Virus record (IMG/VR): IMGVR_UViG_3300025138_000155
Coordinates: 1 to 34,719 of that record
Length of the DNA: 34,719 nucleotides
Reading direction: 5' to 3' (one strand)
DNA from: a virus
Shown here: piece after piece, positions 1-34,719 of the stretch
How positions within the stretch are numbered: position 1 is the stretch's first letter
How the letters are laid out: each line of letters opens with the position of its first letter
The notes under the pieces: generated by a model
Seen by the model: only the letters and a program-made list of their open reading frames with translations
Told to the model about the DNA's origin: nothing
Databases searched by the model: none
Program-made: the position numbers and the translations under genes

Positions 1-60
1 TTCCATGCGTGTTTTAACGTTGATGGATTGCTTCGCGGCGACTTTAAAACACGCATGGAA
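1..60. repeat. Perfect 17-bp inverted repeat at the window edge
   Basis: Bases 1-17 are the exact reverse complement of bases 44-60, leaving a 26-base loop. The repeat begins at base 1 and lies inside the portal reading frame. Codons 44-60 fit the portal family (KTRMEA), while the codons of the left arm (FHAC) do not fit it well. A fold-back or amplification/assembly artefact at a contig end is the simplest explanation. Confidence 0.9.
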
Positions 61-213
61 GCCCATGCCACGTCAATTCAGAACGGCATTAGAACGCCAA
101 ACGAAGTGCGCGATCTGGAAAACATGAGCGCGCGGGATGAGGGCAATGACCTGATGATCCAAGGCGCAACCGTTCCAATTAAAAATCAAGTGATCGGAGA
201 TCAAGATGAGTAA
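1..213 (+). CDS. Portal protein, C-terminal fragment
   Basis: This is the last 70 residues of an HK97-type portal, the dodecameric ring through which DNA enters and leaves the head. The frame is open from the window edge to TAA at 211-213. The visible tail has the family pattern NVDGLLRGD followed by a basic helix, then GIRTPNEVRDLEN, which is the usual end of the portal stem and clip region in phages of this type. The next gene, the head protease, overlaps it by 8 bases (ATG at 206), the normal portal-protease-capsid order. The first 4 to 6 codons are suspect because bases 1-17 are an exact inverted copy of bases 44-60, so the true upstream sequence may differ. Family and gene order make the call firm; the missing N-terminus is outside the window. 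Confidence 0.88.
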   Translation, partial: FHACFNVDGLLRGDFKTRMEAHATSIQNGIRTPNEVRDLENMSARDEGNDLMIQGATVPIKNQVIGDQDE

Positions 214-760
214 AGAAATCAGAACGCTTGATACTAGCGTTGAAATCCGAGCCGACGAGGATGGCATAAAAGTCAGCGGATATGCAGCGGTTTTTGATGA
301 AGAAACCAACATAGGCGGTCAGTTCATGGAAAAGATCGCGCGCGGCGCATTTGTTGACGCGGTGAACCGTGATGACGTTGTGTTTTTGATCAATCATGAA
401 GGTCTGCCATTGGCGCGCACACGGTCAGGCACGTTGACGCTGCGCGAGGACGAGCGCGGCTTATACATGGAAAGCAATCTGGATGAAAACGACCCAGACG
501 TCAGGGCATTAGTTCCCAAAATGAAACGCGGCGATCTGGACAAAATGTCGTTTGCATTTCGCCCAACTCGGCAGTCTTGGGATGACAGCGGCAACATACC
601 GACCCGCACAATTGAGGAAGCCTCTTTGTATGACGTCAGCATAGTAACAACGCCTGCATATGACGGCACAGAGATCGGCTTGCGGTCGCTAGAAGCGCAC
701 CGAGCAGATCAGCAAATTTCGCACGCTGCAAGGCGGCTGCGGATGAAGTCTAAAATTTAA
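206..760 (+). CDS. HK97-family prohead maturation protease
   Basis: Serine protease of the HK97 prohead (peptidase U35/S78) family, which cleaves scaffold segments and capsid N-termini inside the procapsid and then itself. The 184 residues match the usual length. The N-terminal VSGYAAVFDEE strand, the LINHEG motif with His64 and the KMSFAFRP motif with Ser115 are the family signature; His64 and Ser115 are the likely catalytic pair. After about residue 150 the sequence becomes basic and low in structure, as expected for a tail that can be self-processed. The ATG lies inside the end of the portal gene (8-base overlap), implying coupled translation. The capsid gene follows after a 138-base structured leader. 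The assignment is by motif and position and is secure. Confidence 0.95.
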   Translation: MSKEIRTLDTSVEIRADEDGIKVSGYAAVFDEETNIGGQFMEKIARGAFVDAVNRDDVVFLINHEGLPLARTRSGTLTLREDERGLYMESNLDENDPDVRALVPKMKRGDLDKMSFAFRPTRQSWDDSGNIPTRTIEEASLYDVSIVTTPAYDGTEIGLRSLEAHRADQQISHAARRLRMKSKI

Positions 761-778
761 TTAACTCAACAGTTTAAC

Positions 779-872
779 CGCGCTTTGGCGCGCTGAAAAA
801 CGGCGGTTCCCGCTGTTTGCCCTAATCCTGCGGCTTGGGCAACCGCGCGGATCGAACGTCGTGATGACGTCC
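779..872 (+). promoter_or_regulatory. Structured leader of the capsid gene with conserved ACGTC/GACGT hairpin
   Basis: The 138-base gap before the capsid gene holds several stems: CGCGC-TTTG-GCGCG at 779-792, GCGG/CCGC around a 9-base loop at 830-846, and ACGTC-GTGAT-GACGT at 856-870. The last two recur in the same order before the tail tube gene, and the last recurs before the gene at 30801. A TGGAGGCCC ribosome site follows at about 885. The recurrence before the gene groups needing most product suggests an RNA element or protein site for expression or stability. The function is inferred; the repeats and stems are visible. Confidence 0.6.
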
Positions 873-898
873 AAATCCCTTAGATGGAGGCCCATTAG

Positions 899-2146
899 AT
901 GGCTAACTCTGCAATTGAATTGCGGGAATCAATGGCGCGTATTGCGACCAATGCCCGTGCAAAATTAGACGAAGTTCAAGACAACACTCCAGAAGATCGT
1001 GCCGCTGAGATTGAGCGTGAATTTGACGCCATGATGGCCGATCACGATCAGCTTGGTCAACGCGCCGAGCGCATGGAAAAAGCTGACGCGGCAATCACCA
1101 AATCAGAAGAAATTGACTACTCCAAGCGCCCACAATTCGAAGATCGCAGCGCGCCTGCGGTTGATAACGGCGTTTCAATTTCTTACCGCAACGCATTCTG
1201 CGAAATGATCGCACACGGTGGTGTTGCTAACATGAGCGTTGAAGCGCGCTCAGTTTTAGAGACAGAAAATCGCGTTCAAACGGCTGGCACAAACAGCGCA
1301 GGCGGCTTTACTGTCCCTGTTGAATTGGCTGGCTACATTGAGAAAGCAATGCTGGCGTCAGGTCCGATGTATGATGACGCGCTGTTCACAACCGTAAACA
1401 CAGCGGCTGGCAACACGTTCAACATCCCGACCATCGATGACACTGCCAAAACTGCGGCGGCGCACACTGAAGGTGGCGCGGTCACAGATGACGGCGGCGA
1501 GGATGCAACTTTTGCGCAGAAAACTCTCAGCGCATACGCATTTGACACTGAGTGGCTGCGCTGGTCTGCCGAGTTGAACACAGACAGTGTGTTGAACATG
1601 GAAAGCCTGCTTGGCGAATTGCTTGGTGAGCGCATGGGTCGGACTGCCAACACAGCCTTGACCACTGGTTCTGGTTCAAGCGCGGTTGAAGGCATTGTGA
1701 CAGGTTCGTCACTTGGCAAAACTGCGGCAGCGACTGCGGCTGTAACTGGCGACGAAATCCTTGATCTGATCCATTCGGTCGATCCAGCTTATCGCGCCTC
1801 GCCAAGCACTGCGATCATGATGAACGACAGCACTTTGTCGGCTGTTCGCAAGCTGAAAGATGGCAACGGAAACTACCTGTGGCAAATGGGAAACTTCCAA
1901 GCCGGGGTGCCTAATTCGCTCCTCGGCTACAATGTTGTGATCAACCAAGCGATGGACAGCTTGGCGACCGCTAAAAAGGTCATGATCTTTGGCGACATGT
2001 CAAAATTTTATGTTCGCAAAGTTGGCGCGCCTTCGATCTATGTCGCGCGTGAGCGTTTTGCGCCTGACTTTGGCATTCTTGGTTATATCCGCTTTGATGG
2101 TTGCTTGGTTAACACTGCAGCAATCAAGCACATGATCACTGCTTAA
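899..2146 (+). CDS. Major capsid protein, HK97 fold
   Basis: Major head protein of the HK97 gp5 family (phage_capsid). It has 415 residues. Residues 1-90 are charged and helical (many E, R, D), the delta domain that scaffolds assembly and is removed by the protease. The mature region seems to start near the serine/asparagine stretch around residue 95-125; AGGFTVPVELAGYIEKAM is the typical start of the folded core, and GYNVVINQAMD with FGDMSKFYVRK near the C-terminus is the conserved A-domain pattern. The ATG at 899 follows a TGGAGG ribosome site. An intrinsic terminator lies right after the stop, so most transcripts may end here, giving excess capsid message over the connector genes. The identification is secure. 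Confidence 0.96.
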   Translation: MANSAIELRESMARIATNARAKLDEVQDNTPEDRAAEIEREFDAMMADHDQLGQRAERMEKADAAITKSEEIDYSKRPQFEDRSAPAVDNGVSISYRNAFCEMIAHGGVANMSVEARSVLETENRVQTAGTNSAGGFTVPVELAGYIEKAMLASGPMYDDALFTTVNTAAGNTFNIPTIDDTAKTAAAHTEGGAVTDDGGEDATFAQKTLSAYAFDTEWLRWSAELNTDSVLNMESLLGELLGERMGRTANTALTTGSGSSAVEGIVTGSSLGKTAAATAAVTGDEILDLIHSVDPAYRASPSTAIMMNDSTLSAVRKLKDGNGNYLWQMGNFQAGVPNSLLGYNVVINQAMDSLATAKKVMIFGDMSKFYVRKVGAPSIYVARERFAPDFGILGYIRFDGCLVNTAAIKHMITA

Positions 2147-2154
2147 TTGATATC

Positions 2155-2190
2155 GGGCGGGGCTATCATGGCCCTGCCCATTCCTTTTTT
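2155..2190 (+). terminator. Intrinsic terminator after the capsid gene
   Basis: GGGCGGGGC at 2155-2163 pairs with GCCCTGCCC at 2171-2179 (9 bp with one G-U pair, 7-base loop) and is followed by TTCCTTTTTT. It lies 9 bases after the capsid stop and just before the ribosome site of the next gene, so it can attenuate expression of the connector and tail genes. Confidence 0.85.
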
Positions 2191-2206
2191 CGGAAGGTTT
2201 TTCAAG

Positions 2207-2395
2207 ATGAAAATTAGAATGTTAACCAGCATGGCGGGTGCCGATTTTTCGCACAACTTTGGCGATGAAATTGAAGTTACCGATGCTGAAGGCAAGCGAT
2301 ATATTGAGGCTGGCATTGCCGAGCCAGTAATCAACGCCACCAAGATTGAACGCGCGGTGAAAAAAGTCGTTAAAAGCAAAGCGACCAAAAAATGA
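2207..2395 (+). CDS. Small head protein, unknown function
   Basis: A 62-residue basic protein beginning MKIRMLTSMAGADFSH. I chose ATG 2207, which follows a GGAAGG ribosome site; the in-frame codons from 2147 run through the terminator hairpin and are unlikely to be translated. The pattern of a short beta-rich N-terminus with GDEIEVTDAEGKRYIEAGIAEPV, then a lysine-rich tail (KKVVKSKATKK), is common for a small protein between capsid and connector genes in alphaproteobacterial prophages. It may be a head accessory or decoration protein, but no role is proven. Its stop overlaps the next gene by 4 bases. Confidence 0.75.
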   Translation: MKIRMLTSMAGADFSHNFGDEIEVTDAEGKRYIEAGIAEPVINATKIERAVKKVVKSKATKK

Positions 2396-2988
2396 CACTG
2401 ACCGCACAGCACGCACTTGAACTGGTCACGCCACCGTTAGCGCAGCCTATATCGTTGGCCGAGGCCAAGTCGCAACTGCGTGTTGAACACAATGACGATG
2501 ACACGATCATCTCTCGCCTAATTGGCGTTGCGGTCGCTTATGTTGACGCTACTGGCGCTCTGGGTGCTTGCATGATGACGCAAACTTGGGGTCAATGGCT
2601 GGGACAAAACCCCGGCACCGTGACGCTATTGCTTGGCCCTGTGCAATCTGTATCTGCGGTCAAATATTACGACGTCAACAACGCGCTGCAAACCGACACG
2701 CTGTCGAATTACAATATTCTCGGCACCAAAACGCGCACAATTGTTGCGCCGAAAAATGGCTTTAATTGGCCGACAACATTTCAGCGAGATGACGCAATTC
2801 AAATTCAATATGCGTGCGGCTATGGCGGCACGTCCTACAGTGTCCCCCAGAACGTCCGACACGCGATGATAATGCTGGTGGCTCACCTGTATGAAAACCG
2901 CGAGGCCACGCAAGGCGACAAGCTGATATCTGTGCCGTTTGGCTTTGACGAAATGCTGGGACAAAGCCGAGGACATTGGTATGGCTAG
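2392..2988 (+). CDS. Head-tail connector (gp6/phiE125 gp8-like)
   Basis: Adaptor protein of the gp6 / phiE125 gp8-like family, which forms the ring under the portal. It has 198 residues. The N-terminus PPLAQPISLAEAKSQLRVEHNDDDTIISRLIGVAVAYVD is the signature helix pair of the family (SLAEAK..L.v...DDD..I..li..A....). The central beta-rich part includes LLLGPVQSVSAVKYYD, also typical. The ATG at 2392 overlaps the previous stop. It is followed by the head-closure gene with an 8-base overlap, the standard order connector, closure, gp10-like, tail terminator. High confidence from motif and order. Confidence 0.9.
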   Translation: MTLTAQHALELVTPPLAQPISLAEAKSQLRVEHNDDDTIISRLIGVAVAYVDATGALGACMMTQTWGQWLGQNPGTVTLLLGPVQSVSAVKYYDVNNALQTDTLSNYNILGTKTRTIVAPKNGFNWPTTFQRDDAIQIQYACGYGGTSYSVPQNVRHAMIMLVAHLYENREATQGDKLISVPFGFDEMLGQSRGHWYG

Positions 2989-3316
2989 GGCAGGATTGCT
3001 GCGCGACCGCGTCACATTTCAGCGGCTTGATGCTGGGTCAGACGCATATGGAAACGAATATAACAACTGGTCAGACTTGGCGACACGATCTGCAGAATTG
3101 ACCGAAAAAACAGGCCAGCGGCAAGTTGAGGGCGGCGCACTGCAAGACGTGGCACGCGCTATTCTGCTATGTCGCTCTGACAGCGTCACAGCGGCCATAA
3201 CAGCGGCAGATCGCGTGATTGCGCGCGGTATTACTTGGAGCATACAGACGGCAACACAGGCCGACGCCAAAGGCGAAATGCGCGAGTTTGTGCTAGAAAA
3301 AGGCGTCGCGTCGTGA
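2981..3316 (+). CDS. Head closure / head-tail joining protein
   Basis: A 111-residue protein of the SPP1 gp16-like head-tail joining family. The start MARAGLLRDRVTFQRLDAG with a following YGNEYNNWSDL is the family signature (rDRVtfqr......YGn....w). The end, near ITWSIQTATQADAKGEMREFVLEKG, also fits. I chose ATG 2981 because the signature begins there and it overlaps the connector stop; the longer open frame from 2939 only reads through the connector gene. It should plug the connector ring and dock the tail. Confidence 0.9.
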   Translation: MARAGLLRDRVTFQRLDAGSDAYGNEYNNWSDLATRSAELTEKTGQRQVEGGALQDVARAILLCRSDSVTAAITAADRVIARGITWSIQTATQADAKGEMREFVLEKGVAS

Positions 3317-3702
3317 AGGTTACGGGCCAGCGCGCTTTATCAAAGCAGCTTAAAAAAATGCCTGACACGGTGCGCGAGGAATTGGAAAAAGTCACGCGCC
3401 GATCAACCAAGCGTTATCGTAATTTTGCGCGCAGGATTGCGCCAAAAGCCAGCGGCAAAACGATCAACGCAATTACCAGTCACGTCATGGTCAACGACAA
3501 CGGCGTTTTAGGTTTTGTCAATTTCAACACAGGCACAAAAGAAAGCGCAATTAGGCAGGTCAGCATTTCGTATGGCGCAACTCGCAAAGATCGCGGATCG
3601 ATGCAGGGTTATCAATACATCCAAACCACTCGCAATTTCATTGGCGATAAATTCCAGCGCGCAATCAAACGCGCGGTCAAAATCGGAATGGAGAAAGCAT
3701 AA
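3313..3702 (+). CDS. HK97 gp10-like tail component
   Basis: A basic 129-residue protein of the HK97 gp10 family, a tail-completion or neck component. The N-terminal pattern VTGQRALSKQLKKMPDTVREELEKVTRRSTKRYRNFARRIAP followed by KASGKTINAI is the family hallmark (amphipathic helix with R/K, then AP..tG.l). The start is GTG 3313, overlapping the previous TGA in a 4-base GTGA; a longer frame from 3235 would read through the head-closure gene. Its stop overlaps the next ATG. Confidence 0.85.
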   Translation: MKVTGQRALSKQLKKMPDTVREELEKVTRRSTKRYRNFARRIAPKASGKTINAITSHVMVNDNGVLGFVNFNTGTKESAIRQVSISYGATRKDRGSMQGYQYIQTTRNFIGDKFQRAIKRAVKIGMEKA

Positions 3703-4118
3703 TGGCTGACGGTTTCGGACTTGCGCTGCAGAAAGGTATCCGCACGCGGTTGATTAATTATAGCGATCTGACAGCGCTGATATCGACGCGCGTATATGAC
3801 GAGCCGCCTGCAGATGTTGTGTTTCCATACCTGCGTTTTGTTGAGGTACAGCCACGCATTTTTGACGTCGATGACAAGACAGGCGCGCGGGTTGATTTAA
3901 CTATGCGCGCACATTCTCGCAGCGCGTCAGGTCGCGTTGAAGCAACGCAAGTTGTTGAGGCTGTCAGGGCTGCACTGCACAGGCAGGAAGCCAGCGTGAC
4001 AACGACAGGTTTTAACCTGATTGAACTTATTTTTGATGATTATTTCGCTGAGAGAGACGCCGATGGGCGAGGCTACACAGCCTATATTTCGTTCAACGTA
4101 ATGATGGAGACCACTTAG
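3702..4118 (+). CDS. Tail terminator / completion protein (DUF3168-like)
   Basis: A 138-residue protein of the DUF3168 (tail completion) type. The N-terminus FGLALQKGIRTRLINYSDLTALISTRVYDEPPADVVFPYLRF matches the family pattern (lq.al...L..d..l..lv..rvyd..P....fPYv..g). The rest is a beta-rich core. This protein caps the finished tail tube and joins it to the head. The ATG overlaps the previous stop, and the gene is followed by an 82-base leader before the tail tube gene, so the head-neck transcript may have its boundary here. Confidence 0.85.
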   Translation: MADGFGLALQKGIRTRLINYSDLTALISTRVYDEPPADVVFPYLRFVEVQPRIFDVDDKTGARVDLTMRAHSRSASGRVEATQVVEAVRAALHRQEASVTTTGFNLIELIFDDYFAERDADGRGYTAYISFNVMMETT

Positions 4119-4135
4119 GTTTTTCACGCCTTTTC

Positions 4136-4172
4136 GCGGCTTAGGCACCCGCTCTTGAACGTCGGATGACGT
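4136..4172 (+). promoter_or_regulatory. Structured leader of the tail tube gene, second copy of the conserved hairpin
   Basis: GCGG at 4136-4139 pairs with CCGC at 4149-4152 around a 9-base loop (CTTAGGCAC), and ACGTC at 4159-4163 pairs with GACGT at 4168-4172 around GGAT. Both elements, with the same order and similar loops, occur before the capsid gene. An AAGGAG ribosome site follows at about 4187. Confidence 0.6.
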
Positions 4173-4200
4173 CCATTTTCCCACAGAAGGAGCCACGACA

Positions 4201-4641
4201 ATGGCAAAGCAACTTGGGCGCGGCTTGCTGCTGGCGCTTGGCACAGAGGCCGATGGCGATGCAAACGCAAATGACACTTATACAACAATTGCAGGCATCA
4301 ATTCAAAGTCTTTAACAATCAACAATTCGCCAATCGATGCAACAACGCCAGTTGATGGCGCTGAAGCTGGCGTGATCTGGTCTGAGAGTTTGTCTGGTCT
4401 GAAACAGATGACGATCAGCGGAGATGGCATTTTTGCTGGCACGACCAGCTTGGACGCATTTAACACGCTAGTTCTCTCGGCCAGCCCAATTAGAAACATC
4501 AAGATCACTGTGCCAAGTTTTGGGGCATATTATGGCGCGTTCCATGTTGATAGTTTTGAGATGGGCGGCGAGACTGAAGGCGCTGTGACGTTTTCGATCA
4601 GCCTATCATCTTCAACATTGGTCACATTCGTCGCTGATTAA
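4201..4641 (+). CDS. Major tail tube protein
   Basis: Tail tube subunit, 146 residues, of the phage major tail protein family. It starts MAKQLGRGLLLALGT, then YTTIAGINSKSLTINNSPIDATTPVDG, the characteristic tube-protein pattern (G....i.s....i.......D.t....). GETEGAVTFSISLSSSTLVTFVAD at the end is typical of a beta-sandwich tube protein. It has its own leader with a strong ribosome site, fitting a product needed in a few hundred copies per virion. Its stop overlaps the chaperone start by one base. Confidence 0.9.
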   Translation: MAKQLGRGLLLALGTEADGDANANDTYTTIAGINSKSLTINNSPIDATTPVDGAEAGVIWSESLSGLKQMTISGDGIFAGTTSLDAFNTLVLSASPIRNIKITVPSFGAYYGAFHVDSFEMGGETEGAVTFSISLSSSTLVTFVAD

Positions 4642-5012
4642 TGATAACCGCTGAAGCACCAAGAGGGGGCGTTGTCGAAACAATCGGTGACGCCTCTCAT
4701 TCGTTTGTTTTGCGGAACCGCGAAATTGAGCGTTTTGAGGATAAGCACAGAGGCATTTTTGAACTTTGGGAAGGCTTTTTTGATCGCGGCCAAAAGCCAA
4801 ATTCAAAAGAAGTGCGCGACTTGCTTGCGCTTGGTCTGGTCGGCGGTGGCAAAAAAGACGCCGAGGCCGATGCAATAATTCAAGCGGCTGGGCCAGAAAG
4901 CCTTTTGCGCTTTTATCAGATCGCGCAGGCCGTGCTTGGCGTGGCTTTCATGCCAGACGTCAACGACGAAACAGCATCAAAAAAAAAGTCAGCGAAAAGC
5001 CTCGCCGCTTAA
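4641..5012 (+). CDS. Tail assembly chaperone, GTA gp10-like, short form
   Basis: A 123-residue protein of the GTA gp10-like tail-chaperone family (Phage_TAC_11). The start GGVVETIGDASHSFVLRNREIERFEDKHRGIFELWEGFF matches the family (G......G....l.l.n.el..lE...g..i..l...f). It should coat the tape measure during tail assembly. Near its 3' end TCA AAA AAA AAG forms a classic A AAA AAG slippery heptamer, and the -1 frame is open to 5221, so a longer product is expected. The gene sits directly between tube and tape measure, the invariant chaperone position. Confidence 0.85.
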   Translation: MITAEAPRGGVVETIGDASHSFVLRNREIERFEDKHRGIFELWEGFFDRGQKPNSKEVRDLLALGLVGGGKKDAEADAIIQAAGPESLLRFYQIAQAVLGVAFMPDVNDETASKKKSAKSLAA

Positions 5013-5014
5013 AC

Positions 5015-5221
5015 GTGCGGCAGATGATTAAATCGGGAATAATCGCTGGTCTTAAACCTGACGATATTCGCGATATGATCCCAAAAGATGCCTTCTTAGT
5101 TTTCCAAGGATGGCAAGAAGCGCACGAACCCGCAACACCAGGATCAGGCGCGCCGACAAAAGCAGAATTAAATCAAATGATGGAGGCTGCGGCCAATGGC
5201 AATAAGCGCAGAACAGCTTAA
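5015..5221 (+). CDS. Downstream half of the tail chaperone (T domain)
   Basis: About 65-68 residues in the -1 frame relative to the chaperone. It contains IIAGLKPDDIRDMIPKDAFL and FQGWQEAHEP, resembling small GTA-region tail chaperones (L.p.e...m.p..f.....gw...h). It could start alone at GTG 5015 or ATG 5024, but neither has a good ribosome site, so frameshift fusion is the more likely route. The C-terminal part overlaps the tape measure start by 26 bases. Confidence 0.65.
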   Translation: MRQMIKSGIIAGLKPDDIRDMIPKDAFLVFQGWQEAHEPATPGSGAPTKAELNQMMEAAANGNKRRTA

Positions 5222-7067
5222 TATCATTTTATCTGCGCAAGATAAGGCGCTCACAAAGGCGCTTGATCGCAGCACAAAAAACGTCAACAGATTTGCGAAA
5301 AAATCGCAGCAAAATTTAAGCCGTACTTCAAAATCATTTGACAGCTTAGGCAAAGCGGCTCGACGGCTTGCGCCAATTATTGCGGCGGCGGTCAGTGTGG
5401 GCGCGGCAAAAAATGCAATAACGCTTGGCAAAGAAATAGGTGATCTTGCGCGCATTGCAGGGGTCGGCGCAGAAGAATTTCAAGAGTTGGCATTTGCGGC
5501 GCGCACTGTTGGCATTTCACAAGAAAAACTGTCTGACATTTTCAAGGACATGAATGACCGCGTTTCTGATTTTATTCAGACCGGCGGCGGTCCTATGAAA
5601 GATTTCTTTGAACAGGTCGCGCCGTTGGTTGGCGTTACTGCAGAGCAATTCAAAAATCTATCTGGTCCTGACGCGCTGCAACTTTATGTTGATACGCTTC
5701 AGAAGGCTGGGGCAAATCAACAAGATTTCACGTTTTATCTTGAAGCAATGGCGTCTGACGCCACCGCGCTTGTGCCGCTGCTGAAAGACAATGCCGCTGG
5801 CTTTAAAGAGTTAGGCAAAGAAGCGCGTGACGCAGGCGCAATCATGTCGGCTGACACAATTAAAGCGGCAGGCGAAATGGACAAAAAGCTGCAAACATTA
5901 AGCGCAACAATCAGCACAAAATTCTTGACGCAGCTTTCACATTCTGAGAAGGCGCTTGAAAGAATTGTCAAATTTATAACTGAGACAGCAATCCCAGCGT
6001 TTGGAAATTTCATTGATTCGGTTGGTGGGATATTAGAACTTGCTGATGAATTAGGCGTTAATTTAAATTCTGATGTAATTTTTGAATTAGACCCAAATGA
6101 CAACATAAATCGAATCGTAGAGAAACTCGCCGCACTGCGATCTGCAATTGATGATATAGAAGAAAAAGGCGAAAATATGACGGTTGGCGATGCCGCACAG
6201 CTTGAAAGTCTTATAGCTACGTTGAACAATCTTGAAGCGCGACGCCTTGAACTGGCGCAAGGCAATCCACTGCGTCCCGGTACTATACGACCTGACGATC
6301 AAGAGTCCGGCATTATTCCTGCCAACACAAAGATCGGTGACACGTCGGCAACCGACGCAATTCGTGATCAAGTCAAGGCATATGAGGATTTAGTGCGGTC
6401 GCTTAATCCAGCGGTTGACGCGACGATTGCATATGCCGAGCAGCTTCACATCATTAACGCAGAATTAGACAGCGGCAGAATTTCGCAAGATCAGTCGAAT
6501 GCGCTGATTGACCAAGCGCGTCAAGAAATGCAAAAAGCGCGGCGCGAGGCCAGCAAGTTTGCCAGTGTATTCGAAACTGTTGAGAGCAGCATTGAAAGCA
6601 GCATGATGTCGCTGGTGAGTGGCACAATGAACGTCAAAGACGCATTTAAATCTATGGCAGCGCAAGTAATATCAGAACTATATCGCGTTCTTGTTGTGCA
6701 GCGAATGGTCAACGCGGCAATATTCGCATTAGGTGGCGGCACTGGCGGGTTTTTTTCATCTATGCTGATGGGTACTCGCGCAGGCGGCGGCAGCGTACAA
6801 GCTGGAAACGCATACATGACAGGCGAAAGTGGTCGAGAGCTATTTGTGCCTGCGCAGAACGGCAGGATATTATCACCCGCGCAAACCCGCATGGCAGGTG
6901 GTGGCGAGTCTGTCACGGTCATTCAAAATATCAACATTTCAACTGGCGTGCAACAGACCGTAAGGTCTGAAATAAAATCCATGATGCCGCAAATCGCAGA
7001 TAACGCAAAGGCGGCTGTTTTGGATGCCAAGCGGCGCGGTGGATCATTTGGGAGGGCAATGGCATGA
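5196..7067 (+). CDS. Tape measure protein
   Basis: A 623-residue tape measure protein that sets tail length and leaves with the DNA. The N-terminus (AEQLNIILSAQDKALTKAL) and the long helical stretch rich in A, K, E and Q are typical. A hydrophobic segment is near residue 50-65 (RLAPIIAAAVSVGAAKNAI). The middle is coiled-coil-like, with DIEEKGENMTVGDAAQLESL. The C-terminal 130 residues match the lambda-type tape measure end: MNVKDAFKSMAAQVISELYR, then a glycine-rich part, GESGRELFVPAQNG and SVTVIQNINISTGVQQTVRSE. The start at ATG 5196 lies inside the chaperone reading frame with TGGAGG just upstream. The length implies a rather short tail, on the order of 90-100 nm at about 1.5 angstrom per residue (family rule, not measured). 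Confidence 0.93.
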   Translation: MAISAEQLNIILSAQDKALTKALDRSTKNVNRFAKKSQQNLSRTSKSFDSLGKAARRLAPIIAAAVSVGAAKNAITLGKEIGDLARIAGVGAEEFQELAFAARTVGISQEKLSDIFKDMNDRVSDFIQTGGGPMKDFFEQVAPLVGVTAEQFKNLSGPDALQLYVDTLQKAGANQQDFTFYLEAMASDATALVPLLKDNAAGFKELGKEARDAGAIMSADTIKAAGEMDKKLQTLSATISTKFLTQLSHSEKALERIVKFITETAIPAFGNFIDSVGGILELADELGVNLNSDVIFELDPNDNINRIVEKLAALRSAIDDIEEKGENMTVGDAAQLESLIATLNNLEARRLELAQGNPLRPGTIRPDDQESGIIPANTKIGDTSATDAIRDQVKAYEDLVRSLNPAVDATIAYAEQLHIINAELDSGRISQDQSNALIDQARQEMQKARREASKFASVFETVESSIESSMMSLVSGTMNVKDAFKSMAAQVISELYRVLVVQRMVNAAIFALGGGTGGFFSSMLMGTRAGGGSVQAGNAYMTGESGRELFVPAQNGRILSPAQTRMAGGGESVTVIQNINISTGVQQTVRSEIKSMMPQIADNAKAAVLDAKRRGGSFGRAMA

Positions 7068-7690
7068 CCATATCTTACCCGCTGGCAATGCCCACCGTCT
7101 CAAATATCAGATCAATCGAATTGACCGCCACAAACGCAGTCAGCTATTCAAGATCGCCATTTACATTTGCAGGTCAGGCACAAGAATTTGCAGGGAAAAT
7201 GTGGCAAGCGACCGTCACCTTGCCTGCAATGAAACGCGCAGCCGCTGAAGAATGGATTTCCTTTTTAATCGCACTGCGCGGTCAAGTTGGCACGTTTAAT
7301 CTTGGTGATCCAATGGCAGAAACGCCCAGAGGTTCGGCGCGCAATGCAGACAACATCTCAATAAATGGCGCGCTTACAAGCGGCTCAGAAATTGTAATGG
7401 ATGGCGGCGTTCAAGACCAAACTGGTTATCTAAAGGCTGGTGATTATTTGCAAATTGGAACAGGTCCGACGCAGCAACTTTTCAAAGTTTTGGCTGATGC
7501 AAACACAAATGGCACTGGTCAAATAACTGTCGATGTCTGGCCCAATGTACGCACTTCGATTGCAAATGACTCGTTGGTTACAGTGCAATCAACCAAAGGA
7601 TTATTTCGATTGCAAACAAATGAAACTATTTTCAACGTAAATGAAATGGCAGTTTATGGGATAACATTTGCCTGCATCGAGGCCGTCTAA
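7064..7690 (+). CDS. Distal tail protein (GTA gp12-like position)
   Basis: A 208-residue beta-rich protein immediately after the tape measure, where GTAs and related siphophages have a distal tail protein (DUF2460-type). I recognise no exact family signature, but the pattern PLAMPTVSNIRSIELTATNAVSYSRSPFT followed by GKMWQATVTLPAM, then an AAAEEWISFLIALRGQVGTFNLGDP segment, is common in marine phage distal tail proteins: a conserved belt of the form 'replace, width, thickness of film'. It probably forms the hub-side ring that closes the tube. Start ATG 7064 overlaps the tape measure stop (ATGA). Confidence 0.7.
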   Translation: MTISYPLAMPTVSNIRSIELTATNAVSYSRSPFTFAGQAQEFAGKMWQATVTLPAMKRAAAEEWISFLIALRGQVGTFNLGDPMAETPRGSARNADNISINGALTSGSEIVMDGGVQDQTGYLKAGDYLQIGTGPTQQLFKVLADANTNGTGQITVDVWPNVRTSIANDSLVTVQSTKGLFRLQTNETIFNVNEMAVYGITFACIEAV

Positions 7691-8254
7691 ATGAGCCGCG
7701 ATATTAGCACTGCAATATCAACCGCGCTTGACGATACCGTCATTAAACCGTTTTTTGCTGTTGAATTGTTATTTGACGGCAATAAGGTTTTGCGTCTGTG
7801 GACGGGCCTTGGAACGCTTGTTTATGAGGGCAATGATTGGGCTGGGGCTGGGTCGCTTCTGAACGTTTCCTCAGTAGAGGAAACTTCGGATTTGGGCGTT
7901 AGGGGGGCCGTGTTAAGCATGTCGGGCGTGCCGACAGAGATCATCGCCTTAGCACTCACTGAACCCTACCAAGGCCGCGTGTGCAATCTTTATTTTGGAA
8001 TAAATCCAGATAGCGCACAAACCAGCTTACTTAAAATTTTCTCAGGCTACATGGATCAGATGAATATTCAAGAAGATGTTGAATCGTCAACAATCGAGTT
8101 GGCCGTTGAGAACAAATTGATTGATTTGGAGCGCGCGCGCACAGCCCGATTTACGTCAGCTTATCAAAAGTCTGTTTATGCTGGTGATCTTGGTTTGGAC
8201 TTTGTTGAAGACCTGCAAGACAAGGAAATTGTCTGGGGTCGCAGTGCAGACTAA
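7691..8254 (+). CDS. Baseplate hub-type tail protein (DUF2163-like position)
   Basis: A 187-residue protein with MSRDISTAISTALDDTVIKPFFAVELLFDGNKVLRLWTG at the start and SSVEETSDLGVRGAVLSMSGVP in the centre, a beta-rich arrangement seen in GTA gp13 / DUF2163-like tail proteins. Towards the end, the segment with SSTIELAVENKLIDLERARTARFT, then a tail ending KEIVWG, is the region that usually contacts the central tail protein. It begins directly after the previous stop and overlaps the acetyltransferase start by 11 bases. It is probably part of the baseplate; the exact role is inferred from position. Confidence 0.7.
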   Translation: MSRDISTAISTALDDTVIKPFFAVELLFDGNKVLRLWTGLGTLVYEGNDWAGAGSLLNVSSVEETSDLGVRGAVLSMSGVPTEIIALALTEPYQGRVCNLYFGINPDSAQTSLLKIFSGYMDQMNIQEDVESSTIELAVENKLIDLERARTARFTSAYQKSVYAGDLGLDFVEDLQDKEIVWGRSAD

Positions 8255-8705
8255 ATATGCACAAGAATTTTTAGTTTCGTGCCGCAACGAGGCGCAAGTT
8301 TTGATTCAACAGCATTGGCAAGAAATTGCTATGCACAAAAGCAAAATCAAACTCAATCCAAATTGGGAAGCTTATGAGGCGCTTGAAGCATCTGGGCAAC
8401 TCTCAATTTTCACTGCGCGGCTAAAGGGCGAGTTGGTCGGTTATTTTGTAACGGTAAGCACGCCAAACCCGCATTATATGGATCACGTTTTTGCGGCAAA
8501 TGACGTTCTGTATTTATCTCCAATTGCGCGACGTGGCTGGGCTGGTTTGGGTTTAATTAAATTTGCAGAGCGGTGCCTGCGGGATGATGGAGTAAGTGTC
8601 ATGTCGATTAACACAAAAGTACATCGCCCATTTGACGCGGTTTTAAAACGACTTGGCTTTGAGCAGGCCGAGCGGGTTTATACAAAATTTCTAGGTGATA
8701 ACTGA
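8244..8705 (+). CDS. GNAT-family N-acetyltransferase inside the tail operon
   Basis: A 153-residue GNAT-like protein. Visible marks are the strand LSIFTARLKGELVGYFVTVS (acceptor-side sheet), the acetyl-CoA loop-like IARRGWAGLGLIKFAERCL (the R-x-x-G-x-G/A pattern, here RRGWAGLG) and the C-terminal RPFDAVLKRLGFEQAERVYTKFL, which is the usual 'gf....' end. Start GTG 8244 overlaps the preceding gene and gives the shortest frame keeping the domain; the longer frame from 8121 only reads the neighbour. The slot between DUF2163-like and central tail genes normally holds a cell-wall peptidase (GTA gp14). A virion-linked or host-modifying acetyltransferase is inferred; its substrate is unknown. Confidence 0.82.
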   Translation: MQTKYAQEFLVSCRNEAQVLIQQHWQEIAMHKSKIKLNPNWEAYEALEASGQLSIFTARLKGELVGYFVTVSTPNPHYMDHVFAANDVLYLSPIARRGWAGLGLIKFAERCLRDDGVSVMSINTKVHRPFDAVLKRLGFEQAERVYTKFLGDN

Positions 8706-11470
8706 TGGCAGTTACCGCAACAGTTTTTTCGGTTGCTGGCTTTAAAGCTGCAGCAAGTTTCTTCCTACCGAAACTGATTGGCATGTTATTTCGGCATCTA
8801 GTCGTAAGTTTTGTTATGAAAGCTCTCGCGCCAAAGCGAAAATTTGGCAACCCAGAGGTGACAAATCGCGGGTACAATGTAACTGCAACAGGTTCGGCAC
8901 TCGATCACCAGATCGTATATGGTAAAATGAAGGTTGGTGGCGTGCGTTTGTTTGATCACACAACTGGTGCCAATAATAAATATCTGCATCGTGTTTTTGG
9001 TTTTGCAGGTCATGAAATAGAAGAATTTGAAACGATTTACATTAACGACGAGGTGGCAACAATTGACGCAAATGGCAACGTTACAAGTCCGGAAAAATAT
9101 GACGGGGTCATAAACATATTCCCGCATTTAGGCGCGGCTGATCAGTCCGCAGACGCTGGGCTAGTTAGCGAGGTCGAAGATTGGACGGCTAATCACAGAT
9201 TGCGCGGAATTGCCTATTTGTATTGCAAATTAGACCATCAAGCGGACAAGTTTCCAAACGGCTTGCCCCAAATTACTGCAATTATCAAAGGCAAAAAAGT
9301 TTATGACCCGCGTACAGCCGCAACCGCTTGGTCAAATAATCCAGCACTATGCGTGCGCGATTACATACTGTCAGCAGGCTATGGGCTGGGCGAGGCTGTG
9401 GCTAACATTGATGACAGTTCAGTCACGACGGCAGCAAATATATGCGATCAGACCAACACGACAGCATCGACATTGCGATATACTTGCAACGGTGCTTTCA
9501 CAACTGCAATTGAGCCAAACAGGCTTTTGGAAAACATTTTGTCATCAATGTTTGGTACGCTTTGGTACTCTCAGGGCAAGTGGCGAATGAAGGCTGGAGC
9601 GTTTACCTCGTCGGTATTGTCGCTTGATGAAAACGATCTGCGCAGCGCCATAACAGTTGCAACACGGCACAGTCGGCGTGACAACTTCAACGAAATAAAG
9701 GGCACTTTTAGAGGCGAAGAAAGCAATTACCAAGTGACAGATTTTCCGCCCGTCACAAATACTGCGTTTGTCACTACTGACAACGGTCAGGTCAGTGCCG
9801 CTGACGTCGAACTTCCATTTACAGACACTTCGATTGAGGCGCGCAGGATTGCTCGAATTATGCTGGAAAGCAACCGTCAACAATTAACGGTCAAAGCATC
9901 GTTTGGAATGCGCGCGCTTGCGTTGCAGGTTGGCGACACAGTCACAATCACAAACGAACGCTTTGGCTGGTCTAACAAGCTTTTCCAAGTTGCTGAATGG
10001 ACGTTTGGATTGGGCGATCAACTTGGTTTTGAAGTCGATATGACTCTCAAAGAAACAGCCGCCAGCGTTTATGACGAATTTGACGATGGCGTCATTTACG
10101 AACGCGACAACACAACATTATTGTCACCGTTTGAGGTGCCGAGTGTCGGAATTAGTTTAAGCAGCGAAGTGCGCACAGTGCGCGGCAAAGCTATGTCAGT
10201 TCTGCTCGCAGATATTACAGCTTCTAGCGATCTGATCGATCAAGTCGAAGCGCAGTTTAAGAAATCAAGCGATACAAACTATTCTCCGCTGTCTGTATCA
10301 AGCGGCTATACCGGCACGCTGCGCGCCGAAAGCTTTGGTATCGTTGATGGTTATTATGACGTGAGAGCCAGAGCAATAAATGCTTTGGGCGTGCGCGGCG
10401 AATTCAACACTGTATCAAATTTTTATGTTGACGCGTTGGGCGCAATTCCTGCCGACGTGACAAACTTCAGCGGCAATGTTGTCTCGTCTACGTTGCACCT
10501 AAATTGGACGCCTGTCCCTGATCTTGATCTTGCATACTACAATATCAGATATTCAAATCAGATTAGCGGCGCAACTTATTCATCGTCTGAAGATTTGGCG
10601 CAAGTTGTGTCCAGCACGTCCAGCATATCTGTGCCTGCAGTTTCTGGAACTTATTTTATCAAAGCGGTTGACGCATCGACAAGCGGCTCAAATGTGTCAG
10701 CAAATCCAACCAGCTTTATCGTCACAAATGTTGATATCAATGATTTAAATGTCGTTGCCACGTTGACGGAAAATCCGTCGTTTTCTGGGTCCAAAACTAG
10801 CACAGTTAAAGACGCGGAAAACAATTTGCTACTGACGCAGTCAGGCGGATCGTTTGCGGCTGAGGGAATATATTACTTCGCCAACTCAATTGATCTTGGA
10901 CAAAAATACACAAGCCGAATTTCAAGCAATGTCACCATGTTGCGATTTGATCAGACCGACACGTTTGATTCCGCGTCTGGTTTTTTTGACAGCCGCGCGG
11001 GATTGTTTGACGGTGATCCAAATGCGTTTGATGACGTGTCATTCCAAATGCAAGAACGGCATACAGATGACAATCCGAGCGGGTCGCCAACATATACAAA
11101 TTGGTCGCCGTTTACAATCAGCGACATTGCAGCACGCGCATTTCAATTTAGGATAAAATTGCAAAGTACAAATTCGCAAGCATCGCCGTTGATTAGCACG
11201 TTGTCTGCAACTGTGGACATGCCTGACCACACCGCCGCTGAAAGCGATATTAGTTTCACTGGCAGCAAAGCCGTAACATTTGCCAAAGCATTCAAATCAA
11301 CGCCGTCAATTGGGCTGTCGCTGGCAAATCTCGCAGATGGCGACAGATACACGATCACAAGCAAGTCGCGAACAGGCTTCACGATCAACATTTTAACGGG
11401 CAATTCAGCCAGCACAAACGCGATCACGATGGATTATGTCGCGAAAGGCTTCGGCAAGGAGATCACATGA
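8705..11470 (+). CDS. Central tail / host-specificity protein (gpJ- or GTA gp15-like)
   Basis: A 921-residue tip protein. Residues 1-50 are hydrophobic and basic, like the start of such proteins. Residues 60-250 hold the family core: HQIVYGKMKVGGVRL, VFGFAGHEIEEFETIYINDEV, LRGIAYLYCKLDHQADKFPNGLPQ, KKVYDPRTAATAWSNNPALCVRDYILSAGYGLG. Residues 250-460 match the tip-attachment domain (NRLLENILSSMFGTLWYSQGKWRMKAGAF). From about 480 to 670 there are fibronectin III-like beta domains (AQFKKSSDTNYSPLS, LHLNWTPVPDLDLAYYNIRYS). The C-terminal 200 residues are a beta-rich, Ser/Thr/Asp-rich part that probably makes the distal contact. Its ATG overlaps the GNAT stop and its stop overlaps the next ATG. 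Confidence 0.9.
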   Translation: MAVTATVFSVAGFKAAASFFLPKLIGMLFRHLVVSFVMKALAPKRKFGNPEVTNRGYNVTATGSALDHQIVYGKMKVGGVRLFDHTTGANNKYLHRVFGFAGHEIEEFETIYINDEVATIDANGNVTSPEKYDGVINIFPHLGAADQSADAGLVSEVEDWTANHRLRGIAYLYCKLDHQADKFPNGLPQITAIIKGKKVYDPRTAATAWSNNPALCVRDYILSAGYGLGEAVANIDDSSVTTAANICDQTNTTASTLRYTCNGAFTTAIEPNRLLENILSSMFGTLWYSQGKWRMKAGAFTSSVLSLDENDLRSAITVATRHSRRDNFNEIKGTFRGEESNYQVTDFPPVTNTAFVTTDNGQVSAADVELPFTDTSIEARRIARIMLESNRQQLTVKASFGMRALALQVGDTVTITNERFGWSNKLFQVAEWTFGLGDQLGFEVDMTLKETAASVYDEFDDGVIYERDNTTLLSPFEVPSVGISLSSEVRTVRGKAMSVLLADITASSDLIDQVEAQFKKSSDTNYSPLSVSSGYTGTLRAESFGIVDGYYDVRARAINALGVRGEFNTVSNFYVDALGAIPADVTNFSGNVVSSTLHLNWTPVPDLDLAYYNIRYSNQISGATYSSSEDLAQVVSSTSSISVPAVSGTYFIKAVDASTSGSNVSANPTSFIVTNVDINDLNVVATLTENPSFSGSKTSTVKDAENNLLLTQSGGSFAAEGIYYFANSIDLGQKYTSRISSNVTMLRFDQTDTFDSASGFFDSRAGLFDGDPNAFDDVSFQMQERHTDDNPSGSPTYTNWSPFTISDIAARAFQFRIKLQSTNSQASPLISTLSATVDMPDHTAAESDISFTGSKAVTFAKAFKSTPSIGLSLANLADGDRYTITSKSRTGFTINILTGNSASTNAITMDYVAKGFGKEIT

Positions 11471-12261
11471 GCCAGCACGATTTTAATATCGGGAACCAGT
11501 TATTCCCAGCGACACGCACAGACCTAAATAATGCCCTAGTCGCGCTGGCGTCAAATTCTTCTGGCGCGTCGGCACCATCGACTACGTATGCAAATCAATT
11601 CTGGTATGAAACCGACACAAACAAATTGAAAATCCGAAACGAGGCAAATTCCGATTGGATTGAAATTGCCACGCTTGATCAGTCGGGCAATTCTGTGCAA
11701 TCAATCACTACTGCGGGTTTGACACTTGGATCAACAGCAATCAGCGCAACTGGTGTTGAAATCAACCAACTGGACGCGATTACGCGCGGGTCGATTCTAT
11801 ACGGCAACCCAAGCGGCGCAACAGCGCGGCTATCGGCTGGCAATGCTAATACTATACTTAAATCGGACGGAACTGATATTTTTTGGGCGGCTTCTCCAAC
11901 CGCTGCGACAACACTTACACGAGGTCAAATACTTTATGGCAATCCGAGCGGAACAACAGCCGCATTGTCGGCGGGGGCCGCTAATCAAGTTTTAACTTCA
12001 AACGGGCAGGATATTTCTTGGGCGCAAGCCAGTAGTAATATTAGCACAACACTTGGCGCTGTTGGAACATACGCATTCCTTCGAGGTGGCGTAAACTCAA
12101 CCGAAGGAACTGATCCGGGGGCCACTAGGGCTGGAAGCACGCTAATCTGGTCAGACACAGAGGACAATTACGAGACTTCACCCGCACTTAGTGGCACATG
12201 GCGATGCATGGGCCATCATAACCGATTTGCATCAAGTACATTATTTGTCAGGATTTCATAA
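11467..12261 (+). CDS. Tail fiber protein with two 37-residue repeats
   Basis: A 264-residue fiber-type protein. Residues 1-70 carry the marine-phage pattern ANQFWYETDTNKLKIRNEANSDWIEIATLDQ, an attachment module. Residues 105-141 and 150-186 are near repeats (TRG.ILYGNPSG.TA.LSAG.AN..L.S.G.DI.WA). The end (LSGTWRCMGHHNRFASSTLFVRIS) resembles the tip of short fibers. It sits between the central tail protein and a fiber chaperone, which supports a receptor-contacting role. The stop overlaps the chaperone ATG. Confidence 0.8.
   Translation: MSQHDFNIGNQLFPATRTDLNNALVALASNSSGASAPSTTYANQFWYETDTNKLKIRNEANSDWIEIATLDQSGNSVQSITTAGLTLGSTAISATGVEINQLDAITRGSILYGNPSGATARLSAGNANTILKSDGTDIFWAASPTAATTLTRGQILYGNPSGTTAALSAGAANQVLTSNGQDISWAQASSNISTTLGAVGTYAFLRGGVNSTEGTDPGATRAGSTLIWSDTEDNYETSPALSGTWRCMGHHNRFASSTLFVRIS
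11779..12024 (+). repeat. Tandem 45-residue-period coding repeat in the fiber gene
   Basis: Two 37-residue units at 11779-11889 and 11914-12024 keep TRG.ILYGNPSG and S.G.DI.WA at the protein level but differ at many third codon positions, so the duplication is old and selected at protein level. Confidence 0.8.
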
Positions 12262-12653
12262 TGAGTATTACAATCACACAGGTCCGCAACGCACAGTCAC
12301 TTCAAGCGGATAATCTTAGTATGGACGTTGAAATTAATCATCCGCAATTCGGCTGGATACCGTACACTTTAAATTCTGCTGACACTGACACAACCATCGA
12401 CAATGATCAGATCATGTCTTTAATTGGGACCGAGTTTCTGGCTTATGTTGCGCCAACAACCGAAGAGATAAACGTCGCACTAGCTGCTCAAGTGAGAGCC
12501 GAGCGCAACGAAAGACTAGCGGCGACCGATTGGCGTGCGTCTCAAGATGTCACTATGTCAACTTCATGGCGCGATTATCGACAGGCGTTGCGTGACATAC
12601 CGCAACAAACAGGGTTTCCCAATGATGTAACTTGGCCAATTGAGCCTAACTGA
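12261..12653 (+). CDS. Tail fiber assembly chaperone-like (Phage_tail_APC type)
   Basis: A 130-residue protein. The C-terminal 55 residues hold RAERNERLAATDWRASQDVTM, then SWRDYRQALRDIPQQTGFPNDVTWPIEP, the signature of the phage tail assembly chaperone type (PF16778). The N-terminal half (DVEINHPQFGWIPYTLNS) is the matching beta region. It follows the fiber gene with a one-base stop-start overlap, the usual fiber/chaperone pair. It should help fold or attach the fiber tip. Confidence 0.85.
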   Translation: MSITITQVRNAQSLQADNLSMDVEINHPQFGWIPYTLNSADTDTTIDNDQIMSLIGTEFLAYVAPTTEEINVALAAQVRAERNERLAATDWRASQDVTMSTSWRDYRQALRDIPQQTGFPNDVTWPIEPN

Positions 12654-12832
12654 TGCCTGATATTCCAGAGCGCGTAGGTCAGCTGGAAAAGGACATGGTA
12701 GCCTTGCAAACGACCGTTCAAATTCAAACCAAAGAACTATTCACGCGCATCAAGAAACTTGAAAACGTGTTGATTGCATCGACAGGCGCGATCTTGCTGA
12801 CGTGCGTTACGATCTTGATAAAGATGCAGTGA
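12653..12832 (+). CDS. Small coiled-coil plus one TM protein (XhlA-like holin accessory)
   Basis: A 59-residue gene. ATG 12653 overlaps the previous TGA. Residues 1-40 form a heptad-like amphipathic helix (RVGQLEKDMVALQTTVQIQTK), then a basic stretch (RIKKLENV) and a C-terminal TM helix (LIASTGAILLTCVTIL). This matches the layout of haemolysin XhlA-like proteins, membrane partners in lysis. It opens a run of eight small genes ending in the amidase. Confidence 0.75.
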   Translation: MPDIPERVGQLEKDMVALQTTVQIQTKELFTRIKKLENVLIASTGAILLTCVTILIKMQ

Positions 12833-13023
12833 CATACGTATTTATTCTAATTTTATGGCAAGGAATTGGAACTGATCGGCAAATCATAGCAGAGGTTGAG
12901 TTTTCCAGCCTGCAAAATTGCCTAATTGCAGCGCAGTTGATTGTTAAACGATACGGATATGAGACGCCAAAGGATCGCGCGCTGGCTTATTGTGTGCCAA
13001 AGCGGGTCAGCCCAGAAGCATAA
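12829..13023 (+). CDS. Small protein with N-terminal hydrophobic segment, unknown
   Basis: A 64-residue protein starting at GTG 12829 in a GTGA overlap with the previous gene; a longer frame from GTG 12802 is possible but only reads through that gene. The N-terminus TYVFILILWQGIG is a short hydrophobic segment, possibly an uncleaved anchor, followed by a charged region with two cysteines (QNCLIAA, AYCVPKR). I recognise no family. Its position inside the lysis cluster suggests an envelope role. Confidence 0.6.
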   Translation: MTYVFILILWQGIGTDRQIIAEVEFSSLQNCLIAAQLIVKRYGYETPKDRALAYCVPKRVSPEA

Positions 13024-13035
13024 GCGAGGCTGAGC

Positions 13036-13470
13036 ATGGACCCGATCACCATTGCAATGACGGCTTTTGCCGCAATCAAGACAGGCGTCAAAATAGGCAA
13101 AGACACGCAGTCGATGATGAAAGACGTCGGCGCAATGTGGGGCGCAATTGACGAAGTTCGCAACCAGCATAAAAAGAAAAAAGCATCGCCATTTACGTCG
13201 GCCAGCGAGGAAGCACTTGAGACATTTGCCGCGCTGAAAAAGGCAGATGACCTAGAAGAAAACTTAAAAAAAATCGTTATACAAACTCGCGGATTTTATG
13301 CTTGGCAAGAACTCTTAAAGTTGAGAGGTCGGATTAAGCGGGAACGTATCGAAGCAGAAAAAGCAAGGCGCGCAAAAATGCAGCAACGAATTGAAATCGG
13401 CGCGGCGGTTGCGCTGTTTATTTTGCTTTTGGCTTGCATGATTTGGGGCGTATGGATGTTTTTGACATGA
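13036..13470 (+). CDS. Coiled-coil protein with C-terminal TM, lysis-cluster
   Basis: A 144-residue protein. The first 30 residues (MDPITIAMTAFAAIKTGVKIG) are weakly hydrophobic, then come a basic patch (HKKKKAS), a long charged helix (TSASEEALETFAALKKADDLEENLKK and KLRGRIKRERIEAEKARRAK) and a C-terminal TM helix (IGAAVALFILLLACMIWGVWMFL). Similar proteins occur in many marine phages near holin genes but their function is unknown to me. The layout, coiled coil then membrane anchor, suggests an inner-membrane protein with cytoplasmic helix. It overlaps the following gene by 4 or 19 bases, depending on that gene's start. Confidence 0.65.
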   Translation: MDPITIAMTAFAAIKTGVKIGKDTQSMMKDVGAMWGAIDEVRNQHKKKKASPFTSASEEALETFAALKKADDLEENLKKIVIQTRGFYAWQELLKLRGRIKRERIEAEKARRAKMQQRIEIGAAVALFILLLACMIWGVWMFLT

Positions 13471-13730
13471 TCCCAGCGCTTGTGCTGTCGGTAACGTTGG
13501 CTGGGGTGGCAACGCCAGAATATACCGAGTGCAAACTTGCCAAACGCATCACCGTCTATGGCGAAAAAATTTGTGTTTATGTTTATGCAAATGGCGGGAC
13601 ACAACTGCATTACCCAACACGATCTTGGCGTGAATGCCCCTCTCGGTTCATGTGCAAATATTCCCCAGCTAAAGACAAAGGCCCAACGCTCAAAGAAACA
13701 TTGGACGCATTGAAGGGACAGTTTGAATGA
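13467..13730 (+). CDS. Small secreted cysteine-rich protein, unknown
   Basis: An 87-residue protein starting at ATG 13467 (ATGA overlap); ATG 13452 would add five residues. The N-terminus IPALVLSVTLAGVATPEYTE looks like a signal peptide with a possible cleavage near residue 14-17. The mature part has four cysteines (ECKLAK, KICVYV, RECPSR, MCKYS), which could form two disulfides in the periplasm. It lies next to the holin genes, so a spanin-like or envelope function is possible, but no spanin motif (lipobox or TM plus coiled coil) is present. Confidence 0.65.
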   Translation: MIPALVLSVTLAGVATPEYTECKLAKRITVYGEKICVYVYANGGTQLHYPTRSWRECPSRFMCKYSPAKDKGPTLKETLDALKGQFE

Positions 13731-13927
13731 CACCAGAGAAATTAGACGCGTGGCGCATCGTGCCGCGCCTGCTGATCGTCAGCTACATGATTGTATTTTA
13801 CCAGACCTGTAATTGGTTTATGGCGCTGGATTTGCCAAATAATGCGCAGGCTGGATTTGTCAGCGTCATTGTTGGCGCGGGTGCGGCTTGGTTTGGCCTG
13901 TATCTTAATGGCAATGCAAAGAAATGA
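13727..13927 (+). CDS. Two-TM holin-like protein
   Basis: A 66-residue protein with two predicted membrane helices, PRLLIVSYMIVFYQTCNWFMA and AGFVSVIVGAGAAWFGLYL, separated by a short LDLPNNAQ loop. This 'W.m.L..P...q..f.s.v.g...a.fg.y' pattern is common in small marine phage membrane proteins annotated as holin-like. The charge is at both ends. It starts in an ATGA overlap and ends overlapping the next ATG. It could be the holin or an antiholin beside the next gene. Confidence 0.7.
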   Translation: MTPEKLDAWRIVPRLLIVSYMIVFYQTCNWFMALDLPNNAQAGFVSVIVGAGAAWFGLYLNGNAKK

Positions 13928-14313
13928 TTGGCGCATTGATAGGGCCGCTGACGTCACTGGTCGGATCTTGGATGGATCAGAAAGCAGAGCAGCAGCGCGG
14001 CAAGCAAACTGTCGCCAGAGTAAAGGCCGAGAGCGAGGCCGCTGTTTTGGTGAGCGCCGCGACCAGCACAGCCGATTGGGAAAAGCTGATGGCCGAGGGG
14101 TCAAAGTACAGCCTTAAGGATGAATTTTTTAGCGTAATACTAGCGGCTCCCTGCATCCTAGCCTTTTGCGGCGAGTGGGGCCGCACAATTGTTGCCGAGG
14201 GTTTTGTGGCGCTGGAAGCCATGCCAGAATATTACCGATATTTTCTAGGTTGTGCCATTGCCGCCAGCTTTTCTATTCGCGGTGCCACTAAGTTTATGAG
14301 CCGTCCAAAATGA
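13924..14313 (+). CDS. 3-TM holin of gene-transfer-agent type
   Basis: A 129-residue protein. N-terminal IGALIGPLTSLVGSWMDQ is amphipathic, followed by a charged helix (ARVKAESEAAVLVSAATSTADWEKLMAEGSKYSLKDEFF) and two clear membrane segments: VILAAPCILAFCGEW and YYRYFLGCAIAASFSIRGA. The WEKLM...S..S.KDEF motif is characteristic of GTA_holin_3TM (PF11351), holins that release gene transfer agents in alphaproteobacteria. The family link supports the host assignment. Its ATG overlaps the upstream stop. Confidence 0.8.
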   Translation: MIGALIGPLTSLVGSWMDQKAEQQRGKQTVARVKAESEAAVLVSAATSTADWEKLMAEGSKYSLKDEFFSVILAAPCILAFCGEWGRTIVAEGFVALEAMPEYYRYFLGCAIAASFSIRGATKFMSRPK

Positions 14314-14441
14314 CCAGCGACAAGGTCATTCCGCTGCATCCCCCTAAATCCGACATCGATGAGCAATGGCATCAATTAGAAGCGCAGCAAAAACAAATCA
14401 AAGAACAATTGTTAAAAATTTTGGAGACAAAGCCCAAATGA
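14310..14441 (+). CDS. Small 43-residue charged protein
   Basis: ATG 14310 overlaps the holin stop (ATGA) and the stop at 14439-14441 overlaps the amidase ATG. Residues 1-15 are proline-rich (VIPLHPPKSD), followed by an amphipathic helix (DEQWHQLEAQQKQIKEQLLK). The perfect two-sided overlap supports translation. Function unknown; it may regulate lysis or hold the reading of the operon. Confidence 0.65.
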   Translation: MTSDKVIPLHPPKSDIDEQWHQLEAQQKQIKEQLLKILETKPK

Positions 14442-14881
14442 GAAACATCACAGAAATCGTAATTCACTGCACAGCGACACGACCAAACTGGTATCAAGAC
14501 AAGTCGGTTGAGGATGTTGTAAAAGAGTTGACGCGCTGGCACACGGAAAAGCCGCCAAACGGCAGAGGTTGGTCGGATTGCGGTTATCATTACGTCATTC
14601 ACAGAGACGGCACGGTCGGCACTGCGCGACCTGTTCAACGTTCTGGCGCGCACTGTAGAGGGCGCAATAAGCAATCAATAGGCATCACACTATGCGGCGG
14701 TCGTGGCGGTGAAAGCACAGATAAAATTCTGGATAACTTTACGGCAGATCAGGAAACTGCGCTGCGTGATTTAATTGGCGATCTAAAAAAAGATCACCCC
14801 AAAATACAGAATATCTCAGGGCATAATCAGTGGTCGAATAAAGCATGTCCATGCTTCAGCGTGCGCGAGTGGTTGCGCTAG
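14438..14881 (+). CDS. N-acetylmuramoyl-L-alanine amidase (T7 lysozyme-like endolysin)
   Basis: A 147-residue Amidase_2 / PGRP-fold enzyme that cuts the bond between MurNAc and L-Ala. Zinc ligands correspond to His10 (VIHCTAT), His129 (SGHNQWS) and Cys137 (KACPCF); the spacing His129 to Cys137 is eight, as in T7 lysozyme His122-Cys130. Lys135 matches the T7 catalytic Lys128, and Tyr50 or Tyr52 (CGYHYVIHRDG) the T7 Tyr46. The length is close to T7 lysozyme (151). No signal peptide, so it depends on the holins upstream. The ATG 14438 gives the family start; the open frame from 14366 is too long. It ends overlapping by 4 bases the convergent HTH gene. Confidence 0.93.
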   Translation: MRNITEIVIHCTATRPNWYQDKSVEDVVKELTRWHTEKPPNGRGWSDCGYHYVIHRDGTVGTARPVQRSGAHCRGRNKQSIGITLCGGRGGESTDKILDNFTADQETALRDLIGDLKKDHPKIQNISGHNQWSNKACPCFSVREWLR

Positions 14882-15075
14882 TCAGGCCATTGCGGCGGTC
14901 GATACCCGTCTAGCATCCATTGCAAAACTTGCATGGCAATCGGGTTCACAGGCCGCGCATCACCCTCGCTTTCCCAGCGTCGAACTGTGCGCGGGTCTGA
15001 GTTGAGGATGTGTCCCAACTGAGTTGCAGATAGGCCCAGCTTGCGCCGAGCCTGTTTAAATTCAGTGGGGGTCAT
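14878..15075 (-). CDS. XRE-type HTH protein, paralog of the protein at 26803-27009
   Basis: A 65-residue single HTH protein, start MTPTEFKQARRKLGLS. Helix-turn-helix core is LSATQLGHILNSDPRTVRRWE (residues about 14-35). It is 66-70 residues long like the second protein at 26803, with shared start MTP..FKQAR..LGL, RR.E, and end GYR...WP. It is the last gene of the leftward cassette that begins at 15761 and its stop overlaps the amidase stop (CTAG). A small local repressor is likely; the palindrome in the cassette promoter is a candidate site. Confidence 0.8.
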   Translation of the reverse strand: MTPTEFKQARRKLGLSATQLGHILNSDPRTVRRWESEGDARPVNPIAMQVLQWMLDGYRPPQWPD

Positions 15076-15326
15076 TGGCCTGTCTCCCGTAGTGCGCTTT
15101 CGCTTGCTGGTGAAAAACCAGATGCTAACTCATGCCTGATAAAACCAATCACGCCGCGCAGCGTGTCTTGATCCCAAACAACCACTGTGCATGTGGATGA
15201 GTTCCAAGCCATCTTGGGCGGTGCATCAAACGCAACGCGCCAATCAAGCCAACTATCTTGGGAAGCGTCAACCTCGACACCGTGCGGCGCGCATATGGCC
15301 CGTAGCTTTTCGATGGTCTTGTTCAT
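15072..15326 (-). CDS. Unknown 84-residue protein of the leftward cassette
   Basis: Starts ATG at 15326 in an ATGA overlap with the upstream gene and ends overlapping the HTH start, so all three genes are translationally coupled. The N-terminal half (KTIEKLRAICAPHGVEVDASQDS) is a helix then beta, with LDWRVAFDAPPKMAW and TCTVVVWDQDTLRGVIGFIRHEL. No family recognised. It resembles the small unknown genes carried in early cassettes. Confidence 0.65.
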   Translation of the reverse strand: MNKTIEKLRAICAPHGVEVDASQDSWLDWRVAFDAPPKMAWNSSTCTVVVWDQDTLRGVIGFIRHELASGFSPASESALRETGQ

Positions 15327-15568
15327 TGTGTTAACCCCTCAACAATAGCGGCAACCTCGGCGGTGAAGTCAGGGTTTATGTCCCAATCGGCTGGGCCACC
15401 AATATACAGCGGTGCGGTGATTACGTGCGGTACATTGTAGTTGCCAATTTCGCCAGTGTAGAACGTTGTTGGTTTGGTGCTTGTCGCATAACTGTCTTTG
15501 TCAATTCTGCCGACATAATTGTTGCCAAGCGTTACAAGTTTGTTTGTATAAACGGTTAATTTTAGCAT
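15323..15568 (-). CDS. Unknown 81-residue protein of the leftward cassette
   Basis: ATG at 15568 follows a GGAGAGACACA ribosome site. The protein is beta-rich with many Tyr, Thr and Gly (TVYTNKLVTLGNNYVGRIDK, FYTGEIGNYNVPHVITAPLY) and an acidic end. No family recognised; the low helix content is unlike the HTH gene beside it. It is separated from the preceding 41-residue gene by a strong UUCG hairpin and a GGGC/GCCC hairpin. Confidence 0.65.
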   Translation of the reverse strand: MLKLTVYTNKLVTLGNNYVGRIDKDSYATSTKPTTFYTGEIGNYNVPHVITAPLYIGGPADWDINPDFTAEVAAIVEGLTQ

Positions 15569-15586
15569 TTGTGTCTCTCCTTAGAT

Positions 15587-15629
15587 GGGCTTGATTGCCC
15601 GTGTTGATGGGCGGTGGGGCCGAAGCCCC
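15587..15629 (-). promoter_or_regulatory. Leader hairpins between cassette genes
   Basis: On the leftward strand, GGGGC-TTCG-GCCCC (15616-15629), a stable UUCG tetraloop stem, precedes GGGC-AATCAA-GCCC (15587-15600) and then ATCTAAGGAGAGA and the start of the next gene. The GGGC hairpin plus GGAGAGA module is repeated before the genes starting at 15761 (hairpin 15779-15792) and 27386 (hairpin 27406-27420). The T run needed for termination is absent, so protection or translation control is more likely. Confidence 0.6.
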
Positions 15630-15635
15630 TCTTGC

Positions 15636-15761
15636 TTATTTATGGTCACGGATATGTTTTTTTGCTTCTTCGATTGTTTTACATTCGTAAACCCAACCGC
15701 CAACGGCTACGCTGAAAGTCCCATTGTCTTCTTCAAAGATTTGGTGACCATAATATAACAT
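15636..15761 (-). CDS. Unknown 41-residue protein, first gene of the cassette
   Basis: Starts ATG 15761 after a GGAGAGACGAA ribosome site and ends at TAA. The protein (LYYGHQIFEEDNGTFSVAVGG, then VYECKTIEEAKKHIRDHK) looks like a small beta-beta-alpha domain. The 58-residue protein at 27210, first in the other HTH cassette, shares a short GWVYDC/GWVYEC motif, so the two may be distantly related. No function known. Confidence 0.7.
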   Translation of the reverse strand: MLYYGHQIFEEDNGTFSVAVGGWVYECKTIEEAKKHIRDHK

Positions 15762-15801
15762 TTCGTCTCTCCATGTGTGGGCTTCATTGCCCTATGCATC
15801 T

Positions 15802-15830
15802 AATATAGGGCCAATGGCCCGACATTGCAA
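15802..15830 (-). promoter_or_regulatory. Leftward promoter PL1 with palindrome in the spacer
   Basis: On the minus strand TTGCAA (15825-15830), a 17-base spacer, then TATATT (15802-15807). The palindrome GGGCCAATGGCCC (15808-15820) fills most of the spacer, so a protein bound there would block RNA polymerase. Drives the 15761-14878 cassette; the start site should be near 15795. Confidence 0.75.
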
Positions 15831-15870
15831 GGGGGTAAATAAAAATAATTTCACTACCACTGCATTTTAT

Positions 15871-16290
15871 TTAGACATTCATCCCAGCATAAAACGCAGC
15901 CGCCATTAAAGCGGCACTGACTGCGCCATATAGCGCCTTGCGCGGCAGCTTCACCGATATGCTGTCATCAGGTCGTTCTGGCGGCAGAGGCGCAGGCCAC
16001 ATGCTGTCAGGCTGTGTCATGATTTCATCGATCTTTGCGCGCATAATCGGGTCTTGCAGTTTTGGCGCTGGTGATCTGCGCTTGCGCTTGGCTGGCTTGG
16101 CAATCGGCTTTAAAAACAGGTCACCACGCAGCACCATAATTGACAATCTATTTTGAATTGCCTTACGGCTGCGGCCAAGCGTTTCAGCAATATAGTCAAC
16201 CGATCTGGCTTGGCTGTTCAAGTCGATTAGCGTTTTCTCTTCGTCAGGCGTCCAAGTTGTATTTGATTTGGCTGTTTTGACGTTTTTCAT
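15871..16290 (-). CDS. Myb/SANT-like DNA-binding protein with C-terminal TM
   Basis: A 139-residue protein. Residues 11-55 (TTWTPDEEKTLIDLNSQARS to IAETLGRSRKAIQNRLSIM) match the short Myb/SANT or GcrA-like helix pattern used by many alphaproteobacterial phage regulators (three helices with W....E). The middle is rich in basic and proline residues (KPAKRKRRSPAPK). The C-terminus ALYGAVSAALMAAAFYAGM is a hydrophobic helix. A membrane-tied regulator is an odd combination; the TM call is moderate. Its ATG overlaps the upstream gene stop (ATGA). Confidence 0.65.
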   Translation of the reverse strand: MKNVKTAKSNTTWTPDEEKTLIDLNSQARSVDYIAETLGRSRKAIQNRLSIMVLRGDLFLKPIAKPAKRKRRSPAPKLQDPIMRAKIDEIMTQPDSMWPAPLPPERPDDSISVKLPRKALYGAVSAALMAAAFYAGMNV

Positions 16291-16499
16291 TTATTTTTCT
16301 CCAATTTTAATTTGCCAAGCGAGTCAGATCGCAGATACCCGCGCATCATTATATTTTGACACATTTTCCACGCGGCGTTCTTTGATCTGCCTGTCATGTC
16401 AGCAACCGCTTGATAGGTTGGGCATTTACCATGCGTTGCGTGATATGCTGCAATCACTGACAAAACGACCGATTGCTTGCGTGTGAGCTTAGTGGACAT
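16287..16499 (-). CDS. Winged-helix DNA-binding protein (LexA-type N-terminal domain)
   Basis: A 70-residue protein. The pattern LTRKQSVVLSVIAAYHATHGKCPTYQAVADMTG is the LexA-type winged helix (L...Q...l..i..y....g..Pt...ia), followed by KNAAWKMCQNIMMRGYLRS, the wing. No peptidase domain, so it cannot self-cleave. ATG 16499 fits the domain; an alternative frame from 16544 adds 15 residues. It overlaps the upstream gene by 11 bases. Candidate lysogeny regulator. Confidence 0.7.
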   Translation of the reverse strand: MSTKLTRKQSVVLSVIAAYHATHGKCPTYQAVADMTGRSKNAAWKMCQNIMMRGYLRSDSLGKLKLEKNK

Positions 16500-16770
16500 G
16501 GCGAGGCAACGGGTTGCATTCGACTGACTCTTTGTTGGGATCATTTACCACCAAAACAAATTCAAATTTGTCAGTCACGATACGATCATATCCATCTTCT
16601 TTAAAATATTTTGCAACCTGGTCGCTAACAGCGTCCTTTAACTTTGTCGCCAAAGTTTTTTGATTTTGGCTTGATTTCGGATCTTCGATAATTGCCTGCC
16701 AATCTGTCCATTGATCGCCAAAGCTGTCCATTTCAAGGCGGGATTCCTGAAAGATTGTAACGGTTTTCAT
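16489..16770 (-). CDS. Unknown 93-residue protein of the integrase operon
   Basis: Starts ATG 16770 in an ATGA overlap with the upstream gene. Sequence shows strand VTIFQESRLEM, a short W-rich turn (DQWTDWQ), a long charged helix (NQKTLATKLKDAVSDQVAKYFKEDGYD) and a C-terminal strand (RIVTDKFEFVLVVNDP). No family recognised. Intracellular and soluble; the operon context suggests a role in lysogeny or a moron. Confidence 0.6.
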   Translation of the reverse strand: MKTVTIFQESRLEMDSFGDQWTDWQAIIEDPKSSQNQKTLATKLKDAVSDQVAKYFKEDGYDRIVTDKFEFVLVVNDPNKESVECNPLPRHVH

Positions 16771-17021
16771 CGCAAAACCCCCCCGACGTTATCTGCATAA
16801 CATTGGTCGATCAGCGCGCAGCCTGCCCAACTGAATGCGATCATACCAATAAATATTCCCGCCACCGCCACAAATTCCATTAGGATGGTCAATTTGTTGT
16901 AACTATCCTGTGTAGCTCTATGGGGTTCTGTGGGGGTCGTTTGGCACAACTTTTCACACAAGTTGTTGATATTGCTAGATTGCGGCAGTCCTGCCGGGGT
17001 CGCCATTAACTTTTTAAACAT
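16767..17021 (-). CDS. Small one-TM protein
   Basis: An 84-residue protein. Residues 1-43 are polar, with LCEKLCQTTPTEPHR; residues 47-70 (LMEFVAVAGIFIGMIAFSWAGCAL) form one membrane helix; the end is short. There is no clear ribosome site before ATG 17021. The gene contains two of the integrase-arm-like repeats or palindromes, so this stretch may also act as attachment DNA. Function unknown. Confidence 0.55.
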   Translation of the reverse strand: MFKKLMATPAGLPQSSNINNLCEKLCQTTPTEPHRATQDSYNKLTILMEFVAVAGIFIGMIAFSWAGCALIDQCYADNVGGVLR

Positions 17022-17077
17022 TTGATAACACCATCTTTTTTTTGTTGTTGTAACTGATTACCTCGTCTGTTGTAACT
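16895..17077. repeat. Three TGTTGTAACT repeats beside the integrase (possible attP arm sites)
   Basis: TGTTGTAACT occurs exactly at 16895-16904, 17046-17055 and 17068-17077. Between the first two is a 7-bp inverted repeat, ACAACTT/AAGTTGT at 16946-16966 with a 7-base spacer, a shape like a tyrosine-recombinase core site. The last copy is inside the integrase C-terminus. Integrase-adjacent direct repeats are typical attP arm sites; the core itself cannot be fixed from one sequence. Confidence 0.45.
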
Positions 17078-18158
17078 TTTCACCCCCCGACAGCGCGGCG
17101 CGCCTGTTGTATTTTTTGATGTATCTCTCAATTTCTTTTAAACTTTCGTGGCCAGTCCAAGCGCCGATCTGCACGCTTGTTGCGCCCAACTCAGCCCAGC
17201 TAATTGCGCGCGACTTGCGCAGGCCATGTGCTGTCCTGTTATCCAGCCCAACCTCCCGCGCTTTGCCAGCAAACCAATTGCTGACCGCGTGTTCTGACCG
17301 TGACGCGCCTTTTTTGGTGCAAAGGTATGTCATGTGCTTAACAGGCTGCGCATCAATGCTGGCGTGCAACATCCGCAAATCGTCAGCGTCGGCCGACGCA
17401 AAGTCAGGCAGTCGCCGCGCAAATGGCACGTCAACAGGTCCACCAGTTTTGCCCTGTTTGAAACTTAGCCAGCCGTCACGCGTAACATGACCGCGACCAA
17501 GTTTGACCGCGTCGCCAATCCTTGCGCCTGTCCAGTAAAGCAATTCCATGCACAGCCGCTCAGAGCGCGCCAGAGGGTACATCTTGCGGAAATGGGCTAT
17601 ATCGTCCAGCGACCAAGGCTCATGGCCATCAGAGGCCGCGACAGCGTCTTTATTAATGCCGTCAGTCGGATCAGCTATTCCATATTCTTTGACTATGAAT
17701 TTTGCAAAGCCGCGCCACATTTTTAAATGATTGCGTTGAGCATGACCAGCAAAACGCGACAAATCTTTTTTGACGTGTTTTTGCTCTAGGCCGCACACTT
17801 GCGCAGTGCCGTATAAATCAATCACACCGTCCAGCCGAACACGCCTGATTGATCTTGTGGCAACCGCCAGTAAACCAAATTCATGCGATGATTTATATTT
17901 CACAGCCGCCTCGGCCAAACTGCCGACATAAACTGGCTGCTCAACAACATCTTGCGACAGCCAATTCAAATAATAATTATACGCGGCTGCATAGGCCGTG
18001 ACAAAGCGATCATCGCGCGAATGGCAATCTGGCATTTTCCAGACGTCGGGCAACTTGCCGCGATAACCTTTAGGCCGAAAATAATACCGATCGTGGCCGT
18101 TTTTGTGCGGTCGTGTGTTGGCTCTATTTAGCCACTTGTACCAAATATCTGATCGCAT
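17058..18158 (-). CDS. int: Tyrosine recombinase integrase
   Basis: A 366-residue phage integrase. The N-terminal 170 residues comprise the arm and core-binding region. The catalytic residues are Arg213 (WTGARIGD), Lys237 (KQGKTGG), His311 and Arg314 (AHGLRK), His337 (WTGHESL) and the nucleophile Tyr346 (ERYIKK); Tyr350 lies close by. All expected residues of the family are present, so it should be active. It starts inside the excisionase gene (overlap of 31 bases) and is transcribed leftward. It should carry out site-specific integration; the attachment region is likely downstream, near 16895-17077. Confidence 0.93.
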   Translation of the reverse strand: MRSDIWYKWLNRANTRPHKNGHDRYYFRPKGYRGKLPDVWKMPDCHSRDDRFVTAYAAAYNYYLNWLSQDVVEQPVYVGSLAEAAVKYKSSHEFGLLAVATRSIRRVRLDGVIDLYGTAQVCGLEQKHVKKDLSRFAGHAQRNHLKMWRGFAKFIVKEYGIADPTDGINKDAVAASDGHEPWSLDDIAHFRKMYPLARSERLCMELLYWTGARIGDAVKLGRGHVTRDGWLSFKQGKTGGPVDVPFARRLPDFASADADDLRMLHASIDAQPVKHMTYLCTKKGASRSEHAVSNWFAGKAREVGLDNRTAHGLRKSRAISWAELGATSVQIGAWTGHESLKEIERYIKKYNRRAALSGGEKLQQTR

Positions 18159-18373
18159 TTCTCTGGACCTCGCGGTTTCTTAACGGTCGCTTTAGGCAAG
18201 CCGCGCGCAGCTTTTTTAATATCGACCCGCAAATATTTTTCGCGGCCAGCCAACATGCGCGGCGCAGGTATTGATTTGCTTTGTTCTAATTTTGCAAAGT
18301 CGCTCTCGGAAACGCCCAACATTTTAGCCGCCTCCTTTTTCGTTAGAAGTTCTGGCTTTAGTTTCGTTGGCAT
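18128..18373 (-). CDS. Excisionase-like small HTH protein
   Basis: An 81-residue basic protein. The start ELLTKKEAAKMLGVSESDFAKLEQSKSIPAPRML is the HTH_17 / excisionase winged-helix pattern (lt.keaA..lgvs...l..l...g.iP.p). The C-terminal part is K/R rich (AARGLPKATVKKPRGPEK), suited to DNA bending. It overlaps the integrase start and the end of the preceding gene, giving the coupled order recombinase-like, excisionase, integrase. It should bias the integrase to excision. Confidence 0.8.
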   Translation of the reverse strand: MPTKLKPELLTKKEAAKMLGVSESDFAKLEQSKSIPAPRMLAGREKYLRVDIKKAARGLPKATVKKPRGPEKCDQIFGTSG

Positions 18374-19127
18374 TTAACTCACCTTTACATGTACTATTTA
18401 ATTCACCGCGTTTGAAGTAATTTCGAACACTTGTTGGATGCCAAATTTTATATTGGGCATCACCGCTCTTAAAGGTAATATATTGTTGTAGTTCTTCGTC
18501 GTAAATTGTGTTGAATGGTGCCGATATTCCGAGCTTATTTAGGCGGTCAGACATTGAGCGATACGACAAACCTTGCGCGCGCATATCTTTCAAATGGCTG
18601 TTATACAGCGACATGGTGCGTTCAAGCACTTTTTTCGATTTTGCTTCTTGTGCCTTGGATGGATCGGGCGCGCCAAGTTTGCCGATCATATTGCCAGCGT
18701 GGCTGATGTGTGCCTTGCCAGACGCTATGTCTGTTCTGATCTGTTGAAGTGCTGCGCGCGTTTTGCCAGCAATTACCTGTATGTCATCTGACGCAAATTC
18801 AACTGCGTGATGCAGATTTTCGCGCGTCAGGCTTGGCATCTCAATAATTCGGAAATCAAACGATTGCTGTTGCAACCAAACCAAACTTTCTAATTTGCGT
18901 TTTGCGCACTGCCGCGCGTTTAATGTGACAACCGGCGCGTCGTTGTTGTGCGCGTATTGAATTGCACGTTTTAGAACTGGCCGATCTTCTGGGTGCAACT
19001 CGCAATTTTGCGTTTGCTCAACAAACATTTTTGTTTTTTCAAAATGTTCGTCTGTATATGTACGCATTTTATTGCGCATTTCGTTCGTCGCGTCTTGCCG
19101 CATATATGCAGCGCATAGATTTTGCAT
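18324..19127 (-). CDS. Serine-recombinase-like protein lacking the catalytic serine
   Basis: I place the start at ATG 19127 (267 residues; AAGGGA upstream). The layout matches a resolvase-type recombinase: CAAYMRQDA at residues 5-13 aligns with the YxRvS core, RPVLKRAIQYAH with the RP.L..al motif, VVTLNARQCAKR with the vv.kldRl.R segment, EMPSLTRENLHHAV with the dmp..t region, then a long alpha-E-like helix, and SMSDRLNKLGISAPFN and WHPTSVRNYFKR as the C-terminal HTH. The residue at the catalytic serine position is Asp12 (YMRQD), so catalysis is probably lost. It may have become a DNA-binding regulator. The longer open frame to 19388 has no family match. It overlaps the excisionase by 50 bases. 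Confidence 0.65.
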   Translation of the reverse strand: MQNLCAAYMRQDATNEMRNKMRTYTDEHFEKTKMFVEQTQNCELHPEDRPVLKRAIQYAHNNDAPVVTLNARQCAKRKLESLVWLQQQSFDFRIIEMPSLTRENLHHAVEFASDDIQVIAGKTRAALQQIRTDIASGKAHISHAGNMIGKLGAPDPSKAQEAKSKKVLERTMSLYNSHLKDMRAQGLSYRSMSDRLNKLGISAPFNTIYDEELQQYITFKSGDAQYKIWHPTSVRNYFKRGELNSTCKGELNANETKARTSNEKGGG

Positions 19128-19433
19128 TTTGATCCATTCCCTTAATCCATTATTATTGTATAAAAACAATGTGTTAGGGGGGGGGGCGGTTGGTGGGTCT
19201 TGCCAGCTTGACGATGAAACGTACATTCCGCCAGCCAACGCATATGAACTTTTGCGTTTGTCTAATGAATTAAACCTGCGCACGGCTGATCCTTTGGTGC
19301 CTAAATGCAGCCACCCGAAAGAATATATTGCGCTTTTAGATATCATTTTAGTATCGATTCTCCAATCTGTTCCACTTTTAATGCACATAGATTTATAGTA
19401 TGCAAGTCTAAAGTCCTAAGATGGTAGATAAAT
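19128..19433. promoter_or_regulatory. Divergent intergenic region with C10/G10 homopolymer
   Basis: Gap between leftward (integration) and rightward (early) genes, 306 bases. It holds ten Gs in a row at 19177-19186, an ATTGT/ACAAT inverted repeat around 19156-19171, and on the rightward side a TATAGT box (19394-19399) followed by operator copy A. On the leftward strand CTAACA, a 17-base spacer and AATAAT is a weak promoter candidate. This should be the lysis-lysogeny control region. The open frame running through it on the minus strand is probably not coding. Confidence 0.55.
19401..19419 (+). promoter_or_regulatory. Operator copy A, TGCAAGTCTA element
   Basis: TGCAAGTCTA followed by AAGTCCTA, i.e. 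AGTCTA repeated roughly 7-8 bases later with one insertion. It sits right after a TATAGT box and 24 bases before the RHH gene. Three other copies precede early or packaging genes. Confidence 0.6.
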
Positions 19434-19616
19434 ATGACAGATAAAAAACAGTTTAACGTGACGCTTCCAGCAAACATAACTAAAGAAATGCGGATAAAAG
19501 CAGCGCAAAACAGTCATTCATTGGCGGATGAAACCGAATTAGCACTGCGCCAATGGCTGCAAATTGATGATGATCTACTGCCAGCGCGGGTCAAAGCGGC
19601 GGGACAGGTGGCATAG
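19434..19616 (+). CDS. Ribbon-helix-helix (Arc-like) regulator
   Basis: A 60-residue protein, first in the rightward early operon. KKQFNVTLPANITKEMRIKAAQNSHSLADETELALRQWL follows the Arc/MetJ ribbon-helix-helix pattern: a beta strand (QFNVTLP) that would insert in the major groove, then two helices. It starts at ATG 19434. RHH dimers bind short tandem repeats, and the TGCAAGTCTA element just upstream contains such half-repeats, so autoregulation is a reasonable inference. The nuclease gene starts 4 bases after its stop. Confidence 0.8.
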   Translation: MTDKKQFNVTLPANITKEMRIKAAQNSHSLADETELALRQWLQIDDDLLPARVKAAGQVA

Positions 19617-19620
19617 CAAA

Positions 19621-20037
19621 ATGGTCAACTCTCGGAACAAAGGCAGCACTTTTGAGCGCGATATAGGAAAAAAGCTGTTTGATCAGACAGGCTTAACGTT
19701 TGAACGAGAATTAAATCAGTATCGCCAATCTGACCTTGGTGATTTGCTATGTCACGACCAAAACTGGCCGTTTGTAATTGAGTGCAAAAGATACGCAAAT
19801 GGCAATCACGCACAAACTGCATGGCTAGAACAAGCAAGCCGAGCCGCCAAGGTCGCAGGCAAATATCCAGCGGTTGTGTACAAGTATGATCGTCAACAAA
19901 TACGGGTCAGCATACCTTTTGACGCCTTTGCTGAAGCATTAGGCGGCGCTTGTACTGAGCCAGAGAATGCCGATTTGACATTTAGCGGGTTTTGTTACGT
20001 CGCGCGTGAATTGATGGCTGTCAGGGCGCTTGGATGA
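19621..20037 (+). CDS. Holliday-junction-resolvase-like PD-(D/E)XK nuclease
   Basis: A 138-residue protein. NKGSTFERDIGKKLF (Glu in FERD), then SDLGDLLCHDQNWPFVIECKRY give the E...D...ExK active site of PD-(D/E)XK enzymes; the order and spacing match phage Holliday junction resolvases. The Lys in ECKRY is the key catalytic residue. ATG 19621 lies 4 bases after the RHH stop. It likely resolves branched DNA before packaging or works in recombination with the nuclease at 20173. Confidence 0.75.
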   Translation: MVNSRNKGSTFERDIGKKLFDQTGLTFERELNQYRQSDLGDLLCHDQNWPFVIECKRYANGNHAQTAWLEQASRAAKVAGKYPAVVYKYDRQQIRVSIPFDAFAEALGGACTEPENADLTFSGFCYVARELMAVRALG

Positions 20038-20192
20038 AATGCCCAGATTGCGAGGATGGCTGGGTTGAGCGCGAAATCTACCACAAGCAATCTTTCAATC
20101 TGGACACTGGATATATTGAATTAATCAGGTCGCGCGAATGTGAAAATTGCGGCGGCACTGGGGAGATAGAGGATGACGATGATAACCTATGA
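20034..20192 (+). CDS. Small DnaJ-type zinc ribbon protein
   Basis: A 52-residue gene. ATG 20034 overlaps the previous stop (ATGA). MKCPDCEDGWVER and SRECENCGGTGEIEDD carry two CxxC pairs, the second being CENCGGTGE, like a DnaJ central zinc finger. The end is strongly acidic. It overlaps the next gene by 20 bases. The role is unknown; similar small zinc proteins sit among replication genes in many phages. Confidence 0.75.
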   Translation: MKCPDCEDGWVEREIYHKQSFNLDTGYIELIRSRECENCGGTGEIEDDDDNL

Positions 20193-20934
20193 AACAAACG
20201 ACGCATATCACGCGCACTCAAGTATAGGTTCAACCAGTGTTAAAAAGGTGCTGTCATCAACCGTCGCACACTGGCGGCATGATGAATTTAAACCATCGCC
20301 AGCAATGCAGATCGGCTCAGCTGTGCACGCGCTATATCTTGAACATGAAAAACCGCTTGTTATAAAAGGTCCAGAAACCCGGCGCGGTAATCTTTGGAAA
20401 AACCTTGAACAGCATTTACAGCCCGACCAGGTGCTATTGACCGAGGCCGACTATGATAAAGCCGTCGCCATGCGTGACGCGCTGCATGACAACCGCGACA
20501 TGCAGCAGCTTTGGCAGCAGGACGGTTGGACGCGCGAAGCATCGATGTATGTTGATTGCAAAGAAAGCGGTCTTAAACTCAAAGTAAAATCGGACGCATT
20601 TAACAAAAAACTAAAAACCATGATCGACGTGAAAACCTGCGTCAGTGCAGCCCCGCGCGATTGGGTCAGCCCATATGGGCCATTCAATAAATTTTTGTAC
20701 AATGTGCAGGCTTGTTTCTACATGCACGTTGCAAATCTGTGCGGCGTAGAGATCAATAAATTCTGCATATTTGCGGTCGAAAATACACCGCATCACGCAA
20801 CGGCTGCATATACAATATCCAAGCAAACAATTGACGGAGCAAGGCCGCTGATGTTTGCCGCGCTGGCTCAAATTAAAGAGGCGCAGGACAGCGGAAACTA
20901 TAAAACTGGCTGGGATGGGTGGACAATCTTGTAA
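20173..20934 (+). CDS. RecE-like PD-(D/E)XK exonuclease (DUF3799-type)
   Basis: A 253-residue protein. The family elements are seen in order: SSIGSTSVKKVLSSTVAHW at the start, then AMQIGSAVHALYLE, LKVKSDAFNKKLKTMIDVKTC with the catalytic D..K motif, and NVQACFYMHVANL and the Y...Q type helix. It probably degrades one DNA strand to make ends for recombination. ATG 20173 is inside the zinc ribbon gene; ATG 20179 is also possible. Followed by operator copy B and the ParB-like gene. Confidence 0.85.
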   Translation: MTMITYETNDAYHAHSSIGSTSVKKVLSSTVAHWRHDEFKPSPAMQIGSAVHALYLEHEKPLVIKGPETRRGNLWKNLEQHLQPDQVLLTEADYDKAVAMRDALHDNRDMQQLWQQDGWTREASMYVDCKESGLKLKVKSDAFNKKLKTMIDVKTCVSAAPRDWVSPYGPFNKFLYNVQACFYMHVANLCGVEINKFCIFAVENTPHHATAAYTISKQTIDGARPLMFAALAQIKEAQDSGNYKTGWDGWTIL

Positions 20935-20940
20935 TTTATG

Positions 20941-20959
20941 TGCAAGTCTATACGTCTAT
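20941..20959 (+). promoter_or_regulatory. Operator copy B, TGCAAGTCTA with GTCTA repeat
   Basis: TGCAAGTCTATACGTCTAT: the GTCTA half repeats after 8 bases. It lies just after the exonuclease stop, in the 44-base gap before the ParB-like gene. TATAAA follows downstream at about 20957, so a promoter may coincide. Confidence 0.6.
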
Positions 20960-20978
20960 AAAAATAGAAGGGGAAACC

Positions 20979-21815
20979 ATGAAATTTACGACTATGAAAA
21001 TTAGCCCAAAAATGGCTGAAACTCTTTTGAAAACTAACAACAACAACCGAGCCAAATCAACGGTTGTAATTAAAAACTACGCACGTGAAATGAAACTTGG
21101 TCGATGGAGTTTAACGGCAGAACCAATAATGGTCACGGAAAGTGGCGAATTGATTAACGGCCAGCATCGACTTGAGGCGGTTATTGTCAGCGGAATGCAC
21201 ATTGATTTTACAGTAGCAACAGTGCCAGACACGTCAACTTTTCGTGTGCTAGATATGGGGCGAAAACGCAGTCACGCCGACATCCTTGGCATCCCTCGAT
21301 CTATTGCAAATTCATTGAATACGATTTTAAGGACAGTCCCAGAATTTAAACAGCCCAGCACTTACGACACTTCCACACTAGAGCAATCATACATCGGCAG
21401 TTTACTGTATGAAATCGACGATTACGTAAAACCAAAAGGCAGACTTTGGGGAAAAACGCAAATCAAAGTTGCTTGCGCGCTGTCAATTATTATTGATCGA
21501 TGTGAAAAAGACAGAGCGTTTGATACCTATAGAAAAGTTTGCCACATGCCTATGAGCTGGTGGCACCCATTACTGTTAGATTTTTATAGATATGTGGCAG
21601 AACATCCTAACCCACGCATCATGTCAAATGAGTATCTCTATTCAAATGAATATTTTTCGCGGGGTTTCTATTGTTTTCAGAATTTGAATACCTCGCGAAA
21701 ACAAGTGGTTCTCAGGAAAAGTTTTGTTGAGAGCATCAAGCCTGAAATTACTGAAGCAATAAGATTCAGGATGACCGCTCTCGGAAGTAATCCACAAACT
21801 CAAGCTGAATTGTAA
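20979..21815 (+). CDS. ParB-like nuclease-domain protein
   Basis: A 278-residue protein. MKISPKMAETLLKTNNNNRA, then LGRWSLTAEPIMVTESGELINGQHRLEAVIVSG hold the ParB/Srx-type motif (NGQHR at 60-64), followed by TFRVLDMGRKRSHADIL. The remaining 170 residues are helical and uncommon, ending with SWWHPLLLDFYRYVAEHP and RKSFVESIKPEITEAIR. ATG 20979 follows GAAGGGGA and is chosen over the earlier in-frame start at 20919 because that one lies within the exonuclease gene. Such proteins are common in phage replication modules and may have nuclease or CTPase activity; the function is unproven. Confidence 0.75.
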   Translation: MKFTTMKISPKMAETLLKTNNNNRAKSTVVIKNYAREMKLGRWSLTAEPIMVTESGELINGQHRLEAVIVSGMHIDFTVATVPDTSTFRVLDMGRKRSHADILGIPRSIANSLNTILRTVPEFKQPSTYDTSTLEQSYIGSLLYEIDDYVKPKGRLWGKTQIKVACALSIIIDRCEKDRAFDTYRKVCHMPMSWWHPLLLDFYRYVAEHPNPRIMSNEYLYSNEYFSRGFYCFQNLNTSRKQVVLRKSFVESIKPEITEAIRFRMTALGSNPQTQAEL

Positions 21816-21833
21816 TTATTTTTGTGCTATCCA

Positions 21834-21852
21834 TGCAAGTCTAAATGTCTAA
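21834..21852 (+). promoter_or_regulatory. Operator copy C before the SSB gene
   Basis: TGCAAGTCTAAATGTCTAA: GTCTA repeats after 8 bases, as in copy B. It is between the ParB-like gene stop and the AAGGAG ribosome site of the SSB-like gene, the best-spaced copy. Confidence 0.6.
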
Positions 21853-21867
21853 ACGAAGGAGAGAAAA

Positions 21868-22524
21868 TTGGCGTCAGATTTTAAGAAAATTTTGGTAAAA
21901 GACGTGTTGTTCCAATATCCTAAAATGGATCAAACATATCAATGGGACAGCGTTGAAAACCGATCTGTGCCATGTGCGCAGGGTGCGCAAAATGCAGTAT
22001 GGTCAATTGGCTTTATGGTCAGCGCAGAGCAAGCAAAAGAAATCACCGACCAATGCAAGCAGCACTACAACGAGTGCAAAGCGCGCAATCCAACGCTGGG
22101 CAAATTGTCTAAAGTCTTTGGAATGAAAAAAAACGATGACGGCACAGTCACATTTTCAGCCAAGCGAAATGCAATAAAGAAAAAAACAGGTGAGCCAAAC
22201 AAAGAACCTGTAATAATAGATGGTAACAAGCAACCGCTGGCAGATCGTAGGTTTTGGAGTGGCAGCACCGGAAGTTTGAGTATTCTTATTTCGCCGCAAT
22301 ATGACCCAGATAAAAATCTGGGCATCTCAATGCTGGTCGGCACTGTGCAAGTGGTCAACGCTATCTATGGCGATGCAGGCGACGATTTTGACGTTGTGGC
22401 GGGATCAGTTACCCGCAACGAAACACCGCCAAATGACGATCCATTCGGTCTGTCAAATCAATCAACGCCAAGCGCGCCTGCGCCGACACCAGATTACGAT
22501 CTGGATGATGAAATCCCGTTTTAA
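21868..22524 (+). CDS. Single-stranded DNA-binding protein (DUF2815-like)
   Basis: A 218-residue protein. TTG 21868 follows AAGGAGAG and is the best start. The fold looks like an OB-type ssDNA protein: VKDVLFQYPKMDQTYQWDSVENR, ADRRFWSGSTGSLSILISPQYDPDKNLGISMLVGTVQVV in the core, then a proline- and serine-rich linker and the acidic end DLDDEIPF, a classic SSB tail that binds partner proteins. The family is the DUF2815 / phage ssDNA-binding group. Its position amid exonuclease and helicase supports replication and recombination. Confidence 0.8.
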   Translation: MASDFKKILVKDVLFQYPKMDQTYQWDSVENRSVPCAQGAQNAVWSIGFMVSAEQAKEITDQCKQHYNECKARNPTLGKLSKVFGMKKNDDGTVTFSAKRNAIKKKTGEPNKEPVIIDGNKQPLADRRFWSGSTGSLSILISPQYDPDKNLGISMLVGTVQVVNAIYGDAGDDFDVVAGSVTRNETPPNDDPFGLSNQSTPSAPAPTPDYDLDDEIPF

Positions 22525-22527
22525 AAA

Positions 22528-22923
22528 ATGTCATCAATCCGCAAATATGCCAGCGCAGCACACCGCAAGATCGCGAAGATGATCGGGTTAGCCCTGATCG
22601 CTAACGACAGTCACGCTTGGCTGCAAGTCAAGTTGCTCCTGCGCGTGCATCTAAGCGCACAGGAGCGCGCTGCGTTGGCTTTTGCGGCCATGTCATCACT
22701 AGATAAAGATCAGCGCGCAGCGGTCGCGCGGTCAACTATACCAAACAGCCAAATCGGCGCGCCATTGCCAACTCTGGATGACCTCAAGGATGACGCAGCT
22801 TGGTGGACCAGCAATGCCGATGACAGCGAACTGCAAGTCTACCTGATGGCTTGCTTTAACGCGCTCGACGATCAAAAGCAGCGCGCATTTAAACAACATA
22901 TACAAACGAGGGAAGCGGCATGA
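22528..22923 (+). CDS. Unknown 131-residue helical protein
   Basis: An alanine-rich, mainly helical protein (AQERAALAFAAMSSLDKDQRAAVARS, DDSELQVYLMACFNALDDQKQRAFKQH). The ATG at 22528 is 4 bases after the SSB stop. Proteins with the same LAFAA.SSLD and YL.ACFN patterns are common in alphaproteobacterial prophages between SSB and helicase genes, but I know no function. Stop overlaps the ATPase ATG. A TGCAAGTCTA string at 22832 is coding, not an operator. Confidence 0.7.
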   Translation: MSSIRKYASAAHRKIAKMIGLALIANDSHAWLQVKLLLRVHLSAQERAALAFAAMSSLDKDQRAAVARSTIPNSQIGAPLPTLDDLKDDAAWWTSNADDSELQVYLMACFNALDDQKQRAFKQHIQTREAA

Positions 22924-24062
22924 CAGAAATACACAGTTTTGCCCAGATTGATCAGTCTTTAAGAGCAATCGGCACAGGCGAGGAAAGTGCAAAAAAGCGC
23001 AAATTATTTGCCAGCGCAGACCTATTTGAAAGCAGGCCAATCAAGCCGCGTGAATGGCTAATTGAAAACTTTATTCCAAACAACACGGTGACTTTGCTCG
23101 GCGGTGATGGCGGCAGCGGCAAGTCGTTGCTTGCAATGATGTTGGCAGTGTCCACAGCGGCGGCACAGGACGTCAAATGGCTGGGTCGGCTACCCGTGCA
23201 AGGTCCAGCAATATACGTCGGCGCAGAGGACGATATTGACGAAATGCACAGAAGATTAAGCGACATTAATGAGGCCAGCATGATCGGCTTTACCGATCTG
23301 AAAAATATGCACATTTGTTCGTTGGCAGGCCAAGACGCATTGCTGGCGGTTGAAAACCCAAAAACAAAAACATTGCAACCAACCCCGCTATTTTTTGAAA
23401 TACGCGACAAAATTGAAGCCGAGCGACCAAAGCTGGTCGTATTTGATACGCTGGCCGACCTATTTGGAGCCAATGAAAACGACCGTGCATTAGCGCGCCA
23501 ATTCGTCGGGATGTTGCGCGGGTTGGCAATTCAGTTTCAGTGCGCGGTCGTATTGTTGGCACATCCATCACTGTCAGGCATGTCAAGCGGATCAGGCACC
23601 AGCGGATCAACAGGGTGGAATAACTCGGTCAGATCGCGGCTATACTTAGAGCGCATCACAGAGGATGGCTACGAGCCAAACCACTTGGCGCGCCGCCTGT
23701 CGGTCAAGAAAAACAACTACGGCACCACAGGCGACGAGATCACCATGACCTACGATAGCGGCGTGTTCAAAGCCGACAAGGTGGAAGCTGGCTTGGATAA
23801 AATGGCATCAAGCGCCAAAGCCGAGCGCGTATTTCTGAAACTTTTGCAGCAAGTCAATGAGCAAGGACGGCGGGTCAACGCATCCGCTGGGGTCAACTTT
23901 GCGCCGAAATTATTCAGCGAAATGCACGACAATGAGGACGTCGTAAAACGAGGTTTCAAGCGTGCGATGGAAGCACTCTTAGCCAAAGGCACAATCAAAA
24001 TTGTCAACGATACATCCAACAAAAATCGGCACAGACAGCACATTGAGAAGGTAAAACCATGA
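22920..24062 (+). CDS. RepA-like hexameric helicase / AAA ATPase
   Basis: A 380-residue RecA-fold ATPase (AAA_25, plasmid RepA and DnaB relatives). Walker A is GGDGGSGKS at 61-69; Walker B ends in FD near residue 176 (KLVVFDTLADLF); the sensor region includes VVLLAHPSLSG; an acidic loop (AEDDIDEMHRRL) is at 102-112. C-terminal AKAERVFLKLLQQVNEQGRRV is a winged-helix-type end seen in RepA-like phage helicases. It should unwind DNA at the origin. An iteron array follows directly, as expected for RepA-type replication. Confidence 0.85.
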   Translation: MTEIHSFAQIDQSLRAIGTGEESAKKRKLFASADLFESRPIKPREWLIENFIPNNTVTLLGGDGGSGKSLLAMMLAVSTAAAQDVKWLGRLPVQGPAIYVGAEDDIDEMHRRLSDINEASMIGFTDLKNMHICSLAGQDALLAVENPKTKTLQPTPLFFEIRDKIEAERPKLVVFDTLADLFGANENDRALARQFVGMLRGLAIQFQCAVVLLAHPSLSGMSSGSGTSGSTGWNNSVRSRLYLERITEDGYEPNHLARRLSVKKNNYGTTGDEITMTYDSGVFKADKVEAGLDKMASSAKAERVFLKLLQQVNEQGRRVNASAGVNFAPKLFSEMHDNEDVVKRGFKRAMEALLAKGTIKIVNDTSNKNRHRQHIEKVKP

Positions 24063-24097
24063 AATTCTCAAAAACTGATAAAACAGGTCAAAAACGC

Positions 24098-24260
24098 TGC
24101 AAACCCTATGCAAACCTATTGCAAACCCCCTGCAAAGTCGGTGTACACACTATACCCCCCAAAAAGCTGCAAACCCCCTGCAAACCTATTGCAAACCCCC
24201 TCCATACCCGCTGTACACACCACCCCCACACCCCCTATAGGGTTTGCACCCCCACTTGGG
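24098..24260. repeat. Iteron array: candidate replication origin
   Basis: Eleven-base direct repeats of TGCAAACCNNN start at 24098, 24109, 24120 and 24131 (last one degenerate, TGCAAAGTCGG), followed in phase by TGTACACACTA at 24142. A second block has copies at 24168, 24179 and 24190, a degenerate copy at 24201 and TGTACACACCA at 24212. A reverse copy GGGTTTGCA is at 24239-24247. The 11-base period is one helical turn, so proteins would bind one face. Directly behind the RepA-like ATPase, this is a strong origin candidate. An open frame through it (24059-24280) has low coding character. Confidence 0.75.
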
Positions 24261-24276
24261 CGGGGATGACCCAAGG

Positions 24277-24579
24277 ATGAGTATTGTTGACGGTATAAAA
24301 TTCATACTGTCTCAGCACGGTTTTGATGCCACCGTTTCTATGCGTGATGGTTTCTCAGTTGATCTTTCTTCTAAGCAAAAGTTCGCGCCTGACGCGGCTG
24401 ATCTACAGCCCGATATATTCGAGGCGTTCTTGGCATCTGTGCCAATCAATGACGAACTGGGCGGTATAGCCAATCGTCGCAAAACTCTGCGCAACCCTGA
24501 CTTGACCAAATGGCAGGACGATCAGCGCGCATCAATCATTTTCAGAAAAGCAGAAATCGAAAAGGAGCAGGCGAAATGA
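24277..24579 (+). CDS. Unknown 100-residue protein
   Basis: ATG 24277 follows AAGG and lies just after the iteron array. Sequence: MSIVDGIKFILSQHGFDATVSMRDG, a middle part with DAADLQPDIFEAFLASVPIND, and a helical charged end KWQDDQRASIIFRKAEIEKEQAK. No family recognised. Its last codons and stop are part of a 21-bp direct repeat found again at 25507-25527. Confidence 0.65.
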   Translation: MSIVDGIKFILSQHGFDATVSMRDGFSVDLSSKQKFAPDAADLQPDIFEAFLASVPINDELGGIANRRKTLRNPDLTKWQDDQRASIIFRKAEIEKEQAK

Positions 24580-25527
24580 AAAAACGGTTGCCACCGATCT
24601 TTGAAAAAATGCGGTTCAAGCTGGGCAAGGAACACGCGCCAATGATGGTGATGGATTTGATTTGTAGAAATAAAGATGCACAGGAGGTTTTTGACTATGT
24701 TAACGATAATTGGCCGGATCGTGGAACGGACTTATTTGAAGATTACAAATTCGTCGATACACCGTCGCTATCTATAATTAATAATTACATGAAAATTCAA
24801 AAATTTAAAAATCCTTACAAAATATGGACAGAAGGTATTTCAATCATTGATTCGAAAAAAAATTATTCTTTAGCCTTTACCTATGATGAGATTGCAAATC
24901 CTCAAGCATTACTAAAGGAATTACAGTCGGTCGTTAAAGATAGAACATTAATTCGTCATGCAATTGCTAATTTGTCAGAATATTTCTTTGATAATTTTGG
25001 AAAAATTTGTTGCGTAAAATGGACAACTTTTTCACCGCATGGCAAAAATAAAATTGTGAATTGTACTATCTTAAATTTTACAACTGCGGAAATAATAGCC
25101 AACAAAAATTTTTGGAATAATATTCTGAAAAATCTCAAAATGACTCACACAGAATATGAATACTCAGTGAAAAAACAGGCTGTAAACACTATTTCTAATT
25201 TAGTTCATATTTTGCGTGCATCTGAAAAACAAGCCGATCCATCAGTCAACACACACGACCGTAACAAGGCGTCAGGTTTTGTGCGGGTGGGTGACACAAT
25301 CCGCTATGATTATTTAGAAGATTTAGCCAGCCAATCGGGCAACGACGCTTTGCGCGGTTATGTGCGGCCAGAAGTTTCATCAGGCATTCGCAAAAGAGAA
25401 CATCAGGTTCGGGGTCATGTTCGCATTCGCAATGGTCGCACGATTTGGGTTCGGTCGCATAAACGCGGCGATGCGGAACTTGGACGAGTGACAAGAGTAA
25501 TCCATTGAAAAGGAGCAGGCGAAATGA
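24559..25527 (+). repeat. 21-bp direct repeats flanking the gene at 24576-25508
   Basis: GAAAAGGAGCAGGCGAAATGA occurs exactly at 24559-24579 and 25507-25527. Each copy contains the ribosome site and the ATG of the next gene, so the duplication lets a gene be added without losing translation signals. The enclosed DNA has AT-rich composition over most of its length. Confidence 0.9.
24576..25508 (+). CDS. AT-rich inserted gene, chimeric unknown protein
   Basis: A 310-residue protein; ATG 24576 overlaps the previous TGA. Residues 25-215 (DNA 24640-25220) are strongly AT-rich with Lys, Ile, Asn and Phe-rich protein, unlike the neighbours. The C-terminal 90 residues return to local composition and contain SSGIRKREHQVRGHVRIRNGRTIWVRSHKRGDAELGRVTRV, a conserved basic tail known from many alphaproteobacterial prophage proteins. 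The gene is bounded by the 21-bp direct repeats, suggesting recent insertion or fusion. Function unknown. Confidence 0.7.
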   Translation: MKKRLPPIFEKMRFKLGKEHAPMMVMDLICRNKDAQEVFDYVNDNWPDRGTDLFEDYKFVDTPSLSIINNYMKIQKFKNPYKIWTEGISIIDSKKNYSLAFTYDEIANPQALLKELQSVVKDRTLIRHAIANLSEYFFDNFGKICCVKWTTFSPHGKNKIVNCTILNFTTAEIIANKNFWNNILKNLKMTHTEYEYSVKKQAVNTISNLVHILRASEKQADPSVNTHDRNKASGFVRVGDTIRYDYLEDLASQSGNDALRGYVRPEVSSGIRKREHQVRGHVRIRNGRTIWVRSHKRGDAELGRVTRVIH

Positions 25528-25913
25528 TCACTTTGAGCGAGGTTGAATATGGTCGGCAAATGTTGGCGATGGTTAAAGAAGAACATGAAACGGGCAATTT
25601 AAAAGAACAAAAGAAAATTGCAGATCGCTTGCCGCATCACAAAAGCACTCGAACAAAAAACAATGAAATCATTGAGCGCAACAAAATTTTAATTATGTCG
25701 GCAATTATCAAAAACAATACGCCTATGACCAATCGTCAAATCCGCGCGGCGATCAACTTAAACCAGCCATCAGGTGAGCACGTGAATAAAAATCAAGTAT
25801 CAGGCGCGGTGACTTCGCTAGAGAATACTGGGAAATTAGAAAAAGCCGCTTGGGTGAAATGCGACACAAAGCGCTGCGATCTCGTGGCGGCTTATCAACT
25901 GGTGACAAAATGA
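25524..25913 (+). CDS. Unknown 129-residue charged protein
   Basis: Follows the second 21-bp repeat. N-terminal helix LSEVEYGRQMLAMVKEEHE, basic middle, and a winged-helix-like C-terminus (NTPMTNRQIRAAINLN, NQVSGAVTSLENTGKLEKAAWV). DNA binding is possible. The stop overlaps the next ATG (ATGA). Confidence 0.65.
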   Translation: MITLSEVEYGRQMLAMVKEEHETGNLKEQKKIADRLPHHKSTRTKNNEIIERNKILIMSAIIKNNTPMTNRQIRAAINLNQPSGEHVNKNQVSGAVTSLENTGKLEKAAWVKCDTKRCDLVAAYQLVTK

Positions 25914-26281
25914 AGGCGCTGGATGTACTGGAGCGTGCGATCAGCTTAATTCACGGTCAGCGCGCCAAGGACTATGGCGATGCGCAGGCCAGCTTTCAGC
26001 GCATGGCTGATTTGGTAAATCCGATTATTAAAAAAGCTGACGGCAAATTAACCGCGAGCGAAATGGCGATTGTTATGATCCAAGTAAAGATTGCTCGGTT
26101 GCAGGAAAGCCCAGATCACGTCGATTCGTGGACTGACATTGCAGGTTACGCAGCGCTCGGCGCGCAATTGGCCGTCACACAGCCTGACAAGGCCGCTACA
26201 GGGCCAACTCTGCCTGATGGTATATCGTCTATAAGCGCAAACGATATTAAGCCTCACAAGCGCGATTATTCACAAGGATAA
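25910..26281 (+). CDS. DUF6378-like small protein
   Basis: A 123-residue protein. GQRAKDYGDAQASFQRMADLVNP, then LTASEMAIVMIQVKIARLQESPDHVDSWTDIAGYAALGA matches the DUF6378 pattern (GxYGd...f..ia..w......t..dv..mm..lKiaR......h.Ds..DiAGYa). ATG 25910 is the family start. The family is common beside phage replication genes but has no known role. Confidence 0.8.
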   Translation: MKALDVLERAISLIHGQRAKDYGDAQASFQRMADLVNPIIKKADGKLTASEMAIVMIQVKIARLQESPDHVDSWTDIAGYAALGAQLAVTQPDKAATGPTLPDGISSISANDIKPHKRDYSQG

Positions 26282-26283
26282 AT

Positions 26284-26802
26284 ATGGTCAAGAAAAAGAA
26301 AAAGAACAAACCTCTGAACGTGAGGCAGGATCGGGCAGATCATGGAACGCCAGAGGCACTCGCGCAGGCTGACGGCATAAAATTTGAAACGGTAGACGGT
26401 GGCCGTGCAGGCGCACAAAAGCGGGTTTATATATCGCGCCAAACGCCATTGGATCGCTACAAAGATCGCGGCATTATCACTGATGTGCAATATCGCGCTG
26501 GATATCACCTGTTCGTATTATGGGATAAAACCAAAGCCGCGCAAAACATAACGTCCAGCTATGATCGTGTCATCGTTGATGGCGGTGGTGGCGGGTCAGG
26601 TTTGAATGAATATGCCTATGCCGACTTCATTGCATTGCAGCGCGAAATGGGTCGAGAGTTGAGCAGCGTGGCGCGCGCCGTCTGTGTTGAGTGTGAGAGT
26701 GCATCTGCATGGGCCAAACGATTTCGCCTGCCGTCACGCATGGGTATTGAAAAGCTGCGGCAGGCGTTGGATGTATTGGCGCGGGTGTTGAGGATTAGCT
26801 AA
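26284..26802 (+). CDS. DUF6456-like late-regulator candidate
   Basis: A 172-residue protein beginning with a poly-Lys stretch (VKKKKKNKPL). TPLDRYKDRGIITDVQYRAGYHLFVLWDKT resembles DUF6456 proteins (plarL...g.l...q..AGerlr.....), and ARAVCVECESASAWAKRFRLPSRMGIEKLRQALDVLARVL the second half. These are often late or lysis-lysogeny regulators near the end of early operons in alphaproteobacterial phages. It is the last rightward early gene; the convergent HTH gene starts one base later. The late-activator role is inferred. Confidence 0.6.
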   Translation: MVKKKKKNKPLNVRQDRADHGTPEALAQADGIKFETVDGGRAGAQKRVYISRQTPLDRYKDRGIITDVQYRAGYHLFVLWDKTKAAQNITSSYDRVIVDGGGGGSGLNEYAYADFIALQREMGRELSSVARAVCVECESASAWAKRFRLPSRMGIEKLRQALDVLARVLRIS

Positions 26803-27009
26803 CTAAAGCGGCCAATCGCTCGACCGATATCCTTCAACATATGCTTGAAGCAATCGAACCATGCGCGGCGCTGGCTTGCGACCAGTGCTGGTATCGCTGT
26901 CCATTTCGACTCTGCGAATAGATTGGCCGTCTGTATCAAGCAATGTGCCAAGCTGGGATTGCGTGAGGCCCAGCGATTGCCGGGCCTGTTTAAATTGAAT
27001 TGGAGTCAT
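26803..27009 (-). CDS. XRE-type HTH protein, paralog of the one at 14878-15075
   Basis: A 68-residue single HTH protein (MTPIQFKQARQSLGLTQSQLGTLLDTDGQSIRRVE), sharing start, HTH pattern and the GYRSSDWPL end with the HTH at 14878-15075. It is last in a leftward cassette of three genes and ends next to the DUF6456-like stop. The cassette promoter has a perfect palindrome in its spacer. Probably a small local repressor; which palindrome each paralog binds is unknown. Confidence 0.8.
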   Translation of the reverse strand: MTPIQFKQARQSLGLTQSQLGTLLDTDGQSIRRVEMDSDTSTGRKPAPRMVRLLQAYVEGYRSSDWPL

Positions 27010-27036
27010 AAACCGTCTCCGAGTGCGTGACCGATG

Positions 27037-27213
27037 TTATAAGGTATTTATTGCGTCTTTTACGTCAGCAAGGCTAGTGTAAAAGTTATCATCAACAAAC
27101 AGGTCTTTGCCGTTTGCGTCAAGCAGCCAATATGACCAACCAAATTGGTCGCGCTGCGTTCCAACTATCAATTTTTTCTCGGCGGCAAGGCGTCTAATGG
27201 TTTTAATGTTCAT
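27037..27213 (-). CDS. Unknown 58-residue protein of the second HTH cassette
   Basis: ATG 27213 overlaps the previous stop (ATGA). IKTIRRLAAEKKLIVGTQRDQFGWSYWLLDANGKDLFVDDNFYT has a helix-beta-beta look with a DANGKDLF turn and then a helix (SLADVKDAINTL). No family recognised. It takes the place that the 84-residue gene has in the first cassette. Confidence 0.65.
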   Translation of the reverse strand: MNIKTIRRLAAEKKLIVGTQRDQFGWSYWLLDANGKDLFVDDNFYTSLADVKDAINTL

Positions 27214-27386
27214 GATTGCGCCCCCTGTTTTTTCCACTCAGTTTGGCAATCGTAAACCCAACCCATTGGGGCAAAGTGTTGATACAAATGTTTCTCAAAC
27301 TCTTTGGTATTGAGGCCCATGCTCAAGCATTCTTTTGCAAATTTTTGTGGCGTAGGCAATTCATAATTATTAATGGTCGTTGTCAT
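27210..27386 (-). CDS. Unknown 58-residue protein, first gene of the second HTH cassette
   Basis: ATG 27386 follows GGAGAGACAG. The protein shows ELPTPQKFAKECLSMGLNTKEFEKHLYQHFAPMGWVYDCQTEW. The GWVYDC motif matches GWVYEC in the 41-residue first gene of the other cassette, so both cassettes begin with related small proteins. Function unknown. Confidence 0.7.
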   Translation of the reverse strand: MTTTINNYELPTPQKFAKECLSMGLNTKEFEKHLYQHFAPMGWVYDCQTEWKKQGAQS

Positions 27387-27429
27387 CTGTCTCTCCTAAG
27401 TTGGCGGGGCGCGTTGCCCCTATGAAATA

Positions 27430-27458
27430 AATATAGGGGCAACTGCCCCTATTGTAAA
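27430..27458 (-). promoter_or_regulatory. Leftward promoter PL2 with palindrome in the spacer
   Basis: On the minus strand TTTACA (27453-27458), 17-base spacer, TATATT (27430-27435). The palindrome ATAGGGGCAACTGCCCCTAT (27433-27452, 9-base arms) covers the spacer and touches the -10 box. The design equals PL1. Confidence 0.78.
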
Positions 27459-27487
27459 GAGGTAAACTTAAAATAAATGAAAAAAAG

Positions 27488-27568
27488 ATTGTGACGGTGG
27501 CATATCGGGATGTCAGATAACGTCGAACTAGCGCAGGTCAAGGTTAAAGGGAATGCCACCGTCGCAAT
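27488..27568. repeat. 16-bp inverted repeat with 49-base loop
   Basis: ATTGTGACGGTGGCAT (27488-27503) and ATGCCACCGTCGCAAT (27553-27568) are reverse complements with one mismatch. It lies upstream of the HNH and small terminase genes and behind PL2. A packaging site, a structured RNA or a regulator target are possible. A 23-codon open frame (27510-27581) runs through the loop and right arm without a clear ribosome site. Confidence 0.7.
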
Positions 27569-27612
27569 TGAATTAGCATAAATCAAACAACCGCGCAACA
27601 TATTGCTGATGT

Positions 27613-27641
27613 TTGACATGCAAGTCTATATGTTGTATTTG
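27613..27641 (+). promoter_or_regulatory. Rightward promoter with operator copy D
   Basis: TTGACA (27613-27618), 17-base spacer, TATTTG (27636-27641). The spacer begins with TGCAAGTCTA (27619-27628), so the fourth copy of the operator sits inside a promoter. A second half-site is degenerate (GTTGTA). Confidence 0.6.
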
Positions 27642-27672
27642 TTAGTTGCATTTTTATTCTCCCCTAACTCCT

Positions 27673-27704
27673 GCGCTGTTTTAATTAACAGCGCGGGTTT
27701 TTTA
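27673..27704 (+). terminator. Intrinsic terminator 1
   Basis: GCGCTGTT (27673-27680), TTAATT loop, AACAGCGC (27687-27694), GGG then TTTTTT. A perfect 8-bp stem. It ends the transcript from the promoter at 27613 after only about 60 bases. Confidence 0.85.
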
Positions 27705-27708
27705 TTGA

Positions 27709-27736
27709 TTGACATATATTCAATATTTACTATTGT
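27709..27736 (+). promoter_or_regulatory. Rightward promoter between the terminators
   Basis: TTGACA (27709-27714), 16-base spacer, TATTGT (27731-27736). It starts immediately after terminator 1 and lies before terminator 2, so it would make a transcript of about 70 bases unless read-through occurs. Confidence 0.55.
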
Positions 27737-27783
27737 TTAATCACATCAGTGTAGTTCTTTTCGGGTTTGGTTTTCAAAAAATG

Positions 27784-27814
27784 CCTCGCAGCTTAATTGT
27801 TGCGGGGGTTTTTT
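27784..27814 (+). terminator. Intrinsic terminator 2
   Basis: CCTCGCA (27784-27790), 10-base loop, TGCGGGG (27801-27807, one G-U pair), then GTTTTTTA. The packaging genes begin 70 bases downstream. Confidence 0.8.
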
Positions 27815-27882
27815 ATGCATTGACACAGCGCAGCAGATGTGCCAGTGCAATATATAATAGCAATATTCACCTTTGGACTTGC

Positions 27883-28230
27883 ATGACTGATCAACGATCA
27901 GATGACGCCGTCGAGTACAGGCGTTTATACTACACCAAGACTTGGAAGCACCTGCGCAAGCTGGCACTCACCCGCGACGGTTACAGATGCCAGCACAAAG
28001 GCTGCAACAAGATGCTGGCGTCAGGTCGGCGGTGGCGCAACAGCGCGGTCGTTCACCACTTGCATCCACACAAAGGCGACCTCGATTTATTCTATGACCT
28101 AGACAATCTGCAATCTGTTTGCTGGCCGTGCCACAGCGGCGACATCCAGAGCGGTGAGGCACTGGGATATGACACCCAGATCGGTGACGATGGATGGCCG
28201 ATCGACCCAAAGCACCCGATGGTTCGGTGA
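27883..28230 (+). CDS. HNH endonuclease, terminase-linked
   Basis: A 115-residue HNH nuclease. The pattern YYTKTWKHLRKLALTRDGYRCQHKGC, then AVVHHLHPHKGDLDLFYDLDNLQSVCWPCHSGD gives the zinc cysteines (CQ..GC, CWPC) and the HH / N / H active-site group of the family (VHHLHPHK, DNLQSVC..CH). In HK97-like phages an HNH enzyme works with the terminase at cos-type cutting. ATG 27883 overlaps the reverse copy of TGCAAGTC (27874-27883 minus). It comes directly before the small terminase. Confidence 0.9.
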   Translation: MTDQRSDDAVEYRRLYYTKTWKHLRKLALTRDGYRCQHKGCNKMLASGRRWRNSAVVHHLHPHKGDLDLFYDLDNLQSVCWPCHSGDIQSGEALGYDTQIGDDGWPIDPKHPMVR

Positions 28231-28322
28231 CGGGGGGAGGGTCAATCTCTACCGCAAACCCATGCAAACCGCGCCATGTAACTAACAAAAAACGCGTTTA
28301 CGGAAATTTTCCAGAGTTTTAT

Positions 28323-28796
28323 ATGAGCCAAAAGAAACGATCAGATAAAAATAGCACCACATCTGCAGTTCAAGGCTTTGCTGGAGCGATGGAGGATGTG
28401 CCACTGCCTGAAGGCGTTGAACTTCGCGGCGAGGATGAAATGATAATCTGGCGGCAGTTCACCCGCGCACGCGCGAGGGAAGACTGGCGCGACATGGACC
28501 TGATCTTGCTCACTAAAATTGTGAAAATGGAAAGCGATATTCGCAAGCATCAAGACACGCTCGACCGTTCTGGCGTTATCATACAAAACAAACGTGGCAC
28601 GCTTGTCACAAACCCGCTGTTAAATGTTGTCGATACTTTGGAGCGTCGCCAGATGGCCGTGATCCGATCAATGAGTTTAAACCAACAACACAGCGACCCG
28701 CGCACAATAAACGCCTCGGCCAAATCTGAGAGTAACGCCAGATCGTTGCTGAAAACTATTGGCGTCGAAGGCTTAATCGCAACACCAATGAACTGA
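28323..28796 (+). CDS. Terminase small subunit
   Basis: A 157-residue protein. After a polar start (MSQKKRSDKNSTT), it has the helix-turn pattern GEDEMIIWRQFTRARAREDWRDMDLILLTKIVKMESDIRKHQ, then RSGVIIQNKRGTLVTNPLLNVVDTLERRQMAVIRSMSL. This matches the P27-like small terminase family (w..l......w...d...l..ya........G.....N.....l....). The ribosome site is weak. ATG 28323 fits the family; the frame is open back to 28194. It should recognise the packaging site. Unusually, the large subunit gene is over 5 kb away. Confidence 0.8.
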   Translation: MSQKKRSDKNSTTSAVQGFAGAMEDVPLPEGVELRGEDEMIIWRQFTRARAREDWRDMDLILLTKIVKMESDIRKHQDTLDRSGVIIQNKRGTLVTNPLLNVVDTLERRQMAVIRSMSLNQQHSDPRTINASAKSESNARSLLKTIGVEGLIATPMN

Positions 28797-28802
28797 GGCT
28801 AA

Positions 28803-30152
28803 ATGAAAACCGCAGAGTTTTTTGAGCATAAAGTTTCCAATGTAACTGATCTTATCCCCTACGCATTAAACAGCCGCACGCACAGCGACCAACAAATTGC
28901 CCAGCTTGCGGCGGCTATCAGAGAGTTTGGTTTTACGAACCCAGTGCTGGTCGATGAAGAAAATAACTTAATTGCTGGACACGGTCGGTTGTTGGCGGCG
29001 CGCAAATTAAAAATGGAGCAGGTGCCGTCTATTGTTGTCGCCGGTTTGGATGATCGGCGCAGGCGCGCGCTGGTTATTGCTGACAATAAACTGGCGCTAA
29101 ATGCTGAATGGGACGTTGAGGCGCTTGGCGTTGAGCTTGATGACTTGGCCGAGGAATTTGGCGAGTTGATGGGCTTCAGCCAAGATGAACTTGTCGCGTT
29201 ATTAACACCAAGTGAGGCAAGCGAAGAAAATAAAGGAGTTGGCTCTCTAGCTGAGCGTTTTGGAGTTTCTCCATTTAGTGTTTTAAATGCGCGCGAAGGA
29301 TGGTGGCAAAATAGAAAACGCGGTTGGCTCAACTTAGGCATTAAAAGCGAAGTTGGACGAGATATTGATCCAACAAATGTAGCGGCAAATTTACCAGATG
29401 GACATTACATGGCGGGACGCGGAAATAATGAAGGCGGTTCTATATTTGATCCAGTTCTATGCGAAATGGCTTATACTTGGTTCTGTCCTCCAAGCGGCAC
29501 CATTGTTGATCCGTTTGCTGGCGGGTCGGTACGTGGCATTGTCGCCAGCGTATTAGGCCGTCAATATGTGGGCCACGAATTACGAAAAGAGCAAGTGGAA
29601 GCAAACCGGTCGCAGTCAATAGAAGTTTGCGCCGACCCTCAACCTGTTTGGCATGTTGGCGATAGTAGAAACATTGATAAAAATTGTTCTGATGTTAAAG
29701 CCGATTTTATTTTTAGCTGTCCACCGTATGCTGATCTTGAAGTTTACAGCGACGATCCAGATGATATTTCAAATATGCCATATGAAAAGTTTTTGACCAT
29801 ATACACTGAAATAATTGGCAAGTCTTGCGCACTTTTAAAACAAGACGCTTTTGCGTGTTTTGTTGTTGGCGAGGTGCGTGATAAAAATGGCAACTTTAGA
29901 AATTTTGTTGGCGACACAGTCCAAGCATTTAGATCGGCAGGTTTGCATTTCTACAACGAAGCGATACTTGTGACTGCGGTTGGGTCATTGCCAATTCGAG
30001 CAACTAAACAATTTAACGCTGGACGAAAGTTTGGAAAAACTCATCAAAATGTTTTGGTTTTTGTAAAAGGTGACGGCAAGCGGGCCACAAAAAATTGCGG
30101 CCCAGTCAATGTTTATGTGCAAGAAAATCAGGAAGAAAGTGAAGCTGCGTAA
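28803..30152 (+). CDS. ParB-domain DNA methyltransferase
   Basis: A 449-residue two-domain protein. Residues 10-110 are a ParB-like domain (HSDQQIAQLAAAIREFGFTN and LIAGHGRLLAARKL, GHGR at 59-62). Residues 150-430 are a DNA methyltransferase: DPFAGGSVRG (236-245) is the AdoMet motif and SCPPY (305-309) the catalytic motif, in the order motif I then motif IV, so a class different from those with DPPY first. The RFGVSPFSVLNAREGWWQNRKRGWLNLGI segment is typical of this phage family. Adenine N6 or cytosine N4 methylation cannot be told. It may protect phage DNA or mark replicated DNA for packaging. Small terminase upstream, 6 bases. Confidence 0.85.
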   Translation: MKTAEFFEHKVSNVTDLIPYALNSRTHSDQQIAQLAAAIREFGFTNPVLVDEENNLIAGHGRLLAARKLKMEQVPSIVVAGLDDRRRRALVIADNKLALNAEWDVEALGVELDDLAEEFGELMGFSQDELVALLTPSEASEENKGVGSLAERFGVSPFSVLNAREGWWQNRKRGWLNLGIKSEVGRDIDPTNVAANLPDGHYMAGRGNNEGGSIFDPVLCEMAYTWFCPPSGTIVDPFAGGSVRGIVASVLGRQYVGHELRKEQVEANRSQSIEVCADPQPVWHVGDSRNIDKNCSDVKADFIFSCPPYADLEVYSDDPDDISNMPYEKFLTIYTEIIGKSCALLKQDAFACFVVGEVRDKNGNFRNFVGDTVQAFRSAGLHFYNEAILVTAVGSLPIRATKQFNAGRKFGKTHQNVLVFVKGDGKRATKNCGPVNVYVQENQEESEAA

Positions 30153-30418
30153 AGCAAGCCAGCGGCAAAACCATCTAGTTCGTGGCTCATTTCGCGCGCG
30201 TTCAAATGTCCACGGCTAATCAAAGTCTTACAGCCACCGCCTTCGTTTACGACACGCATAAGGCAATATCCTCCATATGCTTGAGATAAATAAAAATGTC
30301 CCACATTGGCTTTCCACGCGTTTGTTTTTTCATCTTTACTTGAATGCTCTAACGGGTTTTCGGTCATTATGTTGATATGATGCACTTTACGTGTAAGCGT
30401 TGTTTTGTTGTTTGCCAT
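30128..30418 (-). CDS. Unknown 96-residue protein, leftward
   Basis: Overlaps the methyltransferase 3' end by 25 bases on the other strand. The sequence (NKTTLTRKVHHINIMTENPLEH, VGHFYLSQAYGGYCLMRVVNEGGGCKTLISRGHLNAREMSHEL) seems a small soluble alpha/beta protein. No family recognised. It follows the 70-residue gene by 9 bases and is the last gene of the third leftward cassette. Confidence 0.6.
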   Translation of the reverse strand: MANNKTTLTRKVHHINIMTENPLEHSSKDEKTNAWKANVGHFYLSQAYGGYCLMRVVNEGGGCKTLISRGHLNAREMSHELDGFAAGLLYAASLSS

Positions 30419-30427
30419 TTGCCAGTC

Positions 30428-30640
30428 TCACACGTTGCAAATGTGGGCATTGTTTCCCATTTCATTGATTGCATAAATCATTGATTTTCCATCTTGAAAA
30501 GTTTTGCCATGTGCAATGGCTTGATCGAAACTTAAAAATAACTTGCGTGTTCTTTTTGCGCCTCTGCCACGAGCTACTGAAAAACTTGTCGCGGTTTTAA
30601 AGCAAAATTCTTCATGAGGTGTTTGAAAACTAATCTGCAT
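30428..30640 (-). CDS. Unknown 70-residue protein, leftward
   Basis: ATG 30640 follows AGGAGAAACA. The sequence is basic and beta-like (QISFQTPHEEFCFKTATSFSVARGRGAKRTRKLFLSFDQAIAHGKTFQDGKSMIYAINEMG). No family recognised. The promoter lies just upstream at 30672-30700. Confidence 0.65.
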   Translation of the reverse strand: MQISFQTPHEEFCFKTATSFSVARGRGAKRTRKLFLSFDQAIAHGKTFQDGKSMIYAINEMGNNAHICNV

Positions 30641-30671
30641 TTGTTTCTCCTAAGTGAATAATTGTTTCACC

Positions 30672-30700
30672 TAGATAAATAAATCAGAAAAATATGTCGA
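30672..30700 (-). promoter_or_regulatory. Leftward promoter PL3
   Basis: On the minus strand TCGACA (30695-30700), 17-base spacer, TATCTA (30672-30677). A GTGAA/TTCAC stem lies between the promoter and the AGGAG site. No palindrome in the spacer, unlike PL1 and PL2. Confidence 0.55.
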
Positions 30701-30757
30701 TAAAAATTCGAAAAAAAACGTAACAAATTCGACTAATCCCACTCAACTCAAATCTGA

Positions 30758-30772
30758 GCGTCGTGATGACGC
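30758..30772 (+). promoter_or_regulatory. Third copy of the conserved hairpin (GCGTC-GTGAT-GACGC)
   Basis: GCGTC (30758-30762), loop GTGAT, GACGC (30768-30772), same loop as the capsid copy. Both stem bases of one pair differ from the capsid copy (A-T changed to G-C), so pairing is conserved while sequence changed. ATGGAGGCC ribosome site follows, as before the capsid gene. Confidence 0.65.
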
Positions 30773-30800
30773 CCTGCATCCTAATAAATGGAGGCCGATC

Positions 30801-31331
30801 ATGGCTATCACTACAGAATTGTCTAAATTCTTTAAGCAAGAATTGCTCAAAGGTTCACATGATTTCGATTCGCACACGTTTCGCGTCGCTTTGATTAAAG
30901 TTGGCGCGGCGCGCAACTACAACAAGGACGTCGGGTCATACTCATATTTGACTGGCGGTCCAATTTCTGCAGGCGAGAGCGATCCAAGCGCGGCATCCGA
31001 TCAGGTTACTGGCACAGGATACGACAGCACATTCGACACGTTTGCGACCGGCGCGCAGGCTGTGCTTGCCACGACAACACCTGCGGGAGCGTCGATTACT
31101 TATCCAGCGATTGATGGTGATAAAGCGATCATTGACTTTGCTGACAGCGTGTTTTCTTCGGTGACGGTCAGCGCGATTGGTTGTATCCTGTACAATGCAA
31201 GCATGTCGGCTGCGTCCAACAACTTGATTGCCTCGTTTGATTTTGGTGGAACAGTCAGCGCGACCGCTGGAGATTTCACTGTGCAATTTCCTACCCCAGA
31301 CGCTTCGAACGCAATCTTGCGGATAGCGTAG
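30801..31331 (+). CDS. Virion protein of marine-phage type
   Basis: A 176-residue protein starting with a helix (MAITTELSKFFKQELLKGSHDFDSHTFRVALIK), then a beta-rich, Gly/Ser/Thr/Ala-rich body with TGTGYDSTFDTFATGAQAVLATT, DGDKAIIDFADSVFSSVTVSAIGCILYNAS, DFGGTVSATAGDFTVQFP. This pattern is common in marine phage structural proteins whose gene precedes other adhesin genes. It has a strong leader (conserved hairpin, GGAGG site) so it should be abundant. Possibly a head fiber or decoration protein. Confidence 0.7.
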   Translation: MAITTELSKFFKQELLKGSHDFDSHTFRVALIKVGAARNYNKDVGSYSYLTGGPISAGESDPSAASDQVTGTGYDSTFDTFATGAQAVLATTTPAGASITYPAIDGDKAIIDFADSVFSSVTVSAIGCILYNASMSAASNNLIASFDFGGTVSATAGDFTVQFPTPDASNAILRIA

Positions 31332-31340
31332 GGCTGACCA

Positions 31341-32681
31341 ATGGTAAAGCTGGTCAATCGCGCAAAAATGAAAGTTGCCAGCGGCGGGGCTGGCGTATTA
31401 ACGCTGGGCCAAGCGTGCGACGGCTATCAGTCGTTTGCAGCGGCTGGCGTAACCGATCAAAATAAGCTGAGATATACCATCACTGACGGCGATGATTGGG
31501 AAATCGGAATTGGCACATATACAGCCAGCGGGACAACACTAGCACGCGCGCCGACTGAAAGCAGCAATTCTGGGAATGCTATTACTTGCGGTGCGCTTGC
31601 TGAAATATTTGTGACGATGGCGGCGGAAGATTTTACTGATAACGCTGCGCCAATCTTTGCTCACACAATACCAAGCCTAATAGAGGTGGGCGGAGGATCT
31701 GTTTCAACTATCAATGCTCAAGCTGTTGACGATTTTGGATTCCCAGTTAGTTACAGTTTCGATGCTCATATCGGAACTACAGTTTACACAGAAAGCAACT
31801 TGCCGCCGCAGCTATCGTCGGTCTCTATCAATCAAACCACGGGCGTTTACAGTTTGACGGCATCAAGCTCTCCATCGAATGCGGGGTCTCACAATTTTCG
31901 AGTCAGAGCGTCTGATGGTGTTAGGACTGCGGCAAAAACAGTGGTTTACACCCTCAACTTCCTTCCTACAAGTGGCTTAGTTGGCTACTACGATATGAAG
32001 GATTATTCCGGAAGCGGTAGCTGGCAGGACACGAGCGGCTCTTATAACACGAGCGGAAACTCAAATGGGCCAAATCTGACAATAAGCAGTAGCCTTACTA
32101 CGTACAACTCAAGCGGTACCGGCGGAATACCCTCGCTCACATTAGCGGCTGGCTCCAATGCAGTTTCTGTCGGCCCATCATACCCGACTAATCTTACGAG
32201 CACGTCATCACCTTACGATAATACTGTTGTCATGATATTTGCTAAACCAGCCTCACAAACGTCGTTTTACTTGATGGCAACGACAACCTCCGAAGGATAC
32301 GCACTGTATGGCGGAAGCGGCAGTAGCACAAGCCTACGTACTGGCACTAGTCTGACCGGATTCTGGGTACACGCCGCCGCTAAAACCACGTCAAAAGTGT
32401 ACATAGATAAAGTTGACGCAACCGCTTACACGACGAATGAGATACTCAACGCCTTCGCCTCAACTGCTAATGCGGATAAGTATCATTCTCTTGTGTTGAC
32501 GCATGGTCACTTCTTGAATGGCTGGTCTACAGGAAACATACACCCAGCCCTCGTAACTCTGGGTCCAATAGGAGAGCTTCGGGCTGTAGTGTTTTACGAC
32601 CGAGCACTAACGAGTGGTGAAGTAGCTGGAATACACGGATACTTTGCCTCAGATTACAGCTCCAGCGAAATGATTCAATAA
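31341..32681 (+). CDS. Adhesin-like virion protein with LamG-type C-terminal domain
   Basis: A 446-residue modular protein. Residues 1-95 (VKLVNRAKMKVASGGAGVLTLG, YQSFAAAGVTDQNKLRYTITDGDDWEIGIGTYTA) are the widespread marine-phage attachment module. Residues 105-210 are a cadherin/Ig-like beta domain (FAHTIPSLIEVGGGSVSTINAQAVDDFGFPVSYSF). Residues 215-446 (LVGYYDMKDYSGSGSWQDTSG to EIRAVVFYDRALTSGEVAGIHGYFASDY) look like a concanavalin/LamG lectin, ending in the typical 'YDRALTSGEV'. Codon use shifts after about 31690, suggesting acquired domains. Likely carbohydrate-binding on the virion. Confidence 0.75.
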   Translation: MVKLVNRAKMKVASGGAGVLTLGQACDGYQSFAAAGVTDQNKLRYTITDGDDWEIGIGTYTASGTTLARAPTESSNSGNAITCGALAEIFVTMAAEDFTDNAAPIFAHTIPSLIEVGGGSVSTINAQAVDDFGFPVSYSFDAHIGTTVYTESNLPPQLSSVSINQTTGVYSLTASSSPSNAGSHNFRVRASDGVRTAAKTVVYTLNFLPTSGLVGYYDMKDYSGSGSWQDTSGSYNTSGNSNGPNLTISSSLTTYNSSGTGGIPSLTLAAGSNAVSVGPSYPTNLTSTSSPYDNTVVMIFAKPASQTSFYLMATTTSEGYALYGGSGSSTSLRTGTSLTGFWVHAAAKTTSKVYIDKVDATAYTTNEILNAFASTANADKYHSLVLTHGHFLNGWSTGNIHPALVTLGPIGELRAVVFYDRALTSGEVAGIHGYFASDYSSSEMIQ

Positions 32682-33847
32682 TGCTTGGCAATAGCCCACT
32701 AGCAAGCGCGACATTAGCAGACATTGGCGCAGATAGCCTACCAATTATTGCAATTGTTGGTCTTGAGGCCACGGCAGAGGTCACAGACCAGCCAATTGCC
32801 TTTCAGTCTGCAACTGTCCAAATATCTGGCGTCGGCGCAACCGTAGCAGGCGCGGGTTACGTTGATATAATGATCGGCGCATACCGCACACTATACGCGC
32901 TAAATTTGACCGCTGAAATTGAGCCGTTGCCGCTGACAGGTTTGACGCGCTTAATGCTGATTAGTAGCGCAGGCGAGTTGACCGCAGAAAATGGCATTGC
33001 TGGAGTGCCGACATCTGTTCCGATATCAAGTGTTCAAAGCGCAATCAGCGTCGGGGCAGTTATTGCGTCTGTTTCTATCAGTAGTAACATTTCAGGCTTA
33101 GAGATTGCCGCTGCAACTACTACTGTCTCAATAATTGTTAATCAACATATTGATGTTGACGGATTTGGTTTGCTTTTTGAGCTAGAAAATCTAGCAAACA
33201 ACCCACATTTGCAGGTTGTTTCTGGTTTTAACATTTCGGCGGAAACAGAAACTCTCGGAAACTCACCACATTTGCAACTAATTTCTGGATTGCAATCTCT
33301 TGGGGAAGTTGAAGATTTAGACAACACTCCCTTAGTTACAACTTTATTCGGCGTTGAAATTCTAAGTGAATTAGAAAGTTTAGACAACACGTCTGTCATT
33401 CAAGTTTTGCCGAGCGTTGAATGTGCAACGCAGCTTGAGCCTGTTGATAACAGACCAGGAAATGCTACGCGCGTCGGCAGTCTAGAGCTAATATCACAGA
33501 CAGAAGCAGTCGCAATTGCGCACGGATGTGGGATTGAGCTTGCAGATTTAGAGTGTCTAGCAAGCGCAGGCAATGTGATTGCTTCAATTGCGCAGCGGCG
33601 AACAATTATAGGCGTGCAGGCGGCACAAGAATTGAGTGATTTAGAGGCAATTTTTATTGCTTTCCCAATATCAATTGGCATTGGTGGAGTGCAGGCAGTG
33701 ACTGCGCTTGGTACTGTGCAGTTAATTGAAGTTGTGCGCGTGCCGTTTGCTAAATCACTTCCTGCAGGTCTGTCAAATTTCGTATTTCTTTCACCAGCAA
33801 ATGCAAATTCTGCAATTGTTGACAATAAAATAAACAGGTTGGGCTAA
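32681..33847 (+). CDS. Repeat-rich beta protein of the virion island
   Basis: A 388-residue protein. The first ten residues are a short lead, then beta-rich units. Between residues 155 and 270 there are near-tandem units of about 21 residues with pattern G....E.E.L.N.P.lq.is (for example SAETETLGNSPHLQLIS and GEVEDLDNTPLVTTLF). The end (GVQAVTALGTVQLIEVVRVPFAKSLPAGLSNFVFL) matches repeat proteins of marine phages (GV.A...LG.v). Probably a stacked beta fiber or filament. The start overlaps the previous stop by one base. Confidence 0.7.
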   Translation: MLGNSPLASATLADIGADSLPIIAIVGLEATAEVTDQPIAFQSATVQISGVGATVAGAGYVDIMIGAYRTLYALNLTAEIEPLPLTGLTRLMLISSAGELTAENGIAGVPTSVPISSVQSAISVGAVIASVSISSNISGLEIAAATTTVSIIVNQHIDVDGFGLLFELENLANNPHLQVVSGFNISAETETLGNSPHLQLISGLQSLGEVEDLDNTPLVTTLFGVEILSELESLDNTSVIQVLPSVECATQLEPVDNRPGNATRVGSLELISQTEAVAIAHGCGIELADLECLASAGNVIASIAQRRTIIGVQAAQELSDLEAIFIAFPISIGIGGVQAVTALGTVQLIEVVRVPFAKSLPAGLSNFVFLSPANANSAIVDNKINRLG

Positions 33848-33848
33848 C

Positions 33849-34172
33849 ATGTCAGACGAGTTTATAATCAAGCAAAACGACACACTTCCAACACTGACGG
33901 CGGTGTTGCGCAATGCAAGCGGCACAGTTGCCGATCTGACGAATTGCACAATTACGTTTAAAATGGGCAGTGAAATTGCAACTAAAACATCTGCAGCGGC
34001 AACGATAACAAACGCAATCGGCGGCGGTGTTAGCTACCAATGGACCGCAAGCGATACAGACACGGCAGGCATATATCTTGGCGAGTTTGAAGTGGTCAAG
34101 CCAACTGGTCTAAAAGAAACGTTTCCAAATTCCGAGCCATTTCGCGTCATTGTGCGGCAGGACTTTTTGTAA
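33849..34172 (+). CDS. BppU-type baseplate/fiber attachment domain protein
   Basis: A 107-residue protein. DEFIIKQNDTLPTLTAVLRNASGTVADLTNCTITFKMGS, then TNAIGGGVSYQWTASDTDTAGIYLGEFEVV match the BppU N-terminal fold (q.D..p.....l.d..g...dl....v.f.......G.v.y.......t..G.y..ef.v). It closes the adhesin island and is directly followed by the terminase in the same reading frame. It probably anchors fibers to a baseplate. Confidence 0.8.
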   Translation: MSDEFIIKQNDTLPTLTAVLRNASGTVADLTNCTITFKMGSEIATKTSAAATITNAIGGGVSYQWTASDTDTAGIYLGEFEVVKPTGLKETFPNSEPFRVIVRQDFL

Positions 34173-34175
34173 ACT

Positions 34176-34719
34176 TTGACCAGAGGCAAGAAGGTCGTTG
34201 CATTCATTGAAGCCTTCTGTTTGATCCCAGAGGGTCAGTATGTCGGCCAGCCAATGAAACTTCTGCCGTTTCAGAAAAAGTTTATCATCGATGTCTATGA
34301 CAACCCATCAGGCACAAGCCGCGCATATCTAAGTGTCGCGCGAAAAAATGGAAAATCTGCGTTAATTGCAGCAATATTGCTGGCGCATATCGTTGGGCCA
34401 GAGGCAAAGCAAAACAGCCAGATTGTCAGCGGCGCACGATCACGCGATCAAGCGGCGCTTGTGTTTAAGCTGGCCGAGAAAATGGTGAGGTTATCGCCGC
34501 AGTTATCAGAGATTGTCAGGGTCGTGCCAAGCAGCAAAATGCTGATCGGCTTGGTAATGAATGTTGAATACAAAGCAATAAGCGCAGAAGCCGGGACAGC
34601 GCATGGTTTGTCGCCGGTTTTGGCGATTTTGGACGAGGTCGGTCAGGTTCGAGGACCGCAAGATAGTTTCATTGAGGCGATTGAAACCGCTCAGGGCGCG
34701 CACTTATCGCCGCTTTTGA
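34176..34719 (+). CDS. terL: Terminase large subunit, N-terminal part
   Basis: The first 181 residues of an HK97-like large terminase, running off the window. MTRGKKVVAFIEAFCLIPEGQ, then KLLPFQKKFIIDVYDN form the N-terminus, SVARKNGKS is Walker A and VLAILDEVGQ Walker B with the catalytic Glu; SAEAGTAHGLSP is also a family motif. The start is TTG 34176, three bases after the TAA of the previous gene and in the same frame. ATPase that drives DNA into the head; the C-terminal nuclease half is outside the window. Confidence 0.92.
   Translation, partial: MTRGKKVVAFIEAFCLIPEGQYVGQPMKLLPFQKKFIIDVYDNPSGTSRAYLSVARKNGKSALIAAILLAHIVGPEAKQNSQIVSGARSRDQAALVFKLAEKMVRLSPQLSEIVRVVPSSKMLIGLVMNVEYKAISAEAGTAHGLSPVLAILDEVGQVRGPQDSFIEAIETAQGAHLSPLL

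Follow-up and report, generated by a model that had tools for sequence, protein, structure and literature searches.

A candidate H-type pseudoknot leader with an optional hairpin cassette ahead of major virion genes in phages

The uncultivated virus record IMGVR_UViG_3300025138_000155 was analyzed as one stretch of 34,719 nucleotides, hereafter the window. Pfam and PHROG profile matches identify head and tail genes in it, including connector genes. A prohead protease gene (206–760) is followed on the plus strand by a major capsid gene of the HK97 type (899–2146; Pfam PF05065, 4.1e-52; phrog_10) and a major tail tube gene (4201–4641; Pfam PF06199, 1.7e-21; phrog_1407). Farther along the plus strand lies a gene (30801–31331) whose product belongs to phrog_644, labeled 'function unknown', and for which the AlphaFold model was too poor for use (pLDDT 55). 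Proteins of phrog_644 (the window copy and loci L100–L179) are widespread in phage contigs. A single open reading frame at 28803–30152 combines a ParB-like nuclease domain with an N6/N4 DNA methyltransferase domain.

A first-pass annotation, made from the letters alone, had proposed that three similar hairpins each stand just before the ribosome site of a structural gene. All three are present on the plus strand (856–870, 4159–4172 and 30758–30772), 14–17 nt ahead of a Shine–Dalgarno (SD) sequence. The first two precede the capsid and tail tube genes as described, but the third precedes the phrog_644 gene, which has no structural assignment. Judged within the window by itself, the 15-mer exceeds chance only weakly (two matches; 18 of 100 shuffles reach two). 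Nested folding of both window leaders gave ordinary stability (z about −0.95 relative to shuffled sequence), although such energies are uninformative for a pseudoknot. The significance of the hairpins derives from covariation among relatives.

The capsid leader, all on the plus strand, contains more than the hairpin. Its 5′ part is a hairpin, P1 (798–818; AAACGGCGG-TTC-CCGCTGTTT), which is kept in the pseudoknot-bearing capsid leaders of the clade. The pseudoknot follows at 819–846, assigned from covariation and from a scan with compensated and broken S1 helices (below). Helix S1 pairs 819–822 (GCCC) with 837–840 (GGGC) and helix S2 pairs 830–833 (GCGG) with 843–846 (CCGC), connected by loops L1 (823–829), L2 (CTT, 834–836) and L3 (AA, 841–842). 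The P4 cassette (849–878) comprises the inner hairpin ACGTC-GTGAT-GACGT (856–870), with a covarying inner stem, and an outer stem GGAT (849–852)/ATCC (875–878), identified by reading the sequence and from variants in relatives (GGAA/TTCC in L016, GAAA/TTTC in L183 and GAAAT/ATTTC in L191 and L198). The SD GGAGG and its conserved extension (GGAGGCCC) occupy 886–893.

The tail tube leader has a pseudoknot at 4128–4152, on the plus strand, recognized by the same structure in tube relatives: S1 pairs 4128–4131 (GCCT) with 4143–4146 (AGGC), so that a C–G pair of the capsid S1 has become T–A, and S2 pairs 4136–4139 (GCGG) with 4149–4152 (CCGC). The P4 hairpin ACGTC-GGAT-GACGT (4159–4172) and the SD AAGGAG (4187–4192), followed by CC, come next on the same strand. 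A second shared stem, GCGG/CCGC with 9-base loops, had been annotated at 830–846 and 4136–4152; the pairing is there, but it is one half of the pseudoknot rather than a separate stem, its 9-base loop carrying the 3′ strand of S1. The third copy (30758–30772, plus strand; GCGTC-GTGAT-GACGC, then CATCCTAATAAATGGAGGCC) is P4 only, without a pseudoknot, in the divergent intergenic region in front of 30801–31331, and its hairpin is retained in L100–L102 despite differing flanks.

P1 in the window is no intrinsic terminator, as GCCC comes next and the only T's are the TTT of its own stem, and the window pseudoknot and P4 have no T-run of the kind that defines one. Terminator-like P1 hairpins do occur at some other loci. 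Terminator-like hairpins with T-tracts were also seen directly before tube or sheath ribosome sites, an odd position inside a structural operon: in L202 (phage 16-3) before 8028, in L495 before 6001, in L536 (Azospirillum phage Cd) before 9001 and in L398, L430 and L497. Some of these loci have the pseudoknot and some do not.

Among capsid homologues from IMG/VR, the protease–capsid interval is a compound structure of P1, pseudoknot, optional P4, GGAGGCC and start. P1 takes the form AACRGCGG-loop-CCGCTGTT in capsid leaders and sits 0–4 nt ahead of the pseudoknot. The pseudoknot consensus reads S1 GCCN, L1 of 3–12 nt and S2 of 3–5 bp in the 5′ half, and L2 of 3 nt (mostly CTT; YNU), S1 N′GGC, L3 AA or AN and the S2 3′ strand in the 3′ half. 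Tube genes share the same pseudoknot, in homologues with identities down to 31%, and in most tube leaders (26 of 39) the upstream gene has GCC as its final sense codon, which forms part of S1, and its stop codon lies in L1. At 151 of 174 pattern loci the upstream reading frame stops within the P1 region. The total leader is compact, at about 27–80 nt.

Covariation was assessed on leaders found through protein homology together with two leaders from named phages. The core anchor fixed GCC/GGC and the spacing, which makes the first three S1 pairs uninformative, and left the fourth S1 pair and S2 free. Where one leader held several anchors the best-paired was taken, a mild bias in the following values. 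Across 35 distinct cores, 97.9% of cells are paired, 40 cells are double-changed (8.2 in shuffles) and the covariation score is 0.491 (0.120 in shuffles). Shifting the partner by one column lowers pairing to 34–36%. The fourth S1 pair occurs as CG, UG, UA, GC and AU, and S2 pairs occur as GC, CG, AU or UA. This covariation, together with the compensated-versus-broken scan below, shows an H-type RNA pseudoknot with two interleaved helices. The P4 loop is constant (GUGA/GUGAU/GGAU/GAGAU) and the P4 stem covaries in two sets, with 96% and 93% of cells paired and 11 double-changed cells per set, a number that none of 500 shuffles reaches in either. P1 covaries more modestly, with two-sided changes at two pairs among the pseudoknot-bearing capsid leaders of the clade. 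The earlier proposal that pairing rather than sequence is conserved is borne out by these compensatory changes in P4 and the pseudoknot. The hairpin that it took for the element is real, but is an optional cassette on the 3′ side of an H-type core, and the P1 helix had been overlooked.

A blind scan of IMG/VR compared a compensated S1 (GCCG..CGGC) with a broken one (GCCC..CGGC) at constant S2. The compensated variant gave 72 unique matches, 37 of them in virion-gene leaders by our reading of the contexts, and the broken variant gave none among 16 unique broken-only matches. Two broken-variant matches were flagged under a loose rule and appear to be coding sequence. A further scan with one form (S1 GCCC, S2 GCGC) returned at least 120 stretches; among the matches listed, 73 of 80 examined are followed, after 16–74 nt, by a gene with a ribosome site. 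Because the S2 letters were constant in these scans, some gene classes may be missed, and the actual count and range are likely to be larger. A loose pseudoknot descriptor run over all loci was too noisy to use (696 matches, 764 in reversed sequence), with 335 matches before a start compared to 182 reversed.

The genes behind the leader are diverse. Named profile matches among 32 diverse downstream proteins are to head proteins, major capsid proteins of the HK97 and gpE types, several tail tube families and tail sheath proteins; some tube families are classed by PHROG as 'minor tail protein' (phrog_290), and a podophage fiber model in Pfam is matched by one protein. When all loci are pooled, the distinct proteins downstream of 226 leaders group into 12 families by BLAST, two of them chance-like. 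The downstream capsid, tube, sheath or head genes make up about eight to ten families with no relationship to one another. Covarying matches upstream of capsid and tube genes of relatives, which the first-pass annotation had named as its test, were thus found on a scale beyond its proposal and extend to sheath genes; its association with high-copy virion genes likewise holds across unrelated capsid, tube and sheath families. One strict form of the core occurs at most twice per phage in 16 long virus records; where checked, the pair is capsid plus tube.

Host assignments are limited to the named isolates and a single genome class. Named carriers at tube genes are Sinorhizobium phage phiLM21 and Rhizobium phage RHph_N28_2, whose tube proteins have 82–85% identity to the query and whose leaders differ at both helices (S1 GCCG/CGGC versus GCCT/AGGC; S2 GCCC/GGGC versus GCAC/GTGC). 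Aurantimonas phage AmM-1 carries the leader at a sheath gene, Pan4, Mae-JY02 and Mel-JY03 at a major tail gene and Yong-M2-251 at a tube gene; Ssp-JY39 has a core match in a BLAST scan. Pan4, Mae-JY02, Mel-JY03 and Yong-M2-251 (L531–L534) are labeled as cyanophages, with stated hosts that may be open to question, and two of the four have annotated gene-transfer-agent-like tail genes. Rhizobium phage 16-3, RHph_TM3_3_14B and Labrenzia vB_LagS-V1 (capsid identity 49–53%) are without the element.

In 385 Alphaproteobacteria, the pseudoknot pattern had ten matches, one a clear prophage tail tube leader (L363) and the others chance-like; the compensated pattern had a single, chance-like match, and a capsid protein search found one distant relative. 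A pattern match at ilvE was rejected, as it belongs to a different, nested-hairpin leader. In one alphaproteobacterial family (L499–L528), a different conserved leader stands upstream of a branched-chain aminotransferase-like gene; it runs TAGGC..., an inner G+C hairpin, then GCAAG/GGCAAGGCC directly before the gene, adjoins a promoter-like CTTGCG...TATAAT and looks like another structured leader. Searching 84,980 genomes with the P4 sequence alone gave 41 matches that lie inside genes and appear to be chance. P4 was also met without the pseudoknot in viral loci L180, L185 and L199; the L180 copy, before a terminase-like gene, is probably chance.

The distance to the SD is quantized. In nearly all capsid and tube leaders it is 5–10 nt from the pseudoknot without P4 and 32–43 nt with P4. 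Over 112 distinct downstream proteins, related sequences and hence non-independent events included, it clusters at 5–17 and 33–40 nt, and a hairpin of at least 4 bp is found in 48 of 52 long spacers and 6 of 60 short ones. Three loci (L400, L417 and L617) have a spacer of 58–72 nt with two tandem P4-like hairpins, as if the cassette had been duplicated. Distances that step with zero, one or two P4 copies, together with hairpins in the long spacers, indicate that P4 is an inserted, optional cassette between the pseudoknot and the SD. The SD itself tends to be followed by CC or GCC: the motif GGAG(G)CC is present at 138 of 148 GGAG genes with the pseudoknot and 115 of 1,106 without, and mainly tracks P4 (91 of the 95 leaders that have a P4, 65 of the 131 that lack one), in counts that again include related sequences. 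The SD of capsid leaders is slightly more accessible than under shuffled upstream sequence (0.44 versus 0.36). A nested alternative fold pairs the 3′ strand of S1 with the GCCC behind the SD.

We consider that the element is probably a cis-acting leader that boosts translation initiation on the highest-copy virion proteins, perhaps by recruiting ribosomal protein S1 or the 30S subunit. The tie between its distance and the SD points to translation initiation, gene identity and spacing suggest high expression, and the somewhat more open SD favors an activating leader. Carried in a polycistronic message, the pseudoknot would mark and expose the ribosome site of the capsid, tail tube or sheath gene, such that the virion gene could outtranslate its low-copy upstream neighbor, whose stop codon often falls within the element. 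Physically, the likeliest route would be that the 30S subunit is recruited or positioned by the leader, with ribosomal protein S1 as a possible intermediary. Against activation, the gain in SD accessibility is small and capsid relatives at 49–53% identity manage without the element; the nested alternative means that the leader could also repress, and the fixed spacing could reflect a protein operator overlapping the SD. That the alternative fold would make the pseudoknot an anti-sequestering switch is rated low, because the fourth base of the alternative pairing apparently does not covary. More speculatively, and with some doubt, the pseudoknot may be a portable, autonomous, IRES-like 30S-recruiting module passed between unrelated phages and used only at the highest-copy virion genes, with P4 as spacer or booster and with the SD-overlapping GCC competing for the 3′ strand of S1, so that the site would open only once the knot has folded.

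Phages need capsid and tube subunits by the hundred, but few copies of the neighboring proteins that the same message encodes. If confirmed, a common RNA module on unrelated capsid, tube and sheath genes would be a general answer to how virion stoichiometry is set in phages whose hosts include rhizobia and marine bacteria, among others. The leader could also provide a sequence marker that locates the major virion genes of unknown phages independently of protein homology, and at its small size may serve as a compact expression part.

Several other roles were weighed. After endonuclease cleavage, the capsid or tube message might be shielded at its new 5′ end by the pseudoknot, raising its half-life, while P1 might guard the 3′ end left on the upstream message. 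The close apposition of P1 and pseudoknot, the frequent upstream stop codon in the P1 region and the terminator-like T-tract hairpins ahead of the pseudoknot in L398, L430 and AmM-1 fit such processing; the quantized SD spacing is left unexplained by it, many tube copies lack P1 and have the stop codon inside L1, and we regard this role as unlikely. The strongly conserved loop letters (YNU, AA and GUGA) and a GGAG(G)CC that overlaps the SD, which the alternative pairing would hide, could instead indicate an operator at which a host or phage RNA-binding protein or a ligand represses or times translation of all major virion genes jointly, in the manner of T4 gp32 acting on the gene 32 leader (PMC3014915) or of a translational riboswitch. 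Downstream proteins that are non-homologous speak against autoregulation by one product, no Rfam aptamer matches, and eight to ten unrelated families, with virion copy number rather than protein family in common, fit an expression element better; a joint operator seems rather improbable.

P4 resembles boxB in size and terminator-like hairpins lie nearby, as a nut- or put-like antitermination site or an attenuator might have it; however, its position is tied to each gene's own SD and is not promoter-proximal, two copies occur per operon and there is no promoter room between P1 and pseudoknot, which makes a transcription element very improbable. Chance, or shared ancestry of non-functional sequence, would suit the weak statistics of the window by itself, but is already refuted by covariation, the compensated-versus-broken scan and the unrelated downstream families, and its probability is negligible.

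Rfam 15, including SAM-II and preQ1, gave no match in the window at E values up to 5, and in 22 pseudoknot-bearing loci a few chance matches far under gathering scores. We found no description of the leader in the literature; Fremin, Bhatt and Kyrpides reportedly compiled a large catalog of candidate phage RNAs in 2023, in which an unannotated entry is possible. H-type leader pseudoknots are a known structure type, and it is the modular build and the apparent restriction to unrelated high-copy virion genes for which we found no earlier description. The translational riboswitches SAM-II, common in Alphaproteobacteria, and preQ1 likewise place a compact H-type pseudoknot near the SD, but the phage element has no Rfam match and does not precede metabolic genes. 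The nut boxB of lambda and the put sites of HK022 are small conserved RNA hairpins in phage transcripts that act in promoter-proximal antitermination, whereas the present element is tied to the SD of single genes, a location that argues against a nut site.

A published precedent is the ribosome-standby leader of Escherichia coli tisB, in which an H-type pseudoknot upstream of the ribosome site, as in the phage element, is required for binding of ribosomal protein S1 and 30S and for translation; the same work cites nanomolar affinity of ribosomal protein S1 for an H-type pseudoknot (PMC7708055). The tisB pseudoknot stands at the processed 5′ end of a toxin mRNA whose sequestered ribosome site is some 100 nt away, with helices S1 of 9 bp and S2 of 5 bp (PMC7708055), whereas the phage element lies 5–17 nt from the SD, inside an operon, with 4 + 4 bp and before virion genes. 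In the rpsO operator, too, a pseudoknot located at the ribosome site contacts ribosomal protein S1 and the 30S platform (PMC3014915, PMC7708055), but this operator serves S15 autorepression and no virion genes, a distinction drawn from its published description. The T4 gene 32 leader shares an H-type pseudoknot upstream of the ribosome site in a phage mRNA, there located 67 nt upstream of the start of one gene and serving gp32 autorepression (PMC3014915). The phage element, by comparison, precedes many non-homologous virion genes at a fixed close spacing with an optional P4, and recurrence of the same pseudoknot before some eight to ten unrelated families argues against autoregulation of the gene 32 type.

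Follow-up and report, generated by a model that had tools for sequence, protein, structure and literature searches.

The virus DNA analysed here (the window: the IMG/VR record IMGVR_UViG_3300025138_000155, 34,719 nucleotides), from a marine phage whose structural genes resemble those of Roseobacter and Paracoccus phages, carries two cassettes of small genes that, judging from their sequences, are probably Aca-like accessory operons limiting their own expression by autorepression, with a hairpin as a likely RNA-level element. Comparison with related viral loci reveals the shared architecture, its recurrence, the replacement of the cargo genes, and an operator spacing and hairpin form matched to the clade of the helix-turn-helix (HTH) protein encoded by the last gene. 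How the cassettes work, from DNA binding and repression to timing and the function of the cargo, we infer as follows. On entry, the strong promoter would be read by the host RNA polymerase, producing a burst of small cargo proteins, probably anti-defense or host-takeover factors; the small HTH protein, presumably dimeric, would then turn the promoter off by binding the palindrome in its spacer; and the hairpin would either add a second control point, after transcription, or protect the mRNA, as an element matched to the regulator family.

Both cassettes run leftward, on the minus strand (Table 1). Everything that the first-pass annotation had described in cassette 1, namely a leftward promoter whose spacer contains a palindrome, small genes and a terminal HTH gene, was found; both promoters are of the sigma-70 type, and cassette 2 does repeat the design, with promoter, spacer palindrome, leader hairpin, GGAGAGA site and last-gene HTH all in place. 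The two are not mirror images of each other, as had been suggested, because they lie on the same strand, and a further hairpin, the third, which stands ahead of gene 2 of cassette 1 together with a GGAGAGA site, had been overlooked. The motif GWVY(E/D)C, pointed out as common to the first proteins, is present in both, but their homology is unsupported: they do not cluster in BLAST searches, and the motif occurs in none of the other relatives fetched; a common first-gene family is not supported.

Table 1. Elements of the two cassettes, with positions in the window.
Cassette	Element	Positions	Strand	Description
1	Promoter	15802-15830	-	TTGCAA-17-TATATT; same layout in relatives
1	Putative operator palindrome	15808-15820	-	GGGCCATTGGCCC; in the -35/-10 spacer, N4-CANTG-N4 layout
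1	Leader hairpin	15779-15792	-	GGGC-AATGAA-GCCC; about 4 nt past the inferred transcript start
1	Shine-Dalgarno site of gene 1	15766-15772	-	GGAGAGA
1	Cargo gene 1	15636-15761	-	41 aa
1	Intergenic UUCG hairpin	15616-15629	-	GGGGC-TTCG-GCCCC
1	Internal hairpin	15587-15600	-	GGGC-AATCAA-GCCC; ahead of gene 2, without its own promoter palindrome
1	Shine-Dalgarno site of gene 2	15574-15580	-	GGAGAGA
1	Cargo gene 2	15323-15568	-	81 aa
1	Cargo gene 3	15072-15326	-	84 aa
1	HTH protein 1 (clade 1)	14878-15075	-	65 aa; predicted Aca-like repressor, last gene
2	Promoter	27430-27458	-	TTTACA-17-TATATT
2	Putative operator palindrome	27433-27452	-	ATAGGGGCAGTTGCCCCTAT; 14-bp core, even spacing, in the spacer
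2	Leader hairpin	27406-27420	-	GGGGC-AACGC-GCCCC
2	Shine-Dalgarno site of gene 1	27390-27396	-	GGAGAGA
2	Cargo gene 1	27210-27386	-	58 aa
2	Cargo gene 2	27037-27213	-	58 aa, from an ATG overlapping the gene 1 stop
2	HTH protein 2 (clade 2)	26803-27009	-	68 aa; predicted Aca-like repressor, last gene

The two HTH proteins, previously called paralogous, are indeed both members of phrog_14076 by profile (E 4.6e-13 and 2.4e-16) and are 43% identical to each other; the PHROG 14076 entry, as shown, reads "transcriptional regulator" and gives no description of an operon, operator or hairpin. The AlphaFold model of the HTH protein consists of four helices (pLDDT 94), and its best match among PDB folds by Foldseek is Aca1; SO3848, HigA2 and Aca10 come next, and Aca2 too is listed. 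The Foldseek E-values are weak (the best, for Aca1, is 0.028), as expected for a 65-residue HTH protein, and XRE antitoxins score nearly as well. A profile search of PDB sequences placed Aca3 first (E 1.6e-5); general XRE similarity could account for the Aca3 match and for the Aca1 fold match alike. The modest values of the fold and profile comparisons reflect the resemblance of XRE domains to one another; the Aca-like fold is a predicted one. The family is rare in hosts: in the class searched, 3 of 385 genomes have it; a scan of genome contigs gave three loci, two of them from Pseudovibrio, and only three distant matches were found in phage records and one in plasmid records. The virus loci L047, L048, L089 and several of L284-L335 encode HTH proteins of a third clade (LADEWGMG...RTIRRWE), which goes with a separate type of palindrome; the third-clade loci share the same GGGCAATGAAGCCC hairpin.

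Sequence comparison suggests that the HTH protein very probably autoregulates its own cassette through the spacer palindrome. At a loose threshold, promoter-like sites with a palindrome in the spacer are common (38 in the window against a mean of 20.5 and a maximum of 34 in shuffled sequences), so the evidence for the reality of the element is its recurrence in relatives; the arrangement alone, not significant in the window at loose thresholds, was rejected as proof. Among the relatives, the palindrome spacing tracks the HTH clade: clade 1 (RRWE, NPIA) goes with an odd core, N4-CANTG-N4, and clade 2 (RRxEM, APRM) with an even, 14-bp core, GGGGC(A/G)nTGCCCC, the spacing being odd in 18 of 20 clade-1 cases and even in 9 of 11 clade-2 cases (p 1.3e-4, not corrected for kinship). 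The associations of palindrome and hairpin with the HTH clade are partly due to shared ancestry. The clade-1 operator has the 19-bp layout of the Aca1 and Aca10 sites, N3-N4-CANTG-N4-N3. The latter, which have been studied experimentally, are TTA-GGCA-CAATG-TGCC-TAA for Aca1 and ATA-CGCT-CATTG-AGCG-TAT for Aca10 (PMC9410881); the clade-1 site of L079 reads ATA-GGGC-CAATG-GCCC-TAT, and that of L273 is similar. Clade 2 differs from the Aca1 and Aca10 sites by the one extra base pair of its core. According to a survey of Aca operons, one inverted repeat is always inside the core promoter (PMC9410906), and the cassettes likewise have an inverted repeat within the core promoter. It is mainly this feature, together with the operator layout, for which we call them Aca-like. 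In L167, about 550 nt separate the promoter palindrome AGGCACAATGTGCCT from the downstream HTH (at 903), and the core of this palindrome is identical to that of the published Aca1 site (PMC9410881).

With the HTH proteins and alignments of them as queries, more than 100 virus loci were gathered, and the design recurs in about 50 relatives. A search for paired cassettes had been recommended; many relatives show only one cassette in the stretch seen. Among the 49 HTH loci found by protein alone (at least 80 bits, with at least 400 nt upstream), 45 have a hairpin adjacent to a Shine-Dalgarno (SD) site upstream of the HTH gene, which in 44 is of the G type, i.e., with a G-rich arm. The cargo between the leader and the HTH gene comprises 108 distinct proteins in 80 unrelated clusters, with 62 singletons. 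It includes the ArdA anti-restriction protein (Pfam E 2.6e-34), a DNA methyltransferase, GP88 and an HNH protein in relatives; none of 91 cargo proteins matched the Acr-named models of NCBIfam, and the window's own cargo had no convincing match to anything. The cargo may well be mainly anti-defense. UUCG hairpins, GGGGC-TTCG-GCCCC, are common between the cargo genes of relatives, often lying immediately before the hairpin-SD segment that follows.

The cargo has been exchanged exactly between the conserved leader and the HTH gene. In L003, L007 and L009, which represent the orthologous locus of cassette 1, the flanks align at 80-91%, the alignment ends at the leader (about 15779) and restarts at the HTH start (about 15077), and only short hairpin/SD matches are found in between. 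At the same locus in L142, promoter, hairpin and HTH are all of the clade-2 kind, exchanged as a set. This exchange and the clade-specific spacing lend comparative support to self-control through the spacer palindrome, which the first-pass annotation had proposed; the switch function that it attached to this control is considered below. Two cassettes are fused in tandem in L003 (1873-2445), where a clade-2 HTH gene leads, at its 3' end, straight into the right operator half, the -10 element and the leader of a clade-1 cassette; as the gene abuts the right operator half, the left half-site has been lost.

The hairpin is placed 2-14 nt ahead of the first gene's SD, and some internal genes have one at that position too. 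Searching the window for a hairpin followed by an SD gave four matches (three sites, all within the cassettes) against 0.02 expected, and no Rfam family matched the window at gathering thresholds. In the collected loci, 55 of the 123 SD-bearing genes in cassettes, that is, within 1.8 kb upstream of the HTH gene, have the hairpin in front of them, compared with 9 of 325 outside the cassettes (odds ratio 28, p 1e-26); loci from a search with a looser loop pattern were left out of these counts and of the count over 49 loci, since they are partly chance matches. All nine outside hairpins are on the strand of the cassette, further upstream or just downstream, and three of them (in L150, L151 and L154) belong to a neighboring operon whose promoter palindrome is of the same kind. 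This second operon, downstream of the HTH gene (L150:3800, L151:3802 and L154:1822), has a GGGAC-type hairpin, and its palindrome suggests that the HTH protein controls more than its own operon.

The form of the hairpin follows the clade: in clade 1, a GGGC stem carries a six-base loop (AATGAA, AATGAC or AATCAA), while in clade 2 the loop has five bases and the stem is longer, with exceptions such as L017. The stem co-varies with pairing kept (GAGC/GCTC, GGGAC/GTCCC, GAGGC/GCCTC and two G-U changes). In an exact search, the AATGAA loop was found in 73 contigs and the loop-reversed control in 5, an approximately 15-fold difference; of the 65 AATGAA sites followed by at least 800 nt of sequence, 47 lead to an HTH protein of the family, third clade included, against none of the five control sites. 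A loop that is both selected and tied to the HTH family argues for RNA recognition rather than plain stability, and from these sequence patterns it is quite likely that the hairpin acts as RNA. The ATG in the AATGAA loop was also considered as an upstream ORF, a reading rejected because the AATCAA and AACGAC loops have no ATG.

Palindrome arms and hairpin stems vary independently (the palindrome is changed in L217, L220 and L276, the hairpin in L147, L150 and L154); a single recognition code for both, which this variation does not support, was rejected. Given this variation, binding of the hairpin by the HTH protein itself is possible, if somewhat doubtful. Tentatively, the protein could read two codes, one a palindrome in the promoter DNA and the other an RNA hairpin unrelated to it and placed ahead of several cargo genes, silencing both transcription and the existing mRNA gene by gene, while the hairpin-SD segment and the HTH gene would form conserved ends for cargo exchange. 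A serious possibility is that the hairpin is a generic 5' stem-loop for mRNA protection or ribosome loading, unrelated to the HTH protein, and that the palindrome is the sole HTH operator. Its location at the predicted transcript 5' end and before internal genes would fit such a role, as would a stem that does not track operator arm changes and the existence of similar leaders in phage operons without a detectable HTH of the family (L021, L028, L050 and L093). Plain stability, however, needs no such selection of the loop over its reverse, and a generic element would hardly be concentrated in HTH cassettes (in the window it is found only there despite many other genes) or differ in loop length between HTH clades. 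In L021, L050 and L053, a CGGGGC-AATGAC-GCCCCG leader precedes apparent structural genes in an operon without HTH.

It is unlikely that the DNA of the hairpin serves as a second, downstream operator for the HTH dimer. Some acr promoters do have two inverted repeats, the second being IR2 (PMC9410906), the hairpin is located just past the -10 element in the leader, and its half GGGGCA resembles the clade-2 half-site. However, the hairpin also occurs inside operons, with its SD distance kept, ahead of genes that lack a separate promoter (in L007, L059 and L089 and before gene 2 in the window), its loop is asymmetric and conserved, and two loci retain RNA pairing by G-U changes that break the DNA symmetry.

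Among known systems, the acr-aca operons (of Aca1, Aca3 and Aca10) are close to the autorepressed cassettes proposed here, having a strong promoter with a core inverted repeat, small variable genes and a last gene for an HTH protein of 60-80 aa; in the cassettes, too, the HTH gene closes an operon of small genes that all lie on one strand, and Aca1 and Aca10 are among the weak fold matches. The cassettes differ from them in four respects. First, no known anti-CRISPR gene was found in the cargo. Second, the HTH proteins are only remotely similar in sequence to the numbered Aca families. Third, the first gene and some of the internal ones have a conserved hairpin ahead of their SD. Fourth, clade 2 has the longer, 14-bp operator core. 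As the cargo contains no demonstrated or homologous anti-CRISPR gene, and ArdA is an anti-restriction protein, the cassettes are filed as Aca-like and not as acr-aca operons. By analogy, the hairpin can be seen as the unusual part of otherwise Aca-like cassettes, a layer reminiscent of Aca2. The Aca2 protein of ZF40 reportedly represses translation by RNA binding, according to a 2024 study. The structure of an Aca2-RNA complex has been solved (PMC11239489). As in the Aca2 system, a promoter palindrome is combined with a leader stem-loop beside the ribosome site; unlike Aca2, the HTH proteins of the cassettes have 65-68 aa and four helices and are devoid of the long C-terminal dimer domain, the stem-loop and the DNA operator do not share arm sequence, and one and the same operon can have the hairpin ahead of several genes.

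In a limited literature search, no Aca family described for marine or other alphaproteobacterial phages was found. If the Aca-like reading is right, the promoter-hairpin-HTH signature could be used as a search key for anti-defense genes in these phages: one small collection has already yielded 80 cargo clusters, nearly all without known function, and the hairpin-marked cassettes would be a large untapped set of candidate anti-defense genes. It would also allow a direct test of whether Aca-type RNA control, as in Aca2, is general and uses an RNA code distinct from that for DNA.

Autoregulatory logic and an HTH fold near those of HigA2 and other XRE antitoxins are shared with toxin-antitoxin modules (HigA2/MqsA type), in which the HTH protein would be the antitoxin. 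This is a very improbable reading of the cassettes: no toxin partner was found and no known toxin family was matched among the cargo, the neighbors are variable and form unrelated clusters instead of one toxin family, and often three or more genes per cassette are swapped while the HTH stays. The diversity of the cargo led us to reject it.

The least credible proposal, made in the first-pass annotation and rejected here, is that the pair of cassettes with their two paralogous small repressors is the lysis-lysogeny switch of a phage that does encode a tyrosine integrase (17058-18158), since no CI-type C-terminal (oligomerization or peptidase) domain was found in the 65-68 aa HTH proteins, the cargo is variable, many relatives show a single cassette with swapped cargo and no immunity-region layout, and other regulator candidates adjoin the integrase. 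As to the accompanying statement that no CI-like repressor is otherwise visible, the window does encode other candidate regulators, a LexA-like winged-helix HTH (16287-16544; Pfam E 1.6e-4, just under the cut-off) and a D5-like HTH (15871-16290), both beside the integrase. These two are better candidates for lysogeny control than the cassettes.

As noted before, each cassette abuts a convergent gene, cassette 1 that of an amidase (14366-14881) and cassette 2 that of a DUF6456 protein (26284-26802). A single CTAG at 14878-14881 provides the stop codon of both HTH protein 1 and the amidase. Finally, a strong rightward terminator-like site was found past cassette 2 (27670-27697), so that read-through of the rightward operon, which ends at 26802, as far as this site would be antisense to the whole of cassette 2.
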